From a bacterium OL-1 (GTDB taxonomy: Bacteria > Actinomycetota > Coriobacteriia > Coriobacteriales > Atopobiaceae), in the NCBI GenBank assembly GCA_000752675.2, contig LM994625.1, forward strand, positions 252,655 to 316,654: a stretch of 64,000 nt of DNA, read 5' to 3'. Each line of letters starts with the position of its first letter. Position 1 is the stretch's first letter. The position numbers were made by a program, and so were the translations under genes. Under the pieces are notes generated by a model that was not told where the DNA came from, made no database searches, and saw nothing but the letters and a program-made list of their open reading frames with translations. Positions 1-64,000 of the stretch are shown one piece after another.

Positions 1-89
1 GCATACTTGCGCGCAAAGTGCCCCACCACATGGTAGGCAGCAAGAGATGCTGCAAGGAACAGCAGGAAATGCAGCGAGAACAGTTCCAA
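1..89 (-). CDS. Probable N-terminus of an MBOAT-type membrane O-acyltransferase (cut by window edge)
   Basis: The minus strand leaving the window is open for about 30 codons and reads ELFSLHFLLFLAASLAAYHV followed by VGHFARKY. This hydrophobic start with an F-S-x-x-F-L-L-F-L pattern resembles the first membrane segment of AlgI/DltB-like MBOAT proteins. I chose a TTG start at 89 because CGGGAG lies a suitable distance upstream. An in-frame ATG at 125 would add 12 residues but has no visible ribosome binding site. Only the first segment is present, so the family call is an inference from one short stretch. Confidence 0.35.
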   Translation of the reverse strand, partial: MELFSLHFLLFLAASLAAYHVVGHFARKY

Positions 90-125
90 AATGCAGTCTC
101 CCGGCTTTAGGTACTTTTCGCACAT

Positions 126-577
126 GTACAGATGCGCTCACTGTATCCAACTCTCACAGCCTCGCAGGATATCCGACACAAGAAACACGAAACGCAGCCA
201 GAATCCGTGCAATCGGGCTTCTCGCACATAGCCCAGGCCTTCCCCAATGACGCGTTGTGGCAGGGATTACGTGCAAAGGGGCTTCTCGGGCGCCATCTTT
301 TTCCGGAGGAGCGTTTTGCAGCATCCTCGTACGCACTCCCCGCATCTCTCAGATTATTGCGCGTTTTTCCGACAATCCTTTGTGTTTGGCCAGTTGTCAC
401 TACTTAATGCCAGTATTTTCGTTCAACAATTGCCTGCCGAGAAGCCCGGAGGGAGCTCCGGGAAGCTCGAAAGAAGCTCTGGGAAACTCCAGGTGCGCCG
501 CGAATATCCAGATGGCCTTATCATGAAGCCTTGGAAACACGAGCTCCAACCGCAACCCCACCAGCAGGGAGGGCAAC
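126..577. other. Intergenic region upstream of the ATP-grasp gene
   Basis: No convincing gene is seen. The overlapping short open frames have no ribosome binding sites and no recognisable protein sequence. A small hairpin, CCCGGAG-GGAG-CTCCGGG, lies at 445-462, about 115 bases before the ATP-grasp start, and may belong to its leader. Promoters for the divergent genes on both sides should lie here, but no clear -35/-10 pair stands out. Confidence 0.5.
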
Positions 578-1837
578 ATGAACTTCGTCTTCATCTCGCC
601 TCAGTTCCCCGAGACCTACTGGCTGTGGTGCGATCGCCTGCGCTCGTGCGGCGCCTCGGTCTACGGCATTGGCGACACCCCCGCGGAGGCAATCTCGTCG
701 GAGCTGCACCGCGCGCTCGACGAGTACGTCCACGTTGATTCCCTTGAGAACTACGACCAGGTGTTTCGTGCCGTCGCGTACCTCTCCTGGAAGCACGGGC
801 ACATGGACTGGATCGAGTCGATGAACGAGCACTGGCTGCCACTCGACGCCCGGCTTCGCGACGACTTCCACGTCACAACCGGCGCCAGTCTGGCGACCAT
901 CGACCAGTGGCAGTCAAAAGCCCAGATGAAGCCGCTCTACGCAGCGGGGAACGTGCCCACCGCCAGGCAGGTTCGCGTGGGCTCGCTCGACGAGGCCCGC
1001 CACGCCGTGTGGGAATGGGGTGGCTTTCCCGCCTTCGCCAAGCCCGAGTACGGCGTGGGTGCCGGCGGCGCCATACGCATCGACAACGACGACCAGCTCA
1101 GAGACCTTGTCGGCCGCTGCTCGTGGCAGGGGGCAGCACCCTACGTGCTTGAGGAGTTTGTCCCCGCCAGCGGCATCGCCGCCTACGACGCGATCATCGA
1201 CCCCTGGGGCAAGCCGGTCTTCGAGAACCAGGAGGAGTTCCCGCCGTCGATGTCCGACGTCGCGCGGCAGGGCCTTGACCTCTCGTACTACTGCTGCCCT
1301 GGCATCGACCCCCGCCTGCGCGACCTGGGCCATGCGGCGGTGCACGCCTTTGGGGTTCGGGCACGCTTCGTCCACCTTGAGTTCTTCCGTCTCGCCGAGG
1401 ACCGCGAGGGCCTGGGGCACGCTGGCGACTACGTGGGCCTTGAGGTCAACTGCCGCCCAGCCGGCGGCTACACGCCAGACATGATGAACTTTGCGCACTC
1501 CACCGACGTCTATCGCATCTGGGCTGAGATGGTGTGCTTTGGCGAGCGCCGCCTGCACGACGCGCACGACAACTGGTTCGCCGTGTACGCCGGTCGGCGA
1601 GACAACCATACCTACGCGCACAGCCACCGCGAAATTCTTGCGCGCTGGGGCGGAAGCATCATGATGGAGAGGCGTGTGCCTAGGGTTCTCTCGGACGACA
1701 TGGGCAACCACATGTACGTGGCACGCGTGCGCACCGAGGAGGAGCGCGAGGAGTTCATCGCTTATGTACAGAAGCGCGCGCCCGAGGGCTTCTCGGAGGC
1801 AAACGCTGGCGAGAACAACGATCACACAGAAGGGTAA
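578..1837 (+). CDS. ATP-grasp domain protein, carboxylate-amine ligase-like
   Basis: This 419-residue protein has an N-terminal pre-ATP-grasp region (MNFVFISPQFPETYW, like a dinucleotide-fold start) and a central ATP-grasp fold. Visible ATP-grasp features include FAKPEYGVGAGGA (glycine-rich lysine loop, about residues 153-165), YVLEEFVP (adenine-contact strand), and GLEVNCRPAGGYTPD near residues 288-302, which supplies metal-binding Glu and Asn. ATP-grasp enzymes join a carboxylate to an amine or thiol through an acyl-phosphate; the substrates here cannot be told. AGGGAGGG precedes the ATG. The next gene, an acetyltransferase, starts 10 bases after the stop, so the two probably form an operon. 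Confidence 0.85.
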   Translation: MNFVFISPQFPETYWLWCDRLRSCGASVYGIGDTPAEAISSELHRALDEYVHVDSLENYDQVFRAVAYLSWKHGHMDWIESMNEHWLPLDARLRDDFHVTTGASLATIDQWQSKAQMKPLYAAGNVPTARQVRVGSLDEARHAVWEWGGFPAFAKPEYGVGAGGAIRIDNDDQLRDLVGRCSWQGAAPYVLEEFVPASGIAAYDAIIDPWGKPVFENQEEFPPSMSDVARQGLDLSYYCCPGIDPRLRDLGHAAVHAFGVRARFVHLEFFRLAEDREGLGHAGDYVGLEVNCRPAGGYTPDMMNFAHSTDVYRIWAEMVCFGERRLHDAHDNWFAVYAGRRDNHTYAHSHREILARWGGSIMMERRVPRVLSDDMGNHMYVARVRTEEEREEFIAYVQKRAPEGFSEANAGENNDHTEG

Positions 1838-1847
1838 GGCCACATAC

Positions 1848-2327
1848 ATGCAGGTGAGAAGGGCCATAGACGCAGACATCCCGGGAATCGACAACTGCCT
1901 CTCGCAGGTGCTCGAGGTGCACGCCAAGGGGCGGCCGGACCTCTTTCGCTCCGGGACGCGCAAGTACACCGACGACGAGCTGCGCCAGATCATCGCTGAC
2001 GACAACCGGCCCGTCTTTGTCGCCGTGAACGAGGACGCCGCACCCGGCGAGATCTTGGGCTACGGCTTCTGCGTGGTGGAGGACCACACGCACTCAAACA
2101 ACCTGCAGCCCATTCGCACCCTCTACATCGACGACATCTGCGTGGACGAGGCCGCGCGCGGTCACGGCGTGGCAACCGCGGTTTACCAGCACATCATTGC
2201 CTTCGCACGCGAGGGTGGGTTCCACAACGTGACTCTCAACGTGTGGGAGTGCAACCCCGGCGCACGCAAGTTCTACGAAGCAATGGGCATGGGCATCCAG
2301 AAGACCTGCATGGAGCAGGTGCTGTAA
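1848..2327 (+). CDS. GNAT family N-acetyltransferase
   Basis: This 159-residue protein has the GNAT layout: a conserved start (MQVRRAIDADIPGI), a central strand with LYIDDICVDEAARGHGVA, in which RGHGVA is the acetyl-CoA pyrophosphate loop, and a C-terminal NPGARKFYEAMGM motif. It should transfer an acetyl group from acetyl-CoA to an amine. The ATG at 1848 is the first start after the ATP-grasp stop; a longer open frame overlapping that gene carries no homology. Coupling to the ATP-grasp gene suggests both act on the same small molecule, for instance acetylating a ligated amine, but this is inference. Confidence 0.85.
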   Translation: MQVRRAIDADIPGIDNCLSQVLEVHAKGRPDLFRSGTRKYTDDELRQIIADDNRPVFVAVNEDAAPGEILGYGFCVVEDHTHSNNLQPIRTLYIDDICVDEAARGHGVATAVYQHIIAFAREGGFHNVTLNVWECNPGARKFYEAMGMGIQKTCMEQVL

Positions 2328-2363
2328 CGACAGCTGGCCGCGGGTGGCGGCCGGAACCAGACG

Positions 2364-3077
2364 CTAGTGCACCACCGGGTCTGCCCAGGCAAAGTTCTCC
2401 ATGCCGGCGCCCAGCTCAAAGTGCAGCTTCACAATGCCCAGGTCAACGCGGGCGCAGGGACCACCGTTGGTGCTCAGGGCAACAAGCGGCAGCCCGTCTG
2501 CGTTGGTCTTTCTCAGCATCTGCACCCAGAAGGTCTGCTGGTTCAAGGCCGTCGGAGCGAGCAGTGCATAGCGAACGCCGCGCGCAAACCACTCGGGAAC
2601 GTTGTTGACCGGGCGCGATACCTGCGCGATCGTGCGCGAGCGGTGCGGCTCTCCCTGCGTGGCGCCGTGGCCCAGAGCCACAATGGCCACGAGCTTGTCC
2701 TTCTGAGCAAGCGTCTGGCGAACGGCCCGGCGCTTGGCGGTACCGGCAACCCAGCAGCTGTTGAGGCCCAGCCGCTGAGCCTCAAGCACGACCCTCTCGG
2801 CAAAGTACCCTGCGCGCATATCAAGGTTGTTGCTCTCGTGACCAGCCACGACCAGGTAGTTGTTGGCGTTCTCGAAGCCAGCGCGACGGGCGAGCGTGCT
2901 CGAGAACACTTCCGGATCATCGTAGACCAGGCGCAGGTGAAGCGCGCCGTCGGCGTTCGCTGCGGCAACGGCCTCCTCAAGCGCCGCGCGCTCCTCCGCC
3001 GAGATGGGCTCCTCGGTGTAGCTCCTGACGGCATGCCGCGACTCAACGGCCTCGTCGATGCTCATGCGGTAGTCCAT
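2364..3077 (-). CDS. Nitroreductase family flavoprotein (TM1586-like)
   Basis: This 237-residue protein begins MDYRMSIDEAVESRHAVRSY. The SRHAVRSYTEEPI motif is the phosphate-binding arginine segment at the start of nitroreductase-fold FMN enzymes. Later features are ERVVLEAQRLGLNSCWV, a typical nitroreductase core helix and strand, and APTALNQQTF, which matches the SPSAxNxQ flavin-contact motif. The start at 3077 is preceded by AAAGGGTGA; the open frame continues upstream without homology. It should reduce an electron-poor substrate with NAD(P)H, but the natural substrate is unknown. It converges with the acetyltransferase and has its own promoter. Confidence 0.85.
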   Translation of the reverse strand: MDYRMSIDEAVESRHAVRSYTEEPISAEERAALEEAVAAANADGALHLRLVYDDPEVFSSTLARRAGFENANNYLVVAGHESNNLDMRAGYFAERVVLEAQRLGLNSCWVAGTAKRRAVRQTLAQKDKLVAIVALGHGATQGEPHRSRTIAQVSRPVNNVPEWFARGVRYALLAPTALNQQTFWVQMLRKTNADGLPLVALSTNGGPCARVDLGIVKLHFELGAGMENFAWADPVVH

Positions 3078-3197
3078 CTCGTCACCCTTTCCGTCGTAAT
3101 TAGTACGCCCCATGGTAGCGTTCCCGCGGGGTTCCGCTCTCGTCGACGTTCTTTTCGCCGTCAGCGCCAACCCCTGTCGTAGCAGCCGACACGCCGA

Positions 3198-3271
3198 AAT
3201 TACGCACGGCCGTGATTCAGGTTCGTGTGTTGCTGGGCTTTTCTCGACGATAGACTCAGCCGTGCGTAGTT
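3198..3271. repeat. Repeat family A, copy 1 (74-bp element with terminal inverted repeats)
   Basis: The element starts AATTACGCACGGCCG and ends CAGCCGTGCGTAGTT, giving near-perfect terminal inverted repeats of about 14-15 bp. A second copy at 26563-26635 shares both ends and most of the interior, including GATTCAG and TGCTGGGCTTTT. It lies between the nitroreductase and DUF1304 genes. No coding potential is seen. Confidence 0.8.
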
Positions 3272-3342
3272 CGGAGCTCTGGGGACGGCGAGAAGCTCGC
3301 GGCCTCCGAAACACGATTCGCCCCCATCCAAACCCAAATTTC

Positions 3343-3356
3343 AATTGTGTACAATT
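3343..3356. promoter_or_regulatory. Palindromic operator candidate upstream of DUF1304
   Basis: AATTG-TGTA-CAATT is an inverted repeat in an AT-rich patch about 95 bases before the DUF1304 start, within otherwise GC-rich DNA. It has the size of a MarR- or TetR-type operator. No such regulator gene is adjacent, so the binding protein is unknown. Confidence 0.4.
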
Positions 3357-3448
3357 TATTTTTCTCGCCAGAGCGGCCAGCAAGAGAAAACGAACGCCCC
3401 TAGACTAGACACCGACAGAAAATTGCTACATCAGCGATAGGAGTTACC

Positions 3449-3805
3449 ATGTCCGTCATCACTACTGTCCTCGCCGTGCTAGTTGCGGCGGAGTTCCTCT
3501 TCATCTTCTACCTCGAGACCGTCGCGACCACCTCGGCACGTACGGCACAGACGTTCAACATGACCGCCGATGAGCTTTCGCGTCCCTCCGTGAGCACGCT
3601 CTTCAAGAACCAGGGCGTCTACAACGGCGTCCTTGCGATTCTGCTGCTTGTGGCTGCGCTGGCCGTTCCCAGCAAGGCGGCGGTGATTGCCTTGAGCACG
3701 TCGATGGTCGTCGTCGCGGCATACGGAGCTGCCACCAGCGACCCCAAGATCATCCTCAAGCAGGGCCTTCTGCCTGCGATTCTCCTGGTGAGCTGCCTTA
3801 TCTAG
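3449..3805 (+). CDS. DUF1304 family small membrane protein
   Basis: This 118-residue protein appears to have four membrane segments: the N-terminal VITTVLAVLVAAEFLFIFYL, VYNGVLAILLLVAALAV, VIALSTSMVVVAAYGA, and a C-terminal LLPAILLVSCLI. The motifs NQGVYNG and the polar residues around ETVATT fit the DUF1304 family, whose function is not established. A ribosome binding site (ATAGGAG) precedes the ATG. Its last codons overlap the last codons of the convergent CPBP gene by 8 bases. Confidence 0.85.
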   Translation: MSVITTVLAVLVAAEFLFIFYLETVATTSARTAQTFNMTADELSRPSVSTLFKNQGVYNGVLAILLLVAALAVPSKAAVIALSTSMVVVAAYGAATSDPKIILKQGLLPAILLVSCLI

Positions 3806-4706
3806 CGACGTCTGCGCTCGGGGCGCCAAGGCGCCCCAGCAGCCAGGCCGCCAGCAGCGCCGTCGGGATACAGCCGAGAAGCCCCAACGGCATTGGTCCC
3901 AAAATGCCGCTTCCACCGCGGCTAAACCACATGCCCAGCCCGGCTACGGCGTTGAGAGATCCATGGGCAAGTGCGCAAGGCCAGACACTTCTTGAGCGCT
4001 CGCGGAGAAAGCAGAGAAACGTTCCAAACGCCATGCAAAAGATGGTCATGGTAACAATGCCAATCACAGGAAATCCCAGGTAATCGGTGCCGTAGTTGTA
4101 CCCCATGGCAATGAGGGGCGCGTGCCAGAGGCCCCATACAACTCCAGTGAGAATTGCCGCGCGGCGGTGCGACATCCGCTCCCCCAGAGCGGGATAGAGA
4201 AACCCGCGCCAGCCTGCTTCCTCACCAACGGCCAGCAGCATGTTGATGAATGGGGCGAAAAGCACAGCATTGGCAACCTGAACGGCAAAGATTGCCGGAA
4301 CCTGGTCGGCGCCTACGCCAAGCTGGGCGATGGCGGCAGCGGAGAAGCGCGATGCCTCCGGATCGAAGTCCCCGGAGATGAAGAGAAAGTACACCACGGA
4401 GCCGGCAAGCGTAAGGGCTGGTGGGATAGCCAGCGCAAGCAGATACCAGCGTACGCCACCTTTGAGGCAAGGCCGCCAACCGGCGTCGGCGGTGGTTTTT
4501 CTCGTCACACGGACGATAATTGCGGCAGCGAGTGGCCCAAACATAGAGACGGCAAGCAGAGGGCCCCATACACCACTCGACTCGTCGATGGCCCATCCCG
4601 ATTGAGCACCAGCGAGAATCCAGCTCACCCAGTCCAGCGCAAAGGTAACCACAAGGAAGAGGATGATGGTCCCTCTCGCAGACCTGACCGGCTCATCCGA
4701 ATCCAT
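3798..4706 (-). CDS. CPBP family intramembrane metalloprotease (Abi/CAAX protease-like)
   Basis: This is a multi-pass membrane protein of about 302 residues. The CPBP signature is present: GEEAGWRGFLYPAL (motif 1, paired Glu and Arg) and GLWHAPLIAMGY (motif 2, His), followed by a late membrane helix with CALAHGSLNA (third metal-binding His). Family members are intramembrane glutamate/metal proteases or self-immunity proteins, and substrates are rarely known. I chose ATG 4706 because GGGGGG lies 11 bases upstream. An ATG at 4715 is too close to it and one at 4757 has no ribosome binding site. Confidence 0.85.
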   Translation of the reverse strand: MDSDEPVRSARGTIILFLVVTFALDWVSWILAGAQSGWAIDESSGVWGPLLAVSMFGPLAAAIIVRVTRKTTADAGWRPCLKGGVRWYLLALAIPPALTLAGSVVYFLFISGDFDPEASRFSAAAIAQLGVGADQVPAIFAVQVANAVLFAPFINMLLAVGEEAGWRGFLYPALGERMSHRRAAILTGVVWGLWHAPLIAMGYNYGTDYLGFPVIGIVTMTIFCMAFGTFLCFLRERSRSVWPCALAHGSLNAVAGLGMWFSRGGSGILGPMPLGLLGCIPTALLAAWLLGRLGAPSADVAR

Positions 4707-4900
4707 AGCAGGCATTACCCCCCAGATTGAAGCTGTCGGCGGCATTGGCCCCAACATGCAAGCGCTGCGGGGCCAATACTCGACACATTACACCGTTCGT
4801 GCAGAGAAAAACATCTGAAAACAGCCCGGGAGCGCTGGCTGCGGCAGCCTCCCGGGGACGCCAGCCGTAGCGCCGCTCAGTCGGCACGGCCCCCGGCGCC

Positions 4901-6646
4901 CTACTCCCCCACCGTATAGAGCGCCCGGAAGTAGCCACCCGGCGCGGCCATGAGCTCGTCGAAGGTGCCCTGCTCGCATACGCGGCCGTCGCGCAGCACA
5001 ACGATGCCGTCAAAGAGCCGCAGCTGCCCGGCGTCCAGACGGTGCGTCACCATGATGCGCGTAGTCCCCTCAAGCGCCACCACCGCGCGAGTGACCTGGT
5101 CGGCAGTCTCCTGGTCTAGGGCCGACGTAGCCTCGTCGAGAAGCAACACCCCTGCCCCATGAAGCAGGCTCCGTGCGATGCACACCCGCTGCCGCTCACC
5201 GCCAGAGAGGTTGGAGCCTCCCTCTCCGCACGGATAGTCCATACCATGCGCCGCCACAATGCTGGCAAGGCCCGCCCGCCGCACGGCAGACTCCAACTCA
5301 GCGGTATCAACGTGAGCGAACATGGTGACGTTCTCACGCAGCGTGGCATTAAAAAGAAAGGTATCCTGCCGCACCAGCGACACCGTGGCCCAAAGCGACT
5401 CAAGGCTCGCGTCGCGCAGCTTGCACCCATCGAAGGCAATCTGGCCACCGTAGTTGGAGTGCGCACCCATAAGTAGCGAGAGAAGTGTCGACTTCCCGCT
5501 GCCCGACGCCCCCACCACGGCATAGCAACCGCCCGCAGCAAACTCCGCGCTCAGGCCAGAAAGAACAGGGCGGTTCTCGTCATAGCCAAAGGTCACGTTT
5601 GAAAGCGAGATGCCTTGGGCAAGCGTAGCGGGCAGTGCCGTACCGCCCGAGCGCTCGCGGTTCTCGCCAAGCATCTGGGCAAGCTTTCCCACCAGCGCCA
5701 ACGACGCCCGACGCGCGGCAAAGATGGACGGTAGGTCCTGGATTGGCTGGGCGATGCTGTTCATGAGCTGCGTTGCCATGAGGATGCCGCCCACCGTCAT
5801 CCCTCGGCCCGAAAGCGCAAGCCACGCGCCAAAGAACATGACAGAAAGCTGAGAAATGCTCTGCGCAGTCATGGCCAGCGCACGTATTCCCAGTTCCGTG
5901 CGGCGACGGAGGCGCTTGTCTGCCTCAAGCGTGCCGTTAGCGGCCTCAAAGCGCTCGCGCGCGGCGGGCTCGGCACAAAAACTCTTGATGAGCGGGAAGC
6001 CGCAGGCGAGATCGTGGACCGTGCCCACAAAGCGCCCCGTGGCATCGGAGACCACGCGCTGGCGCGAGGCAAGTCGGTTGCCCGACGCAAGGCCAATCAC
6101 CAGCGGTACCAGTGCAGACACAATTGCCACCACGGCCAGTGGAACGCTTTGGGCCAGAAGCATGGCAACAGAGCCCGCCAGCGAGACAACCTCGGTAACC
6201 ATCGTAAATAACTTCTCGAGGTAGGTCGTCTCTATGGTGGTCACGTCGTTGGTGAGCGCAGACTCGTAGCGGCTCGCCCCGCCGCCGTCGAAGGCGCCAA
6301 TGCCCTTGCCCAGCAGCCGGTCGAAGACGGCATGCCGATACCCGCTCACCGCGCGGCGGAGAAACGCCGGAAGCGAGGCGCGCACGGCCAGATCGGTTGC
6401 AAGCTCGGCAGCCAGCAGCAGGGCGACAACTTGACCCGTCTGGACAAGAAGTCCGAGAGACCCCGCGGCCACGGCGTCGAAGGTCTGCTTGAGTATGTAG
6501 GCGAAGGCAAGCGTGATGACGGCCTGCGCCAGATACAGTGCCACGTTTGCCGAGAAGAGCAGCCAGTTCCCCCGAAACATGCTTGCCCACAGCCCGCGCG
6601 CGACGTCCTCTGCGCCTTCCGTGGACGCTATTCTCTGCGCATCCAT
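4901..6646 (-). CDS. ABC exporter half-transporter (fused membrane and ATPase domains)
   Basis: This 581-residue protein has an N-terminal six-helix exporter domain (about residues 25-310) and a C-terminal ATPase with Walker A GASGSGKST, signature LSGGERQRV, Walker B VLLLDEATSALD, and the H-loop VTHR. Half-transporters of this kind work as dimers and export drugs, peptides or lipids. Only one half is encoded here, so it probably homodimerises. GGGGGG lies six bases before the ATG. The divergent gene is an AraC-type regulator sharing a 218-base intergenic region, which suggests that this exporter is its target. Its substrate cannot be told. Confidence 0.9.
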   Translation of the reverse strand: MDAQRIASTEGAEDVARGLWASMFRGNWLLFSANVALYLAQAVITLAFAYILKQTFDAVAAGSLGLLVQTGQVVALLLAAELATDLAVRASLPAFLRRAVSGYRHAVFDRLLGKGIGAFDGGGASRYESALTNDVTTIETTYLEKLFTMVTEVVSLAGSVAMLLAQSVPLAVVAIVSALVPLVIGLASGNRLASRQRVVSDATGRFVGTVHDLACGFPLIKSFCAEPAARERFEAANGTLEADKRLRRRTELGIRALAMTAQSISQLSVMFFGAWLALSGRGMTVGGILMATQLMNSIAQPIQDLPSIFAARRASLALVGKLAQMLGENRERSGGTALPATLAQGISLSNVTFGYDENRPVLSGLSAEFAAGGCYAVVGASGSGKSTLLSLLMGAHSNYGGQIAFDGCKLRDASLESLWATVSLVRQDTFLFNATLRENVTMFAHVDTAELESAVRRAGLASIVAAHGMDYPCGEGGSNLSGGERQRVCIARSLLHGAGVLLLDEATSALDQETADQVTRAVVALEGTTRIMVTHRLDAGQLRLFDGIVVLRDGRVCEQGTFDELMAAPGGYFRALYTVGE

Positions 6647-6801
6647 TGGATCCCCCCATACCTATGCCTGAAGTTCTGTCGCTCAGGGCATGTGGGTTCA
6701 GAGCGACATTCATCATTAAATCTTGCTGACATTCAAGCTAAAACAGGGGAAACGTCCCGGTTGCACCACGGTGGCCACACCTGAACACCCAGCATCATGT
6801 A

Positions 6802-6814
6802 CCAGAAATTCTGG
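6802..6814. promoter_or_regulatory. Perfect palindrome in the divergent ABC/AraC promoter region
   Basis: CCAGAA-A-TTCTGG is a perfect 13-bp inverted repeat lying 51 bases upstream of the AraC-type start, between it and the ABC exporter. It is placed to control either gene and is a candidate autoregulatory operator. Confidence 0.45.
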
Positions 6815-6864
6815 CGTACCATAAGGATGCAGGCAGGTCTCAAGGCGCCAAAGAGGGAGGACCC

Positions 6865-7767
6865 ATGGACGAAGCTAGGCTCAAGCGCGCGCTTGACACC
6901 CTGCTCGCAGAGCAGCAGGACCACTTGGAGCCGGGCTTGGGGACACTCCTCGTTGCGTACCGGCTGCGCGATATGCCGGCCATTCCCAGCTCGGTGCCCT
7001 GCCACATCCTGAGAACCACCTACGACGCGGAGCACCCGGCGCATCTGCTGTTGGATCGTCGCCCCAGGCCAAACGACATCATGGTCTATGCCTTTCTCGG
7101 CAAGCAGCGGCTAGACCGGGTGCTCATGGCCCTCGCGCCCTCCTCGTCCCGCTTCTTCCAGGTACTGGTCGACAACCTTGGTCAAGAGCAGTCGGCCACA
7201 ACGGAGATTGCGAAGGCGGGTAAGGTTGACCCCGTTATGCTGCAGGACATCTTCTCGCTCATGGTAGTGACCTACGTCGAACGCCGAGAGGAATGGGAGC
7301 TGGTGATAGATGGCCTTGCCTCAGCGGCAATCGCGCTGGCAAGTCCCGCGATTCGCCGGCGTCCTGGGCGTCGAAGCCCCGACGAGCTTGTTGCCCTGCT
7401 TCTCACCGAAATTGCCGCGCATCCCGAGAGCGTCACGCTCCAGGGGCTGGCCGAGCGCTTCTCGTACAACCCCACTTACCTGTCAGGACTGCTTCACGAA
7501 CAGTGCGGTCGGACCTTCTCGCAGCTCGTTCGCGAGCAGCGCATGCTTCGTGCCTATCAGCTACTTACGGACACGGGGCTTCCCGTGGCAAAGGTCGCGG
7601 CAATGGTTGGGTATGAAGGGACCAGCAACTTTCATCGGTTGTTTCGCGAGCGCTTTGGCAAGACCCCCGCGCAGGTGCGAGGCGGGCGTTGCGCAAGCGA
7701 CGCGGCTAAGATGGAGGCCTGTGCACGAAACGGCTACTCACGGGAGACGCATGATGACCAGGGATGA
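6865..7767 (+). CDS. AraC family transcriptional regulator
   Basis: This 300-residue protein has an N-terminal sensing region of unknown ligand and a C-terminal AraC DNA-binding domain. Its two helix-turn-helix units are visible as SVTLQGLAERFSYNPTYLS and LPVAKVAAMVGYEGTSNFHR, followed by LFRERFGKTPAQVR, the classic AraC end. GAGGGAGG precedes the ATG. It is divergent from an ABC exporter and overlaps the DUF985 gene downstream, so it may control both. The residues after the AraC domain (about 25) have no recognisable role. Confidence 0.9.
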   Translation: MDEARLKRALDTLLAEQQDHLEPGLGTLLVAYRLRDMPAIPSSVPCHILRTTYDAEHPAHLLLDRRPRPNDIMVYAFLGKQRLDRVLMALAPSSSRFFQVLVDNLGQEQSATTEIAKAGKVDPVMLQDIFSLMVVTYVERREEWELVIDGLASAAIALASPAIRRRPGRRSPDELVALLLTEIAAHPESVTLQGLAERFSYNPTYLSGLLHEQCGRTFSQLVREQRMLRAYQLLTDTGLPVAKVAAMVGYEGTSNFHRLFRERFGKTPAQVRGGRCASDAAKMEACARNGYSRETHDDQG

Positions 7768-8233
7768 CAACGGCACTGCCGCGCATGTAACACCACAGCT
7801 CAGCGACTATGCACGGCACGTCATCGACGAGCTGGGGCTGGCGCCGCACCCCGAAGGTGGGTGGTACCGCCGAACGTGGCAGTCGGCACTGGCAGCGGAC
7901 GCCACCGGGGATCGCCCGCTTGCGTCGTGCATATACTTCCTGCTACCGGCGGGTGACGCCAGCGCGTGGCACGTTGTTGACGCGGACGAGCTGTGGCTTT
8001 GGCATGGGCCCGGTGCGGTGACTCTCGAGCTTGGCGGTGACGGCGAGCAACCCAACGAGCACGACGCCCAGCGCGCAACGCTGTGCGTGGACAAGCACGA
8101 CGCCTGTGGCGAGCTGGTCGTTCCCGCTGGAGTCTGGCAGCGAACGATCCCCTCTGACGAGGATGCGCTGGCCTCCTGCGTGGTAAGTCCGGGCTTTACC
8201 TTTGCCGGCTTCAAGCTGGCATCGCGGGACTAG
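7751..8233 (+). CDS. Cupin superfamily protein (DUF985)
   Basis: This 160-residue protein carries the DUF985/cupin_5 pattern: LGLAPHPEGGWYRRTW near the start, SCIYFLLPAGDASAWH, VDADELWLWHGPGAVTL, and the C-terminal VSPGFTFAGFKL. The fold is a single beta-barrel; the function of the family is not settled. The start at 7751 has CGGGAG five bases upstream and overlaps the end of the AraC-type gene by 17 bases in another frame, which suggests coupled translation. A long upstream extension of the frame is a shadow of the AraC-type gene. Confidence 0.85.
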   Translation: MMTRDDNGTAAHVTPQLSDYARHVIDELGLAPHPEGGWYRRTWQSALAADATGDRPLASCIYFLLPAGDASAWHVVDADELWLWHGPGAVTLELGGDGEQPNEHDAQRATLCVDKHDACGELVVPAGVWQRTIPSDEDALASCVVSPGFTFAGFKLASRD

Positions 8234-8240
8234 GCGCGCC

Positions 8241-8954
8241 GTGGCCCGCGAGGACGACATACCCTGCCAGCAATGCGAGGACTGCGGCTTCAAGGCGGCA
8301 AACGGCACCTGCGTGAACAGGATTCGCCTGTTCGCGGGCCTGCCAGACAACGCGAAGCGCGATCTTCTCGCCCGCTCCGTGCGCTCAACCCACCGGCGCG
8401 GTGACATCCTGGTGCACGAGGGCGACCCCATCGACTCGGTCCTCATCGTGCGGTCTGGGCGGATCAAGACCTTCCGCATCGACCCCGATGGCGTGGAGTA
8501 CGTGCTCGACGTGCTGCACGACGGGCAGGCAATCTGGCACGGGATGTTCCTCGAGGACAACGTCTACCACTACTCTGTGGGCTGCCTTACCCGCGTTGAA
8601 CTGTGCTCCATTCATCGTACGGACTTCGAGGCCATGCTCTCGGAGCACCCCGACGCCGCCATGGGGCTCATCCGCATGGTGTGCACCGAACTGGATGACG
8701 CGGAAGAAAAGGCCATGATGCTGGGCATCCGCGACCCGCGGCGACGTGTGGCGCAGTACCTGCTGCTTCGCGACGAGCGCTGCATTGGCGCAGAGATTCA
8801 CCTGGGGCTGGAGGACATCGCTGCTTCGGTAGGGCTGCGGCCCGAGACCGTCTCTCGCACCATTTCCTCGTTGGCCAAGGAGGGGCTGGTCGAGCGCGTG
8901 GGCCGCGGACGCCTACGCATTGTCAACCGGAACAGGATGCGCTGTCTCAGATAA
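8241..8954 (+). CDS. fnr: FNR-type Crp/Fnr regulator with a Cys cluster
   Basis: This protein of about 237 residues begins with CQQCEDC, with a fourth Cys 9 positions after the last of these (NGTC). It then has a cyclic-nucleotide-binding-like barrel, a dimer helix and a helix-turn-helix domain. VELCSIHRTDFEAML aligns with the E. coli FNR segment holding its fourth cluster ligand. The recognition helix GLRPETVSRTI keeps the E-x-x-S-R contacts for TTGAT half-sites. This points to a [4Fe-4S] oxygen sensor rather than a cAMP receptor. The GTG at 8241 is likely because the only upstream ATG (8202) overlaps the cupin gene. A perfect FNR box lies upstream of pflA, so it probably activates the next operon. 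Confidence 0.85.
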   Translation: MAREDDIPCQQCEDCGFKAANGTCVNRIRLFAGLPDNAKRDLLARSVRSTHRRGDILVHEGDPIDSVLIVRSGRIKTFRIDPDGVEYVLDVLHDGQAIWHGMFLEDNVYHYSVGCLTRVELCSIHRTDFEAMLSEHPDAAMGLIRMVCTELDDAEEKAMMLGIRDPRRRVAQYLLLRDERCIGAEIHLGLEDIAASVGLRPETVSRTISSLAKEGLVERVGRGRLRIVNRNRMRCLR

Positions 8955-9041
8955 ACGGACAAGCAGACAAGCCGGCATTTGCACGCTACTTCGAGCACCA
9001 CAGGCCTTTGAGGCTGCCGAAAGGCCCCTTTAGGCGTCAGC

Positions 9042-9287
9042 GGTGCATCGAAGTGCCCTTCGTTACACAATTTTTCTCTCCGCTGCGCTGAAGTGCCCTT
9101 CGTTACACGTAGTTGATGATTCACCTAAAGTAGCGAACCATTGCGAGACCGAAAAAGCGCAGATAGGAGCGTTATCAACTCTTTAACTATAGTTAAAAGT
9201 CCGATCAGGCACGAAAAGCAGGTGTAACGAAGGGCACTTCGGCGCAGCCGCAGGCATTTCTGTGTAACGAAGGGCGCTTCGATGCAC
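9042..9287. repeat. Repeat family C, copy 1 (four-box mirrored element)
   Basis: Two 25-bp boxes (TGCATCGAAGTG then CCCTTCGTTACAC; second TGCGCTGAAGTG then CCCTTCGTTACAC) start at 9044 and 9084. Two inverted copies (GTGTAACGAAGGG...) start at 9222 and 9262. The pitch is exactly 40 bp at both ends and the whole is symmetrical about 9165. The 113-bp core contains AGTTGAT/ATCAACT arms and a perfect TTTAACTATAGTTAAA palindrome at 9182-9197. Copies 2 and 3 are at 28282 and 58891. No protein is encoded. Confidence 0.9.
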
Positions 9288-9340
9288 CAGGGCTCCCCGC
9301 CCTCTCTCGTCGTGCCGCCGCCGGCTCCATGCGGCTGTTC

Positions 9341-9354
9341 AAATCACGTGATTT
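9341..9354. promoter_or_regulatory. 14-bp perfect palindrome upstream of pflA
   Basis: AAATCACGTGATTT is a perfect palindrome centred 23 bp upstream of the FNR box, about two helical turns. It could be a site for a second regulator or a weak Crp/Fnr-like site; the binding protein is unknown. Confidence 0.5.
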
Positions 9355-9363
9355 CTCATTTAC

Positions 9364-9377
9364 TTGATTTCAATCAA
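9364..9377. promoter_or_regulatory. FNR box controlling pflA-pflB
   Basis: TTGAT-TTCA-ATCAA matches the FNR consensus TTGAT-N4-ATCAA exactly. It is centred about 82 bases upstream of the pflA start codon, and an FNR-type regulator with the matching E-x-x-S-R recognition helix is encoded just upstream. Anaerobic activation of the pfl operon is the natural reading. Confidence 0.85.
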
Positions 9378-9452
9378 GGAAACATTTGCACAGCCACCTT
9401 ACATTTGAGCGCGCAGAGTTGGTTGAGGCTAGCTAAGGGGCGGAGGCAAGCC

Positions 9453-10199
9453 ATGCAGGGACGCGTTCACTCGACGGAGTCGTTTGGGTCGGCGGATGGC
9501 CCGGGCGTGCGCTTCATTGTCTTCCTCCAGGGATGCCCCATGCGCTGCCGCTACTGCCACAACCCCGATACCTGGGCACTTGACCGCGGCACCCTCATGG
9601 AGCCGGCCGAGCTGCTTGACCAGGCAGAACGTTACCGCAGCTACTGGGGGCGTGAGGGTGGCATCACCGTTTCGGGCGGCGAGGCGCTGCTCCAGCCGGA
9701 ATTTGTGGCAGAACTCTTCGAAGCTGCCCATGCCCGCGGCATCAACACGTGCCTGGACACCTCGCTTGCGCCCTTCACCCGCCAGCAGCCTTTCTATCAG
9801 GCATGGGAGCGCATCATGGCGGCCTGTGACCTGGTCCTCGCAGACATCAAGCACATCGACCCCGCCGAGCACCGCGCCCTCACCGGCCACTCCAACGAGA
9901 ATATCCTCGACGCCCTGCGCTGGCTCTCTGACGCAGGCGTTCCCGTGTGGATCCGCCACGTGCTGGTCCCTGGCATCACCGACAACGACGAGTACCTCCA
10001 CCGCACCGCAGACTTTATCAGGACGCTTTCGAACGTTCGCCGCGTGGACGTGCTCCCCTATCACAGCCTGGGCGTATACAAGTGGGACGAGCTCGGCATA
10101 CCCTACACGCTGCGCGACACCCAGCCGCCCAGCAAGGAACGTGTGGAAAACGCGGAACGAATCCTCGGCGCAGCCGTGTCGGGGCTTCCGCAGGCATAG
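9453..10199 (+). CDS. pflA: Pyruvate formate-lyase activating enzyme
   Basis: This 248-residue radical SAM enzyme has the motif GCPMRCRYCHNPD (C-x3-C-x2-C binding the [4Fe-4S] cluster), GGITVSGGEALLQPEF (SAM-binding GGE motif), and the late PYHSLGVYKWDELG typical of PFL activases. It makes the glycyl radical on PflB using SAM and reduced flavodoxin. The ATG at 9453 follows GGAGG; longer in-frame starts lie in the repeat and promoter region. It sits 18 bases before pflB in the same operon, behind an FNR box. Confidence 0.95.
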   Translation: MQGRVHSTESFGSADGPGVRFIVFLQGCPMRCRYCHNPDTWALDRGTLMEPAELLDQAERYRSYWGREGGITVSGGEALLQPEFVAELFEAAHARGINTCLDTSLAPFTRQQPFYQAWERIMAACDLVLADIKHIDPAEHRALTGHSNENILDALRWLSDAGVPVWIRHVLVPGITDNDEYLHRTADFIRTLSNVRRVDVLPYHSLGVYKWDELGIPYTLRDTQPPSKERVENAERILGAAVSGLPQA

Positions 10200-10217
10200 C
10201 AACTACAGGAGGAACGC

Positions 10218-12488
10218 ATGGCACTACGTGAAGAATGGCAGGGCTTCTCGGCGGGTCACTGGACGGACGACGTGAACGTCCGCGACTTCATCCAGCGCAA
10301 CTACACCCAGTACGACGGCGACGAGTCGTTCCTCGCCGGTCCCACCGAGGCCACCGACAAGCTCTGGGGTAAGGTTCAGGAGCTCCAGAAGCAGGAGCGC
10401 GCCAACGGCGGCGTGCTTGACTGCGAGACCGAGGTTGTCTCGGGCCTCACCGCGTATGGCCCCGGCTACATTGACCCCGAGCTCAAGGATCTCGAGAAGG
10501 TCGTTGGTCTCCAGACCGACAAGCCCCTGAAGCGCGCCTTCATGCCCTACGGCGGCATCAAGATGGCCCAGCAGGCGGCCGAGAGCTACGGCTACAAGAT
10601 CAACCCCAAGTATGACCAGATCTTCAACGAGTACCGCAAGACCCACAACCAGGCCGTCTTTGACGCCTACACCCCCGAGATGCGCGCTGCCCGCCACAGC
10701 CACGTGATCACCGGCCTGCCCGACACCTACGGCCGCGGCCGCATCGTGGGCGACTACCGCCGCGTGGCGCTCTACGGCATCGACTTCCTCATCGCCAAGA
10801 AGCAGGAGGACCTCCTCAACTGCGGCGACGGCACCATGACCGACGACGTCATCCGCCTGCGCGAGGAGATTGCCGAGCAGATCCGCGCCCTCAGGGGCAT
10901 GAAGGAGATGGCCAAGCTCTACGGCTACGACATCTCGCAGCCCGCACGCGACGCGCACGAGGCCGTGCAGTGGCTCTACTTTGGCTACCTGGCCGCCATC
11001 AAGACCCAGAACGGCGCCGCCATGTCCGTGGGCCGCATCTCCACATTCCTGGACATCTACATCCAGCGCGACCTCGAGGCCGGCAAGCTCGACGAGACGC
11101 AGGCGCAAGAGCTCATCGACCACCTGGTCCTCAAGTTCCGCATGGTCAAGTTCGCGCGCATCCCCAGCTACAACGAGCTGTTCTCCGGCGACCCCGTGTG
11201 GGCCACGCTCGAGATGGCCGGCCTTGGCCAGGACGGCCGCCACATGGTGACCAAGAACGACTTCCGCTTCCTGCACACGCTCGAGAACATGGGTCCCGCG
11301 CCCGAGCCCAACCTCACGGTGCTCTACTCCAAGCGCCTGCCCGAGGCGTTCCGCCGCTACGCGGCCAAGATCTCCATCACCACCAGCTCAATCCAGTACG
11401 AGAACGACGACGTCATGCGCCCGGTGTGGGGCGACGACTACAGCATCTGCTGCTGCGTCTCGGCCACCCAGACCGGCAAGGAGATGCAGTTCTTTGGTGC
11501 CCGCGCGAACCTCGCCAAGTGCCTAAACTACGCCATCAACGGCGGCAAGGACCTCAAGTACACCGACAAGCAGGGCAACCACATGCAGGTCGGCCCCGAG
11601 CTCGCCCCCATCACGAGCGAGTACCTCGACTACGACGAGGTCATGCACAAGTTCGACATCATGATGGACTGGCTGGCCAGCCTGTACGTGAACATCCTCG
11701 ACCTCATCCAGTACATGCACGACAAGTACTACTACGAGGCCGCTGAGATGGCCCTCATCGACACCGACGTGCGCCGCACCTTTGCCACCGGCATCGCGGG
11801 CTTCAGCCACGTGGTGGACTCGCTCTCGGCCATCAAGTACGCCCGCGTTCGCACCGTGCGCGACGAGAGCGGCCTGGTCGTCGACTACGTGCCCGAGGGC
11901 GACTTCCCCCGTTACGGCAACGACGACGACCGCGCCGACGACATCGCCGTGTGGCTGCTCAAGACCTTCATGACCAAGATCAAGAAGCACCACACCTACC
12001 GCAACTCCGAGCCCACGACGTCCATCCTCACCATCACGTCCAACGTGGTGTACGGCAAGGCAACCGGAGCACTGCCCGACGGCCGTGCGGCGTTCACGCC
12101 CTTCTCGCCCGGCGCCAACCCCAGCTACGGCGCCGAGAAGAACGGCCTGCTCGCAAGCCTCAACTCCGTGGCGAAGCTGCCCTACGAGTATGCGCTCGAC
12201 GGCATCTCCAACACGCAGACCATCAACCCCGGCGCGCTTGGCACCGACGAGCAGCAGCGCGTTGGCAACCTGGTGAACGTGCTTGACGGCTACTTCTCCA
12301 ACGGCGCGCACCACCTGAACGTCAACGTCTTTGGCGTCGAGAAGCTCAAGGACGCGATGGAGCACCCCGAGAAGCCCGAGTATGCCAACTTCACGATCCG
12401 CGTCTCCGGCTATGCGGTGAAGTTCATCGACCTCACGCGCGAGCAGCAGCTCGACGTTATCGCGCGCACCTGCCACGAGCACATGTAG
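10218..12488 (+). CDS. pflB: Formate C-acetyltransferase (pyruvate formate-lyase)
   Basis: This 756-residue glycyl-radical enzyme converts pyruvate and CoA to acetyl-CoA and formate under anaerobic conditions. SICCCVS contains three Cys at 411-413, of which 412-413 match the catalytic CC pair of the family. [12 protein letters not shown] holds the radical Gly at 731. Length and both motifs are those of a full PFL. AGGAGG precedes the ATG. Strong bias toward C-ending codons suggests very high expression. It ends the operon before a strong terminator. Confidence 0.97.
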
Positions 12489-12512
12489 GACGGTTACGCG
12501 ATAGACGCACGT

Positions 12513-12550
12513 ACGGGGGACGGCTGCCTGGCGGCCGTCCCCCGTTCTTT
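12513..12550 (+). terminator. Rho-independent terminator of pflA-pflB
   Basis: ACGGGGGACGGC and GCCGTCCCCCGT form a perfect 12-bp stem with a 9-base loop, followed by TCTTTAT. It begins 25 bases after the pflB stop. Confidence 0.9.
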
Positions 12551-12591
12551 ATATCGAGCAGCCCTCTTGGCACCAGGGCCAGCACCACCGA

Positions 12592-12665
12592 GTGCTTTTG
12601 AGAACAAATTCGACGTTTTGGGCCGCCCGAGGATGCCATTCTGTCCAATTTCTTCTCAACAGCAC
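12592..12665. repeat. Repeat family B, copy 1 (74 bp)
   Basis: The element runs from GTGCTTTTGAGAA to TTCTCAACAGCAC (terminal inverted repeats with one mismatch) with interior GACGTTTTGGGCCG and GCCATTCTG. It is the most diverged of three copies; the others are at 19861 and 21331. It lies between the pfl terminator and the broken MFS gene. Confidence 0.75.
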
Positions 12666-12733
12666 CAAACGGCCGGGTAGTGAGGACTGTTTGGTGTGTT
12701 GCTCGCCCACTCGGGGTGAGCTCGCAGGGTCAA

Positions 12734-14170
12734 TCAGGACTTAGCAAGCCGCAGAGCAATCAACGAGAAAGCTGCTGCACCCGCAGCAACGATTGTGCAC
12801 CCGCAGCAACGATTGCCAGCACGACAAAGGCAGCTTGTCCATCAAGTACCATACCAGCTGTTATTTCAGTATTGTAAGTTTGGGCAGATGCCACAACCGC
12901 TGTAACAGCGCTCACCCCTACTGGGCCACCCAATTGTTGAAGAGAGTTGCAAACCGAAGTTCCATCAGCCCGCAGGCCATCGTCAAGAGAAGAAAGACCG
13001 TAAGTCATTGAGGGGCTAGACAGCAGTCCTTGCCCCATTCCTGATAGCAGGTACCACACTGCCAATCCCCAGGCGGTGTCTAATGAGCGGACGCACATCA
13101 GAATGGCACCCAATACCAACAGTGCTGCACCTGCTGCAATGGGAGCGCGCGATCCTTTTCTGTCAAGGAGTCGACCAGCAACCGGTGAGAACAGCATTGT
13201 CGCCACACAACCTGGGACCATCACAAAGCCAGAAACCTTTGCCCCCATACCAAGAGCTACCTGGATGAAGTTGGGAATCAACCACGCATATCCGAGGCAT
13301 ACGAATGACGCGCTCGAGATTGCAGCTACTGAAGCAATAAACCGAGTTGAGGAAAACACTTCAGGAGACACTAGGGGATATTTGGCACGTCTTATGTGTC
13401 TTACAAATAGAACAAGAAAAATGAGACCGGCAATCAGAAGAGTTGCAACAAGAACAGTGAGCCCACCGTTAGAGAGTCGATTCACCCCCACCACAATTAG
13501 GAGAAAACCAAATGCAACGAGAAGGAACCCCCGTCGCGTCAAATGGGCGTATAGCCAGTTCCGTTGTCTGTCGTAGACAGACAACTCCTGCAACGAATGC
13601 CACAGCAAGGAGGGGGACCGCAAACAAAAAACATCGCATGCCACCCAAACGCTTCTAGCACAACTACACCATAAGCAGGCCCAATTGCCGGTGCCAACGA
13701 AATTATCAGCGACGCAACGCCCATCATCATGCCCATGTGCTCAAAGGGTACTTGATCTATTACAACGTTGAACATAAGCGGCATCGCAACGCCAGTCCCC
13801 AACCCCTGAATAACTCTACCAAACAGGAGCTGGGGAAATGTAGCTGCGGTACAGCAAAGCAGCGTTCCCGCTGTAAAGGAAAGTGTTGAAGCGACAAAAA
13901 GACGACGCAAGGAATAGCGTGACTTGAGTACAGGGAATACGGGAATCGTCACCGACAAAACGAGTAGGTACGCGGATGTAATCCACTGTATTGTCGCCGT
14001 ATCAACCCCTAGCTCCAACATCATGACCGGAATAGCAACGTTTGTTGAAGTCTCAAACACAATCCAATCGCACAGAAGGCGAGACTACCCGAAGCGATTA
14101 TTGAAACAACCGTCCTCGCATCGAGTACTCGGGAAAATGTGCCTTTGTCACTCGTGTTAGTGCTGCTCAC
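12734..14170 (-). pseudogene. Broken MFS drug-efflux transporter (EmrB/QacA-like), several frameshifts
   Basis: The pieces together form one MFS antiporter. SLAFC joins DWIVFETSTNVAIPVMML after a shift near 14075, then QWITSAYLLVLSVTIPVFPV and GRVIQGLGTGVAMPLMFNVV follow. A one-base excess in a C run near 13610 must be removed to read GPLLAVAFVAGVVCLRQTT. An extra G near 13530 must be removed to read FDATGFLLVAFGFLLIV. A 20-bp tandem duplication near 12795 shifts the C-terminus; without it the frame continues AAGAAAFSLIALRLAKS to a stop at 12734. The start is uncertain, perhaps GTG 14170. Base composition is lower in GC than the pfl genes, suggesting acquired DNA now decaying. Confidence 0.85.
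12776..12815. repeat. 20-bp perfect tandem duplication inside the MFS pseudogene
   Basis: TGCACCCGCAGCAACGATTG occurs twice, head to tail (12776-12795 and 12796-12815). Because 20 is not a multiple of three, it shifts the reading frame and replaces the original C-terminal membrane helix. Confidence 0.9.
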
Positions 14171-14243
14171 ATCCCCACAGCCTTTCAAATTGACTAGTTC
14201 AACATTTTGATTGAGACAGTATTGAAAAGAATCCCTTTTCCAG

Positions 14244-14274
14244 AAAAACGAGGCCGACCTCACGGTCGGCCTCG
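14244..14274 (-). terminator. Rho-independent terminator of the beta-glucoside PTS operon
   Basis: On the minus strand CGAGGCCGACC and GGTCGGCCTCG pair around a 3-4 base loop and are followed by TTTTTC. It lies 57 bases past the stop of the IIC gene. Confidence 0.9.
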
Positions 14275-14330
14275 TCAATACAAATGCATCGGCCCTTCCC
14301 TGCATTGTTTTAGAAATTGAATCGCTAGTT

Positions 14331-15629
14331 CTAAACGGCCGCGTTCGCCTCGGTCGTCTCCTCTCCCATAGAACGCTCGTATGCCTTGAGGAATGGGAAG
14401 TAGATAACCATGTCAAGCATAATCAATACGACGATGAGCAATACTGCTTTCCAGTCTCCGGTCGAAAAGTACGCACCAAAAACTGAAGGCATATTGTATG
14501 AGAGCATCGCATAGGTTCTCCCGATGATGTTGGCGGACATCAGTGAATAAGAAATGATAACGTTAGCGATGCTGGTTACAATGCTGGGAATGAACAGCAG
14601 CGGGTTCAGCATGATTGGAAGTCCAAACGTTATTGGCTCAGAAATGCCAAAAAAGGCAGGGACGATGCCGAGTTTTCCAACAAGGTTGACTTCCTTATTC
14701 TTAGAGCGAAGACAAAGCAGACCTAGAGCAAGGCAGTTTCCCAAACCCCCGATAATGCAAAAATAGCACCAAAACGAAACAGTGAAGACATGAGGCAAAG
14801 CTGTACCCGCCGCCTGAGCAGCAGCATTAACGGAGAGAGTACCGTACTCAATAGGGCTAAGGAATCCAGACCAAACCGTGTCGTGTATTCCGAAGAACCA
14901 CCCAAAATTGAGCAGAAATGCAACAAGAATGGCGAACGCCATATTATCGGTCGCCTCAACCGCAGGCGAGAGTGCCCCAATAACAACTGCCGCGAAACAA
15001 GTTCCCGCAATGTTCTTGCAAAGTATAAAGATGACCGAATCAATTCCGAGAACAATGAGACAAGGGACAAGAGAACCGAAGGAAACCATCAGAGCGGGTG
15101 GAACGGAATCTGGCATCTTAATCCATCCGACTTTGTGCTCATAAAGAACACGATAGAGCTCCACAGTCATAATGGATACAAAGAGGGCAACCAGGATTCC
15201 CTTGCCATCAAAGTAAGTCAGCAGGCCAAGCACATTCCCAAACGATATTTCCTGCGGATCAATTACAAGCATGCAGTATCCCGCAAGAGAAATAATGATT
15301 GGAAGAAACACCTCCATTTCATACGATTTGGCGAGGTAATAGGTAATACCAATACAAACATAAAGAGAGAGGAACCCAAGGGTAACCTGATTGAGCCAAC
15401 CCAGAACGAGGGCATTCTGCTGGTCGAAAGCCGCCCAAGCCAACAGTATTCCGTTGGTCGTGTCATCGGTTACTGGAGCAGAATTAATGACTGCAATAAT
15501 GCCGCCAAAGAAAATTGGAGGCAGTATGGTCATAAAAGTATCACGTATGGCCTTTAGATGTCTTTCGCTTGCAAGCTTATTCGCGCCTGGCATGATATTC
15601 TTTTCAATCCATGCGATAAAAGCTTCCAT
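14331..15629 (-). CDS. celB: PTS cellobiose/beta-glucoside transporter subunit IIC
   Basis: This 432-residue membrane protein starts MEAFIAWIEKNIMPGANKLA and has the layout of the lactose/cellobiose-family EIIC (about ten membrane segments). NFGWFFGIHDTVWSG and FFGISEPITFGLPIMLNP are the conserved substrate-chamber motifs; the GISEPITFG loop is characteristic of CelB proteins. It forms the membrane channel that moves and phosphorylates a beta-linked disaccharide with the IIA and IIB subunits encoded upstream. It is the last gene of the operon and ends before a strong hairpin. Codon use is AT-richer than that of flanking genes. Confidence 0.93.
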   Translation of the reverse strand: MEAFIAWIEKNIMPGANKLASERHLKAIRDTFMTILPPIFFGGIIAVINSAPVTDDTTNGILLAWAAFDQQNALVLGWLNQVTLGFLSLYVCIGITYYLAKSYEMEVFLPIIISLAGYCMLVIDPQEISFGNVLGLLTYFDGKGILVALFVSIMTVELYRVLYEHKVGWIKMPDSVPPALMVSFGSLVPCLIVLGIDSVIFILCKNIAGTCFAAVVIGALSPAVEATDNMAFAILVAFLLNFGWFFGIHDTVWSGFLSPIEYGTLSVNAAAQAAGTALPHVFTVSFWCYFCIIGGLGNCLALGLLCLRSKNKEVNLVGKLGIVPAFFGISEPITFGLPIMLNPLLFIPSIVTSIANVIISYSLMSANIIGRTYAMLSYNMPSVFGAYFSTGDWKAVLLIVVLIMLDMVIYFPFLKAYERSMGEETTEANAAV

Positions 15630-15653
15630 AGAAGAACCTCCTCCTCCAACCAG

Positions 15654-15950
15654 CTATTTCGTTGTCATACGGTTGAGTTGTTCAACGACCTTTGCTACGT
15701 TCATGGTGCCGTATGTCCGGGGCTCTATCACCTCCACCGGGACATCATTGCCAACCTTTGCTTGTATTCCAGGAAGGAGATATCGAATCTGAGGACCTAT
15801 TAGTACGCAATCAACCCCATCCAAATGTTCCTCGTATTCCTGTTCTCCGTATGCATAGACGTCGTAATCATTACCACCCATATCGTTTAGCTTCTTTGCC
15901 ATAATTGATGTGGATAGGCCGCCATTACACACCAGCACAACTTTTTTCAT
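15654..15950 (-). CDS. celA: PTS lactose/cellobiose-family subunit IIB
   Basis: This 98-residue cytosolic protein begins MKKVVLVCNGGLSTSIMAKK. Cys8 in VLVCNGGLSTS is the phosphorylated residue of the lactose/cellobiose IIB family, which passes phosphate from IIA to the sugar bound by IIC. The start is preceded by GGAGG. It lies 24 bases before the IIC gene and 11 bases after the 6-phospho-beta-glucosidase gene. Confidence 0.93.
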   Translation of the reverse strand: MKKVVLVCNGGLSTSIMAKKLNDMGGNDYDVYAYGEQEYEEHLDGVDCVLIGPQIRYLLPGIQAKVGNDVPVEVIEPRTYGTMNVAKVVEQLNRMTTK

Positions 15951-15961
15951 CGAAACCTCCT

Positions 15962-17356
15962 CTAGCGAACGTCCAGCCAGTTGCTTGCTATTTCATCCCG
16001 ATACCAGTAATAGGAGTCCTTTGGAATGCGTTTACACCCGTGGTCGAAATCAACGGCAACAAGCCCATAACGTTTCTCGCAACCGTTTTTCCATGAATAC
16101 AGGTCAAAGGGTGACCACACAAAGTACCCGCGAACGTCAACACCGTCTGACTGAGCTTTCAAGAGGTAGCGGACATGCTCTCTGATGTATTCAATCCGAT
16201 ACTGGTCGTGAACTGGTCCGTTATGGATATCCTCGTAGTTCCCGAATCCATTCTCGGTGACATAGATTGGCCCTGAGAACTTTGCTGAATTGCGTCTTAG
16301 GCCTTCGCGGAGCCCCTGAGGATATATGATCATTCCCCAGTCATTCCGAGGCAGTTCCGTCATGTCATCGTTGGCAACCTCAAACCAGTTTTTTACGACG
16401 GTTCTCATATTGCCTTTGTAGTTCTTGCCAAGATTGTTAACTTTGACGTCTGTCTCACCACCCGTATATGGCTTAACAAACTGAGGCGAATAGTAGTTCA
16501 TGCCCAAAAATTGGACCGTATTGTTTTTGATGAGCTGCAACTCTTCGGGCTGAGCAATCGAGAGATCAAAGCCCTCAGCTGCCAGTTTCGCAACCATGTC
16601 GGAAGGGAATGCCCCAGAGCAGGCGGTATCGATAATCCAGTTATTGCAGTAGTTATCAGCGTTGCGGAATGCCAGCTGGCACGCTTCGCTGTCATCAATT
16701 CCATAAATCGTTTGATATGAGGTCACGATACCAATCGAACCCAGAATGCCAAGCTCTTTAAAGGATTTAACTGCAAGAGCGTTGGCATACATGACGTTGT
16801 ATGCGGCATTTACTACTTCCTGTGGATTCTTGTGACAAGGAGGGTAATTGCCCGACATGTATCCCGAGAAAACGAACCACTTAGGCTCGTTGAAGGTTGT
16901 CCAGTGATCGACAAGGCCGTTAAACGCCTTGAATACAACTTCACAATAATGCTGAAAAGCAGCCGCTGTCGCCTTGTTGAGCCAACCTCCCTTCTCCTCT
17001 AGGTATTGCGGAAGATCCCAGTGATAGCAGGTAACGAACGGTTCAATTCCGTTCTCGTGGCAGGCGTCGATCATCTGCCGATAGAAGTCCAAGCCCTTCT
17101 CGTTAATTTCCCCGGATTCATTCTTAATGATCCTTGGCCAGGAGAGTGAGAAGCGATAGGCATTCTGGCCGCCCTCAGCCATCTGTCTAATGTCCTCACG
17201 AAACCTGTGGTAGTGGTCGGAAGCGACATCTCCATTCTCAAGGTTTTCCTGGTGAAGATAGTGATCCCACATCGATTCGACTTTTCCGTCTTCGTTCCAT
17301 GCGCCTTCGCACTGATAGGAAGCCGTTGCCGATCCCCAAAGCATTTTCCCGTTCAT
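15962..17356 (-). CDS. bglA: 6-phospho-beta-glucosidase, glycoside hydrolase family 1
   Basis: This 464-residue enzyme has the GH1 features: LWGSATASYQCEGAW near the start, RFSLSWPRI, the acid/base Glu in TFNEPKWF, and the nucleophile Glu in YVTENGFG. It should cleave a phosphorylated beta-glucoside, imported by the PTS encoded in the same operon, into glucose 6-phosphate and an aglycone or glucose. It sits between the IIA and IIB genes with gaps of 17 and 11 bases. I infer the 6-phospho specificity from the PTS context. Confidence 0.93.
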   Translation of the reverse strand: MNGKMLWGSATASYQCEGAWNEDGKVESMWDHYLHQENLENGDVASDHYHRFREDIRQMAEGGQNAYRFSLSWPRIIKNESGEINEKGLDFYRQMIDACHENGIEPFVTCYHWDLPQYLEEKGGWLNKATAAAFQHYCEVVFKAFNGLVDHWTTFNEPKWFVFSGYMSGNYPPCHKNPQEVVNAAYNVMYANALAVKSFKELGILGSIGIVTSYQTIYGIDDSEACQLAFRNADNYCNNWIIDTACSGAFPSDMVAKLAAEGFDLSIAQPEELQLIKNNTVQFLGMNYYSPQFVKPYTGGETDVKVNNLGKNYKGNMRTVVKNWFEVANDDMTELPRNDWGMIIYPQGLREGLRRNSAKFSGPIYVTENGFGNYEDIHNGPVHDQYRIEYIREHVRYLLKAQSDGVDVRGYFVWSPFDLYSWKNGCEKRYGLVAVDFDHGCKRIPKDSYYWYRDEIASNWLDVR

Positions 17357-17373
17357 CTCCCATTCACCTCAAT

Positions 17374-17748
17374 CTACTTGGAACACCGTCCTCGCAAATC
17401 AATCTCTTTGTCCGCCTTGATTTCATACAAATTGATAATTTCCTCAATTAATTCCCTTGCCAACTGTGCTGTCATCAAATGGTCTTGGGCATGAACGAGC
17501 AGCACGTCAACGTCAACATGATCACCAGATGCCTCTTGAGTCAAAAGGCGCGTCTGGCACCTGTGTGCAAGCAGACTTTCTTTCTTGGATTCTTCAATAA
17601 GTTCGCGGGCCTTTATAAAATTATTGTCTCGCGCATATCCGAGCGCTTCAAAAGCTAAACTGCGAGCCTGACCCGCGGACGCGATGATTTCGAACGATAC
17701 TTCTTCTGAAGACCCAGGTGCTTCCGGCACATCACTCATCCCCTGCAT
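17374..17748 (-). CDS. celC: PTS lactose/cellobiose-family subunit IIA
   Basis: This 124-residue helical protein contains GQARSLAFEALGYARDNNF and LLVHAQDHLMTA, whose first His is the phosphorylated residue in this family. It takes phosphate from HPr and gives it to IIB. It overlaps the end of the regulator gene by 13 bases, which suggests translational coupling. An N-terminal extension of about 18 residues before EVSFEIIASAG is longer than usual; a start at Met4 is possible. Confidence 0.9.
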   Translation of the reverse strand: MQGMSDVPEAPGSSEEVSFEIIASAGQARSLAFEALGYARDNNFIKARELIEESKKESLLAHRCQTRLLTQEASGDHVDVDVLLVHAQDHLMTAQLARELIEEIINLYEIKADKEIDLRGRCSK

Positions 17749-19649
17749 GATTGGTTCCCCTTCCTAAGACAATCGATGAGACACTCCCATGTCTGCGTAT
17801 TAACTAGTTCGGAAATCGCTTCTTTGCTCACAAACAAATCGGCTAGAGACGCAAATGCGTCTGCTACGTCATTGCCACTTCGTGCATAAGAAACGAGAAA
17901 AACAGCACGAACATCGTGATTGAACTCATCCCAAGACAGAGGCTCATCAAGAAGAGCGACTGCCACTGCCGTTGTGCTTCCCTTTGCCTCGACGGGATGT
18001 GGAAGAGCCACCTGGTTCCCAAAGCACGTAGGTGCCACCTGCTCTCGCAAATCCACCGACTTACGTAGCGTCAAATCTGCAAATCCTGCAGAGACGATCG
18101 ATGAGCACATCATGTCCAACAGCGAGTTCTTGTCCTTCGCTTTCACGTGGGGAAAGAACAGCTCACGGGAAAACAATGATGTGGCATCGTTTGCATCTGC
18201 CCTCTCCAAAAGGCGTCGTATACCATTTCCAGCATCCCTATCGAAGAAGTAGCTAATCTGGCAAACTGGCACTGGAAGATCTGGCAGCGGGACCGTAGAG
18301 AAGACGTAATCGACATCGGAAAGATCTTTTCCGGCTACACTTGCGGCATCACATGTATCGCACCGCTCGAGCAATTCACCAAACTCTGAAATAAAGCGCT
18401 GGCGAAGCAAACGCGCACTCCCCATTCCAGAGGCGCACACCACTAGCACACGCATTTTTCGGGCTGGTGTTCGCCGACGTTCCAGCGAAAGCGCAAATGA
18501 CAGAGCGAGAAAACCAGTCTCGTCCTCATTTGGCATTGCACCATAGTGGCGCTCAAGCACTTTCCCCGCCTCAAGCGCCATTGTCCATGCAAGCGGATAG
18601 CGCAGCTTAGTCTCTTCGAGCAATGGATTCCTTGCAGGCATTCCATATCGAAGCCGCACTGAGAGCGGCACAATGTGGCGAGCAAGGTTCATTCGCAGTT
18701 CTAGGTCACTTCGAAGGTCTATCCGCATAGTAAGACGAACGGCATCAAGGATTTCACCGACAATATCCCAGACACTACCGCTGATTACGGTGCCATCCGT
18801 ATCAACCTCTTGGGAAAGAGCATCGATGGAATGCTTCCCTGCAAGGTGGATAGTAATGAAAGCAATCTCTGAACTTGGGAGATCTATCCCAAGGTCATTC
18901 CCGATGGCCTGGGCAAGTCGTTGCGCAGTAACGTTTTCGGGCAACGCCATAAGGCGTTCTCTCTGCTCGACATCCATAGGAACATAGCAACCTTGCTCTA
19001 TTCGCTCGGCCGCAACCACAAGGTGCACCACAAGATTCTGAAATGCGGTAGAGCTGATAGAGAAGTTATTCTCTCCAAGTACCCGCTCGACGGTCTTCCC
19101 TATTGTCTGCGCTCGATTAGATAACGCCTCAGTATTTTCGGTATCACCAACAAGAGAGGACGAGATGACCGAAGCAAGGCATGTACGTCTGTTGATTTCT
19201 GGCCCCTCGACACGAATCCCATACCGCGGACGCCTTACAAGCGAAAGCCCAAACTTGGAGAGTTCAGTTTCAACCTCATGCAAGTCCACGGAAACGCTTT
19301 GAGACGAAACGAAGAGGCGGTCGGCCAGATCTGGGACTCGCACCCAGCCATCGGTAAGTAGAAGGTAATTGAGGATACGGGGCACGCGCCTGACCGAACC
19401 AGCCTGCTCCTGTTCGACTTTATTGCCCCGATCAAGCCAAGTTTGAAATGCATCTTCATTAAGGACCTCGAGTTCATATACATTGTTTTTTCTCGAGAAC
19501 CGAATGAGAGCGATATCTTCAAGCATTTGGTTTGCCGCATGGACATGCGAACGCACTGTACGGGCACTCACTTTGAAACGTTCCATGAGCGTCTCAAGGG
19601 AATCACCCCCGTCATCAAGCAGTGTTTGTATGAGCTCGATGGTTCGCAT
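17736..19649 (-). CDS. licR: PRD-containing PTS-controlled transcription activator (LicR/MtlR type)
   Basis: This 637-residue protein has two N-terminal winged-helix motifs (MRTIELIQTLLDDGGD... and VPDLADRLFVSSQSVSVDL), two PTS regulation domains (about 170-390), an EIIB-like domain starting MRVLVVCASGMGSARLL (about 405-485), and a C-terminal EIIA domain with ALPHPVEAKGST. Such activators are switched by phosphorylation of His and Cys by the PTS and turn on the adjacent sugar operon. ATG 19649 follows AAGGAGG. It leads the beta-glucoside operon, so it probably controls its own transcription and that of the four genes after it. Confidence 0.92.
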   Translation of the reverse strand: MRTIELIQTLLDDGGDSLETLMERFKVSARTVRSHVHAANQMLEDIALIRFSRKNNVYELEVLNEDAFQTWLDRGNKVEQEQAGSVRRVPRILNYLLLTDGWVRVPDLADRLFVSSQSVSVDLHEVETELSKFGLSLVRRPRYGIRVEGPEINRRTCLASVISSSLVGDTENTEALSNRAQTIGKTVERVLGENNFSISSTAFQNLVVHLVVAAERIEQGCYVPMDVEQRERLMALPENVTAQRLAQAIGNDLGIDLPSSEIAFITIHLAGKHSIDALSQEVDTDGTVISGSVWDIVGEILDAVRLTMRIDLRSDLELRMNLARHIVPLSVRLRYGMPARNPLLEETKLRYPLAWTMALEAGKVLERHYGAMPNEDETGFLALSFALSLERRRTPARKMRVLVVCASGMGSARLLRQRFISEFGELLERCDTCDAASVAGKDLSDVDYVFSTVPLPDLPVPVCQISYFFDRDAGNGIRRLLERADANDATSLFSRELFFPHVKAKDKNSLLDMMCSSIVSAGFADLTLRKSVDLREQVAPTCFGNQVALPHPVEAKGSTTAVAVALLDEPLSWDEFNHDVRAVFLVSYARSGNDVADAFASLADLFVSKEAISELVNTQTWECLIDCLRKGNQSCRG

Positions 19650-19692
19650 CTTTCCTCCTTGGTTTTGCATATTAAAAAGTCGACAAGAAGCA

Positions 19693-19738
19693 TTCCATCA
19701 CGTCGCCTGCCACTTTCGTGGCAGGCGACGTGATGGAA
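19693..19738. promoter_or_regulatory. 21-bp perfect hairpin in the leader of the PTS regulator
   Basis: The arms 19693-19713 and 19718-19738 are perfectly complementary over 21 bp around a 4-base TTTC loop; the inner part is CGTCGCCTGCCAC. It ends 44 bases upstream of the regulator start. No poly-T follows directly on either strand, so it is not an ordinary terminator. It could mark the upstream boundary of the operon or act in leader control. Confidence 0.6.
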
Positions 19739-19860
19739 CTGCGCGTTTATATCCACCTGCAACATAGCCGCAGCACAAGCGAAACGAGTTATGGCTCCCG
19801 AAACAATCGCTGAGTCAATAGTCCTGGGCTGAGAGTTCTTATCGTGCTTTCCGGCCGATG

Positions 19861-19927
19861 GTGTTGAGAACTTTTCGGACGTTTTAAGCCGTGTGGAAGC
19901 CCCATTCTGGCGAATTCCTTCTCATCA
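19861..19927. repeat. Repeat family B, copy 2
   Basis: It runs from GTGTTGAGAAC to TTCTCATCA with interior CGGACGTTTTAAGCCGTGTGG and CCATTCTGGCGAATTC. It lies just past the 3' end of the MFS gene. Copy 3 lies just before the 5' end of the same gene in the same orientation. Confidence 0.85.
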
Positions 19928-19942
19928 GTACAAGGCGGGTCG

Positions 19943-21289
19943 TCAACGCCCCCCAGTCCGCCGCCGCCCTATTGCCGCCAGCGTGGGAACAACCGCCAGC
20001 GACACCAACGCCCCCGCCAAGAAGATGAGCGACGAGGGAGTAAACCCATCCCCCACCACGCCAAAGCCGCCAATGGCGCCAGACCCGGAGCTCACCGCCG
20101 ACCCAATCCACGGTCCCACAAGCATGGGGACCAGTACAACCATGAACATGCGCACGCCCTGGAGAACCCCCGCGCGGTCGGCCGGAGTATTGTTGCGCAC
20201 CTCGGCCGCAAAGCAGGCCACGGCCCCCAGATACCCGCACAGCATGAGGACCGAGCCCACAAAGACGCCCGCAACGCTCGTGAGAAGCGTGAGCACCAGG
20301 CAGCCCGCCACAAAAAGCGCCAGCGGCAGGCGCACGGCGCGCTCAAAGCCCAGCCGGTCCAGGCGCCTGCCGTAGAAGATGGTGAAGACGGCCGCAATCA
20401 CAATGCCCGGAGCCATCACAAATACGTATCCTTCGCCAAGCACATAGGGAAGTCGCAGGTAGAGCACGTAGTACGGCATAAAGACCTGAAGTGCCGTCGA
20501 GAAGATGCAGTAGCCGAGAAGCACCAGGTAGAGCACCGGGTTCTCACGCATCGCCGCAGGCGAGAAACCCCGCGCCACCCCGTGCAGCCAGGCCTGCTCG
20601 ACCGTAGGTGCCGGGTGGGAATCGCGCATGAGGACGCCGGCCACCACCGCAGCCGCCCCCACCAGCACGCCAACGGCCACAAAGAGAGACGGGTAGTCGT
20701 ACGTCACGGTGCCGTCATCACCCACGTGCATGAGGGCCATCGCACCGCCAAAGACGGCCAGCATCGCGATGAGCGGCATCGCAGAGTTCACACCCTCCAC
20801 ACGCCCGCGGTTTGTCTCGTCCGTCACGCCGGTGAGCCAAGCGTTGAACGCCGCATCGTTGGAAAGGCTTCCAAAGAACGTCATCACGCAGTCGAAGATA
20901 ATCGTGAGAGTGACGCCCATGCGTGCCGCCTGGGCGGCATCCGGCGAAAGCGCGTCCGAGATTCCCTGGATTGCCGCAAACCCAATGATCGAGACGCCCC
21001 ACAGAGCCGCTCCCGCCACCACAAAGACCTTGCGGCGGCGCACGCGGTCCGACCACGCGCCCACAAACAGCGTGGTCAGCGTGGCCGTAAGCGCCGAGGC
21101 AGAGACCATGAGAGCAACGTCTTGCAGCGATGCTCCAAAGGAGTCCTGGACAAACAGGTTGAGAAAGTTATTCTCGACCGCCCAAGCAACCTGCCCCACA
21201 AAGGCGAGAAGCACGATGACCAGCCAGGTAGTTCGAGATATTGTGGGCCTGGTGTCACGCAATGCGGTAGGTCCGGTCTTGTCTGCCAT
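19943..21289 (-). CDS. MFS transporter, sugar/glycoside type
   Basis: This 448-residue protein has about 12 membrane segments. VAWAVENNFLNLFVQDSFG in segment 1 and GAWSDRVRRRKVFVVAG between segments 2 and 3 are MFS signatures. DETNRGRVEGVNSAMPL in the middle and ENPVLYLVLLGYCIF starting the second half resemble glycoside-cation symporter-like MFS proteins. ATG 21289 has AGGGGAG upstream; the earlier frame start lacks one. It is downstream of a GH2 glycosidase gene on the same strand, so import of the glycosidase substrate or product is plausible. It is bracketed by two family B repeats. Confidence 0.85.
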   Translation of the reverse strand: MADKTGPTALRDTRPTISRTTWLVIVLLAFVGQVAWAVENNFLNLFVQDSFGASLQDVALMVSASALTATLTTLFVGAWSDRVRRRKVFVVAGAALWGVSIIGFAAIQGISDALSPDAAQAARMGVTLTIIFDCVMTFFGSLSNDAAFNAWLTGVTDETNRGRVEGVNSAMPLIAMLAVFGGAMALMHVGDDGTVTYDYPSLFVAVGVLVGAAAVVAGVLMRDSHPAPTVEQAWLHGVARGFSPAAMRENPVLYLVLLGYCIFSTALQVFMPYYVLYLRLPYVLGEGYVFVMAPGIVIAAVFTIFYGRRLDRLGFERAVRLPLALFVAGCLVLTLLTSVAGVFVGSVLMLCGYLGAVACFAAEVRNNTPADRAGVLQGVRMFMVVLVPMLVGPWIGSAVSSGSGAIGGFGVVGDGFTPSSLIFLAGALVSLAVVPTLAAIGRRRTGGR

Positions 21290-21330
21290 GGCTACTTCTC
21301 CCCTCTCGGCATCCCCCGACATGCCTCCTG

Positions 21331-21404
21331 GTGCTGTTGAGAACTATTCGGACGTTTTGTGCCGTGTGGAGGCGCCATTCTGGCGAATTTCTTCTCAACA
21401 GCGC
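21331..21404. repeat. Repeat family B, copy 3 (best-preserved, 74 bp)
   Basis: GTGCTGTTGAGAAC at the left and TTCTCAACAGCGC at the right form near-perfect terminal inverted repeats. The interior CGGACGTTTTGTGCCGTGTGG and GCGCCATTCTGGCGAAT matches copy 2 closely. It lies between the GH2 and MFS genes. Confidence 0.85.
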
Positions 21405-21423
21405 ACGTGAGGCAACCTGCCAC

Positions 21424-23256
21424 CTACAGCAGCAGCTTGTTCACCCGACGGTCATAGCTGAGAAGTCCGTTGGTCTCCTCCTCCACGTCCGAGAGCTGCG
21501 TGTACACGTAGCCAGAAAGCCCCTTGACCTCGAGCGCGTTTACCTTGTCGAGAAGCGCCCGCACCGCGCGACGCCACTCCCTCAAACTGGTAAACCCAGC
21601 GTAGCCATACGGCTCCAGAAACGAGCTGTGGCCCTTAACGTGCCAGGTCAGCCCGCCAAACTCAGAGATCACAAAGGCGCGGGACGAGCCACGCGGAAGG
21701 TGCACGCGGAGCTTCCGGAAGTAGTTATGCTCGCTCACAAAGTCACCGCAGCCCTGGTCAAACCAACCGCTGGTAGCGTCGATGGGCCGCGTAGGATCGA
21801 TTGCACGCACGCGACGGACGGCATCGCGCGCGTTGAACTGCCCCCAGCCCTCGTTAAAGAGGACCCACGTCACAATGCAGGGGTGATTGCGCAGGTAGCG
21901 CACCGTGTCCTCGCAGTCGCGCATCCACTCTTCCTGGAAGGCAGGGTCTGCCGAGGAGAGACGCACCTGGTGAGATGCGGTGTCGTCGCGGAAATGCCCG
22001 CAGGCAAAGCGTGAAATAGTGGGCTTCTGGTTGACCTGCCACATGTTGTAGGGAGCCGTGCCACCGCTTACCATGTCCTGCCAGACAAGCATGCCCAAGC
22101 GATCGCAGAGCCAATACCAGCGGTCCCGCTCAACCTTGATGTGCTTGCGCAGCATGTTAAAGCCAAGGTCCCTTGCAGCCTTGATGTCTGCCTCCAGCGC
22201 GCTTGCCGAGGGCGCCGTGAGAAGGCCGTCCGACCAGTATCCCTGGTCGAGAAGGCCGCGCAGGAAGAGCGGCTGATGGTTGAGGCAGAAGCGCGGCACG
22301 CCCTCGGCGTCCGGCTCTACGGAAACAGTACGAAAGGCGCAGTAGCTCGCCACCACGTCCTCGCCGTACTCGATGCGCAGACCGTAGAGATAGGGGTCTT
22401 CCGGGCACCACAGATGTGGCGCCTTAACGGGAATTCGCACGGCCACGCTCTTCTCGGTCGCCACCATCGCGCCGCGGGCGAGCAGCGCGCCCTCCGCCGA
22501 GAGGAGTGACAGGCGCAGCTCCTCGCCCGGCCGCACTATCCGTGCGCTCACTGAGACGTCACCGGCATCCGGGCTGGCGTCAATGAGCAGCTCCTCAATG
22601 TGGTTCTCGGGCACGCGCTCCCACCACACGTCCTGCCAGATGCCGCTCTGCGCGGTGTACCAGATGGTCCCGCACTGAAGCAGCTGCTTGCCGCGCGGAT
22701 GCGACTCGGTGTCGCTGGGGTCTCGAACGCATAGGGCAAGCTCGTTATTCTCGCCAGGCAGCAGAAGGTCTGTTACGTCGAACGAGAAGGGCAGGTAGCC
22801 GCCGGCATGCGTACCGGCAAGGCGTCCGTTCACGTAGCAGGCGCAGGCGTAGTCCACAGCGTCAAAGTGGAGGAGCAGCCGCTCGCCGGCCTCGAGCGCA
22901 GGCACGTCGAACGTGCGCCGATACCACAGCAGCTCGTCCGGCTTGAGCTGGCGTCCCACGCCCGAGAGCAGAGCCTCCGGCGAGAAGGGCACGCGGATGC
23001 GCTGGGGGAACTCCGCAGGTACGGCAGTCGTGCGCTCCGGCGCGGGCCCGCCGGGGTTGGAGGCAAACGCGCACTCCCACCAGCCGTTGAGGCTCCCCCA
23101 CGCGTCGCGGCCAAACTGGGGATGCGGATGGGTGACAGGCGCAGGTGCGTCTTCACCGTCGGTACGCAGCCCCTCTCCCCAAGGTGTCCAGAGGGGCAGC
23201 GGGTCTTGCCGCTCGTGCGTTCGGAGCCTGCCCGCAAGCATGCGCCGGATGTCCAT
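21424..23256 (-). CDS. Glycoside hydrolase family 2 protein (beta-galactosidase/glucuronidase-like)
   Basis: This 610-residue enzyme has the GH2 order: an N-terminal jelly-roll (WYRRTFDVP, HFDAVDYACACYVNG, about 40-220), an immunoglobulin-like domain (about 220-330), and a TIM barrel. In the barrel, FNEGWGQ holds the acid/base Glu469 and FVISEFGGL the nucleophile Glu532. It is shorter than LacZ and close in size to beta-glucuronidases and the small beta-galactosidases. No signal peptide is seen, so it acts inside the cell, probably on a glycoside brought in by the neighbouring MFS protein. The sugar specificity cannot be read from the sequence. Confidence 0.88.
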   Translation of the reverse strand: MDIRRMLAGRLRTHERQDPLPLWTPWGEGLRTDGEDAPAPVTHPHPQFGRDAWGSLNGWWECAFASNPGGPAPERTTAVPAEFPQRIRVPFSPEALLSGVGRQLKPDELLWYRRTFDVPALEAGERLLLHFDAVDYACACYVNGRLAGTHAGGYLPFSFDVTDLLLPGENNELALCVRDPSDTESHPRGKQLLQCGTIWYTAQSGIWQDVWWERVPENHIEELLIDASPDAGDVSVSARIVRPGEELRLSLLSAEGALLARGAMVATEKSVAVRIPVKAPHLWCPEDPYLYGLRIEYGEDVVASYCAFRTVSVEPDAEGVPRFCLNHQPLFLRGLLDQGYWSDGLLTAPSASALEADIKAARDLGFNMLRKHIKVERDRWYWLCDRLGMLVWQDMVSGGTAPYNMWQVNQKPTISRFACGHFRDDTASHQVRLSSADPAFQEEWMRDCEDTVRYLRNHPCIVTWVLFNEGWGQFNARDAVRRVRAIDPTRPIDATSGWFDQGCGDFVSEHNYFRKLRVHLPRGSSRAFVISEFGGLTWHVKGHSSFLEPYGYAGFTSLREWRRAVRALLDKVNALEVKGLSGYVYTQLSDVEEETNGLLSYDRRVNKLLL

Positions 23257-23376
23257 GACCTCACCGTCCCGTGTTGGCTACGCGCCCTCTACCTGCGGAG
23301 AGTTTAGCAGCACTGCCACTTGCGCCTGCAGCATCCCCGCGACCGGTGGATGCGCGTCTCTCGCCATGAGCCCGCC

Positions 23377-23440
23377 ACACATTCGTACTCAAATGTGTAT
23401 CGCGCCCAGGTCGATACACAATCGCGTCCCGAACGTGTAT
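23377..23440. repeat. Cluster of GTGTATCG inverted and direct repeats
   Basis: ACACATT/AATGTGT arms are followed by GTGTATCG-(9 bases)-CGATACAC and a further GTGTATCGCGC, giving three half-sites in 64 bases. It lies 120 bases upstream of the GH2 gene and just past the stop of the UvrA-like gene. It could be an operator for GH2/MFS or another repeat remnant. Confidence 0.5.
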
Positions 23441-23455
23441 CGCGCGGGTGCGCAC

Positions 23456-25999
23456 TCAACTACGAGAAGACGCCCCCAGCTCCTCGGCCAGGTACCGTCC
23501 CGTCACCGAGGCCCCGCACCCGGCCACGTCCTCCGGCGTGCCGGCGCACACGATGCACCCGCCAGCCTCGCCGCCGCCCGGCCCCATGTCAATCACGTAG
23601 TCGGCGTTGGCAATCATGTCCAAGTCGTGCTCGATCACCACCACGGTGGCGCCATGCTCCACCAGCCCCTGCAGCACGCCGAGAAGCACCTCCACATCCA
23701 GCGGATGCAGGCCGATTGTGGGCTCGTCAAAGACGAAGAGCGTGCCCTCCTGGCTGCGACCGATCTCGCTCGAGAGCTTGAGGCGCTGCGCCTCGCCGCC
23801 GGAGAGCGCCGGCGTGGCCTCGCCCAGCGTGAGGTAGCCCAGGCCAATGTCCGAGAGCGTCTGCAGCTTGGCGGCCACGCGGCGCAGCCGGCCAAGCCGC
23901 CCCAGCGCCTCGTCCACGGTCATCTCCATGAGCTGCGGCAGGCTCACGTAGTCGTCCTTCTCGCCACCCGCGCCACGCGTGGTGTGCCGGCGGACCTCCC
24001 ATGCCGCCTGCGCATAGCGAGAGCCGTGGCAGTCTGGGCAGTCAATCTCGACGTCGGGAAGAAACTGCACGTCAAGCGATATGGTCCCGGTTCCGTCACA
24101 GGTGGGACACCGGAGCGACCCCGTGTTGTACGAGAAGTCCCCCGCATGCAGTCCGCGGGCCTTGGCGTCAGTGGTCTGCGCGAAGGCGCGCCGCAGGTCG
24201 TCCATCACGCCCGAGTACGTGGCCACTGTAGAGCGCACGTTTGCGCCGATGGGCGTGGAGTCGATGAGGCACACACGCCGGATGCCCGGCGCATCGCAGG
24301 TACGCACGTAAGCGGGCAGAGGCTCGCCCTCGATGCCCGCCCTAAGCGCCGGCACCAGGCTCTCGAGCACCATCGTCGTCTTGCCGGAGCCAGAGACGCC
24401 GGTCACGACCACCATGCGACCCTGTGGCACGTCCACGGAAAGCGGCCGCACGGTGTGGATCCGCCCGGTCTCAAGGTGAATGCGACCCAGGTCAAACATG
24501 GTGCTACTCTCGGCGCGCTGCCGGGTGCGAATCACGCACTCGCCCGAGAGGAAAGGCGCTATGCGAGATGCCCCATCCTTCTCGACCTCGCAGACGCTTC
24601 CCTGGCAGATGATGGTGCCGCCGTTCTTGCCCGAGCCCGGCCCCACCTCGATGAGGTGGTCCGCATGGCGCAGCACCCGCACGTCATGGTCCACCACCAC
24701 AACGGAGTTGCCGTCGGCGAGAAGGTCGTCCACAACGCCGAGAAGCCCCTCGACGTTCGAGGGGTGCAGGCCAATGGATGGCTCGTCAAGCACGTAGAGC
24801 ACGCCCGTCGTGCGGTTGCGCACGGCGCGGGCAAGTTGCACGCGCTGGCGCTCGCCGTTGGAGAGCGTGGAGCTGGCGCGGTCGAGCGCCAGGTAGCCCA
24901 AGCCCAGCTGCCGCAGGCGCGCGATGGGCTCGGCCATGGATGTCACGATCTGCTCGGCCATGGGCGCGACCTCGGCCGGCAGCGTAGCCGCCACGCCGGG
25001 CAGCCATGCCGCAAGCTCGTCCAGCGTCATCGCCGTGGCCTCGGCCAGGTTGATGCCACGTACCTGCGGGTCTCTCGCGGCTGCCGAGAGGCGCGTGCCA
25101 TGGCAGTCCGGGCACGGCCCCTCGCGTAGGAACTTGGCAACGCGCTTCATGCCCTTCTCGTCCTTCACGCGGGTGAGCGCGTTCTCCACGGAGTAGACGG
25201 CACTGTAGTAGGTAAAGTCCATCTCGCCTGCGGTATTGGTCTTCTCGTTGTGGTAGAGAAGGTGGTGCTTCTCGGCGGGGCCATGCAGGACAAACTCGCG
25301 CTCCTTGGGCGTGAGGTCGCGGAAGGGGACGTCCGTGCGAACCCCCGAGTCCCGAGCGATGTCCGCCATGAGGCTCCACATGAGGCTTCCCCAGGGCTTC
25401 ACTGCCCCCTGGTCAATGCTCAGGCTCTCGTCTGGCACGAGCGTGGACTCGTCGACCACGCGAGACACGCCCGTCCCGCCGCAGGTAGGGCAGGCACCCG
25501 TCGAATTGAAGGCCAGCTCCTCGGCCCCGCGCCCATAGAACTTCTCGCCGCAGACGGGGCACACGATGGGTTGCTCGAGTGCCACGTTCATGGTGGGCGG
25601 GCAGCGGTGCCCGTTTGGGCAGGTGTACGAGCCAACGCGCGAGAAGAGCAGCCGCAGACCGTTCAAGAGCTCGGTCGAGGTGCCAAAGGTCGAGCGCACG
25701 CCGGGCACACCCGGTCGCTGCCGCAGTGCGAGGGCGGCGGGCACGTGCTCGACCAGGTCGACGTCGGCGCGGGTGGACTGCGTGAGGCGGCGGCGCGTGT
25801 AGGTCGAGAGCGCCTCGAGGTAGCGGCGGCTGCCCTCGGCATAGAGCACGCCCAGAGCCAGGCTCGACTTGCCGGAGCCGGAGACCCCGGCGATGCCCAC
25901 AAGCTCGCCAAGTGGCACGGATACGTCAACGTTCTTGAGGTTGTGCACGCGTGCGCCGCGGACCTCGATGGCGCGCGGAGCGGAGTTGCTGCGAGACAT
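23456..25999 (-). CDS. UvrA paralogue lacking the UvrB-binding domain (UvrA2-like)
   Basis: This 847-residue tandem ABC ATPase has Walker A motifs GVSGSGKSS and GVSGSGKTT, signatures LSNGERQRV and LSGGEAQRL, and zinc-finger Cys pairs CPVC, CPTC and CPDC. In standard UvrA about 115 residues of UvrB-binding domain follow GEPxCP. Here RVGSYTCPNGHRCPPTM runs almost directly into CPVCGEKF, so that domain is missing. This is the architecture of UvrA2/DrrC-like proteins, linked in other bacteria to DNA-drug tolerance rather than core excision repair. ATG 25999 follows AAAGGA; the upstream open frame has no homology. It appears to be a single-gene unit. Confidence 0.88.
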   Translation of the reverse strand: MSRSNSAPRAIEVRGARVHNLKNVDVSVPLGELVGIAGVSGSGKSSLALGVLYAEGSRRYLEALSTYTRRRLTQSTRADVDLVEHVPAALALRQRPGVPGVRSTFGTSTELLNGLRLLFSRVGSYTCPNGHRCPPTMNVALEQPIVCPVCGEKFYGRGAEELAFNSTGACPTCGGTGVSRVVDESTLVPDESLSIDQGAVKPWGSLMWSLMADIARDSGVRTDVPFRDLTPKEREFVLHGPAEKHHLLYHNEKTNTAGEMDFTYYSAVYSVENALTRVKDEKGMKRVAKFLREGPCPDCHGTRLSAAARDPQVRGINLAEATAMTLDELAAWLPGVAATLPAEVAPMAEQIVTSMAEPIARLRQLGLGYLALDRASSTLSNGERQRVQLARAVRNRTTGVLYVLDEPSIGLHPSNVEGLLGVVDDLLADGNSVVVVDHDVRVLRHADHLIEVGPGSGKNGGTIICQGSVCEVEKDGASRIAPFLSGECVIRTRQRAESSTMFDLGRIHLETGRIHTVRPLSVDVPQGRMVVVTGVSGSGKTTMVLESLVPALRAGIEGEPLPAYVRTCDAPGIRRVCLIDSTPIGANVRSTVATYSGVMDDLRRAFAQTTDAKARGLHAGDFSYNTGSLRCPTCDGTGTISLDVQFLPDVEIDCPDCHGSRYAQAAWEVRRHTTRGAGGEKDDYVSLPQLMEMTVDEALGRLGRLRRVAAKLQTLSDIGLGYLTLGEATPALSGGEAQRLKLSSEIGRSQEGTLFVFDEPTIGLHPLDVEVLLGVLQGLVEHGATVVVIEHDLDMIANADYVIDMGPGGGEAGGCIVCAGTPEDVAGCGASVTGRYLAEELGASSRS

Positions 26000-26133
26000 G
26001 CTTGGGTCCTTTCCTTGGCTTCTGCACCGTATGGTACGGCAGGGCCACATACAACACTGCCGGCCGCTTCCTCTCGAACACATTGCGTATAGTGTGTCCG
26101 TTGTTATCCCAAGCGGAATGAATGTAAGCGCGC

Positions 26134-26523
26134 ATGGCCAAAACCAAACAGCCCTCGATACCTTCCCCAGCAGCTCCCGCGCGCGGACCAGTCCGCCGTG
26201 CATGCAAGGTGGCGCTGGGCTGCTTTGTCTCGGGCATTGTGGGAGGCGTCACGGAGCCGGCGCTGTACGGGCTGGGCCTCCGCTATCGTCGGCCGCTCAT
26301 CGGCCTTGCCGTGGGCGGGTTTGTCGGCGGGGTCTGGGCGGGCGCAACGCACGTAACGGCCTACATCATGGGCTCGTCGAGCTTCCTCTCGATTCTGGGC
26401 TACGTAGGCGGCGGCGTGCTCAACACCGTGAACGCGGGGATATCCGACCTGCTTGCGATGGGTATTGCGGCAGCAATTACCTACGCCACCTGGCGCGACG
26501 GCAATGCCTCAAGCCGCGGGTAG
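26134..26523 (+). pseudogene. Remnant of a beta-glucoside-type PTS EIIC (C-terminal third only)
   Basis: The 129-residue frame contains SGIVGGVTEPALYGLGLRYR followed by RPLIGLAVGGFVGGVWAG and DLLAMGIAAAITY. These match the C-terminal half of EIIC from BglF-like permeases, where GITEPALYG is the substrate loop. The rest of EIIC, EIIB and EIIA are absent, and the first 35 residues are unlike any PTS domain. No clear Shine-Dalgarno sequence precedes the ATG. It is most likely a deletion remnant, although the frame is still open and a small membrane protein cannot be excluded. Confidence 0.65.
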
Positions 26524-26562
26524 CGGCCTCCACAACCGACGGGGGCCCCTAATCGCCCGTCA

Positions 26563-26635
26563 AACTACGCACGGTCGCGATTCAGCTTTGTGTGGTGCTG
26601 GGCTTTTGTCCGCACTGCACTCGACCGTGCGTAAT
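26563..26635. repeat. Repeat family A, copy 2 (73 bp)
   Basis: AACTACGCACGGTCG at the left and CGACCGTGCGTAATT at the right form the same terminal inverted repeats as copy 1 (3198-3271). The interior GCGATTCAGC and GTGCTGGGCTTTTGTC is well conserved. It lies between the PTS remnant and the terminator of the flavoprotein gene. Confidence 0.8.
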
Positions 26636-26698
26636 TCGCGTGCCGAGAAGCACCGGAGAACACGCATGACGAGAACCTCGCGCCCATGAACCCCTACG

Positions 26699-26736
26699 AA
26701 AAGCGGCGCCGAGGCCCCAATGGAGCCCGGCGCCGC
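26699..26736 (-). terminator. Terminator of the flavoprotein gene
   Basis: On the minus strand GCGGCGCCG and CGGCGCCGC pair around a 16-base loop and are followed by TTTTC. It starts 24 bases past the stop at 26760. Confidence 0.8.
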
Positions 26737-26759
26737 CGCGCTTCGTTCCCCAGCGCTCC

Positions 26760-28136
26760 CTATGAGAAGAACCTTCTCACCAGGTCGCGGGAGTACTCGG
26801 CCGTCTCCTCCATGTCGCCAAAGGCCATGACCTCACCGGCATAGAAGGTATTGTTCTCGCCCTGCATGGCCTCGACCTTGTCGTACCAGCCGTCCGCATA
26901 GTCCTTCGAGCTCACGTGCGGGAAGTAGTACCAGTCGTCGATGCGCTCGGTCTTGGTCACCGGCAGGCCGGACTTTGCCATGTCGGCAAGCGTGGTGTCG
27001 CGTGCCTCGTCAAACGGCACGTCCTCCATGCCCTCGTGGTTGCGCAGCGTGAAGGTGACCAGCGGCTGCGGGCCGGCGTCCGGCCAGCGGTGGTAGAAGA
27101 CCATGAGGTGGCCGCGGGTCTCGGGCGTCATGTTGTCAAAGTAGTAGTACGAGATCTCCGGCGCCTTGTCCTCGTCCGTGCGCACGGCCATCGTGAAGTA
27201 CTCCTTGTGCACGATCTTGGAGAAGAGCTCATGCTCGGCCTGATTGGCGTCGCCGTACTCCAGGAAGAGCTCAAGCGGCGTGCAGATGACCAGCTTGTCA
27301 AAGGCCTGCTCCTCGCCGCCGTTCACGGTGACGTAGACCTTCTCGGGCGTGCGACGGATGGACGTGATGGTGCTGTTGAGCTCGGCCGGGTGCTTGAGGT
27401 GGTCGTTCACGCCCTGCCAGATGGACTGGGTGCCGTTCTTCCAGGTCCAGAGCTTGCCGGTGGAGAGGAACTGCCTCACGGTAAAGGCGTCGAGGTACTT
27501 GAGGACGTAAGCTGCGGGAATCTCGTCAAAGTAGCCGTAGCCAAACGAGGTGAAGGGGCCCTTCCAGACCAGCTCGGCGTCCTCGCAGCCGTTCTTCTTG
27601 AGGAACTCCGAGAACGGCATCGAGAGATCCTTGAGGTTGGGGTTCTCGCCCTCGATGTGCGCGAGCTTGAGCTCCGGCGAGGGGCACGGACCCTCGTAGC
27701 GACCCTGCGCAACGCCACGGTGGCCGTTGACGTCGTAGCCCTTGTACTTCTTGTCGAGCAGGCGCGACAGCTTGTTCATCTTCATGACCTTCTTGAGAAG
27801 GTCGATCTTCTTTGACTTTAGTGGCGTGCCGTCGGTGTTCATGAACTTGCGGCCCATCTTGGGGCCATCCTCGTGCGTGGTGCCGCCAAATTCCTCGCAC
27901 TCGTGGACGGCGAAGTAGGTGTCGCAGCCCATGACCGCGCCCATCTCGATGGTGCGATCCTCCCACTCGCCGTTGGCGTTCTTGACCTTCATGAGCGGCG
28001 AGAATGCCTTGCCGCCTACGTGGTCCGCGCGCTCGAAGATGCGGTAGTTGTTGTAACCGTTCTTCTCGAGGTACATGGCCAGCGAAAGTCCCGCGGGGCC
28101 ACCGCCGACGATGCAGATGCTGGAGTTCTTATCCAC
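26760..28136 (-). CDS. FAD-dependent isomerase similar to polyunsaturated fatty acid isomerase (PAI)
   Basis: This protein of about 458 residues opens with the FAD-binding motif ICIVGGGPAGLSLAMYLEK and FERADHVGGKAFSP. Along its length it resembles Cutibacterium acnes linoleate isomerase as I remember it: MGAVMGCDTY, YKGYDVNGH, PFTSFGYGYFDEIPAAYVL, DLWTW-like LWTWKNGTQ, and YYFPHVSSKDYADGWYDKVE with NTFYAGEVMAFG near the C-terminus. That enzyme turns linoleic acid into trans-10,cis-12 conjugated linoleic acid without net redox change. GTG 28136 has AAAGGTGG upstream and starts directly before the FAD motif. It is a single-gene unit. Confidence 0.8.
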   Translation of the reverse strand: MDKNSSICIVGGGPAGLSLAMYLEKNGYNNYRIFERADHVGGKAFSPLMKVKNANGEWEDRTIEMGAVMGCDTYFAVHECEEFGGTTHEDGPKMGRKFMNTDGTPLKSKKIDLLKKVMKMNKLSRLLDKKYKGYDVNGHRGVAQGRYEGPCPSPELKLAHIEGENPNLKDLSMPFSEFLKKNGCEDAELVWKGPFTSFGYGYFDEIPAAYVLKYLDAFTVRQFLSTGKLWTWKNGTQSIWQGVNDHLKHPAELNSTITSIRRTPEKVYVTVNGGEEQAFDKLVICTPLELFLEYGDANQAEHELFSKIVHKEYFTMAVRTDEDKAPEISYYYFDNMTPETRGHLMVFYHRWPDAGPQPLVTFTLRNHEGMEDVPFDEARDTTLADMAKSGLPVTKTERIDDWYYFPHVSSKDYADGWYDKVEAMQGENNTFYAGEVMAFGDMEETAEYSRDLVRRFFS

Positions 28137-28281
28137 CGTACCCACCTTTCGAAGTAAATTGCTCGAAAGCAAATAAATTCACGTAATTTCGATGTTACAC
28201 CGACGGACTCGAGGTGCGGCCGACTATTGGACGAGCGGGGCAAGGAATTTCAGATGTCTGAATGTGATGTACAGCTCCACC

Positions 28282-28525
28282 TGCATCGACACCGCCCTCG
28301 TTACACAAATTCGCGAACAAATGCGCTGAACTGCCCTTCGTTACACGTAGTTTCGAAGGATGGCGAAGTAGAGAGGTATGCATGTTGTGGTCGTGGTCAA
28401 CCTAACCACAACATGATGAGTATCGCGACACCTCGATACTTCGGAGTCTCTCCAAACCCTATGTAACGAAGGGCAATTCAGCGCAAAACTTAGGAAAATC
28501 GTGTAACGAGGGGGATTTCGATGCA
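28282..28525. repeat. Repeat family C, copy 2 (four-box mirrored element)
   Basis: Boxes start at 28282 (TGCATCGAC then CCTCGTTACAC), 28322 (TGCGCTGAAC then CCTTCGTTACAC), and, inverted, 28461 and 28501. Pitch is 40 bp at both ends and the symmetry centre is 28403.5. The 114-bp core is unrelated in sequence to copy 1. It contains CATGTTGTGGT/ACCACAACATG arms (28381-28414) nested in CGAAGTA/TACTTCG arms, so the core could fold into one long hairpin. Confidence 0.9.
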
Positions 28526-28526
28526 A

Positions 28527-28555
28527 GTGGGCGGCCACGACGGGCGGCCGCCCAC
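28527..28555 (-). terminator. Hairpin past the fruK stop
   Basis: GTGGGCGGCC and GGCCGCCCAC pair around a 9-base loop between the fruK stop and repeat C copy 2. No strong T-run follows on the minus strand (TTGCATC), so it is a weaker or Rho-assisted terminator. Confidence 0.6.
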
Positions 28556-28576
28556 CAGAAAACGCTATCGCCTAGC

Positions 28577-29503
28577 CTACTTGGCATACCCAACAGACGT
28601 CATCTTTGCAAGCAGGGCCTCGACCTCGGGGCGCGTTGCCAGGTTATCCGAGAACGCGCTGGCAGAGCCCGTGCAGACACCCATCTTGAAGGCCGTCTCG
28701 TAGTCTCCGTTGCTCTCAATCCAACCGGTAAGGAACCCGGCGACCATCGAATCGCCCGCGCCTACGGTGTTGACCATGGTCCCCTTGGGCGCCTCGCTCA
28801 TGATCACGTCGCCATTCTCGGGAACCAGGACGGCGCCCTCGCCGCCCATGGAGACCAGCACGTTTCTGGCACCGCGCTCCTGCAGCATGCGCGCGTAGGG
28901 CTCGACCTCGTCGCGGTGCGTGATGGTGGCGCCAACGATGTCGCCCAGCTCGTGGTTGTTGGGCTTTACCAGGAACGGATGGTACGGCAGGACGTTCACA
29001 AGGAGGTCGCGCTCAGCGTCCACCACAATGTCGATGCCACGCCCGTCGAGGCGGCTCATGATGCGCTCGTAGATGTCGGAGGGCAGCATCGAGGGTACGT
29101 TACCGGCAATAACCAGCAGGTCTCCGGCCTGAAGGGCATCAAGCTTTGCGTAGAGCGCGTCGATATCCTGCGGCGTGATCTTAGGCCCAAGGCCGTTGAT
29201 CGCCGTCTCCTCCTTGGCCTTTGCCTTCACGTTAATGCGGCTCATGCCCTCTTTGACCTGGATAAAGTCGCAGGTGGCACCGTAGGCGCTCATGCGCGCC
29301 TCAATCTCCCTACCCGTAAAGCCGGCGACAAAGCCCAGCGCCGTGGACTTGTGCCCCAGGTTGGAGAGCACAATGGAGACGTTGACCCCCTTGCCGCCGG
29401 GCAGGACCTGCTCGTAGTTCACTCGGTTAATCTCGCCCAGGCGAAGGTCGTCGAGACGAACGATGTAGTCGAGCGACGGGTTGAACGTTACGGTGTAGAT
29501 CAT
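28577..29503 (-). CDS. fruK: 1-phosphofructokinase
   Basis: This 308-residue PfkB-family kinase phosphorylates fructose 1-phosphate to fructose 1,6-bisphosphate. MIYTVTFNPSLDYIV is the typical FruK start, LPGGKGVNVSIVLSNLG is PfkB signature 1, and TVGAGDSMVAGFLTGW is signature 2 with the catalytic Asp. It overlaps the upstream fruR by 4 bases, which implies translational coupling. No fruA transporter gene follows; the operon ends at a hairpin, so the fructose permease must be elsewhere. Confidence 0.95.
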   Translation of the reverse strand: MIYTVTFNPSLDYIVRLDDLRLGEINRVNYEQVLPGGKGVNVSIVLSNLGHKSTALGFVAGFTGREIEARMSAYGATCDFIQVKEGMSRINVKAKAKEETAINGLGPKITPQDIDALYAKLDALQAGDLLVIAGNVPSMLPSDIYERIMSRLDGRGIDIVVDAERDLLVNVLPYHPFLVKPNNHELGDIVGATITHRDEVEPYARMLQERGARNVLVSMGGEGAVLVPENGDVIMSEAPKGTMVNTVGAGDSMVAGFLTGWIESNGDYETAFKMGVCTGSASAFSDNLATRPEVEALLAKMTSVGYAK

Positions 29504-30264
29504 AAGCTGCTCCCCACTTCCACGACGTTGTCTGCATCCTGAAAGCTCCCGCCTTGCGGGAGCCGGTCGGTGAGTATGGTCGCGTCCTCGAAGGACGCAA
29601 AGGTGACGAGAGAGACCTGGTCGAACTTGCTCTGGTCGGCCAGCACGTAGCGACGCAGAGTATGCACCATGCTGACCTCCTTGACCTTGGCCTCGCTGTA
29701 CTCCGGCGTTGTGAAGCCAGCCTCGCGCGAGATGCCGTTGGTACCCCAGAAGCCCAGCGTAAAGTGGAGATTCTCAAGCGAGGCGATGGTTGCCTCCCCC
29801 ACCAGCGCCTCCGTGAGGGGCTTAACCATCCCGCCAGGGAGGTAGGTCTTGCACCCCTTGGCGAGAAGAAGCTGCGCGTGGGGAATCGAGTTGGTAAAGT
29901 ACGTTGCCTCCGTCTGCGTGATGGCCTCCGCAAGCTGCATGGTCGAGGTGCCCGCGTCGATGTAGACAAAGTCATCCGGACCAACGAGCGAGGCCGCTCG
30001 GACGCCGATGGCGCGCTTGGCAACGGTATTGACGTCGCGCTTCTGGGCAACGGATGCGTCATGGAGGACGAGACGCGCACGGGAGACCGCGGCCGTGGCA
30101 CCACCACGCACGCGGACAAGCTGGTGTTGCTCGTCGAGAATCTCGAGGTCACGGCGGATGGTCGACTCGGAGGCGCCAAGCATGGCCATGAGCTCTTGCG
30201 TGGTGACAGATCCACGCTCGTGCACGAGCCGAACGATGATGTCCTGTCGCTCACGCGCAAGCAT
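29500..30264 (-). CDS. fruR: DeoR family regulator of fructose metabolism
   Basis: This 254-residue protein has an N-terminal DeoR helix-turn-helix (ERQDIIVRLVHERGSVTTQE, then ASESTIRRDLEIL) and a C-terminal sugar-phosphate effector domain with IDAGTSTMQLAEAI and GFWGTNGIS. Such repressors usually respond to fructose 1-phosphate. I chose ATG 30264, which has GTGGGGGTGG upstream; a GTG at 30279 would add five residues. It overlaps fruK, so it represses its own operon if the direct repeats at 30417-30446 are its site. Confidence 0.9.
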   Translation of the reverse strand: MLARERQDIIVRLVHERGSVTTQELMAMLGASESTIRRDLEILDEQHQLVRVRGGATAAVSRARLVLHDASVAQKRDVNTVAKRAIGVRAASLVGPDDFVYIDAGTSTMQLAEAITQTEATYFTNSIPHAQLLLAKGCKTYLPGGMVKPLTEALVGEATIASLENLHFTLGFWGTNGISREAGFTTPEYSEAKVKEVSMVHTLRRYVLADQSKFDQVSLVTFASFEDATILTDRLPQGGSFQDADNVVEVGSSL

Positions 30265-30416
30265 GCGCGCCACCCCCACGGCTCGCTAAACAAGAAGCAC
30301 TGTCAGAGCTGGTAGACCACTCTTTCAGCATGGTAATGCAATACAGGCGCGAGACCCGCACGCTCCCCCAATGAATCGTCGTACGGGCCTCGCGCGTGGC
30401 ATGATTATCTCGCAAT

Positions 30417-30446
30417 TTCAATCAATTTCCGTCAAGTTCAGTCAAA
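30417..30446. promoter_or_regulatory. Three contiguous 10-bp direct repeats, candidate FruR operator
   Basis: TTCAATCAAT, TTCCGTCAAG and TTCAGTCAAA follow each other with no gap, sharing TTCnnTCAA. DeoR-family repressors often bind direct repeats of about one helical turn. They lie about 150 bases upstream of fruR. A CTCTGCA-CAA-TGCAGAG hairpin follows on the distal side. Confidence 0.5.
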
Positions 30447-30495
30447 ATCTCTGCACAATGCAGAGAATGTCCTGCCGCGTCGCACGGGTTTCTGC

Positions 30496-30840
30496 TCAGC
30501 CCCGCAGGATGCCCAAGAGTGTGACAAAGCCAGGAAGCAAGATCATGGCTGCCGCGGCGCTGCCGTCGAGCTGACCGGACATCCCATAGAAGAGCAGCGA
30601 GAACGCAAAGATGGCAACAACGGCGACAAGCCCGTTCCAGGTGCCGGGCCGGGGGCGCGCATCGGCGCCAAAGAAGGTGCGCAGCACGCAGATGGGAAGG
30701 CCGACCATCACGCCGATCCCCGCGGCGCACGCGATGCCGCGGGCGAAGGTGCCCAGCTGCTCGGCAATCTGGAAGACGACGGCCATGGCAATGAACGCCA
30801 CAAGGGCCAGCCCCGCAAGCTTGAGAAACTTGTCCTCCAT
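30496..30840 (-). CDS. Small four-helix membrane protein of unknown function
   Basis: This 114-residue protein starts MEDKFLKLAGLALVAFIAMA with GAGGAGG upstream. It has four predicted membrane segments: LAGLALVAFIAMAVVFQIA, GIACAAGIGVMVGLPICVL, LVAVVAIFAFSLLFYG and MILLPGFVTLLGIL. I do not recognise a family. It stands alone, upstream of fruR on the same strand and divergent from the next gene. Confidence 0.7.
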   Translation of the reverse strand: MEDKFLKLAGLALVAFIAMAVVFQIAEQLGTFARGIACAAGIGVMVGLPICVLRTFFGADARPRPGTWNGLVAVVAIFAFSLLFYGMSGQLDGSAAAAMILLPGFVTLLGILRG

Positions 30841-30950
30841 GGTGCCTCCTCTCAAGGACACTCTATCCCAAGACAAACGACCGCGTTCGCCATCACGCAG
30901 CAAAGACCTGCTAGCATCGTGCGTAACCGCGCAACGCAGAGGGAGGCAGC

Positions 30951-31826
30951 ATGGCATCCGACCACGGCAAAAAGCACCGAGCCGGTCACGTAATAAAGAC
31001 CGTCCTTGCCGTTATCGGCGGAATCACCGTTGTGCTGGCGGTACTCTTGGTTGCGCTGGCGTATGAGCTGAACTACGCCGTCCGCACCGTGGACACGTCA
31101 ACCTCCCCGGACGGCAGGTTCACGCTTGAGCTTCAGGCCGTTGGCGAGCCCTTGTTCTTCTCGCCGGCGGATGCGCGCCTTGTCCTCAGGCTGGGCCGCT
31201 ACGAAGTCTCACACGTGGACACCAGCATCGCGGATGACGGCGGACAGGTGCGCACCACTAGCTGGCAAGTGAGCTGGGAGAACTCGGGCGCCGAGGTGCG
31301 CCTTAAGGGGTCCGAACAGAGCGACGAGCTTGTGACCATGGGCTTTGACGGAAGCGTCTCGAGAGGTCGGGCAGCAGCGGACGAGAGCCTGGGCGAGCTG
31401 CCGGACGCGAAGACGGACGGGCCTGCCGCGCCAACCGATGGCGGGGTGGCATCCTCCGAGGTCGCTCAGCAGGAGGCCGAGGAGATAGACGCGGGCTACA
31501 AAGCCGTCTACGACGCGGCGCTCAAGTCGCAGGGCTACGGCTACCAGGTGACGTACAACGCCAAGGGTGATGAGCAGGTCATTCTCTCCCAGGACAGCGA
31601 GAAGGTCGTGATTCTCGTCTACGACCGCGAGTCCGCCAACGGCGCGTGCGCGCTCTTTGCGCTGGAGAGCTGCCCCGTGGAGGATTATGGCAGCTGGTCG
31701 ATCGAAGAGGCGGCGCTGCTCGACGAGTACGCATACGTGCACGAGACGGGCGAGGTCATCGCATCTGGAAAGACCTCCTGGTCCGATGCCGGCACGCAGG
31801 AGTTTCGCGACGTGACGGGTGAGTAG
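30951..31826 (+). CDS. Membrane-anchored protein with an extracellular domain, unknown function
   Basis: This 291-residue protein has a basic N-terminus (HGKKHRAGHVIK) and one membrane helix (VLAVIGGITVVLAVLLVALA). An exported part follows with a first domain (DTSTSPDGRFTLELQAVG), a low-complexity acidic linker (about residues 140-175), and a second domain (YQVTYNAKGDEQVILSQDSE). The first domain resembles DUF5412-like small anchored proteins, but the match is weak. GAGGGAGG precedes the ATG. It ends before a hairpin shared with the convergent btpA-like gene. Confidence 0.7.
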   Translation: MASDHGKKHRAGHVIKTVLAVIGGITVVLAVLLVALAYELNYAVRTVDTSTSPDGRFTLELQAVGEPLFFSPADARLVLRLGRYEVSHVDTSIADDGGQVRTTSWQVSWENSGAEVRLKGSEQSDELVTMGFDGSVSRGRAAADESLGELPDAKTDGPAAPTDGGVASSEVAQQEAEEIDAGYKAVYDAALKSQGYGYQVTYNAKGDEQVILSQDSEKVVILVYDRESANGACALFALESCPVEDYGSWSIEEAALLDEYAYVHETGEVIASGKTSWSDAGTQEFRDVTGE

Positions 31827-31861
31827 GGAGCAGGAATCCCAAGAGCGTTGCATAAGAGGAA

Positions 31862-31905
31862 CCCCGCACCCGCAAGGCTCTCAAACTTTGCCTGTGGGTG
31901 CGGGG
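31862..31905. terminator. Hairpin between convergent genes
   Basis: CCCCGCACCC and GGGTGCGGGG pair across a 24-base loop that contains further complementary bases (GCAAGG and CTTTGC). It lies between the ends of the anchored protein gene and the btpA-like gene. No clear T-run is present on either strand. Confidence 0.55.
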
Positions 31906-31930
31906 CCTTCACGAAAGGCAGGGCAACCAG

Positions 31931-32740
31931 CTATCCCTTAGCTGCCTTGATGAATGCCTGGGCACGACTTGCATCCACGTTGTTCCAGAGAATGCCGTCG
32001 CGCTTAATGCTCGTGCCAACGATAACGCCGTCCGCATGGGGAAGAAGATCCCCAATGTTATCCACCCTTCCACCGCTACCGATGATGATAGGCACCTCGG
32101 GGAAACGCTCCTTTAGGTGGACAATGTGGGACTCCTCCGGCGGAAGCCCAGCGTGTGCCCCACCAAAGAGCGCTCCCGCGATAGGCATGTTGGCAACCCC
32201 CGCCTCAAGCATCTCCTCACTCGAGCGCGTATCTAGACATGTTCCCGCATGGGCTTCAAAGTATGTATACACCCTTACATCATCGGCACCAACGCGACGC
32301 TGATAACGGAATATCTCGCCAGGATTGAATTTCTGGGACCCAAACAATCCCTCATAGGAACCGCTCACATAAGTCCTCACAAACTTTGCGCCAATCGCCT
32401 TTGCAACAGCAAGCGTTGCGATAGGGTCAATCAGTACACCACAGCCAAAGGGAACGCGTATCTCAGATGCAACTTCTGTAGCAATTCGCACGTAATTTGC
32501 TACCGTCTCGGGACCAACGGGGGTGAGGTAAGGTCTGTCTCCCTCGTTCGCAAACACGAGGGCATCAAATCCTGCATCCTGCAAGACACGCGCATCCTGC
32601 TTCAGACGACGAATCTGCTCCTCAAGAGTCATTTTGTCATCGGCATAAGGGGTGCCAGGCAGAGCCTGCATGTGCAGACATCCAATGATCGGCCTAGGTA
32701 CCCCAAACGTCTCGAGGTGTTTTTCCATCAGCGAGGACAT
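31931..32740 (-). CDS. BtpA/SgcQ family TIM-barrel protein
   Basis: This 269-residue protein has the BtpA/SgcQ pattern: PRPIIGCLHMQALPGTPYA, FDALVFANEGDRPY, FGCGVLIDPIATLAVAKAIG, VRTYVSGSYEG, and a phosphate-loop-like IIIGSGGRVDNIGDL with ADGVIVGTSIKRDG. The last two are typical of phosphate-binding TIM barrels. SgcQ is encoded in E. coli next to PTS genes and has no proven activity. Here it is the last gene after a mannose-type PTS, so action on the imported sugar phosphate (aldolase- or epimerase-like) is plausible. AAGGAGC precedes ATG 32740. Confidence 0.85.
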   Translation of the reverse strand: MSSLMEKHLETFGVPRPIIGCLHMQALPGTPYADDKMTLEEQIRRLKQDARVLQDAGFDALVFANEGDRPYLTPVGPETVANYVRIATEVASEIRVPFGCGVLIDPIATLAVAKAIGAKFVRTYVSGSYEGLFGSQKFNPGEIFRYQRRVGADDVRVYTYFEAHAGTCLDTRSSEEMLEAGVANMPIAGALFGGAHAGLPPEESHIVHLKERFPEVPIIIGSGGRVDNIGDLLPHADGVIVGTSIKRDGILWNNVDASRAQAFIKAAKG

Positions 32741-32785
32741 GCTTTGCTCCTTCTTTGATAATCGATGTTTACGCCACACCCCGCG

Positions 32786-34408
32786 CTACGAAAGGATGCC
32801 GAGCGGAGAGAGGATGATGGCGATTACAAACATCGCGATGATGATGGTCGTGGGTTTGGTCCCCTTCTTGATGAAGTGATAGGTAATCAAGAACGAGATG
32901 AGCGGCAACAGCTTGGGGAGAATGGTATCGAGGATTGTTTGAATTTCGATAGTTCCTGTAGCAAGCTCAAAGGTGAGCGGGCAGGTAATGGGAATCACGG
33001 TGGCAACCAGGCAGCCGAGTACCATCATGCCCATAGCGCCAAGCCCCTCGGTGAGCTGCTTAACAAGACCACCGGCGAGTAGCTTAGTAACAGCGTTCTT
33101 GCCAAAACGATAGCCCGCGTTGTAGCAAAAGTAGCCAACACCAAGAGCATAAATGCTAAAGAGCACGATGAGCAGGATGGGGCCAAGCGCGCTTCCCTGA
33201 GATGCAAGGCCAATTGCAATCGAGAGGAGAACCACCTTGACGAGGCTCTGGGTAACAGAGTCGCCGATGCCTGCCATGGGACCCATGAGTGCAGTCTTGA
33301 GGTTGTTCTCCATGTCGTCGTCGATATCGGCGCCGTTCGCTCGCTCCTCCTCCATTGCCGCGGTGATGCCCGGGATGATGGAGCCCCAGGTGTTTTCGGT
33401 GTTGAAGTATGCAAGATGACGCTTGAGGCCCGCAGCAATTGCCTCGCGGTCATCACCATAGAGCTCTTCTAGGACCGGCACCATACAATGGCAGAAACCC
33501 AGACCCATCATGCGCTCGTAGTTGTAGCAAATCTGTCCCCAGCTCTGCCAAATGAACCAGGACTTGCGGAGAGTCCTCTTACTCAGGCGCTTCTGCCCTG
33601 CAGCAGCCTCATCAGCGATGTCAGACACCTCTTCAGGGCCGAAGGAGAATCCCTCGAAAACGTTCACGCCCTCCTTAGAGGTGTAGATGAGATGCAGCAC
33701 GCCTGCCGCTGCACCGATGATGGCAATGGGCATAGTGCCAAGCTGGAGATAGGCAGCAAGGGCAAATCCAATTGCAAAGAACGGGAGCAGCGACGCCTTA
33801 AAGAGAACGCTCATGAGCATGGCAAGTCCAAGTGCGGGAATCAAGTGACCTGCAAGAGAGAGAATCGAAGTCACCTGAGAAGGAATCACCGCCATGAGCG
33901 ACTCAAGAGCGGAGGAGCCAAACAGAACGCACAGGAACGAGGGAATCGCATACGTAATGAACGGGAAAATCTGAGAGGCAAAGAGGTTCATGGCAACCAC
34001 GCCATGGGCATTGCCCTGCTCAGCAAATTTGTCTGCCTTATGCACCCAGACTGAGTTGAGCGACATCTTGACGTTGAAGCTAAGCAGCCCGAGAAGGCCA
34101 AGGGGCACCGCAATGGTTAGTCCCACCGAGGGGTCCGCACCAGCGAGCATGGTCATGGCCACGCCAAGGTAACCGGCAAGTGCATAGTCACTAGGAAGGG
34201 ATCCGCCGATGGCAACCATACCGATATAGGCCATCATCACATTGGAACCCACTGCCAGGCCATAGGTTAGGTTGCCAAGAAGCAGGCCATTGACCAAGCC
34301 CGCGACCAGAGGGGCACCAAAGTACACAGACCAACGCAGCCACATTGGGCAGGCTGTTGCAGCGTACCATGTGCAGAGCGCGATAATGAGCGCTTGCAAT
34401 GCCAACAT
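32786..34408 (-). CDS. Fused mannose-type PTS permease, EIIC-EIID in one chain
   Basis: This is a 540-residue membrane protein. Residues 1 to about 265 are EIIC (YFGAPLVAGLVNGLLLGNLT, ALAGYLGVAMTMLAGADPS). Residues about 275-540 are EIID (LRKSWFIWQSWGQICYNYER, NTENTWGSIIPGITAAMEEE, MGPMAGIGDSVTQSL). These are normally separate proteins; here KEGVNVFEGFSFGPEEVSDI links them in a single frame. It should import and phosphorylate a sugar with the EIIB encoded next to it. An EIIA is not found nearby. GC is lower than in the surrounding chromosome. Confidence 0.9.
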   Translation of the reverse strand: MLALQALIIALCTWYAATACPMWLRWSVYFGAPLVAGLVNGLLLGNLTYGLAVGSNVMMAYIGMVAIGGSLPSDYALAGYLGVAMTMLAGADPSVGLTIAVPLGLLGLLSFNVKMSLNSVWVHKADKFAEQGNAHGVVAMNLFASQIFPFITYAIPSFLCVLFGSSALESLMAVIPSQVTSILSLAGHLIPALGLAMLMSVLFKASLLPFFAIGFALAAYLQLGTMPIAIIGAAAGVLHLIYTSKEGVNVFEGFSFGPEEVSDIADEAAAGQKRLSKRTLRKSWFIWQSWGQICYNYERMMGLGFCHCMVPVLEELYGDDREAIAAGLKRHLAYFNTENTWGSIIPGITAAMEEERANGADIDDDMENNLKTALMGPMAGIGDSVTQSLVKVVLLSIAIGLASQGSALGPILLIVLFSIYALGVGYFCYNAGYRFGKNAVTKLLAGGLVKQLTEGLGAMGMMVLGCLVATVIPITCPLTFELATGTIEIQTILDTILPKLLPLISFLITYHFIKKGTKPTTIIIAMFVIAIILSPLGILS

Positions 34409-34441
34409 ACTGTCACACTCCTAAGTCATTACCACATTTGC

Positions 34442-34924
34442 TTAGAGGACGTCATCGACCGGCACTTTGGGATCGGTGTAGAGCATCTGCAGGAAGACGT
34501 TCACCCCCAGGTCCTGCAGCTCACGAATCTGCGTCCGCTCCTCTTCTGAGAGGAAGATGTTCTTTGTCACTTGGACACGACCGGGTACGGAGCCGAGGTT
34601 TCCAAGATTGAGCTCAGCCATCTTGGAGGAGCTGCCCTGAAGCTCGCGTGCAAGTTCAAGAGCTGCGGATATCCTCTTGAAGAGCAGCATGGTGTTTGCG
34701 GAATCCGCATCCGACTTCACCGTATTAGCCGCACCCTTCACTGACAGGATGTCAATCTGCATTCCAGCAGGCGCCGACATCGAGAGCACTGTCTTCATGA
34801 AGTCGTCCTTGGCAATCTGATTATCCACAACGACAATGCGTGCTAGCTGCAACCTCTTTGACCAAGATGCCATGACTTGCCCGTGTATCAGACGCTCGTC
34901 AACCCTCGTTGCAACAATGTTCAT
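34442..34924 (-). CDS. PTS mannose/sorbose-family subunit IIB
   Basis: This 160-residue protein starts MNIVATRVDERLIHGQVMAS. His14 in RLIHGQV is the phosphorylated residue of mannose-family IIB. NIFLSEEERTQIRELQDLG and LGSVPGRVQVTKNIF also fit the family. It is the first gene of the cluster, followed by the fused IICD and the BtpA-like gene. GGAGGCACC precedes the ATG. It is divergent from an RpiR regulator, which is the likely repressor. Confidence 0.92.
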   Translation of the reverse strand: MNIVATRVDERLIHGQVMASWSKRLQLARIVVVDNQIAKDDFMKTVLSMSAPAGMQIDILSVKGAANTVKSDADSANTMLLFKRISAALELARELQGSSSKMAELNLGNLGSVPGRVQVTKNIFLSEEERTQIRELQDLGVNVFLQMLYTDPKVPVDDVL

Positions 34925-34987
34925 GGTGCCTCCTGTCCACCTCGGCGCATCTTGTTTGCGGTGCCCAGTATGTATCTGCTTACTGCA

Positions 34988-35158
34988 TGAATCATTCTAT
35001 GCTGATGGAAACATCCATTCGTCGTTGTATGGATGATTCACTACAAGCGGTAGAACTGCGCCGGTAAGCGTGACTGTTCTGCAGTATCTTTCTGGACATC
35101 ACTTTCTCGATGTTTGATATCGAAGCATTGCTATATTATCTGAATGGATAGTTCATTC
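34988..35158. promoter_or_regulatory. Inverted repeats in the divergent PTS/RpiR promoter region
   Basis: Three dyads are visible: TGAATCAT (34988) with ATGATTCA (35033); ATGGA-AACA-TCCAT (35005-35018); and GAATG-GATAGTT-CATTC (35142-35158), which ends 18 bases before the RpiR start. The shared GAATG/ATGGAT words suggest repeated half-sites for the RpiR regulator controlling both directions. Confidence 0.5.
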
Positions 35159-35176
35159 ATCGTTCTGGAGTAAAAC

Positions 35177-35986
35177 ATGGACGCTTTCGAGCAGATGAGA
35201 CTGCACGCCGAGGACCTTACGCCTACCGAGCGAAGGGTGCTGGATGCTGTCATGGACAACCCCGAGGGAATTCTCCAAAGCACTACGACGATGGCAGCAC
35301 AGCAGATTGGCGTTTCTCAAAGTGCGGTCAGCCGCTTCTGCCAAAAGGTTGGCTATGAAAACTTTGGCGACTTCAGAATGAACCTCATGCTCTCGCTCTC
35401 GAGCAGCACGCCTACGTCGAACCAGCGGGAAAGCCAAGAGCCTATCGACTATCTCTGTGACATGATGAGGGCCACAAACGACGCCCTCGACAAGGACGTC
35501 ATTGCCGGATTGACGGATCGGATACTCTCGTCTAGGACCGTCTACACCGCTGGCGCCGGCCTGAGCTCACCCCCTGCACTCATGCTCTCCATGGAGTTAC
35601 TCAAGTACAAGGTCCCCTGCTGCTGCATGCAAAGTGGACAGGAGATGATCTATATGCACGTTGCAAGCCCAGACGACTTAATCGTGATCTTCTCGTCGAA
35701 AAACGACACACAGCGCATGCTACTCAACGTTATTCAGGAAATGTCATCCCAAAAGCGACCTCATACCGTCATGATTTCTCACACCGCAGCGCACCCGCTG
35801 CGCAAGATGGCGGACGAGTTCATTCTCCTTCCCACCTGGCAAACCGAGCGATACCCCGTCTACATTGAACCCATGACATCCATGCTTGCATTTTGCAGCA
35901 TCCTCATGGTCGAAGTGTCAAAACGAACGGGATCAGATCCCGAGATGCTGCCCCCCATTGTAAACGGCAGGAGAAGACGCGTTTAG
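35177..35986 (+). CDS. RpiR family regulator (HTH plus SIS domain)
   Basis: This 269-residue protein has an N-terminal RpiR helix-turn-helix (LTPTERRVLDAVMDNPEGIL and IGVSQSAVSRFCQKVGYENF) and a C-terminal SIS sugar-phosphate domain (about 110-250) with VYTAGAGLSSPPALML and LIVIFSSKNDTQRML. It should respond to a phosphosugar, probably the product of the divergent PTS. The SIS phosphate loop is AGAGLSS rather than the usual GxGxS. CTGGAG lies 9 bases before the ATG. Confidence 0.9.
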   Translation: MDAFEQMRLHAEDLTPTERRVLDAVMDNPEGILQSTTTMAAQQIGVSQSAVSRFCQKVGYENFGDFRMNLMLSLSSSTPTSNQRESQEPIDYLCDMMRATNDALDKDVIAGLTDRILSSRTVYTAGAGLSSPPALMLSMELLKYKVPCCCMQSGQEMIYMHVASPDDLIVIFSSKNDTQRMLLNVIQEMSSQKRPHTVMISHTAAHPLRKMADEFILLPTWQTERYPVYIEPMTSMLAFCSILMVEVSKRTGSDPEMLPPIVNGRRRRV

Positions 35987-36072
35987 TCGCTAGCCAGATA
36001 CGAATCATCGCTCCGAGGGCATCTCTTTATACGTTCAGCTTGACGTACCCCGTCTCTCACTGTAGGCTAAAT

Positions 36073-36095
36073 TTGAAATTGAAGTTCAATTTCAA
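36073..36095. promoter_or_regulatory. Perfect Zur/Fur-type operator
   Basis: TTGAAATTGAA is followed, after one base, by its exact reverse complement, giving a 23-bp palindrome. It lies 58 bases upstream of a Fur-family gene that heads a zinc-transport operon. The AT-rich 9-1-9-like form matches Fur/Zur boxes. Confidence 0.85.
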
Positions 36096-36152
36096 TTCTT
36101 TGGGCAAGTCTGCTGCCGCCTTATGGCAGTGTCGGGAAACGGGGAGACACAC

Positions 36153-36578
36153 GTGGCCACCAGGGGCACCTACAACACACGCCAGCGCCAGGCCGTCCTC
36201 GACTACCTCTCCACGCACACCGACCGCTATACGAGCGTCGACGGCGTTTTCGACGCTCTGAGGTCCCAGAGGGTCGAGATTGGCCGCTCGACCATCTATC
36301 GCACCCTCGAGGGGCTCGCAGGCGAGGGCATGGCATCAAAGGTTTTTGCCCCGCGTGGCGAGGTTGCCCTCTATCGCCTGGTAAACCAGGGTGAGGAGGA
36401 CGCGGGCCAGCTGGTGTGCGTGGAATGCGGTCGTGTCTCGACAATCGACTGCGACGCCTTTCAGGAGTTCTCCCACCACGTGCGCACGGTGCACGGCTTT
36501 GCCATCGACCTCTCCCGGACCGTTCTCTACGGTCGCTGTCCCCTCTGCGCGAAGGGGCAGGTCGCCACCCATGCATGA
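36153..36578 (+). CDS. zur: Fur family metal-dependent regulator, probably Zur
   Basis: This 141-residue protein has the Fur winged helix (YNTRQRQAVLDYLSTHTDRY, then EIGRSTIYRTLEGLAGEGM) and the zinc-site Cys pairs CVEC and CPLC, plus the His-rich FSHHVRTVHGF. The operon carries znuA, znuC and znuB, so zinc is the likely signal. GTG 36153 follows GGGGAGA; an upstream ATG at 36123 has no ribosome binding site. A perfect palindrome lies between the promoter region and the start, suggesting autoregulation. The next gene overlaps its end by 8 bases. Confidence 0.9.
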   Translation: MATRGTYNTRQRQAVLDYLSTHTDRYTSVDGVFDALRSQRVEIGRSTIYRTLEGLAGEGMASKVFAPRGEVALYRLVNQGEEDAGQLVCVECGRVSTIDCDAFQEFSHHVRTVHGFAIDLSRTVLYGRCPLCAKGQVATHA

Positions 36579-36897
36579 TGCCATACGCCACACGGTCCGC
36601 CGAACAGCCGCCCTCCGGGTGGCAACACTTGCGCTGGCAGCGCTTCTCGCCGTGGGCACGTTCCTCTCGGCGATAGCGCTGGGCAAGGAGGTCCACCACC
36701 AGTGCACGGGCGATGACTGCCCTGTCTGCCGTCTCATGGTTGGCGCGGCGAAGGTAGTTGGCCGCAACTCGGCAGCCGCACCGCAGGCACCGCGCATCTC
36801 CTCCTCGCGCCTCGAGATCGCGCGGATAACGCCCCTTGCTAGCGTTGTTCTCGTCGCCTCCTCCCCCGTCTCCCTGGGGGTCCGCCTCGACATCTGA
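36571..36897 (+). CDS. Small membrane protein with HHxC-x4-CxxC metal motif in the zinc operon
   Basis: This 108-residue protein has an N-terminal membrane helix (LRVATLALAALLAVGTFLSA), an exposed HHQCTGDDCPVC motif at about residues 42-53, and a second hydrophobic segment near the C-terminus (ITPLASVVLVASSPVSLGV). It starts inside the last codons of zur and is 66 bases before znuA, so it belongs to the zinc operon. The His/Cys cluster could bind zinc on the outer face and pass it to ZnuA. No function is established. Confidence 0.8.
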   Translation: MHDAIRHTVRRTAALRVATLALAALLAVGTFLSAIALGKEVHHQCTGDDCPVCRLMVGAAKVVGRNSAAAPQAPRISSSRLEIARITPLASVVLVASSPVSLGVRLDI

Positions 36898-36963
36898 TGG
36901 GAGCGGACTGCCTCATCTCGCAATCCGCATAGCATCTCAGACTAGAGACCAGGAGACACTTCC

Positions 36964-37926
36964 ATGGACAACCGCATGGCGTTGCGCACCAACCCCGCGA
37001 TGAGGCGGCGCACCCTTTTTGGGCTTCTTGCCATCTCGGCCGGGGCGGCCCTCGTGGGCTGCTCGAACGCCACCGGCAACGATTCCGGCACGTCCGCGCT
37101 CTCAATCTGCGCGAGCTTCTATCCCATGTACGACTTCGCGAGCAAGGTCGCCGGTGACCGCGCAACCGTCACCTGCCTGGTGCCCGCGGGCACCGAGCCG
37201 CACGACTGGGAGCCCTCAACCACGGACATCCGCACCATCACTACCTGCGACATGCTTGTCTACAACGGCGCGGGCATGGAGCACTGGGTCTCTGACGTGG
37301 CAGGCGGCCTCTCGGGCGACAAGCCCGTCCTTGTGTGCGCAAGCGACGGCCTTGACCTGCGCGAGCTGCCCGAAAGCGAGGCGGATGAAGGCGAGTCTGG
37401 CACCGACCCGCACGTCTGGCTCTCGCCGAGAAACGCCAAGCGCGAGCTCCAAGCCATCCGCGACGCGCTCGGATTGCTCGACCCTAACGGGCACGAGACG
37501 TACGATGCAAACTACGAGCGATGGGCGGCGGAGTTCGAGAAGCTCGACGCTGAGTTCACTGAGGGCCTTGCGAATGCGAACCTCTCGAGCAGGAACCTCG
37601 TGGTGTCCCACGAGGCGTTTGGCTACCTCTGCGACGCCTACGGACTCACGCAGGTGGCAATTGCGGGCATCGACGCCGAAGGCGAGCCAAACGCACAGCA
37701 GATGGCCGAAATTGCCCAGTTCGTGCGTGAGAACAACGTGAAGACAATCTTCTCCGAAGAGCTGGTGAGTCCCAAGGTCGCCCAGGCCATAGCCAGCGAG
37801 ACCGGAGCCACGGTCGAGGAGCTCAACCCACTCGAGGGGCTCTCAGACGAGGAGCTTGCAGCCGGCGAGGACTACCTCTCGGTGATGCGCAAGAACCTTT
37901 CGGCGATGAGGGAGGCGCTGGCGTGA
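36964..37926 (+). CDS. znuA: Zinc ABC transporter substrate-binding lipoprotein
   Basis: This 320-residue cluster A-I (ZnuA/TroA-like) protein starts with a basic twin-arginine-like stretch (MRRRTLFGLL) and a lipobox ALVGC at about residue 33. Zinc ligands fit His80 (TEPHDWEPS), His150 (DPHVWLSPRN) and His216 (SHEAFGYL), with the acidic fourth ligand expected near the C-terminus. The His/Asp-rich loop of Gram-negative ZnuA is replaced by a short acidic stretch (ESEADEGESGTDP). It captures zinc outside the membrane for ZnuBC. It is followed directly by znuC. Confidence 0.9.
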   Translation: MDNRMALRTNPAMRRRTLFGLLAISAGAALVGCSNATGNDSGTSALSICASFYPMYDFASKVAGDRATVTCLVPAGTEPHDWEPSTTDIRTITTCDMLVYNGAGMEHWVSDVAGGLSGDKPVLVCASDGLDLRELPESEADEGESGTDPHVWLSPRNAKRELQAIRDALGLLDPNGHETYDANYERWAAEFEKLDAEFTEGLANANLSSRNLVVSHEAFGYLCDAYGLTQVAIAGIDAEGEPNAQQMAEIAQFVRENNVKTIFSEELVSPKVAQAIASETGATVEELNPLEGLSDEELAAGEDYLSVMRKNLSAMREALA

Positions 37927-38630
37927 TGGCCGCGGGACAAGGTTCGCCAGCGGCAGTCGCAACCCCAATTGAGTTGAGAGACGTACGCTTCTCCTATGGT
38001 CGCGAGGAGGTGCTCCATGGCATCGACCTGACAGTTGGCCCGGGCGAGATCTGCTCAATAGTGGGAGACAACGGCGCCGGCAAGTCGACCATCGCGCGTC
38101 TCGCCGTGGGCGAGATTGTGCCCGCAGCGGGAACCGTTCGCCTCTTTGGCGAGAACCTCGCGCACTTTGGCAGATGGAACCTCGTAGGCTACGTGCCGCA
38201 ACTCCCACCGGAGACCGTATCGCGCTTCCCCGCCACGGCGCTCGAGCTTGTGAGCGCCTTCCAGGGCGCAGGTGCGCGGGGCCGGCGGTTCTCGCGCACA
38301 GAACGCCGCAAGAGGAGCCTTGACACACTGGGGCAGGTGGGAATGGACTCCTACGCCGCGCGAATGGTGCGCGAGCTTTCGGGAGGGCAACTCCAGCGCG
38401 TGCGTCTGGCATGCGCGCTGGTAAACGGGCCGGAGCTTCTCGTTCTTGACGAGCCAACGAACGGCCTTGACCGCGAGAGCCGCGAGGCGCTCTGCTCCCT
38501 GGTGGCCACCGCGCATGCCGAGCGCGGGCTGGCGGTGCTTCTCGTCACGCATGACCATCGCGTTCTGGGAAGCCTTGGAGGCAGCATCCTTCTTGTGGAG
38601 GATGGCCGCATTGCGAGAAGGGAGGCGTAG
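37926..38630 (+). CDS. znuC: Zinc ABC transporter ATPase
   Basis: This 234-residue ATPase has Walker A GDNGAGKST, signature LSGGQLQRV, and Walker B LLVLDEPTNGLD, and the switch His in VTHDH. It powers import through ZnuB. The ATG overlaps the znuA stop (TGATG), so translation is coupled. It is 3 bases before znuB. Confidence 0.93.
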   Translation: MAAGQGSPAAVATPIELRDVRFSYGREEVLHGIDLTVGPGEICSIVGDNGAGKSTIARLAVGEIVPAAGTVRLFGENLAHFGRWNLVGYVPQLPPETVSRFPATALELVSAFQGAGARGRRFSRTERRKRSLDTLGQVGMDSYAARMVRELSGGQLQRVRLACALVNGPELLVLDEPTNGLDRESREALCSLVATAHAERGLAVLLVTHDHRVLGSLGGSILLVEDGRIARREA

Positions 38631-38633
38631 CGG

Positions 38634-39431
38634 ATGCTCGAGTACGCCTTCATGCAGCGTGGCCTTCTCGCCGGGCTGCTCCTTGGCGCCGTCATTCCGC
38701 TGGTAGGAATGACGGTTGTCCAGCGCAGGCTCTCGATGATTGGGGACGCCCTGTCCCATGCATCGCTTGCGGGCGTCGCGACCGGTCTGGTAGGCGGCGT
38801 AAGCCCTGTTGCCGGGGCTATTGTGGCATGTCTTGTGGGAGCGCTCTGCATTGAGGGTGTGCGCAGGCGGGTGCGCGAGCAGTCCGAGCTTGCCGTAGCC
38901 ATCATCCTGGCGGCGGGCGTGGGCATCGCGGGTGTGCTCTCGGGCTTTGTGCCAAACGCCTCGGGCCTCAACAGCTACCTGTTTGGCAGCATTCTCACCA
39001 TGTCCAACGTCGAGGTCACAACCATCATCGCGGTGTGCGCCGTGGCCGTGGTAGCTTGCTACGCCCTGCGGAGAAGCCTCTTCCTCATGTCCTTCGACGA
39101 GCGCCAGGCGCGTACGGTGGGCGTGCCCGTGGGGGCGGTCAACCTTGCCTTCATGGTGGTGGTTGCCCTGATAGTGGCCGTGGCGTCGCGCACGGTGGGC
39201 TCGCTTATCGTCTCATCGATGATGGCGGTTCCCGTTGCCTGTGGCCTGGAGCTGGCACGAAGCTGGCGGCAGGCATGCCTACTCTCAAGCATTGCCGGCG
39301 TGCTGGCCAGCGCACTTGGGCTTGTCGCCTCTTACTACCTAGGGCTGCGGCCGGGCGGCACCATAGTTCTTGTGGCAATCGCACTCCTGCTGGTTGCGTT
39401 TGCCGTCAGGCGGTTGGTAAGGGGAGCATAA
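38634..39431 (+). CDS. znuB: Zinc ABC transporter permease
   Basis: This 265-residue ABC-3 family permease has eight or nine membrane segments. LVGMTVVQRRLSMIGDALSH and ASLAGVATGLV are conserved in ZnuB/TroC proteins, as is GSILTMSNVEV and the late RTVGSLIVSSMMAVPVACGL. It forms the membrane pore of the zinc importer. It ends the operon and converges with the lysR-type gene 16 bases later, with no obvious terminator. Confidence 0.93.
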   Translation: MLEYAFMQRGLLAGLLLGAVIPLVGMTVVQRRLSMIGDALSHASLAGVATGLVGGVSPVAGAIVACLVGALCIEGVRRRVREQSELAVAIILAAGVGIAGVLSGFVPNASGLNSYLFGSILTMSNVEVTTIIAVCAVAVVACYALRRSLFLMSFDERQARTVGVPVGAVNLAFMVVVALIVAVASRTVGSLIVSSMMAVPVACGLELARSWRQACLLSSIAGVLASALGLVASYYLGLRPGGTIVLVAIALLLVAFAVRRLVRGA

Positions 39432-39447
39432 GCCCGCCCCTCCCCGC

Positions 39448-40305
39448 TCACAGGTACTCGAGGAAGCGGCGCGCGGCTCGTGGCAGCGCTCCCTCGCGGC
39501 AGACCACGCGAATGTCGCGGTACGTGGCCGGCTCGAGCGGCTTGGTCACGATGGCGTAGGGGTTTCTCCGCAGGATGAGCGCCGGCAGGATCGAGAGGCC
39601 CAGGCCGCTTTCGACCATCGACATGATGGCGTAGTCGTCCCAGGTGGAAAAGCGTGCGTTGGGTGAGAGGCCCGCGCGTTCGAAGATGGGGGTTATCTCG
39701 TCGTCCTGGCCGCGCTCGAGCACGATGAACGGCTCCTCGCAGAGCGCCGAGACGGGCACGGACGCCTCCCCCGCCAGCCGGTGGCCCACCGGGAGCACCG
39801 CCATGAGCTCGTCTCGCTCAACCACGCGCTCGGCGAGTCCCGAGTAGCGCGGCGCACGCGGGAGGAAGCCAAAGTCCACGCGGCCGGACGCCACCCAGCC
39901 GTCAATCTCGGTGTAGTCGCCCATGAGCAGCTCGTACTCGATGGCGGGGTAGTCCTTCTGGAAGCGGCCGATGACCTTGGGCAGGATGTGTGTGGCCACA
40001 GACGAGAAGGTCCCTATGCGGATACTGCCCGCGGCAAGCCCATTGAGGTCATCTATCTGCGACTCCAGGCGGCGGTAGTCGTCGCACACGCCCTCCACGA
40101 AGGGCAGCACCGCACGCCCCTCGCTGGTGAGCGTCACACCCGCGCGGCTGCGCTCGAGAAGCGTCATGCCCCAGTCGCGCTCGAGGTCGGCAATCATGCG
40201 GCTCACGCCGGACTGTGTGTACGAGAGCGAGCGCGCTGCCCGCGTAAAGCTACCCGTTCGTACGGTCTCGACAAATGCCTGGTACTTCTGGATGTTTGCG
40301 TCCAT
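39448..40305 (-). CDS. LysR family transcriptional regulator
   Basis: This 285-residue protein has the LysR helix-turn-helix (YQAFVETVRTGSFTRAARSL then YTQSGVSRMIADLERDWGM) and a periplasmic-binding-like effector domain (about 90-285) with GLAAGSIRIGTFSS and ESGLGLSILPALIL. ATG 40305 follows AAGGGAG; the open frame extends upstream without homology. It is divergent from an EamA transporter with a 154-base gap, so it probably controls that gene. The ligand is unknown. Confidence 0.9.
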   Translation of the reverse strand: MDANIQKYQAFVETVRTGSFTRAARSLSYTQSGVSRMIADLERDWGMTLLERSRAGVTLTSEGRAVLPFVEGVCDDYRRLESQIDDLNGLAAGSIRIGTFSSVATHILPKVIGRFQKDYPAIEYELLMGDYTEIDGWVASGRVDFGFLPRAPRYSGLAERVVERDELMAVLPVGHRLAGEASVPVSALCEEPFIVLERGQDDEITPIFERAGLSPNARFSTWDDYAIMSMVESGLGLSILPALILRRNPYAIVTKPLEPATYRDIRVVCREGALPRAARRFLEYL

Positions 40306-40368
40306 GGAGCTCCCTTGCGGCTCACGACGCGATGGCGGGTGATCCCGCCGCCGGTTGCATGACAAATC

Positions 40369-40385
40369 ATCATGTATTTCATGAT
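40369..40385. promoter_or_regulatory. LysR-type operator candidate
   Basis: ATCATG-TATTT-CATGAT is a perfect dyad in the LysR/EamA divergent region, 64 bases upstream of the LysR start and 75 before the EamA start. It fits the T-N11-A form of LysR binding sites. Confidence 0.5.
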
Positions 40386-40459
40386 AAACATTCGCTTTTC
40401 TCAGCATACACATTCTGCGAAAGTGTTTGAGGAAATTGAGGTGCCATGGGAGGTCATGC

Positions 40460-41383
40460 ATGTCGCGCGCGTCAAGGAAGTACCTGCTGTCACTGCTCGT
40501 CTTTGGCTCAAACGGCATCATTGCTAGCCAGATCTCGCTTCCCAGCTGGCAGATTGTCCTGCTCCGCACCCTCCTTGGCGGCACGCTGCTTGCCCTCATC
40601 GTGCTGGGCGCCCGCAAGCGTCCCGCGTTTCTCGACCACCCACACGACGCTGCCTACCTTGCCTCATCCGGCGCGGCGCTGGGCGTGGGTTGGATCTTCC
40701 TCTTTGAGGCATACAAGCTCATTGGCGTGGGCATTGCGTCTCTTGCCTACTACTGTGGGCCGGTCATTGTGATGGCGCTCTCGCCGGTCCTCTTCCACGA
40801 GCGACTCACCCCCGCCAAGCTGCTGGGCTTTGCGGCCGTTATCTGCGGTGCGTTTCTCGTGGTGGCGCAGGGCAAAGGCGTGGCGCTCTCGCCGTGGGGG
40901 CTTGTGTGCGGTGGCATGTCGGCCGTCATGTACGCGGTGATGGTCATCTGCAGCAAGCGCGCATCCAACGCCGTAGCCGGTATTGAGGCCTCTGCGATCC
41001 AGCTGGTTGCGAGCTTTGCCGCCGTCGCCGTGTTTGCGCTTGTCGCCCATGGCTCCGAGCTGGCCGTGCCCCTCTCGGCAAACTGGCCTGCCATTCTCTG
41101 CCTGGGCCTCGTGAACACGGGCCTTGGCTGCTACCTGTACTTCTCCGCCATGGGTCAGCTGCCTGTGCAGCGCGTCTCGGTGTGGGGCTACCTCGAACCG
41201 CTCTCGGCCGTGATCCTCTCGGTGCTCATCCTTGGCGAGGCCCTCACGCCCGCAAACGTTGCCGGCACGGTGCTCATACTGGGTGGCGCCATCTTCTGCG
41301 AGGTTGCCGGCAAGCGCCGCGGTTCTGTGGAGACCAGCCGTCGCCTTGCGGGGAGCCGCTCCGCTAGCAACCTCGCAGCGTAG
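40460..41383 (+). CDS. EamA/DMT family transporter
   Basis: This 307-residue membrane protein has ten membrane segments in two EamA repeats. LFGSNGIIASQISLPSWQIV starts the first, and LCGGMSAVMYAVMVICSKRA (written here from VCGG) the second. LIGVGIASLAYYCGPVIVMA and VSVWGYLEPLSAVILSVLIL are the conserved repeat ends. Such proteins export metabolites or amino acids. GGGAGG precedes ATG 40460. It is divergent from a LysR regulator, the usual arrangement for a metabolite-sensing export system. Confidence 0.88.
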   Translation: MSRASRKYLLSLLVFGSNGIIASQISLPSWQIVLLRTLLGGTLLALIVLGARKRPAFLDHPHDAAYLASSGAALGVGWIFLFEAYKLIGVGIASLAYYCGPVIVMALSPVLFHERLTPAKLLGFAAVICGAFLVVAQGKGVALSPWGLVCGGMSAVMYAVMVICSKRASNAVAGIEASAIQLVASFAAVAVFALVAHGSELAVPLSANWPAILCLGLVNTGLGCYLYFSAMGQLPVQRVSVWGYLEPLSAVILSVLILGEALTPANVAGTVLILGGAIFCEVAGKRRGSVETSRRLAGSRSASNLAA

Positions 41384-41861
41384 GGTCTCGCAGGCGCGAC
41401 GATCGCGTCCCTCTTGCTAACTGGTTGTTTCCCTTACACGACGCCCGTACCTTTTTGGTTGCCGCATGGCGCCGGCGGCGGTTCTGGAACGCAGTCCTAG
41501 CCCACAACCTCTAGGCAGCGGTTCTGGAACACGGCTCTCGCCCGCAATTATTGAACGTTATTCCTGGGCGAAAAAACCTCAACTGCGGAAACTCTCAACA
41601 AGCCAGCTTTTCGCGCAATAATCTAGCGCCGCACTGGCCGAGAACCGCACTGGACGAGAAGCGCGCTAGACCGGCAGAACACACGGCTGGCACGTATTCC
41701 GCGCCGATGACCGGGACATCGGAACCCGCCCCAGTTCGGCCGCCCTCCGCCATCGACCTCCGTGAGAATCCCAAGAGAACTTGAAAGAGTAAGGCAGCTG
41801 AAAGCTCATTTGTCGCACACTGTGGCCCAAGGGGATTTTTCAGGGGGATGAGGAAGTCACG
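41384..41861. other. Gene-free region with short tandem repeats
   Basis: No supported gene is seen in 478 bases. GCGGTTCTGGAAC occurs at 41478 and 41518, exactly 40 bp apart, each followed by a related CAGTCCTAGCCCACAA / CGGCTCTCGCCCGCAA stretch. CCGCACTGG-CGAGAA words also repeat near 41630-41655. It probably carries the promoter of the small membrane protein that follows. Confidence 0.5.
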
Positions 41862-42113
41862 ATGGGGCTTGAAACAGAGAGCCAGATGCATGCTGACCAG
41901 GGCAAGGACTCCGCGTCATCCCCCGCATCAAAGCACAAGCCGTCGCACTTCTCTCAGCTGGTGTCCAACGTCGGTCACGTCGACAACCGCACCCTCGTCT
42001 ACGTGCTGCTCATCATTGTGGCCTGCGCGTTGGTAATAGTTGCCATATCCGCCATGTCACAGACGTTTCTGGCCCAGCCCTCCACGGCAAGCTCCTTCGC
42101 CAGGCACCACTAG
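41862..42113 (+). CDS. Small single-helix membrane protein, unknown function
   Basis: The 83-residue frame has a polar N-terminal half rich in Ser and His, one membrane helix (LVYVLLIIVACALVIVAISA) and a short tail ending in HH. GAGGAAG precedes the ATG. The composition and well-placed ribosome binding site support a real gene, but I recognise no family. It converges with another small single-helix membrane protein. Confidence 0.55.
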   Translation: MGLETESQMHADQGKDSASSPASKHKPSHFSQLVSNVGHVDNRTLVYVLLIIVACALVIVAISAMSQTFLAQPSTASSFARHH

Positions 42114-42141
42114 CCGAGAAGCCCACTCGACTAACGGCCGC

Positions 42142-42504
42142 CTACCCCAGCACGCCTGCGACCACCAACACAACGATAAGCACCACCACGGCCACAGCAG
42201 CAATCGCCATAACCCGCAGCGCGTCGCGCCGCACCTGCTCGCGGCGGCGTCGTGCGTAGACCTGCGCCTCGGCATCGCGCGCGTCAACCGCACCGTAGCT
42301 GCCTGTCTCGTACGGAGACCCTGTTGACACGCGCCGGGCGGGAGCAGCCTGGCGCTCCGCAGACGCAGCGGGCGACGCACTCGCCGCGCGTCGACGCCCA
42401 TCGCGACCGGCCGTGTTGCCATCATGCCGCGATGCCGTGGGAGGCACGCGCACGGCTCCGGAGGTCGCGCGAGCACCCTTTGACTTCCTGTCAAACAACG
42501 CCAT
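42142..42504 (-). CDS. Small membrane protein with a basic, disordered N-terminus
   Basis: This 120-residue protein has a long polar, Arg/Ala/Ser-rich N-terminal region and one C-terminal helix (VMAIAAVAVVVLIVVLVVAG), so it is tail-anchored. The segment just before the helix, VYARRRREQVRRDALR, resembles TYAERHRKEQRSRTVRR before the membrane helix of the polysaccharide deacetylase encoded next to it. GCGGGGG lies 8 bases before ATG 42504. Function is unknown; a role at the cell envelope with the deacetylase is only a guess. Confidence 0.6.
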   Translation of the reverse strand: MALFDRKSKGARATSGAVRVPPTASRHDGNTAGRDGRRRAASASPAASAERQAAPARRVSTGSPYETGSYGAVDARDAEAQVYARRRREQVRRDALRVMAIAAVAVVVLIVVLVVAGVLG

Positions 42505-42680
42505 GAGAGACCCCCGCCCCCATCGGGGCAGCTGGCCCCAAACGATGCGACGCGCCGAGAAGGGCGCGCCGCCTGCACTCTGATGATACCGAGACGCCCC
42601 GACCCGGCAACCCGTCGCCACGTAAGTTCCGACACACTGACATGTAGCTTGAAAGCCCCCGGCACGCGAGAGGCGCTACG

Positions 42681-44111
42681 CTACCCTATGCCATGCGCCG
42701 CCTGGTACTCGAAGCTTCCCAGCTCGTAGGTGCCAAACACGCGCATGCGCTTGAGCTGCATGGGATCGTCACCCGGATGCACCTGCCCGTACTGCGTAGT
42801 GAACGCGAGAAGGAAACCGGCCTGCTCCACCCCTGCAGGCGCCGCGTCGGAGACGTCGCCAAACGGATAGGCAAAGGCATCGCTCGTCTTGAGGATGTCT
42901 GCGGACTGCTTGAGGTCCTCGGCGACCTCGTCGGAAGTAAGGTCGTAGATGCGCCCGCCGTGGCCCTTGCCCGAAGTGCCCGCCCGGTGCAGATCGTACG
43001 AGTGCGACTGGAAGTCCACGTAGGGGCTGGCGTAGTTCGAGAGCTTGTCCTGGATGTCGCTGTCGCTGCAGATGACAAACGAGGTAGCAGGGATTTTGTG
43101 GTTCTCGAGCAGCGGAATCGCATAGGTGAGGAAGCCCTCGGAGCCGTCGTCGAAGGTGAGCACCACCGACTTTGCCGGCAGCGAGTGGCCACCCTCGATG
43201 TAGGCACGCGCCTCGGCCCACGACGGGAAGTAGTAGCCGTTCTCGTTGAGCCAGGAAAGCTGCTGGTCAAGCAGGGTGGTCGAGATGAGGTTCTGGTCGC
43301 TCGAGGCACCTTCGGGAGGGTTTGCCGCATCGTAGACGTCGTGGTACATGAAGACCGAAATGCCGTCGTCGTCCCAGCCGCCATCAACGTCGTCTACCAC
43401 GTGCACCGTCCGCGTGGCTGTGGCCACCATGCCCGCGGAGTCCTCGACGGTATACGTCACGGTATAGTCTCCCAGCGTCGTGGTATCGACCTCCCCCGAA
43501 GCCGTGACCTTGTCGGTGATCATGCCGTCCGTGCGGTCGTGCGCGTAGCAACCACCGTCCACGTAGCCCTCGCCACGCTTGACGTAGGTGTCTGCACTGC
43601 CGCCCAGCGTCATCACGATGCTGCCGTCGTTCTGGGCGCCCGTGGCCCGGGCACCCTGCTCCGCACCCTGCGATCCGCTCGCTCCCTGGGTCGCGGGCTC
43701 ATTGCCGCTGACAGAACCGGCGTTATCCGGGAGCAAGGATCCCACTCCGCCGCGGGCAGCCACAATGCCCACGACAAGGGCAACCCCGCAGGCAACGGCG
43801 ATGAGAATCCCGCGGCGCACGGTGCGCGAGCGTTGCTCCTTGCGGTGGCGCTCGGCGTAGGTGCGGGCCTGCTCTGCCCTGGCGGGAGGTTGCGTGCCAG
43901 GTACAACACCCGGCCGCAGCACGCGCACGTCGCTCGCCGACTGGCGGCGACGCTGGCCGCCCCGCTGGCCTCGCTCCTGCGCGCGCCTCTGGGCGTCGCT
44001 CGCTGAATCGTTGCCAGGGCCCTTCTCGCCCGTCTGCTCCGGCACGTAGTGCGAGACGCGAATGCTGTCTCGCCCCCCGCGACCCTTGTAGCTGTTCTCC
44101 CTGTTTGCCAT
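42681..44111 (-). CDS. Membrane-anchored polysaccharide deacetylase with Ig-like domain
   Basis: This 476-residue protein has a basic cytoplasmic part of about 95 residues, one membrane helix (GILIAVACGVALVVGIVAA), a linker, a DUF5011/bacterial Ig-like domain (about 165-240, TTLGDYTVTYTVEDSAG), and a NodB deacetylase domain. In the latter VFMYHDV, VVLTFDDGSEGF (catalytic Asp and metal Asp) and FQSHSYDLH (metal-binding His pair) are visible. It should remove acetyl groups from cell-wall glycan or an exopolysaccharide outside the membrane. The usual third and fourth motifs are represented by FAYPFGDVSD and LAFTTQYG. Confidence 0.88.
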   Translation of the reverse strand: MANRENSYKGRGGRDSIRVSHYVPEQTGEKGPGNDSASDAQRRAQERGQRGGQRRRQSASDVRVLRPGVVPGTQPPARAEQARTYAERHRKEQRSRTVRRGILIAVACGVALVVGIVAARGGVGSLLPDNAGSVSGNEPATQGASGSQGAEQGARATGAQNDGSIVMTLGGSADTYVKRGEGYVDGGCYAHDRTDGMITDKVTASGEVDTTTLGDYTVTYTVEDSAGMVATATRTVHVVDDVDGGWDDDGISVFMYHDVYDAANPPEGASSDQNLISTTLLDQQLSWLNENGYYFPSWAEARAYIEGGHSLPAKSVVLTFDDGSEGFLTYAIPLLENHKIPATSFVICSDSDIQDKLSNYASPYVDFQSHSYDLHRAGTSGKGHGGRIYDLTSDEVAEDLKQSADILKTSDAFAYPFGDVSDAAPAGVEQAGFLLAFTTQYGQVHPGDDPMQLKRMRVFGTYELGSFEYQAAHGIG

Positions 44112-44251
44112 GAACCATCACCAATCCGATCGAGACCGCCCAACCCGGCCTTCTCGACCTTAAAGGATAGCAAAGCCCGTAGTCTACAATTGAAGCCCGC
44201 GCGCCCGCCACGGGGCGCTCACCACGCAACGGTCTCGTCGAGAGGGGCGTC

Positions 44252-45628
44252 ATGCCCAAGGTAAGCATCATCGTTCCCGTCTACAACGCCCAGGAGACGC
44301 TGCGGAGGTGCGTCGACAGCATCTTGGGGCAGGAGTACCGCGACTTCGAGCTCATCCTGGCAGACGACGGCAGCACGGACTCCTCGCCCGCCCTCTGCAA
44401 CGAGTACGCCGAGAAGGACAGCCGCGTGCGCGTGCTCCACAAGGCAAACTCCGGCGTCTCGGACACGCGCAACAAGGCGCTTGATGCCGCGCAAGGCGAT
44501 TACGTGCAGTTTCTCGACTCGGACGACTGGATTGCCCCCGAGGCAACGCGCCTTCTCGTGCGCGCCATGGAGGACAACGACTGCGACATGGTCATCGCGG
44601 ACTTCTACCGCGTGATTGGCAGCAAGGTCTCGCGCAAGGGCGACATCGACGCCGAGGGCGTCCTCTCGCGCGAGGAGTTTGGCGACTACATGATCCAGAA
44701 CCCCTCGGACTTCTACTTTGGCGTGGTGTGGAACAAGCTCTACCGTCGCGACATCATCGAGAAGTACCAGCTGCGCATGGACGTCACGCTCAGCTGGTGC
44801 GAGGACTTCATCTTCAACATGGAGTACGAGCTGCACTGCAAGCGCATCTACCCGCTGCAGGTGCCCGTCTACTACTACGTGCGAACCAGGGGCTCGCTGG
44901 CCAGCCAGGGCGCCAACCCCGCCAAGGTCGTCCAGATGAAGCTCAACGTGATTGAGTACTACAACGACTTCTACAAGCAGGTCTTTGACGAGGAGGACTA
45001 CCGCGCGCGCCGTCCCGACATCTACCGCTTCTACATAGAGTCCGCCGGCGACGGTGACATCATGCCGTGGCAGCGCTCGGCCAAGCTGGGCGAGGAGCGC
45101 GTGCCCGTCTACGTGAACCCCGAGATGGATGCCGATACGCTTCTCGGCCTGTACTTCGAGGAGAAGCTGGTCGAGAGGAACCTCGAGCTTGTGGCTGCGC
45201 GGTTTGACCTCACCCCACGTGATGTGCGGCTCCTTGCCTTTGTGCGACTTGGCACGGTCTTCTCGGGCCGAGAGGAGCTGGCGGACTACTGCGGCTTCTC
45301 TACGCTCCAGCTGGCGCGTACGCTGCAGCGTTTGCAGTCAAAGCGCCTGGTCACCGTGGAGACGCGCGTAGAGCGCCCAGATGCGGGCGACGAGGCTGCG
45401 GCCGTTGTTGCCGCGGCCCCCAGTGCCATCGCGGCCACCGGGGCAGCGAAGACCAGGCTACTCCTGGTCACGCCTACCGAGCAGGCGCAGCCCGTGATGG
45501 AGGCCATTGTGCAGGCGCTTCGCGACTGCGACCGCGTGCGCTGCTCGTCCATGGACGAGGACGAGGCCAACCGCTACAGGAGCGACCGCATGAAGGCGCT
45601 CGAGAGCATCCGGCGCACCCTGGCGTAG
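44252..45628 (+). CDS. Family 2 glycosyltransferase fused to a C-terminal winged-helix domain
   Basis: Residues 1 to about 235 form a GT-A glycosyltransferase: KVSIIVPVYNAQETLRRCVD, ILADDGSTDSSP (nucleotide-binding Asp), QFLDSDDWI (DxD-type metal site) and WCEDFIFNMEY (ED catalytic base). After a linker, residues about 318-372 read FDLTPRDVRLLAFVRLG, SGREELADYCGFSTLQLA and RTLQRLQSKRLVTVE. This is the helix and wing order of a MarR-like winged helix. About 85 residues of low complexity and a small C-terminal region follow. GAGAGGGG precedes the ATG. The substrate is unknown. Confidence 0.87.
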   Translation: MPKVSIIVPVYNAQETLRRCVDSILGQEYRDFELILADDGSTDSSPALCNEYAEKDSRVRVLHKANSGVSDTRNKALDAAQGDYVQFLDSDDWIAPEATRLLVRAMEDNDCDMVIADFYRVIGSKVSRKGDIDAEGVLSREEFGDYMIQNPSDFYFGVVWNKLYRRDIIEKYQLRMDVTLSWCEDFIFNMEYELHCKRIYPLQVPVYYYVRTRGSLASQGANPAKVVQMKLNVIEYYNDFYKQVFDEEDYRARRPDIYRFYIESAGDGDIMPWQRSAKLGEERVPVYVNPEMDADTLLGLYFEEKLVERNLELVAARFDLTPRDVRLLAFVRLGTVFSGREELADYCGFSTLQLARTLQRLQSKRLVTVETRVERPDAGDEAAAVVAAAPSAIAATGAAKTRLLLVTPTEQAQPVMEAIVQALRDCDRVRCSSMDEDEANRYRSDRMKALESIRRTLA

Positions 45629-45677
45629 GGCGTCGGCACTTCTCGGCGCGAGGCTTTTATCGGCATCGTTATGGCTT

Positions 45678-45712
45678 GGGCCGGTCGCGCGGGATTCCCG
45701 CACGGCCGGCCC
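45678..45712. terminator. Hairpin between convergent GT2 and LDH genes
   Basis: GGGCCGG and CCGGCCC arms with inner GCGGG/CCCGC pairing around ATT form an imperfect stem of about 14 bp. It lies between the two convergent gene ends and may serve both. Confidence 0.55.
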
Positions 45713-45817
45713 GTCTGTCACGCATTCGGCTTATCACGCATTCGGGTGCGAATCTGTATCCGCGCGCCTGGCGCAACACGTCATCCAGCGCAGCGCCAGG
45801 CGCCGAGAGGCCCTTCC

Positions 45818-46798
45818 CTACTCCTGCGCGGGAACCTCGGGCATGACCTGGTCGACGTAGCCGCGGATGATCGAGCAGGAGTTGCGCATCGCGCGACGCT
45901 CGTCGTAGGAGAGGTCAATCTCGAGCACGGCATCAATGCCGTTGGACCCCACGATGCAAGGCGTACCTGCGGAGATACCGCTCTCGCCGTACTCGCCCTC
46001 GAGGTGTACCGAGAGGGGCAGCATGCGCTTCTCGTTGTGCAGGACGGCGGTGATGATCTCGGCGACAACCGAGGCGATGCCAAACTCGGTGCAGCCCTTG
46101 CCGCCCACGATCTTGCTGCCAGACTCCTTGACCATGCGCTTGACCTCGTCGAAGTCGATGTTGGTGTTGGAGTGGTAGTCCATCGCGAGGTACTCGCGCA
46201 GCGAGATGGAGCCAACGGTCACGTGCGAGGTGGGGATGAACGACGAGTCACCGTGCTCGCCCATGCAGAAGGCCTGGATCTGCTTGGCGTCGACGTCGAT
46301 GATGCCAGAGAGGATGCGGCGCAGGCGCACGGAGTCGAGCGCGGTGCCGGTGCCAAAGACGTGCTCGCGCGGCAGGCCGAGGTTGCGGTACAGGTACTCG
46401 GTCACGATGTCGGCGGGGTTGGAGACGCTCAGCACGATGCCGTTGAAGCCGGAGTCGCGCACGGGGCCAACGATGCCCTCGAGCACCTTCATGGTGCCGC
46501 CGAGCATGTCGAGGCGCGTCTCGCCGGGCCTGCGGCTGCGGCCGGCGGTGAGGACGATGAAGTGGGCGTCCGCGCAGTCGGCGTAGTCACCAACGCGGAT
46601 GGTGAACGAGTCGCCCATGCCCGAGGCAAGGTCTTCGAGGTCCATGACCTGGGCCTCTGCGGCCTCGCGGTTCACGTCGAGAAACACGATCTCGTTCACG
46701 AGGTGGCGAAACATCAGGCACAGTGCAACGTGGCTGCCAACGCGACCAGCGCCGATAATGACAACCTTGCGCGTCTGGTATGGCTTCTCAATGGACAT
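45818..46798 (-). CDS. L-lactate/malate dehydrogenase family enzyme with Arg at the specificity position
   Basis: This 326-residue NAD-dependent enzyme has the Rossmann start VVIIGAGRVGSHVALCLM, catalytic His182 in GEHGDSSFIPT, substrate-binding Arg158 (DSVRLRR), and mobile-loop Arg95 (PGETRLDML). Overall it looks like lactate dehydrogenase. The loop reads AGRSRRPGETR where LDH has AGxxQKPGETR, so Arg89 stands at the position of Gln102, the residue that in engineered LDH switches preference from pyruvate to oxaloacetate. The true substrate may be oxaloacetate/malate or another 2-oxoacid. AGGAGG precedes ATG 46798. Confidence 0.88.
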   Translation of the reverse strand: MSIEKPYQTRKVVIIGAGRVGSHVALCLMFRHLVNEIVFLDVNREAAEAQVMDLEDLASGMGDSFTIRVGDYADCADAHFIVLTAGRSRRPGETRLDMLGGTMKVLEGIVGPVRDSGFNGIVLSVSNPADIVTEYLYRNLGLPREHVFGTGTALDSVRLRRILSGIIDVDAKQIQAFCMGEHGDSSFIPTSHVTVGSISLREYLAMDYHSNTNIDFDEVKRMVKESGSKIVGGKGCTEFGIASVVAEIITAVLHNEKRMLPLSVHLEGEYGESGISAGTPCIVGSNGIDAVLEIDLSYDERRAMRNSCSIIRGYVDQVMPEVPAQE

Positions 46799-46949
46799 TG
46801 CTTTCCTCCTTGATGGACGGACAACTACTGTGCAACTACTCACCAAGGGGAAATGATACGTCACTAGAAAGCGAGCGGGCGGCCTCGCGACCGTCCGCTC
46901 GCCGACATGTTTGAATGAGTCGGGGAACCGCCCTTCTGGCAGCCCGCGC

Positions 46950-46991
46950 ATGAGACAAAGGGAAACTAAAGGGAAACTCCCTTTGTCTCAT
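46950..46991. terminator. 14-bp hairpin at the ettA stop
   Basis: ATGAGACAAAGGGA and TCCCTTTGTCTCAT are perfect arms around a 14-base loop, immediately after the ettA stop codon. A second, GC-rich dyad (GCGAGCGG and CCGCTCGC) follows at about 46873-46903, before the LDH gene. Together they probably end ettA transcription. Confidence 0.6.
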
Positions 46992-48670
46992 TAGTCGCGG
47001 GTGAGCTTGCGGTGCAGGCGGTGGGGCTTGGATGCCTCCGGGCCCAGGCGACGCTCGCGGTCAGCCTGGTAGGCCTCGAAGTTGCCCTCGAACCAGTGCC
47101 AGCTGCCGGGGTTCTCGTCCGTGCCCTCCCAGGCCAGGATGTGCGTGGCCACGCGGTCGAGGAACCAGCGGTCGTGGCTCGTGACCACCGAGCAGCCGGG
47201 GAAGCGCTCAAGGGCGTCCTCCAGGCTCTCGCTCGTCTCGGTGTCGAGGTCGTTGGTGGGCTCGTCCAGCAGCAGGAGGTTTCCTCCCTGGCGAAGGGTG
47301 AGGGCAAGGTTCAGGCGGTTCCTCTCGCCACCGGAGAGCACGCCGGCAGGCTTCTGCTGGTCCGTGCCCTTGAAGCCAAAGGTCGCCACGTAGGCGCGGC
47401 TGGGGATCTCCGTGTCGCCCACGGTGATGTAGTCGTTGCCGTCAGAGACAACCTCCCAGACGCTCTTCTTAGGGTCGATGCCGGCGCGCATCTGGTCCAC
47501 GTAGGAGAGCTTGACCGTCTCGCCCAGCTCCAGCGTGCCCGAGGAGGGCTGCTCCTGGCCAACGATCATCTTGAAGAGCGTGGTCTTGCCCACGCCGTTG
47601 GGGCCAATCACGCCCACGATGCCGTTGCGGGGCAGGTCAAAGGAGAGGTCGTCGATAAGAACGCGGTCGCCAAACGCCTTGGTGAGATGCTCCACCGTAA
47701 GCACCTTGGCGCCCAGGCGCGGGCCCACGGGAATCTGAATCTCGGAGAAGTCGAGCTTCTTGGTGGCCCTTGCCTCGGCCTCCATCTGCTCGTAGCGCTC
47801 CAGGCGCGCGCGGTTCTTGGCCTGGCGCGCCTTGGGGCTCTGGCGCACCCACTCGAGCTCGGAGCGCATCTTCTTTGCGCGCTTGGCGTTCTCGCGACCC
47901 TCGGCCTCCAGGCGGGCGGCCTTCTTCTCCAGGTAGGTGGAGTAGTTGCCCTCGTAGGGGTAGAGCTGGCCGCGGTCCACCTCGCAGATCCAGCCCGCCA
48001 CGTCGTTCAGGAAGTAGCGGTCGTGCGTGACTGCCATGACGGCACCGGGATAGTTGTGCAGGAACTGCTCGAGCCACAGCACGCTCTCGGCGTCCAGGTG
48101 GTTGGTGGGCTCGTCGAGAAGGAGCAGGTCAGGCGCCTCGAGCAGCAGGCGGCACAGCGCCACGCGGCGACGCTCGCCGCCGGAGAGCTGGGTCACCGGG
48201 GCGTCCGGGTCTGGGCACTGCAGGGCGTCCATGGCCTGCGAAAGCTGAGAGTCCAGGTCCCAGCCGTTGGCGGCGTCGATCTCGTCCTGGAGGCGGCCCA
48301 TCTCGGCCATGAGGGCGTCAAAGTCCGCATCCGGGCTGGCCATCTCCTCGCCAATCTGGTTGAAGCGGTTGACCTTGGCAATCACGTCCGAGAAGGCCAT
48401 CTCGATGTTCTCGCGCACGGTCTTGTCCTCGTCGAGGGGCGGCTCCTGCTGGAGAAGCCCCACCGTGTAGCCCGGCGTGAGGCGGGCCTCGCCGTTGGAG
48501 ACGTCCTCGAGGCCGGCCATGACCTTGAGAAGCGTTGACTTGCCCATGCCATTGGGGCCAACCACGCCAATCTTGGCGCCGGGATAGACGCCCACGGTGA
48601 CGTCGTCGAGAATGACCTTCTCGCCCACGACCTTGCGGGCCTTGTACATCTGGTACACGAACTCTGCCAT
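46991..48670 (-). CDS. ettA: Energy-dependent translational throttle protein EttA (ABC-F)
   Basis: This 559-residue ABC-F protein has two ATPase domains with Walker A GPNGMGKST and GPNGVGKTT, signatures LSGGERRRV and LSGGERNRL, and Walker B LLLLDEPTNHLD and LLLLDEPTNDLD. The linker holds RLEAEGRENAKRAKKMRSEL and WVRQSPKARQAKNRAR, typical of EttA. It binds the ribosomal E site and gates entry into elongation according to ATP/ADP. Length equals the family norm. ATG 48670 has CAGGAG upstream; the frame before it is not conserved. Confidence 0.95.
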   Translation of the reverse strand: MAEFVYQMYKARKVVGEKVILDDVTVGVYPGAKIGVVGPNGMGKSTLLKVMAGLEDVSNGEARLTPGYTVGLLQQEPPLDEDKTVRENIEMAFSDVIAKVNRFNQIGEEMASPDADFDALMAEMGRLQDEIDAANGWDLDSQLSQAMDALQCPDPDAPVTQLSGGERRRVALCRLLLEAPDLLLLDEPTNHLDAESVLWLEQFLHNYPGAVMAVTHDRYFLNDVAGWICEVDRGQLYPYEGNYSTYLEKKAARLEAEGRENAKRAKKMRSELEWVRQSPKARQAKNRARLERYEQMEAEARATKKLDFSEIQIPVGPRLGAKVLTVEHLTKAFGDRVLIDDLSFDLPRNGIVGVIGPNGVGKTTLFKMIVGQEQPSSGTLELGETVKLSYVDQMRAGIDPKKSVWEVVSDGNDYITVGDTEIPSRAYVATFGFKGTDQQKPAGVLSGGERNRLNLALTLRQGGNLLLLDEPTNDLDTETSESLEDALERFPGCSVVTSHDRWFLDRVATHILAWEGTDENPGSWHWFEGNFEAYQADRERRLGPEASKPHRLHRKLTRD

Positions 48671-48988
48671 TGCTGCTCCTGTCTGGGGCCAAACGTGCCC
48701 TTGGGTGGGGGGTGCCACATGCGGCGAGAAGGACTCGCCACGGGCGTGCGTGTGCCCCCATTCTACGGGAGGGCGTGCGGGCGGCCCCGCGGACGGCGGC
48801 GCGCAGGACCGCGCCCTTCAACGTTTATGCACAATCGGATGCCGCTGCATGCCCAAAACCTGCGGTTTCGCCCATGCGTGCATCTTTTCTGTTACTACCG
48901 GTGGCACAATCGAGGGGGATGGGATACACCTGTACGGCCGCGACCGCTCTGGCGGCGGGCATGGTGCAAAGAGAACTGAGGGGGATTC
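48671..48988. other. Divergent promoter region of ettA and the pyrophosphatase gene
   Basis: No gene is supported in this 318-base interval. Promoters for both divergent housekeeping genes must lie here. I see no convincing -35/-10 pair or operator, only a GGGGGAT ribosome binding site directly before the pyrophosphatase start. Confidence 0.5.
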
Positions 48989-50650
48989 ATGCCAGAGGCA
49001 ATCCGCAAGGTCAACGTTATCGGCCACTTGCATCCGGACACGGACAGCATCTGCGCCGCCATTTCCTACGCTTACCTCAAGAACCAGATCGACGAGCCGA
49101 TCTACGAGGCAAGGCGCGCAGGCGCCCTCAACCGCGAGACGGCATTTGTGCTCAAGCACTTTGGCTTCGAGGAGCCGCCGCTCATCACCTCGGTGACGCC
49201 GCAGATCAAGGACATCGTGGTGCAAAAGCAGCCTGGCATCGACGCCGAGATGAGCCTCTTCGCCGCCTGGAACATGATGCAGGACACCAAGGTGGATACC
49301 CTCTGCATCACCGATGAGGACAAGCACCTCGAAGGCCTCATCGCGGTGAAGGACGTTGCCAACGCGAACATGGACATCTTCGACACCGCCATGCTCTCCG
49401 AGGCCCAGACCTCCTACAAGAACATCATCGAGACGCTCAACGGCACGCTGCTTCTGGGTGACCCCAACGGCCGCGTGACCAAGGGCAACGTGCGCGTGGG
49501 CACCACGCCCGAGATGATGGAGGACACCATCAAGGCCGGCGACATCGTGCTGGTCACCAACCGCTACGAGACACAGCAGTTCGCCGTCGAGTGCGACGCC
49601 GGGTGCCTGGTCATCTGCTGTGGTGCCAACGTGTCCAAGCGCGTCATTGCCTCCGCCGAGCGCCACGGCTGCACCATCATCACCACTCCGTACGACACCT
49701 TCGCCGCCGCGCGCCTCATCGGCATGTCCGTGCCGGTGCGCGCCAAGATGCTGCGCAAGGGCATCCTGCAGTTCTCGGTCAACACGTCCGTGGACGACGC
49801 GCGCAAGATCATGGCAAAGTCGCGTCACCGCTTCTTCCCCGTCATCGACGAGGACGGCTCCTACTTTGGCCTGGTGAGCTCGCCTAACCTCATCAACATC
49901 AAGCGCAAGCACGTCATTCTCGTCGATCACTCCGAGCGTTCGCAGGCCGTGGACGGCCTTGACCAGGCCGAGATCATGGAGATTCTCGACCACCACCGCA
50001 TTGGCACCATCGAGACAAACGCACCCGTCTACTACCGCGCCGAGCCCGTTGGCTGCACCTGCACGATCATCTACAGCGCCTACGCCGAGGCCGGCGTGGA
50101 GATTCCGCCCAACATTGCGGGCCTCATGCTCTCGGCCATTCTCTCCGACACGCTCACGTTCCGCTCCCCCACCTGTACGGCCAAGGACCGTCACGCTGCC
50201 GAGGAGCTGGCCAAGATCTGCGGCGAGGACATCGAGACGTACGCCGACTCGATGTTCGAGGCCGGCGCCGACCTCACAGGTCGCACCGCCGAGGAGGTCT
50301 TCCACCAGGACTTCAAGGTCTTCAGCCGCGGCAACGCCAAGTTTGGCGTGGGCCAGGGCAGCTACATGACAAAGAATAGCCGCGTGGCTGCCGAGAACCT
50401 CGTGCGGCCGTTCCTCGCCGAGGCCGCCAAGGCCGAGGAGCTGCCCATGATCTTCTACATGTTCACCGACGTTAAGTCGCAGAGCACCGACCTCATGATC
50501 TATGGCAACGGCGCCGAGGACGTGGTGGCGCAGGCCTTTGACGTCACGCCCAAGGACGGAATGGCGCTGCTCAAGGGCGTTGTGAGCCGCAAGAAGCAAA
50601 TCATCCCGCCCATCATGGCAACGCTCCAGAAGATCGACGAGGACGATTAG
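48989..50650 (+). CDS. ppaC: Manganese-dependent inorganic pyrophosphatase with CBS and DRTGG domains
   Basis: This 553-residue family II pyrophosphatase splits pyrophosphate to phosphate. The DHH domain begins NVIGHLHPDTDSICAAISYA; the middle (about 70-310) is an inserted regulatory region with CBS motifs (VDTLCITDEDKHLEGLIAVK and RHRFFPVIDEDGSYFGLV) around a DRTGG-type domain. The DHH motif EILDHHRIG and the C-terminal DHHA2 signature VVSRKKQIIPPI follow. CBS-containing forms are regulated by adenine nucleotides. The first motif has His where most members have Asn (GHxNPDTDS). GAGGGGG precedes the ATG. Confidence 0.95.
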   Translation: MPEAIRKVNVIGHLHPDTDSICAAISYAYLKNQIDEPIYEARRAGALNRETAFVLKHFGFEEPPLITSVTPQIKDIVVQKQPGIDAEMSLFAAWNMMQDTKVDTLCITDEDKHLEGLIAVKDVANANMDIFDTAMLSEAQTSYKNIIETLNGTLLLGDPNGRVTKGNVRVGTTPEMMEDTIKAGDIVLVTNRYETQQFAVECDAGCLVICCGANVSKRVIASAERHGCTIITTPYDTFAAARLIGMSVPVRAKMLRKGILQFSVNTSVDDARKIMAKSRHRFFPVIDEDGSYFGLVSSPNLINIKRKHVILVDHSERSQAVDGLDQAEIMEILDHHRIGTIETNAPVYYRAEPVGCTCTIIYSAYAEAGVEIPPNIAGLMLSAILSDTLTFRSPTCTAKDRHAAEELAKICGEDIETYADSMFEAGADLTGRTAEEVFHQDFKVFSRGNAKFGVGQGSYMTKNSRVAAENLVRPFLAEAAKAEELPMIFYMFTDVKSQSTDLMIYGNGAEDVVAQAFDVTPKDGMALLKGVVSRKKQIIPPIMATLQKIDEDD

Positions 50651-50672
50651 CAATTCTCGCCTGCACTTGATG

Positions 50673-50716
50673 CCGCCCCGGCCGCCGATATGCTGGCGAC
50701 CGGGGCGGTTGCTTTT
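50673..50716 (+). terminator. Terminator of the pyrophosphatase gene
   Basis: CCGCCCCGG and CCGGGGCGG pair with further CGCC/GGCG pairing around GATATGCT, followed by TTGCTTTT. It starts 22 bases past the stop codon. Confidence 0.88.
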
Positions 50717-50758
50717 CTCGGCGCGAGGCCCTTCTCGGCGTGAGGTCCTTCTCGGCAC
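50714..50758. repeat. Short tandem repeat of TTCTCGGCGCGAGG units
   Basis: TTCTCGGCGCGAGGCCC, TTCTCGGCGTGAGGTCC and TTCTCGGCAC occur in tandem with a period of 17-18 bp. The same CTTCTCGGCGCGAGG word occurs at about 45639, after the GT2 gene. Confidence 0.6.
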
Positions 50759-50922
50759 CCGAATGTGTATCAACCTCCGCGGGCTACACGTTCAGCAACG
50801 AGTGTGTGTCGGGCACGCCGCCCTCCGGCGCCGGTGCTCCGGCTGCCGTAGAATGGTGAGTGGTCCTTTGGCGCCGCACCCGCGGCGCACCCAGCCCACA
50901 CCCAGCATGAAAGGTGGCCTCG

Positions 50923-53900
50923 ATGGTCTCGCGCATCTACGTTGAGAAAAGGGACGGATTCGACGGGGAGGCGCGGGCACTCAGCCACGAGCTGCGGCAC
51001 ATGCTGGGCATCTCGTCGCTCACAGGCCTGCGCATCATCAACCGCTACGACGTCGAAGGCATCTCCGAGGAGCTCTTCGAGCAGTGCGTGCCCGTTGTCT
51101 TCTCCGAGCCCCAGACCGACCGAGCCACGCGCGAGATGCCCGAGGTTGCGGAGGGCGCGCGCGTCTTTGCCGTGGAGTCCCTGCCCGGCCAGTTTGACAT
51201 GCGCGACGCCTCGGCGGCCGAGTGCATCCAGCTCGTCTCTCAGGGCGAGCGTCCCACGGTGAGAAACGCCAAGGTCTACGTGCTGGAGGGCGAACTCACC
51301 GACGACGACCTTACAGCCATCAAGCACTACGTGATCAACCCGGTCGAGGCGCGCGAGGCGTCGCTCGAGAAGCGCGAGACCCTCGCAACCACGTACCCGG
51401 AGCCCGCAGACGTCGAGGTCCTGGACGGCTTCCTCGACCTGGACGATAAGGGCATCGAGGACTTTGTGCGCGACCGCGGCCTGGCGATGGACGTGGCGGA
51501 TGCCAAGTTCTGCCAGGGCTACTTTGCGCGCGAGGGCCGCGTTCCCACCATCACCGAGATTCGCATGATCGACACCTACTGGTCCGACCACTGCCGCCAC
51601 ACCACCTTTGGCACTGCCCTCACCGACATCCAGTTCGACAACACCCAGGCAGCGGCCGCGTTCCGCCGCTACATGGACATCCGTCACCAGCTTGGCCGCG
51701 ATAACAAGCCCGTCTGCCTCATGGACATGGGCACCATCGGCGCCAAGTGGCTCAAGCACACGGGCCAGCTCACCGGCCTCGACGAGTCCGAGGAGATCAA
51801 CGCCTGCACCGTGAAGGCCAAGGTCGACGTCAACGGCCAGGACGAGGATTGGCTCTACCTCTTCAAGAACGAGACGCACAACCACCCCACCGAGATCGAG
51901 CCCTTTGGCGGCGCGGCCACCTGCATTGGCGGCGCCATCCGCGACCCGCTCTCGGGCCGCAGCTACGTGTACCAGGCCATGCGCGTGACCGGCGCAGCCG
52001 ACCCCACGGCGCCGGTTTCGAGCACGCTTCCCGGCAAGCTCCCGCAGCGCAAGATCTGCCGCACGGCTGCCGCCGGCTACTCCTCCTACGGCAACCAGAT
52101 CGGCCTTGCCACTGGCCAGGTCTCCGAGCTCTACCACCCCGGCTACGTGGCCAAGCGCATGGAGATCGGCGCCGTGGTGGGCGCCACGCCCGCGGACCAC
52201 GTGCGCCGCGAGTGCCCTGCCCCGGGCGACAAGATCGTGCTTCTCGGCGGCCGTACCGGCCGCGACGGCATCGGCGGCGCCACGGGCAGCTCCAAGGCGC
52301 ACAACGTGGAGTCGCTCGAGAAGGACGGCGCCGAGGTCCAGAAGGGCAACGCACCCACCGAGCGCAAGCTGCAGCGCCTCTTCCGCCGCGGCGACGCGTG
52401 CCGCCTCATCAAGCGCTGCAACGACTTTGGCGCCGGCGGCGTCTCGGTTGCCATTGGCGAGCTTGCCGACGGCCTTCTCATCGACCTTGACCGCGTGCCC
52501 AAGAAGTACGACGGCCTTGACGGCACCGAGCTTGCCATCTCCGAGTCGCAGGAGCGCATGGCCGTGGCGCTGGCCCCCGAGGACGTGGACGAGTTCCTGG
52601 GCTACGCGCGCGAGGAGAACCTCGAGGCCACGGTTGTCGCCGAGGTCACCGAGGAGCCCCGCCTGCGCATGACCTGGCGCGGCAAGACCATCGTGGACGT
52701 GAGCCGCCAGTTCCTCTCGTCCAACGGCGCGCCCAAGTCCACCTCGGTGCGCGTCTGCGCACCGCACGAGTACCACCACGAGTGGGCCGGCGACACCTTT
52801 GCGCAGAAGATGGTCTCGCTGGTGAGCGACCTCAACGTGGCGTCCAACAAGGGCCTGGCCGAGAGGTTCGACTCCACCATTGGTGCCGCGACCGTGCTCA
52901 TGCCGTTTGGCGGCAAGACGCAGCTCACACCAGCGCTTGGCATGGCGGCGAAGCTCCCCGTGGACGGCGAGACCACCACGTGCTCGGGCATGGCGTGGGG
53001 CTACAACCCCTACCTCATGAGCGAGGACGAGTACACCGGTGCCTACCTGGCCGTTGTTGAGTCCGTCTCCAAGCTCGTGGCCATGGGCTTCGAGCACAAG
53101 AACTTCTACCTCACGTTCCAGGAGTACTTCGAGAAGCTCCGCGACGACCCCAAGCGCTGGGGCAGGCCCACGGCCGCACTTCTCGGTGCGCTCATGGCCC
53201 AGCTCGACCTGGGCATTGGCTCCATTGGCGGTAAGGACTCCATGTCCGGCTCGTTCGAGGACCTCGACGTGCCGCCCACACTTGTCTCGTTTGCCACCGG
53301 CCTGGGCAAGGTCGACCGCGTGACCTCGCCGGAGTTCAAGCACGCCGACGACCAGGTGATCGTTGTGGTGCCTGAGTACGCCGACGATGGCATCACGCCC
53401 ACGGCGGAGTCCCTTCTCGCCGCGTTTGACTACGTCGAGAAGCTCATTGGCTCCGGCGTCGCGCGCGCGGTGAGCGCGCCAGGCTACGGCTGCATGGCCG
53501 AGGCCATGTTCAAGATGTGCGTGGGCAACTTCATTGGCCTGCGCGTGCGCCCCGAGTTCACCCAGGAGGCACTGCTCAACCCCGCGTACGGCAGCTTTGT
53601 GATCGAGCTTGCGCAGGGCGCCAGCCTGCCGGAGGCACCGAAGGGCGTGACCGTTGCGGCGTTTGGCCAGACGCTTGCGGAGTATGCGCTCTACGCCTGC
53701 GGCGAGCGTATGTCCATCCTGAACGACCTGCAGAAGCCCTGGGAGAATGCGCTCTCTGGCGTGTATCCGTACCTGGGCAAGGCCGAGGGCCCGGCGTGCG
53801 CGCCCATCTCGTTTGATGCCGAGAAGGCCGGCATCACGCCCACGCGCCACACGGCCGGCGCCAGCTTCGCCAAGCCGCGCGTGGTGATCCCCGTCTTCCC

Positions 53901-54669
53901 GGGCAACAACTGCGAGTACGACTCCGCGCGAGCGTTTGAGCGCGTGGGCGCCGTGCCAAAGACGGTCATCGTGAACAACCTCACGCCGCAGGCGGTCTCC
54001 GAGAGCGTCGACGCCATGGTGCGCGCCATTCGCGAGAGCCAGATCGTCTTCATCCCCGGCGGCTTCTCCGGCGGCGACGAGCCCGACGGATCGGCCAAGT
54101 TCATCGTGGCATTCTTCCGCAACCCCGCCGTCACCGAGGCGGTGCGCGACCTGCTCCAGGCTCGCGACGGTCTCATGCTGGGCGTCTGCAACGGCTTCCA
54201 GGCCCTCATCAAGCTGGGGCTCGTTCCCTACGGCGACATCGTGGACGCGCGCGAGGACTCCCCCACCCTCACCTTCAACCCCATTGGGCGCCACCAGAGC
54301 CGCCTCGTGCGCACACGCGTAGCGTCGACCATCTCGCCGTGGCTCTCCAAGTGCAAGGTGGGCGACGTGCACAACATCGCCATTAGCCACGGAGAAGGAC
54401 GCTTTGTGTGCACCGCCGAGGAGCTGGGGCGCCTTGAGGCGGCGGGACAGATTGCCACGCAGTATGTGAACGCCGACCGGCTGCCGTCCATGAACCTGCG
54501 CTCCAACCCCAACGGGTCCTTCATGGCGGTTGAGGGCCTCACCTCGCCCGACGGCCGCGTGCTGGGCAAGATGGGCCACACCGAGCGCAGTGGCGCGGGC
54601 CTCTACAAGAACGTGCCCGGCAACGCGTATCAGCCGCTGTTCGAAGGCGGTGTGAGCTACTTCGCATAA
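50923..54669 (+). CDS. purL: Phosphoribosylformylglycinamidine synthase, single-chain
   Basis: This 1248-residue enzyme makes FGAM from FGAR, glutamine and ATP in purine synthesis. It combines the PurS-like N-terminal part, two AIRS-like catalytic halves (MIDTYWSDHCRHTTF, KNETHNHPTEIEPFGGAATC, GGKDSMSGSF), and a C-terminal glutaminase with NCEYDSARAFERVG, nucleophile Cys1089 in LGVCNGFQALIKLG, and His1156 in ISHGEGRF. Single-chain PurL is typical of proteobacteria, clostridia and coriobacteria; most actinobacteria use separate PurS/Q/L. AAGGTGG lies five bases before ATG 50923. It is a single-gene unit. Confidence 0.97.
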   Translation: MVSRIYVEKRDGFDGEARALSHELRHMLGISSLTGLRIINRYDVEGISEELFEQCVPVVFSEPQTDRATREMPEVAEGARVFAVESLPGQFDMRDASAAECIQLVSQGERPTVRNAKVYVLEGELTDDDLTAIKHYVINPVEAREASLEKRETLATTYPEPADVEVLDGFLDLDDKGIEDFVRDRGLAMDVADAKFCQGYFAREGRVPTITEIRMIDTYWSDHCRHTTFGTALTDIQFDNTQAAAAFRRYMDIRHQLGRDNKPVCLMDMGTIGAKWLKHTGQLTGLDESEEINACTVKAKVDVNGQDEDWLYLFKNETHNHPTEIEPFGGAATCIGGAIRDPLSGRSYVYQAMRVTGAADPTAPVSSTLPGKLPQRKICRTAAAGYSSYGNQIGLATGQVSELYHPGYVAKRMEIGAVVGATPADHVRRECPAPGDKIVLLGGRTGRDGIGGATGSSKAHNVESLEKDGAEVQKGNAPTERKLQRLFRRGDACRLIKRCNDFGAGGVSVAIGELADGLLIDLDRVPKKYDGLDGTELAISESQERMAVALAPEDVDEFLGYAREENLEATVVAEVTEEPRLRMTWRGKTIVDVSRQFLSSNGAPKSTSVRVCAPHEYHHEWAGDTFAQKMVSLVSDLNVASNKGLAERFDSTIGAATVLMPFGGKTQLTPALGMAAKLPVDGETTTCSGMAWGYNPYLMSEDEYTGAYLAVVESVSKLVAMGFEHKNFYLTFQEYFEKLRDDPKRWGRPTAALLGALMAQLDLGIGSIGGKDSMSGSFEDLDVPPTLVSFATGLGKVDRVTSPEFKHADDQVIVVVPEYADDGITPTAESLLAAFDYVEKLIGSGVARAVSAPGYGCMAEAMFKMCVGNFIGLRVRPEFTQEALLNPAYGSFVIELAQGASLPEAPKGVTVAAFGQTLAEYALYACGERMSILNDLQKPWENALSGVYPYLGKAEGPACAPISFDAEKAGITPTRHTAGASFAKPRVVIPVFPGNNCEYDSARAFERVGAVPKTVIVNNLTPQAVSESVDAMVRAIRESQIVFIPGGFSGGDEPDGSAKFIVAFFRNPAVTEAVRDLLQARDGLMLGVCNGFQALIKLGLVPYGDIVDAREDSPTLTFNPIGRHQSRLVRTRVASTISPWLSKCKVGDVHNIAISHGEGRFVCTAEELGRLEAAGQIATQYVNADRLPSMNLRSNPNGSFMAVEGLTSPDGRVLGKMGHTERSGAGLYKNVPGNAYQPLFEGGVSYFA

Positions 54670-54688
54670 GCGCAGCCAGAGGGGGTTA

Positions 54689-54756
54689 CCGCAGCCGGCC
54701 TCCCCCGATGGTCGAAGAACATCAAGGACACGACCCTTGGGGGAGGCCGGCTGCGG
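54689..54756. repeat. 18-bp perfect inverted repeat downstream of purL
   Basis: CCGCAGCCGGCCTCCCCC (54689-54706) is the exact complement of 54739-54756, around a 32-base loop, with extra pairing outside (AGGGGG with CCCCTCC). It begins 20 bases past the purL stop. It may end purL transcription, although the loop is large and there is no T-run. Confidence 0.7.
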
Positions 54757-54846
54757 CCCCTCCGGGGGTCGCTTCCTTACCTGCTGACGTGTCTGGCGGA
54801 GCTTCCGGAGGCTGCGGGGCTAGATCTGGACGTTTTCTCGGGCTTA

Positions 54847-56228
54847 GGGGGTGCGGACGTTTTCTTGGACCGGCTACACCGCCAGCCCGAGCCTCGCCCT
54901 CCTGCCGTCTATGGTATCCCAGACGACCGCGCCGCCCTCGCGGAACTCCCTCAGCCTGCCGGAGCGGTACCACCCCATCCAGCGGTCGAGCCTCCGCACG
55001 AACTCGCCGACCGGGACCCCGGACCAGTCCCTGCCGCGGAAGAACTCGTTCTTCAGCCTCCCGAAGAACCCCTCCATCGCGGCGTTGTCCGCGCACCTGC
55101 CCTTCCTGGACATCGAGCGGGTGAGGCCGTGCTCCCCGCAGATCGACTTCCACCCCGGCCACCGGTAGTGGCAGCCGCGGTCGGTGTGCACGACGGGGGC
55201 CTCCCCGGGCCGCAGCGCGGCGCACGCCCGGGAGAGGGACTCGTTCGCGAGCGCGGCCGTGGGCCGGGCCCCGATGGCCCACGCGACCGGCCTGGAGTCG
55301 AACAGGTCGACGACCGGCGACAGGTAGACCTTCGCGCCGCACGGGAGCCTGAACTCGGTGATGTCGCTCGCCCACAGGGCGTTCGGGGACGCCGGGGAGA
55401 AGTCGTGGGTGCCGTCGCCGCGCAGGGGGAGGTTGGCCGGGGCGTCGTCTATCTCGCCGGCGTAGGAGCTGTAGCGCCTCCCGCGGCGCAGGTAGACGGG
55501 CCTGAGGCCGCGCCTCCCCATGGCCTCCCGCACCACCTTCTCCGAGACCGGCCTCCCCAGCTCCTCGGCGAGCCTGGCGTGCACGAAGCGGTAGCCGCGG
55601 GCGCAGCGGCCCTCCTCGCGGAAGACGCGCTCCACCTCCCCGCCCAGCTCGTCCGCCTCGTCGGGGGCGCAGGCGGAGCCGTCGGCGAGCCTGCGCCCCC
55701 AGTACTCATAGGAGCTCTTCGATATCCCCAGGAAGCGGGCGATGGGGCGCAGGGGCAGGCCTGTCTCCCGCCTCAATCTCTCGCCGAGCTCTGCCTTGCT
55801 CCTGTTGGAGGTCAAACCCGGGAGCGAGCCTCCCGCTTTTAGGTCGTCCAACACCGCCCTGAGCAGCCTGTTCTCCACCTGGTCGGGGCTGAGCCCCGAC
55901 AGCGGGCCGGTGGCGGGTGCGTCGTAGAGCCCCGCGCCGCGGTCCTCGGCCTCGTCCGACCTCGCCATGGCAACCGCCTCCGTGCGTCGTCCCGGGCGCG
56001 AGCGTGCGCACCCGCCACGCAGGCTACCACACCCGGCGACCGAGTGGGGGAGGTGCCCCCTCGACCACTCCCTCACGGCGGTCACGCCGCAGCCCACGAG
56101 CTCGGCCGCCCCCCTCGCGCCCATGCCCTCCTCGAGGGCGTAGAGCGCGAGCTCCACGTCGTCCCTGCTATACATGCGGACCTCCAGTCCCGGACCACCC
56201 CGTGGTCCAACTTCGAGTCCGCACCCCC
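54847..56228 (-). mobile_element. Complete IS3-type insertion sequence, 1382 bp
   Basis: The ends are imperfect inverted repeats: GGGGGTGCGGAC...TTGGACC at the left (54847-54871), and its complement GGTCCAA...GTCCGCACCCCC at the right (56204-56228). CTTA occurs directly outside both ends (54843-54846 and 56229-56232), consistent with a 4-bp target duplication. The flanking DNA rejoined across the insertion gives GGACGTTTT and AAAACGTC arms, so the target was itself an inverted repeat. One intact transposase fills the element. Confidence 0.9.
54874..56175 (-). CDS. IS3 family transposase (single open frame)
   Basis: This 433-residue protein has an N-terminal helix-turn-helix (VELALYALEEGMGARGAAEL then VGCGVTAVREWSRGHLP), a middle IS3-like region (RPIARFLGISKSSYEYWGRR, EEGRCARGYRFVHARL), and an integrase core with the DDE residues in ALWASDITEF, VVHTDRGCHY and NAAMEGFFGRLKNEFF. 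Most IS3 members make this protein by frameshifting between orfA and orfB; here one continuous frame covers both. No stop or frameshift is seen, so the transposase is probably functional. Confidence 0.92.
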   Translation of the reverse strand: MYSRDDVELALYALEEGMGARGAAELVGCGVTAVREWSRGHLPHSVAGCGSLRGGCARSRPGRRTEAVAMARSDEAEDRGAGLYDAPATGPLSGLSPDQVENRLLRAVLDDLKAGGSLPGLTSNRSKAELGERLRRETGLPLRPIARFLGISKSSYEYWGRRLADGSACAPDEADELGGEVERVFREEGRCARGYRFVHARLAEELGRPVSEKVVREAMGRRGLRPVYLRRGRRYSSYAGEIDDAPANLPLRGDGTHDFSPASPNALWASDITEFRLPCGAKVYLSPVVDLFDSRPVAWAIGARPTAALANESLSRACAALRPGEAPVVHTDRGCHYRWPGWKSICGEHGLTRSMSRKGRCADNAAMEGFFGRLKNEFFRGRDWSGVPVGEFVRRLDRWMGWYRSGRLREFREGGAVVWDTIDGRRARLGLAV

Positions 56229-56337
56229 CTTATCGGCCCCAAAACGTCTAATTTCGGCCCCACGGCCCTGCACGCGCTGTCTGCGAACGACAAGTACGCC
56301 GCGTATACTGGTTCGCCGACTACGCGAGAGGAGCAGC

Positions 56338-57348
56338 ATGACACGAGAAGACAGCGCGGAGTTCCGGATGGGCGAGCGGCAGGAACGCTTCCTTACGAGC
56401 ACGTGGGGAGCCCTGCTCGCGGCCGCGTTCTGCTGCCTTCTCTGGGGGTCGGCGTTCCCTTGCATCAAGATTGGCTATGCGCTGTTTGGAATCGCGGGCA
56501 CCGACACCGCGTCCCAGATGCTCTTCGCGGGAACGCGCTTCCTTCTTGCCGGGGCAATGGTCATCGTCTTTGTGAGCATTGCCCGGAGAAGGCCGCTGGC
56601 GCCAAAGCGCACAGACGTAGGCGCCATCTGCCTGCTTGCGCTTTTCCAGACCTTCGGCCAGTACGCCTTCTTCTATCTGGGACTTGCGCATGCTGCGGGA
56701 ACCACGAGCTCGGTCATCGAGGCGAGCGCCAACTTCTTTGCCATTCTGCTCTCGGCGCTGGCGTTTCGCCAGGAGCGGCTTACCGGCAAAAAGGTAGCGG
56801 GTTGCCTGTTGGGATTTGCGGGTGTGGTCCTCATCAATCTTGGTGGGAGCCTAGGCAACTTCTCGTTTTCCTTCTCTCCCGACGGCGAGGGGATGATTCT
56901 TCTCAGCGCACTTTGCTCGGCAACGTCATCATGCCTTATCCAGCGGCTCTCAAAACGGCACGACCCGGTGCTGCTCAGTGGGTGGCAGTTTGTGGTGGGC
57001 GGACTTGGCCTCATGGCGATGGGTGTGGCAGGCGGCGGAACGCTCTCGCCGACGGGGCCAAGCGCACTGCTCCTTCTCGCATACATGGCGTTTATCTCGG
57101 CTGCAGCGTACAGCGTATGGTCGCTCCTGCTCTCTGTGAACTCGGTCTCGCGCATCTCGGTCTATGGGTTCATGAACCCTGTGTTTGGCTTCGTGCTCTC
57201 TGCGGTGCTTCTCGGCGAGTACCAGCAGGTTGACCCCGTGCGCTCCATCTGCGCGTTGGTGCTGGTGAGCGCCGGCATTGTGGTAGTCAACCGCGTGGGC
57301 GCACGTGCCGGGAGCGCAACGAGCACCCCCGGAAGCGAGAAGCACTAG
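56338..57348 (+). CDS. EamA/DMT family transporter
   Basis: This 336-residue membrane protein has an N-terminal polar stretch and two EamA repeats. CCLLWGSAFPCIKIGYALFG starts the first; NFFAILLSALAFRQERLTGK ends it. LLSALCSATSSCLIQRLSKR starts the second and YGFMNPVFGFVLSAVLLGEY ends it. It probably exports a metabolite. GAGAGGAG precedes ATG 56338, and TATACT at about 56305 may be its -10 box. The IS element ends 110 bases upstream, so the insertion may affect its promoter. Confidence 0.88.
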   Translation: MTREDSAEFRMGERQERFLTSTWGALLAAAFCCLLWGSAFPCIKIGYALFGIAGTDTASQMLFAGTRFLLAGAMVIVFVSIARRRPLAPKRTDVGAICLLALFQTFGQYAFFYLGLAHAAGTTSSVIEASANFFAILLSALAFRQERLTGKKVAGCLLGFAGVVLINLGGSLGNFSFSFSPDGEGMILLSALCSATSSCLIQRLSKRHDPVLLSGWQFVVGGLGLMAMGVAGGGTLSPTGPSALLLLAYMAFISAAAYSVWSLLLSVNSVSRISVYGFMNPVFGFVLSAVLLGEYQQVDPVRSICALVLVSAGIVVVNRVGARAGSATSTPGSEKH

Positions 57349-57454
57349 GGGCCAGCTTCCGAACCCGTACAAACCCTTCCGTTCGCCGGCTCGCAGGCGA
57401 TTCCCTGGGACTTCTCTACGTATAATTGAGTTACGCAATGCGAAGGGAGTCCCC

Positions 57455-58795
57455 ATGGAACGCCTCGTTAAACGACGCACTGCCCTCGCCCTCCTCGGTA
57501 TGCCCGCAGCGCTCTCGCTTGGCTCGGTGCTCACGGGCTGTAGCAAGAACGCGCAGGATAGCGCGCTAGCCATCTCTGCCACGGACCTCACTGCAGACGT
57601 AAAGGACGCTGCGCTCACGCAAGAGCCCATCGCTAATGCCCTTACAGATCAAACGACAACGCACGCACTCTTTGACTTCACTTCTCGCCTGCTTCAGGGC
57701 ACCTATCCCACAGACCAGCAGACAAACGTGCTTGTCTCTCCCCTCTCGGCGCTCTTTGCCCTGGCCCTCGCGGAAACCGGTGCCGCAGGCGATACGCTCT
57801 CTCAGCTAGAGACCGCAACGGGCATGGATATCGACTCGCTTGCGACCTATCTAGGTGCTTACGCCCGTCGCATCTCTGGCGAGGACCTCTACGATACGCA
57901 GCAGAAGGGCGACGTCCTTGCCCTTAAGTGCGCTAACTCCATTTGGCTGAGGTCGTCAGATGACCTCAGCGTCTCGGATGTTTACCTCGCCACCTGCAAA
58001 GGCACCCTTAACGCGCAGGCGTTCTCGGCACCGTTCGATTCCACCACCGCCGACGATATCAATACCTGGGTCAGTTCCAAGACTGATGGCATGATTGACC
58101 AGCTTGTGGATCGCATCACCGCAGACGATCAGCTCTTTCTCATTAACGCCCTGGCCTTTGACGATGCCTGGCAAGAACCGTATGAGGAAGGAGACGTCCA
58201 GGGCGACACCTTCACGACCGAGGAAGGCGACGAGCAGAGCGTTCGCATGATGCACTCGTACGAGACGACCTACCTCGAGAACAACCTTGCAGAGGGCTTC
58301 CTGAAGCCCTACAAGAACTACAGCTTTGCCTTTGTCGCGCTACTCCCCAAGCAGGGCGTGCATCTCGCAGACCTCGTGGTGTCGCTAGACGGCACATCCC
58401 TGCATGACCTGATTGCGAACCCAATCTCCAACATCGAGGTCTCCGCCGGACTCCCCAAGTTCTCGCTTGATTACCAGACCACGCTCAACGACCAGCTGGC
58501 AGCCATGGGCGTTCGCGATGCCTTCGATCCAAAGCTCGCCGACTTCTCGCGCATGGCTACCCTCAAGGACGGCAACATTGCCATAAGCACCGTGCTACAA
58601 AAGACCTTCATCGACGTAAACGAGACAGGCACAAAAGCGGCAGCGGTTACCGCAATTGGTGTGTCCTGTTCAACGGCAACGCCTGACGAACCCGAGGTCC
58701 GGGAGGTCATCCTAGACCGACCCTTCGTTTATTTCATCATTGACAACATGACCCTAACGCCACTGTTTGCAGGCGTAATGGCAAGCATGGGGTAG
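57455..58795 (+). CDS. Serpin family protease inhibitor, lipoprotein
   Basis: This 446-residue protein has a basic start (MERLVKRRTALALLG), a hydrophobic stretch and lipobox SVLTGC at about residue 29, so it should be anchored outside the membrane. The serpin fold is clear: NVLVSPLSALFALALAETGA, FLINALAFDDAWQEPY, the reactive-loop hinge NETGTKAAAVTAIGV (about 389-403) and C-terminal DRPFVYFIIDNMTLTPLFAG. The small residues in the hinge fit an inhibitory serpin. Counting from the hinge Glu places the cleavage site near Ser-Thr, which suggests an elastase-like target. GAAGGGAG precedes ATG 57455. Confidence 0.93.
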   Translation: MERLVKRRTALALLGMPAALSLGSVLTGCSKNAQDSALAISATDLTADVKDAALTQEPIANALTDQTTTHALFDFTSRLLQGTYPTDQQTNVLVSPLSALFALALAETGAAGDTLSQLETATGMDIDSLATYLGAYARRISGEDLYDTQQKGDVLALKCANSIWLRSSDDLSVSDVYLATCKGTLNAQAFSAPFDSTTADDINTWVSSKTDGMIDQLVDRITADDQLFLINALAFDDAWQEPYEEGDVQGDTFTTEEGDEQSVRMMHSYETTYLENNLAEGFLKPYKNYSFAFVALLPKQGVHLADLVVSLDGTSLHDLIANPISNIEVSAGLPKFSLDYQTTLNDQLAAMGVRDAFDPKLADFSRMATLKDGNIAISTVLQKTFIDVNETGTKAAAVTAIGVSCSTATPDEPEVREVILDRPFVYFIIDNMTLTPLFAGVMASMG

Positions 58796-58890
58796 GCGCT
58801 TGAGCCTCGCCGGCGCGACTCCCACATTGTCCTCGGGAATCACTTGTAGCCCCGGCAAACGAATGAATGAGCAACGTGGCGATCTTCAAT

Positions 58891-59135
58891 TGCATCGAAC
58901 TCGCCTTCGTTACATGAATTGGTCCGCGATTGCATCGAACTAGCCTTCGTTGCACGCCAATTCTGAGGAAATGCCCGTCTGGCAATTTACTTTGATAGTT
59001 TATGCATGGCTCTACCTGCGGATTTTCATGCAGCGCAGCAGACGACTACTCAAGGGGTCCGCGAAATGGCGTGCAACGAAGGGCAGTTCGGCGCACGAAA
59101 TCCTCTCGATGTGTAACGTAGGGCAGTTCGATGCA
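58891..59135. repeat. Repeat family C, copy 3 (four-box mirrored element)
   Basis: Boxes start at 58891 (TGCATCGAACTC then GCCTTCGTTACAT), 58931 (TGCATCGAACTA then GCCTTCGTTGCAC), and, inverted, 59071 and 59111. The pitch is again 40 bp at both ends, symmetrical about 59013. The 115-bp core differs from those of copies 1 and 2 and is bounded by GCCAATT and AAATGGC. Unlike the other copies, both left boxes have the TGCATCGAA form. Confidence 0.9.
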
Positions 59136-59210
59136 GCCATCAGACGAGAATGGCGACTCCGTAACCCAAGGAGAGACACCTCCGCCAGAATAACGTGCAG
59201 CTTCGTCACG

Positions 59211-59240
59211 AAAAGAGGGCGGACCGAAGGCCCGCCCTCT
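59211..59240 (-). terminator. Terminator of the malic enzyme gene
   Basis: On the minus strand AGAGGGCGG and CCGCCCTCT pair around GCCTTCGGT and are followed by TTTTCG. It begins 36 bases past the stop. Confidence 0.88.
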
Positions 59241-59275
59241 CAAATCCGTTCGTTCGAGTACTCGAACGCCCGAAG

Positions 59276-60454
59276 CTAAATCCTCGCAACCCCGCTCTTG
59301 CGCGCAGCGTCGGCCACGGCTGCAGCAACGGCGGGCGCAACACGCTTGTCGAAGGCACCGGGGATGATGTAGTCCGCCGCACGGTGCTCGTCGTCCACCA
59401 GGCCGGCGATAGCGTAGGCAGCGGCCTCCATCATGTCGTCGTTGATGTCGCTCGCACGCACGTCAAGCGCACCGCGGAAGATGCCGGGGAACGCCAGAAC
59501 GTTGTTGATCTGGTTGGGGAAGTCCGAGCGACCCGTTGCCGCCACGGCCGCGCCGGCTGCCAGCGCCTCGTCGGGCATGATCTCGGGCACGGGGTTCGCG
59601 CAGGCAAAGATGATGGGGTCCTTGGCCATCGAGCGCACCATGTCCTGCGAGACCAGGTTGGGCTTGGAGACGCCCACAAAGACGTCCGCACCCTTGAGGG
59701 CGTCGGCGAGCGAACCCTGGACCTTCTCGGTGTTGGTCCAGGTGGCAACCTCCTGCTTCACCGGGTTCAGGCCATCGCGGCCCTCGTAGATAGCACCCGT
59801 GTGGTCGCAGATGATGATGTCCTTCACGCCCATGCGCTTCATGAGGCGAGCGATGGAGATGCCCGCGGCGCCGGCGCCCGAGAAGACCACCTTGACGTCG
59901 CCGAGATCACGACCGGTGAGACGGCACGCGTTGATCAGCGCGGCGCATGTCACGACCGCGGTGCCATGCTGGTCGTCATGGAAGACGGGAATGTCGCAGG
60001 TCTCCTTGAGGCGACGCTCGATCTCGAAGCAGCGCGGCGCGGAGATGTCCTCGAGGTTCACGCCGCCAAAGCTGCCGGCGAGCAGCTGCACGGTGCGCAC
60101 GATCTCATCCACGTCGTTGGAGCGGATGCACAGGGGGAAGGCGTCCACGTCGGCGAAGGTCTTGAAAAGGGCACACTTGCCCTCCATGACGGGCATGCCC
60201 GCCTCGGGGCCAATGTTGCCCAGGCCGAGAACCGCGGAGCCATCGGTCACAACGGCAACCAGGTTCCAGCGACGGGTGTACTCGTACGAGAGGCTCGGAT
60301 CCTTCTGGATCTCCAGGCAGGGAACGGCGACGCCCGGCGTGTAGGCCACGGCAAGCTCCTCCGGCGTGCTGATCTGGGCCCTGCTCACGACCTCGATCTT
60401 GCCGTGCCACTCCCTGTGTGCGTCAAGTGCGTGCTGCTTTGCATCGTCAGCCAT
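59276..60454 (-). CDS. maeB: NAD(P)-dependent malic enzyme
   Basis: This 392-residue enzyme oxidatively decarboxylates malate to pyruvate and CO2. It is the short malic-enzyme form without a phosphotransacetylase domain. AVAYTPGVAVPCLEIQKDP, VTDGSAVLGLGNIGPEAGMP, INLEDI-like GGVNLEDISAPRCFEIE, PVFHDDQHGTAVV (metal-binding Asp pair) and VFSGAGAAGISIARL (dinucleotide loop) are visible. AAAGGAG precedes ATG 60454. It could feed pyruvate to PFL or generate reductant. Together with the LDH-family enzyme bearing a malate-type specificity residue, it suggests a malate node. Confidence 0.95.
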   Translation of the reverse strand: MADDAKQHALDAHREWHGKIEVVSRAQISTPEELAVAYTPGVAVPCLEIQKDPSLSYEYTRRWNLVAVVTDGSAVLGLGNIGPEAGMPVMEGKCALFKTFADVDAFPLCIRSNDVDEIVRTVQLLAGSFGGVNLEDISAPRCFEIERRLKETCDIPVFHDDQHGTAVVTCAALINACRLTGRDLGDVKVVFSGAGAAGISIARLMKRMGVKDIIICDHTGAIYEGRDGLNPVKQEVATWTNTEKVQGSLADALKGADVFVGVSKPNLVSQDMVRSMAKDPIIFACANPVPEIMPDEALAAGAAVAATGRSDFPNQINNVLAFPGIFRGALDVRASDINDDMMEAAAYAIAGLVDDEHRAADYIIPGAFDKRVAPAVAAAVADAARKSGVARI

Positions 60455-60578
60455 CTTGGCTCCTTTGACATTCGAGGACACTTACACGACCTGTCTATCT
60501 TAAGCCTTCGCGCGGCGTGCCAACTCGACCCCCGCGGCCTATACTCCCAAGAGAAATCACTCGACCAAAGGGGTTGCC

Positions 60579-60872
60579 ATGGCACAGAGCGTCCTCATCA
60601 AGGACACCACGCGAGAGGAACGCGAGGAGATCGTGCGCCGCGGGCTGAGCTTCTGCGGCGACGGCTCGTGCGAGCAGTGCAGCGGCTGCTCGATGGGCGT
60701 GGGCTCGATCGGCGCCATGTACCAGCCCTACATCGACGGCAAACTCGAGCTGGCAGAGGTCAACATGTTGCACGCCGCAACCACGTTCACGCTGGGCGGC
60801 GGGCGAAGCGCGGACGCTGCATCCACCGAGCCGCCAGCGTCCGCATCCAGCACCGAGACGAGCAAAGAATAG
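60579..60872 (+). CDS. Small Cys-rich protein upstream of trmB
   Basis: This 97-residue protein has FCGDGSCEQCSGCSMGVGS at about residues 25-43, with four Cys spaced C-x4-C-x2-C-x2-C, and a Ser/Ala-rich C-terminus. Two Gly-rich patches (SMGVGSIGAMYQPYIDGK and FTLGGGRS) follow. The Cys cluster could hold zinc or an iron-sulphur centre. AAAGGGG precedes the ATG and trmB starts 10 bases past the stop, so the two are co-transcribed. I recognise no characterised family. Confidence 0.7.
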   Translation: MAQSVLIKDTTREEREEIVRRGLSFCGDGSCEQCSGCSMGVGSIGAMYQPYIDGKLELAEVNMLHAATTFTLGGGRSADAASTEPPASASSTETSKE

Positions 60873-60882
60873 TCGAGGCCCC

Positions 60883-61761
60883 ATGCACGCACGCACACCC
60901 AAGCACTTTGTCCTCGAGGAGCGCCTCGAGCGCTACGCGGACTTCATCGAGCCTGCACCACAAGACTATGCTGGCCGCTGGGCGGAGGCCTGCTACCCCC
61001 TGGGCGGCACCTCCGCAGCAGGCGGAGCGGCGAGCGCCGGGCGCTTTCGCGAGGTCCGCCTTGACTTGGGCTGTGGCAAGGGCGCCTTCACCGTGGAGTC
61101 CGCCCGTCGCGAGCCGGACGTGCTCTTCCTCGGCATGGACGGCGAACCGCTCTGCATGGCCTACGCCGGTGGCCTTGCCGCAAAGAGCGGCCTTGAGAAC
61201 GTCGTCTTCCTCGCCTGGGACGGCCATCGCGTAACCGAGGCCTTCGCCCCCGGCGAGCTCTCGTGCATCTACCTCAACTTCCCCACGCCGTTCCCGCGCA
61301 AGCGCCAAGCGCGCCGCCGCCTCACGGATGCCACCTGCCTCATGGAGTACCGCCGCATTCTTGCACCGGACGGCACGCTGCGGCTCAAGACGGACAGCCG
61401 CCCCCTCTACCTCTTCACGCTCGAGGAGCTTGCCGCCGCAGGCTATCAGGTGCTCTGGACAAGCGAGGACGCGCGCGCAGACTTCCCCAACGACCCCACA
61501 AGCGGCTACGAGGAACGCCTTGCTGCCAACGGCGCCAAGGTCTTCGCGCTGGAGGCGACGCCCGGACCAGAACCCGCGCACTTCTCGCCCACTCCCCAGC
61601 GCGGTCTGGTGGAATACCTCCCCCAGGATCTCGAGAAGCTCGACTACGTGCCCCTGGGCATGGAGGCCACAGTGTGGAACATGCGCAACCGCGAGGCAAA
61701 GCTCTGGGCAAAGGGCCACAAGGGCAGCGGGACTGCTGGCAGTGGCGAAAAGGCCAACTAA
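60883..61761 (+). CDS. trmB: tRNA (guanine-N7)-methyltransferase-like protein
   Basis: This 292-residue SAM methyltransferase has REVRLDLGCGKGAFTVESAR (SAM-binding loop), FLGMDGEPLCMAYA and LKTDSRPLYLFTLEEL, all in TrmB order. It should methylate G46 of tRNA. Canonical TrmB has an NFSDPWPKKRHxKRR motif; here it reads YLNFPTPFPRKRQARRRL, lacking the Asp of that motif. The N-terminus is extended by about 45 residues and an extra C-terminal segment (about 240-292) is present. The family call is good but the altered motif leaves the activity open. Confidence 0.82.
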   Translation: MHARTPKHFVLEERLERYADFIEPAPQDYAGRWAEACYPLGGTSAAGGAASAGRFREVRLDLGCGKGAFTVESARREPDVLFLGMDGEPLCMAYAGGLAAKSGLENVVFLAWDGHRVTEAFAPGELSCIYLNFPTPFPRKRQARRRLTDATCLMEYRRILAPDGTLRLKTDSRPLYLFTLEELAAAGYQVLWTSEDARADFPNDPTSGYEERLAANGAKVFALEATPGPEPAHFSPTPQRGLVEYLPQDLEKLDYVPLGMEATVWNMRNREAKLWAKGHKGSGTAGSGEKAN

Positions 61762-61769
61762 CGAGAAAC

Positions 61770-61798
61770 GCGCCGCCCTGCAGCAAGCAAGGCGGCGC
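61770..61798. terminator. Hairpin between convergent trmB and GDPD genes
   Basis: GCGCCGCC and GGCGGCGC pair across a 13-base loop. It lies 8 bases past the trmB stop and 28 before the GDPD stop; no T-run is evident. Confidence 0.6.
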
Positions 61799-61825
61799 AG
61801 CTAGAAGTCCGTATCCTTGGCGCCT

Positions 61826-62758
61826 TTATGCCGTGGGGCTGGCCCAGTGTGCGGCTACGCAGGACTGCGGCGCGGGCACAAAGCCCTCAAAGATTACCGG
61901 CGCACCCTCGGCCTCGGAAGCCAGCATGTCTCGCTCGCTGCGAATAGTCCACGTGACGAGCTTGCCGCCGAGAGTCCCGCACACCAGGCGCACCGCGGGC
62001 TGCTCGCGGTCGTCGAAGCGGTACGCAATGAAATCCGGCTTGGTGGCCACGTTGCCGAGAAGCGCGGTTGCTCCCACGCGCAGCGGCAGCGGCAGGGCCT
62101 TGGCGCTTGCACCGGCGTCGTCCGCGAGAAAGTCCATCGAGAGCTGCCCACGGATGACCTCGGGGCGGTTGCGGCGCAGCCACACCAGCACGGCGGGATC
62201 GAAGCTCTCGATGCAGTAGCGCACGTCAAAGGTGTCCAGGCACTCCATGACGCGACTGGTGAGAAGGTCAGCGTTCTCGCAGTAGGTCTTGATTTCGATG
62301 ATGAGCGGCGCGGGCATGGATCCCCTACCGTCCCACTCGAAGATGCGCAGGACCTCGCCAAGCGTGGGAATGCCCTGGTCGGTCCCGTTGAGGCGGTACT
62401 CCTCGAGCTGCGGGCGCGTAAGCTCCTCGACGGTGCCCTCCTTGCCCGTCATGCGCTTGAGGTCGGAGTCATGGATGACAACCAGGCGGTCGTCAGCGGT
62501 GAGGTGCACGTCAAGCTCCACGCCAAAGCCGTACTCGCGGGCGCGCCTAAAGGCGGCAAGCGAGTTCTCGGGGGCGCCAAGGGAGTCGTCGTGGAGGCCG
62601 CGGTGTGCATAGCGGTAGCGCGCAAACTCGTTCCAGCGCTCGTCAACCGTCTTGTTGCCCGTACGGGGTGCCATGCCATACACGGCAGCAGCCCCAAGAC
62701 CTGCGGCAATTCCAGCAGCGAAGAGCGCCGGATGCTTGCGAATGATGCAGTTTGCCAT
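61826..62758 (-). CDS. Glycerophosphodiester phosphodiesterase, membrane-anchored
   Basis: This 310-residue enzyme has an N-terminal hydrophobic segment (ALFAAGIAAGLGAAAVYG) and a GDPD TIM barrel. YAHRGLHDDSLGAPENSLAAF holds the catalytic His and metal ligands, VELDVHLTADDRLVVIHD the second His and Asp, and IIEIKTY the distal Glu. It cleaves glycerophosphodiesters to glycerol 3-phosphate and an alcohol, for instance from phospholipid or teichoic-acid debris. GGAGG precedes ATG 62758. It follows an MFS gene on the same strand with a 55-base gap. Confidence 0.92.
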   Translation of the reverse strand: MANCIIRKHPALFAAGIAAGLGAAAVYGMAPRTGNKTVDERWNEFARYRYAHRGLHDDSLGAPENSLAAFRRAREYGFGVELDVHLTADDRLVVIHDSDLKRMTGKEGTVEELTRPQLEEYRLNGTDQGIPTLGEVLRIFEWDGRGSMPAPLIIEIKTYCENADLLTSRVMECLDTFDVRYCIESFDPAVLVWLRRNRPEVIRGQLSMDFLADDAGASAKALPLPLRVGATALLGNVATKPDFIAYRFDDREQPAVRLVCGTLGGKLVTWTIRSERDMLASEAEGAPVIFEGFVPAPQSCVAAHWASPTA

Positions 62759-62813
62759 CGACAATCCTCCATCCAGGCGTCGACAACGCCAGGCACGCCG
62801 AGCTGGCGGCACG

Positions 62814-64000
62814 CTAGTCGACATCGAACGATTCGAGCCCTCTTTTCTCGACCAATTTCGAGTCTCCGTGGTGCACGAACAGCATTGTAACGAAGCTTGC
62901 GGCAACAAACACCGTGGCGTAGATGAAGAGTGACCGGTAGCTCACGTTGTGCATGAGCCAACCCGCAGCGATGGGCGTGACAGTCTGTGCGGCCATCGAG
63001 AAGGTGTAGTAGAGCCCCGTGAACTTGCCTGTGTCGGAGCCCTTGCACATCTCGACCACCATGGGCAGCGAGTTCACGTTGATGCCGGCCCAGCCCATGC
63101 CAAGGACGATCATCACCACATAGAGCGCGGGCGAGAAGCCCATGCCGGCAAAGGTCCAGGCAGCGCAGAACGCAAAGCCTCCGCCGAGAAGCACAATGCC
63201 GCCCTGGATGGTGCGCTTGCGTCCCACGCGGCTGGCGATGGCCCCCACGGGAATGTACGAGACAATGGCGCCCACGTTGGCCACGATGAGGCAGCGGCTT
63301 GCCTCGCCCAGCGCCATGCCCCACTCCGCCTGCGCATACGTGGTAAACCAGGTCTCCATGGCGTTGTAGCCAATGAACCACAGGGCAATGGACGCGAGAA
63401 GGAAGCCCAACGAGCGCCTAACCGGCGCGGGGAGCACCTCCTTGCCCGTGGCTGCGTCCTTCTCGACAAGGTTCTCCTCGGGGTGCTTTGCCTCGTATGC
63501 CGCGACCTCGGCCTCGAGCTTGGGCTCCTTTACGGTGAGAAACACGATAGCTACCGAGACCACCATGATGGCAGCCACAATCACAAAGAGCGGCAGGTAG
63601 TCCACGTGATCGAGGCCAGCAGTGCGGCCCTTGTTGTAGAGCACGGAGGCAATCCCCAGGTAGATGATGCCGCCCACGGCACCCATGAGGTTGATGATCG
63701 CGTTTGCGGGCGAGCGCAACGGCTTGGGCGTGCAGTCGGGCATAAGCGCTACGGCTGGGCTGCGGTAGGTGCCCATGGAAACAAGCACAAAGAGCAGAAC
63801 GCCAATGAATGCGGCGAGAAGGGCGCCCGAGCCGTCCGCATAGTACGCGTTGTTGATGATGGGCAGGAAGATCATGCCAACCACGGCAAGCGCCGTACCC
63901 ACGAGGATGAAGGGCATGCGGCGGCCCAGGCGACTGTGGCAGCGGTCCGAGAGCGAGCCAAAGAACGGCAGGAGGAAGAGGGCAAGGACGTTGTCGGCAG
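62814..64000 (-). CDS. MFS transporter (glycoside/sugar symporter-like), cut by window edge
   Basis: The frame is open to the end of the window, giving 395 residues without the true N-terminus. The cut end reads DNVLALFLLPFFGSLSDRC followed by HSRLGRRMPFILVGT, the loop between segments 2 and 3 of sugar-type MFS proteins; the apparent Met at 63917 is therefore internal. A charged central loop (VKEPKLEAEVAAYEAKHPEE) separates the two halves, and GKFTGLYYTFSMAAQTVTPI is conserved in the second half. It probably imports a sugar or glycoside. It may share an operon with the GDPD gene. Confidence 0.88.
   Translation of the reverse strand, partial: ADNVLALFLLPFFGSLSDRCHSRLGRRMPFILVGTALAVVGMIFLPIINNAYYADGSGALLAAFIGVLLFVLVSMGTYRSPAVALMPDCTPKPLRSPANAIINLMGAVGGIIYLGIASVLYNKGRTAGLDHVDYLPLFVIVAAIMVVSVAIVFLTVKEPKLEAEVAAYEAKHPEENLVEKDAATGKEVLPAPVRRSLGFLLASIALWFIGYNAMETWFTTYAQAEWGMALGEASRCLIVANVGAIVSYIPVGAIASRVGRKRTIQGGIVLLGGGFAFCAAWTFAGMGFSPALYVVMIVLGMGWAGINVNSLPMVVEMCKGSDTGKFTGLYYTFSMAAQTVTPIAAGWLMHNVSYRSLFIYATVFVAASFVTMLFVHHGDSKLVEKRGLESFDVD

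Follow-up and report, generated by a model that had tools for sequence, protein, structure and literature searches.

The 64,000-nucleotide window analysed here (positions 252,655 to 316,654 of contig LM994625.1, assembly GCA_000752675.2, bacterium OL-1) contains three mirror-symmetric elements of about 250 bases, which we term C elements. Copy 1 (9044-9286) consists of an outer box at 9044-9068 (+), an inner box at 9084-9108 (+), a core at 9109-9221 (113 bp), an inner box at 9222-9246 (-) and an outer box at 9262-9286 (-). Copy 2 (28282-28525) has boxes at 28282-28306 (+), 28322-28346 (+), 28461-28485 (-) and 28501-28525 (-), with a core at 28347-28460 (114 bp), and copy 3 (58891-59135) has boxes at 58891-58915 (+), 58931-58955 (+), 59071-59095 (-) and 59111-59135 (-), with a core at 58956-59070 (115 bp). 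The boxes are 25 bp long and the pitch is 40 bp in all six pairs. A detector using the geometry alone (pitch 39-41, inner distance 134-145) found exactly these three places in the window at a pair score of 84 or more of 150, and none at 80 or more in two block-shuffled windows; when a pitch of 28-55 was allowed, one additional noise-level place was reported with a score of 88, against 113-136 for the three elements. The 18-base part of the box had 11 matches in the window against 0.02 expected, the twelfth box, the left outer box of copy 2, being too degenerate. All three copies lie outside the genes predicted by a simple gene-calling script of our own. The four-box repeat described in the sequence-only reading is therefore real. 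Its statement that the core sequences differ completely is only partly right, as shown below. Two further repeats occur in the window: an intergenic-looking repeat of 70 nt in three copies (12593-12662, 19859-19928 and 21332-21401) with inverted ends TGCTGTTGAGAA / TTCTCAACAGCA, and a 77-nt repeat in two copies (3197-3273 and 26562-26638) with inverted ends around ACTACGCACGG / CCGTGCGTA.

Next, we searched the whole genome (hereafter G000) with a single box of 18 letters, one of them free, allowing up to 3 mismatches. This search gave 21 forward and 21 reverse matches, against 1 and 1 for the reversed control, and all 42 fell in 12 four-box elements; an exact variable-gap pattern was too strict and returned 0 hits. 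Among 140 genomes of the family, the C box pair was found in 8, all belonging to one of 35 genera, which comprises gut and rumen bacteria. An exact scan of a species-level collection found 18 stretches in six assemblies, namely Tractidigestivibacter scatoligenes, T. montrealensis, three Olsenella sp. (KH3B4, kh2p3 and Marseille-P4559) and an uncultured MAG, RUG11916. The C element gave no match against plasmids and phages, nor did the D element (described below) against plasmids or the exact C and D pair patterns against viral contigs; D was not compared with phages. We retrieved 63 loci (designated by L numbers) from the 8 genomes (G000 to G007), of which 57 have an inner inverted pair. Of the six without one, by inspection L122 looks like a deletion derivative, L134 has one box pair only, L135 has a single box and L150 is degenerate, while L123 shows one weak match and L151 none.

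Whether pitch and core length vary freely across the genome had been named in advance as the observation that would overturn the original proposal, and they do not. Of 114 C half-elements, 102 have a pitch of exactly 40, nine have 39 or 41, and three have no recognisable outer box. The inner box starts are 139 bp apart in 27 elements, 138 in 19, 140 in 9, 137 in 1 and 141 in 1, and the core length is 113.8 bp (standard deviation 0.78, range 112-116). The 12 copies of G000, found by single-box search, are unbiased in this respect, whereas part of the loci in other genomes came from a fixed-pitch pattern, the single-box matches considered in G006 and G007 were a partial set, and only inner distances of 130-148 were accepted. 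The half profile of the 57 elements shows an A/T run after the outer box, TTT at +29..31 and AAGTA at +44..48 from the inner box, although these motifs are not present on both sides of each window copy. The core is thus not wholly free in sequence.

Comparison of orthologous gaps revealed a second family, which we term D. At the locus of window copy 1, G001, G003, G005 and G006 have no C element but carry a four-box element with another box (TGCAYAAAANNGCYCTATCGRACGG), the same 40-bp pitch and a core of 119-121 bp. The locus of copy 2 has no four-box element in G001 (where part of a box is left), G003 and G004, while at the locus of copy 3 C elements are present in G001, G002, G004 and G007. 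We then retrieved 40 further stretches at C loci from species without a listed C element and applied the geometry-only detector. Counting both of the window loci so compared, 47 locus-species pairs at 15 loci were examined, and D was found in 17 pairs at 6 loci; one more stretch (L202) shows two D-type boxes at its edge and was not counted, and nine loci gave no D. Absence of D is unsure at some of these pairs, because at several only one flank lies in the stretch. With 11 D elements in G000 and roughly 500 long gaps (our estimate from a gap sample), about one such pair would be expected, although the species are related and this is no exact test. At L199 (contig C8 of G000, position 117919), a D element begins directly at the end of a leftover C outer box, and the left flank is 96% identical to a species that has a whole C element there.

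D pairs occur in the same 8 of 140 genomes. In 36 D elements the pitch is 40 in 72 of 72 half-elements, and the inner distance is 145 in 31, 146 in 4 and 144 in 1. For elements found by the D pair pattern the pitch was given by the query, so its constancy is unbiased only for the 17 elements at loci chosen by flanks (13 found with pitch 38-42 and inner distance 95-189 allowed, and 4 with pitch 39-41 and 130-149 allowed), all of which have a pitch of 40 and an inner distance of 144-145. C and D differ by 6 bp in inner distance and are therefore not simply one geometry. One D element (L257:12070-12360; contig C2 of G000, position 460769) has a fifth box made by an exact 40-bp duplication of box plus linker. 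D box ends also vary by element and species: CTATCTAA is found in most boxes of three of the four G003 elements listed (not in L236), and CTATCGCGGGG or GGGC in three of four boxes of G006 L175 but not in L231. Outside this genus, 20 other genera were sampled with 330 kb in all. In one of them, another genus of the family (G035), a 0.75-kb gap (L283:17423-18173) is full of mirrored boxes TGGCAYRAG...TAG plus an ending shared within a unit, in three 148-bp tandem units with a pitch of about 32; its detector score was 101 against noise of 88-94 elsewhere in that scan, and it may be a distant cousin of C and D.

Registered on the dyad, the conserved core positions of 28 non-redundant D elements peak near 9, 20, 29, 39, 50 and 58-61 bp from the centre, the last running into the inner box. 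The best period is 10.3 bp, as on wrapped DNA, and 0 of 1000 shuffles and 0 of 1000 block shuffles were as strong. In C (32 elements) the signal is weak, and the best repeat distance in the autocorrelation is 15. A 40-bp pitch corresponds to four turns of 10.0 bp or 3.8 turns of 10.5.

We also assessed constraint in place. Of 79 same-locus C pairs, 60 were used and 19 were dropped for too few aligned core columns or a flank below 70% identity. In 34 pairs with a core identity of at least 80%, identity was 0.973 for the inner box, 0.960 for the outer box and 0.992 for the AAGTA segment, against 0.941 for the linker, 0.936 for core 25-42, 0.947 for the core centre, 0.920 for flank 1-60 and 0.931 for flank 250-450. 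In 26 diverged pairs the corresponding values were 0.886, 0.843 and 0.755 against 0.540, 0.565, 0.600, 0.684 and 0.872. The pairs share species and are not independent, and they were split by core identity; with this reservation, the boxes and AAGTA change more slowly in place than linkers, core and near flanks.

Boxes were further compared with their mirror partners. In one C element per locus (17), left and right inner boxes match better within than between elements (0.894 vs 0.848, p=0.0002). Outer boxes do so in this count (0.816 vs 0.776, p=0.002) but not in G000 alone (p=0.23) or with a fixed register (p=0.09), and of the four other pairings one is weakly raised (right outer with right inner, p=0.04). 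In 26 D elements five of six pairings are raised, most the inner pair. Linkers show no matching in either family (0.407 vs 0.403 in C and 0.381 vs 0.391 in D), and of the core segments only D 43-60 does (0.586 vs 0.544, p=0.008). This speaks against a continuous hairpin and for a symmetric complex whose equivalent sites share a variant. A structured RNA whose arms pair is accordingly very unlikely, even though mirrored boxes are complementary by layout: pairing is not kept along both arms, the elements show no orientation bias to genes, no Rfam match reached the gathering score in the window, and only four sub-threshold matches were found in five loci.

To examine genomic context, 22 elements were placed relative to predicted genes (15 C, 3 of them from other species, and 7 D of the 11 in G000). 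They lie between predicted genes, with C in 4 divergent, 4 convergent and 7 tandem gaps and D in 2, 1 and 4, respectively; one (L263) overlaps a predicted gene start by 21 bp. No common neighbour function emerged, since the flanking genes scanned, which were not all flanks, are mixed and mostly housekeeping; beside the element at the L031 locus, gene positions were called but not annotated. Only 1 of the 23 C and D elements of G000 lies on the 692-kb contig C10, which makes up 28% of the genome (P=0.005, post hoc), but GC skew was too weak to place the terminus, so this near-absence could not be tied to origin or terminus. The C box resembles an actinobacterial SOS-box pattern with one mismatch, whereas the D box does not; this resemblance was not pursued.

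The sequence-only reading had offered two interpretations, paired transposase- or recombinase-binding sites at transposon ends and a four-site binding platform for a DNA-bridging protein, and was partly supported: the slow change of the boxes in place, the matching of mirrored inner boxes within an element and the 10.3-bp phasing in the D family favour the platform, though all indirectly, and the transposon end is not supported. Two direct repeats per end facing each other is the layout of IS21 ends, where a transposase tetramer holds L1/L2 and R1/R2 (PMC10122671), C elements mostly begin TGC and end GCA, and presence and absence vary between species. However, no target duplication of 2-9 bp was detected in 17 C and 28 D elements (smallest p 0.09); only the position directly at the box edge was tested, and old duplications could have decayed. 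Near-identical copies at different loci were not found: the 57 C cores gave four cross-locus matches of 24-60 bp only, and the 36 D cores gave none within one genome at 1e-6 and cross-locus matches of at most 72% over 86 bp or 85% over 39 bp. Copying of cores between loci was not seen. No C box in G000 lies outside the 12 elements, so no autonomous relative with the same ends was found there; in the other genomes only part of the matches was examined, and one lone box pair near a contig end in G003 (L134) was not resolved, so that for them the question stays undecided and the transposon-end reading is not excluded. Where both types are absent, more than the element is gone and no clean empty site was seen: in G001 at the L037 locus 325 bp are replaced by 1 bp, and in G002 at the L120 locus 428 bp by 55 bp. 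G000 has one istA-type gene, in an IS21-type gene pair (L184; contig C2, position 877729), but the likely inverted pair of 27 nt around it is unlike C or D boxes. Recent transposition is therefore unlikely, and old miniature transposons (MITE-like), whether fossils or very slow movers with the boxes as transposase sub-sites as at IS21 or Mu ends, are a doubtful alternative, also given the slow change of the boxes in place.

A REPIN-like population moved by a Y1 (RAYT-type) transposase is a remote possibility. Y1 transposase genes occur once or twice in 7 of 8 genomes, but none of the 10 Y1 loci retrieved (L323-L332), of 11 matches, has a C box or a four-box element, although the D-box score used there does not discriminate. 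The four inspected for repeats have other short palindromes at their ends, and G006 has C and D elements but no Y1 match.

Recombination sites, at which a tyrosine or serine recombinase flips the core or exchanges flanks, also appear unlikely. The C box reads, in our view, as 9-bp inverted arms around 6 bp, but the D box shows no such dyad. Between-species identity shifts at or near element edges at several loci (L128, L155, L156 and L158, in G002 and G007), as if recombination tracts or rearrangements end there; for example, the left flank of G002 L128 is unrelated (27-43%) up to an element with 100% identical left boxes. At the L031 locus the G003 core (L133) fits better inverted (scores 18-25 against -7 forward for three near-identical alleles), a level of 18 that is reached by 28 of 3034 unrelated comparisons. 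Only 7 of 79 same-locus pairs fit as well or better inverted, all involving diverged cores, and no recombinase was identified. With one possible inversion and edge shifts for which no control points were tested, these observations do not decide whether strands are exchanged at the boxes.

Among described systems, the ends of IS21-family transposons (also Mu and Tn7) share two direct repeats per end, ends facing each other and a two-fold symmetric assembly of four sites (PMC10122671), but there a complete end is 55 bp, so the repeats lie closer, the ends flank genes for transposition, and insertions make target duplications, whereas here the unit is 245-250 bp with no gene and no detected duplication. 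REP, BIME and REPIN elements are likewise dispersed intergenic inverted repeats of bacterial chromosomes (PMC2817692, PMC3116915), but those are short palindromes in high copy tied to a Y1 transposase, while these are 23 large composite sites in G000 without a linked Y1 gene. Small MITE-like repeats such as Correia and ERIC are a few hundred bases long, mostly intergenic and without a transposase inside (PMC10969869), and the present elements differ from them in having four boxes at a pitch of 40 bp, a core length kept to about one base and two box types in the same gaps. Chromosome-organising site families such as matS, parS or Noc sites are also dispersed sites for one architectural protein, but are short single sites, and binding of any protein to the present elements is untested. 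In a non-exhaustive literature search on Tractidigestivibacter and on repeats, MITEs and insertion sequences of Olsenella or coriobacteria, no title or abstract concerned such elements.

The simplest account, which we hold with moderate confidence, is that each element is a selected, dyad-symmetric protein-binding platform of about 245-250 bp. In this view, a sequence-specific DNA-binding protein sits on the four boxes, the two halves are held in one rigid complex, and the AT-rich core between them is bent or wrapped in step with the DNA helix. The likely role would be chromosome architecture (wrapping, bridging or marking a place) rather than control of one promoter, because the elements lie in gaps of every gene orientation. 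C and D would be two binding specificities of one kind of system, carried side by side in all eight genomes of the genus examined and able to stand in for one another in the same gap. The geometry, the two families, the shared gaps, the slow change of the boxes, the partner matching and the 10.3-bp phasing in D rest directly on sequence, whereas that a protein binds, that it wraps or bridges, and the architectural role are inferred; no binding protein is known, none was looked for directly, and binding in the cell was not measured. Elements are missing at many orthologous loci, and G003 and G006 carry few box pairs, so they are not indispensable. A more speculative and doubtful possibility is a previously undescribed chromosome-organising system, in which related DNA-binding proteins each assemble a nucleosome-like, dyad-symmetric wrapped complex of fixed size on four-box elements at set chromosomal slots, and the box specificity of a slot switches as a unit between species; the mirrored arrays with another sequence in a second genus (L283) would make it a wider coriobacterial system.

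Intergenic repeats in bacteria are commonly put down to decaying mobile DNA. Here the geometry is kept almost to the base while the sequence between the boxes drifts, two box types share the same slots, and in one family conserved bases recur once per helical turn around a dyad, which makes a concrete prediction of a rigid wrapped or bridged complex at about two dozen places on one chromosome.
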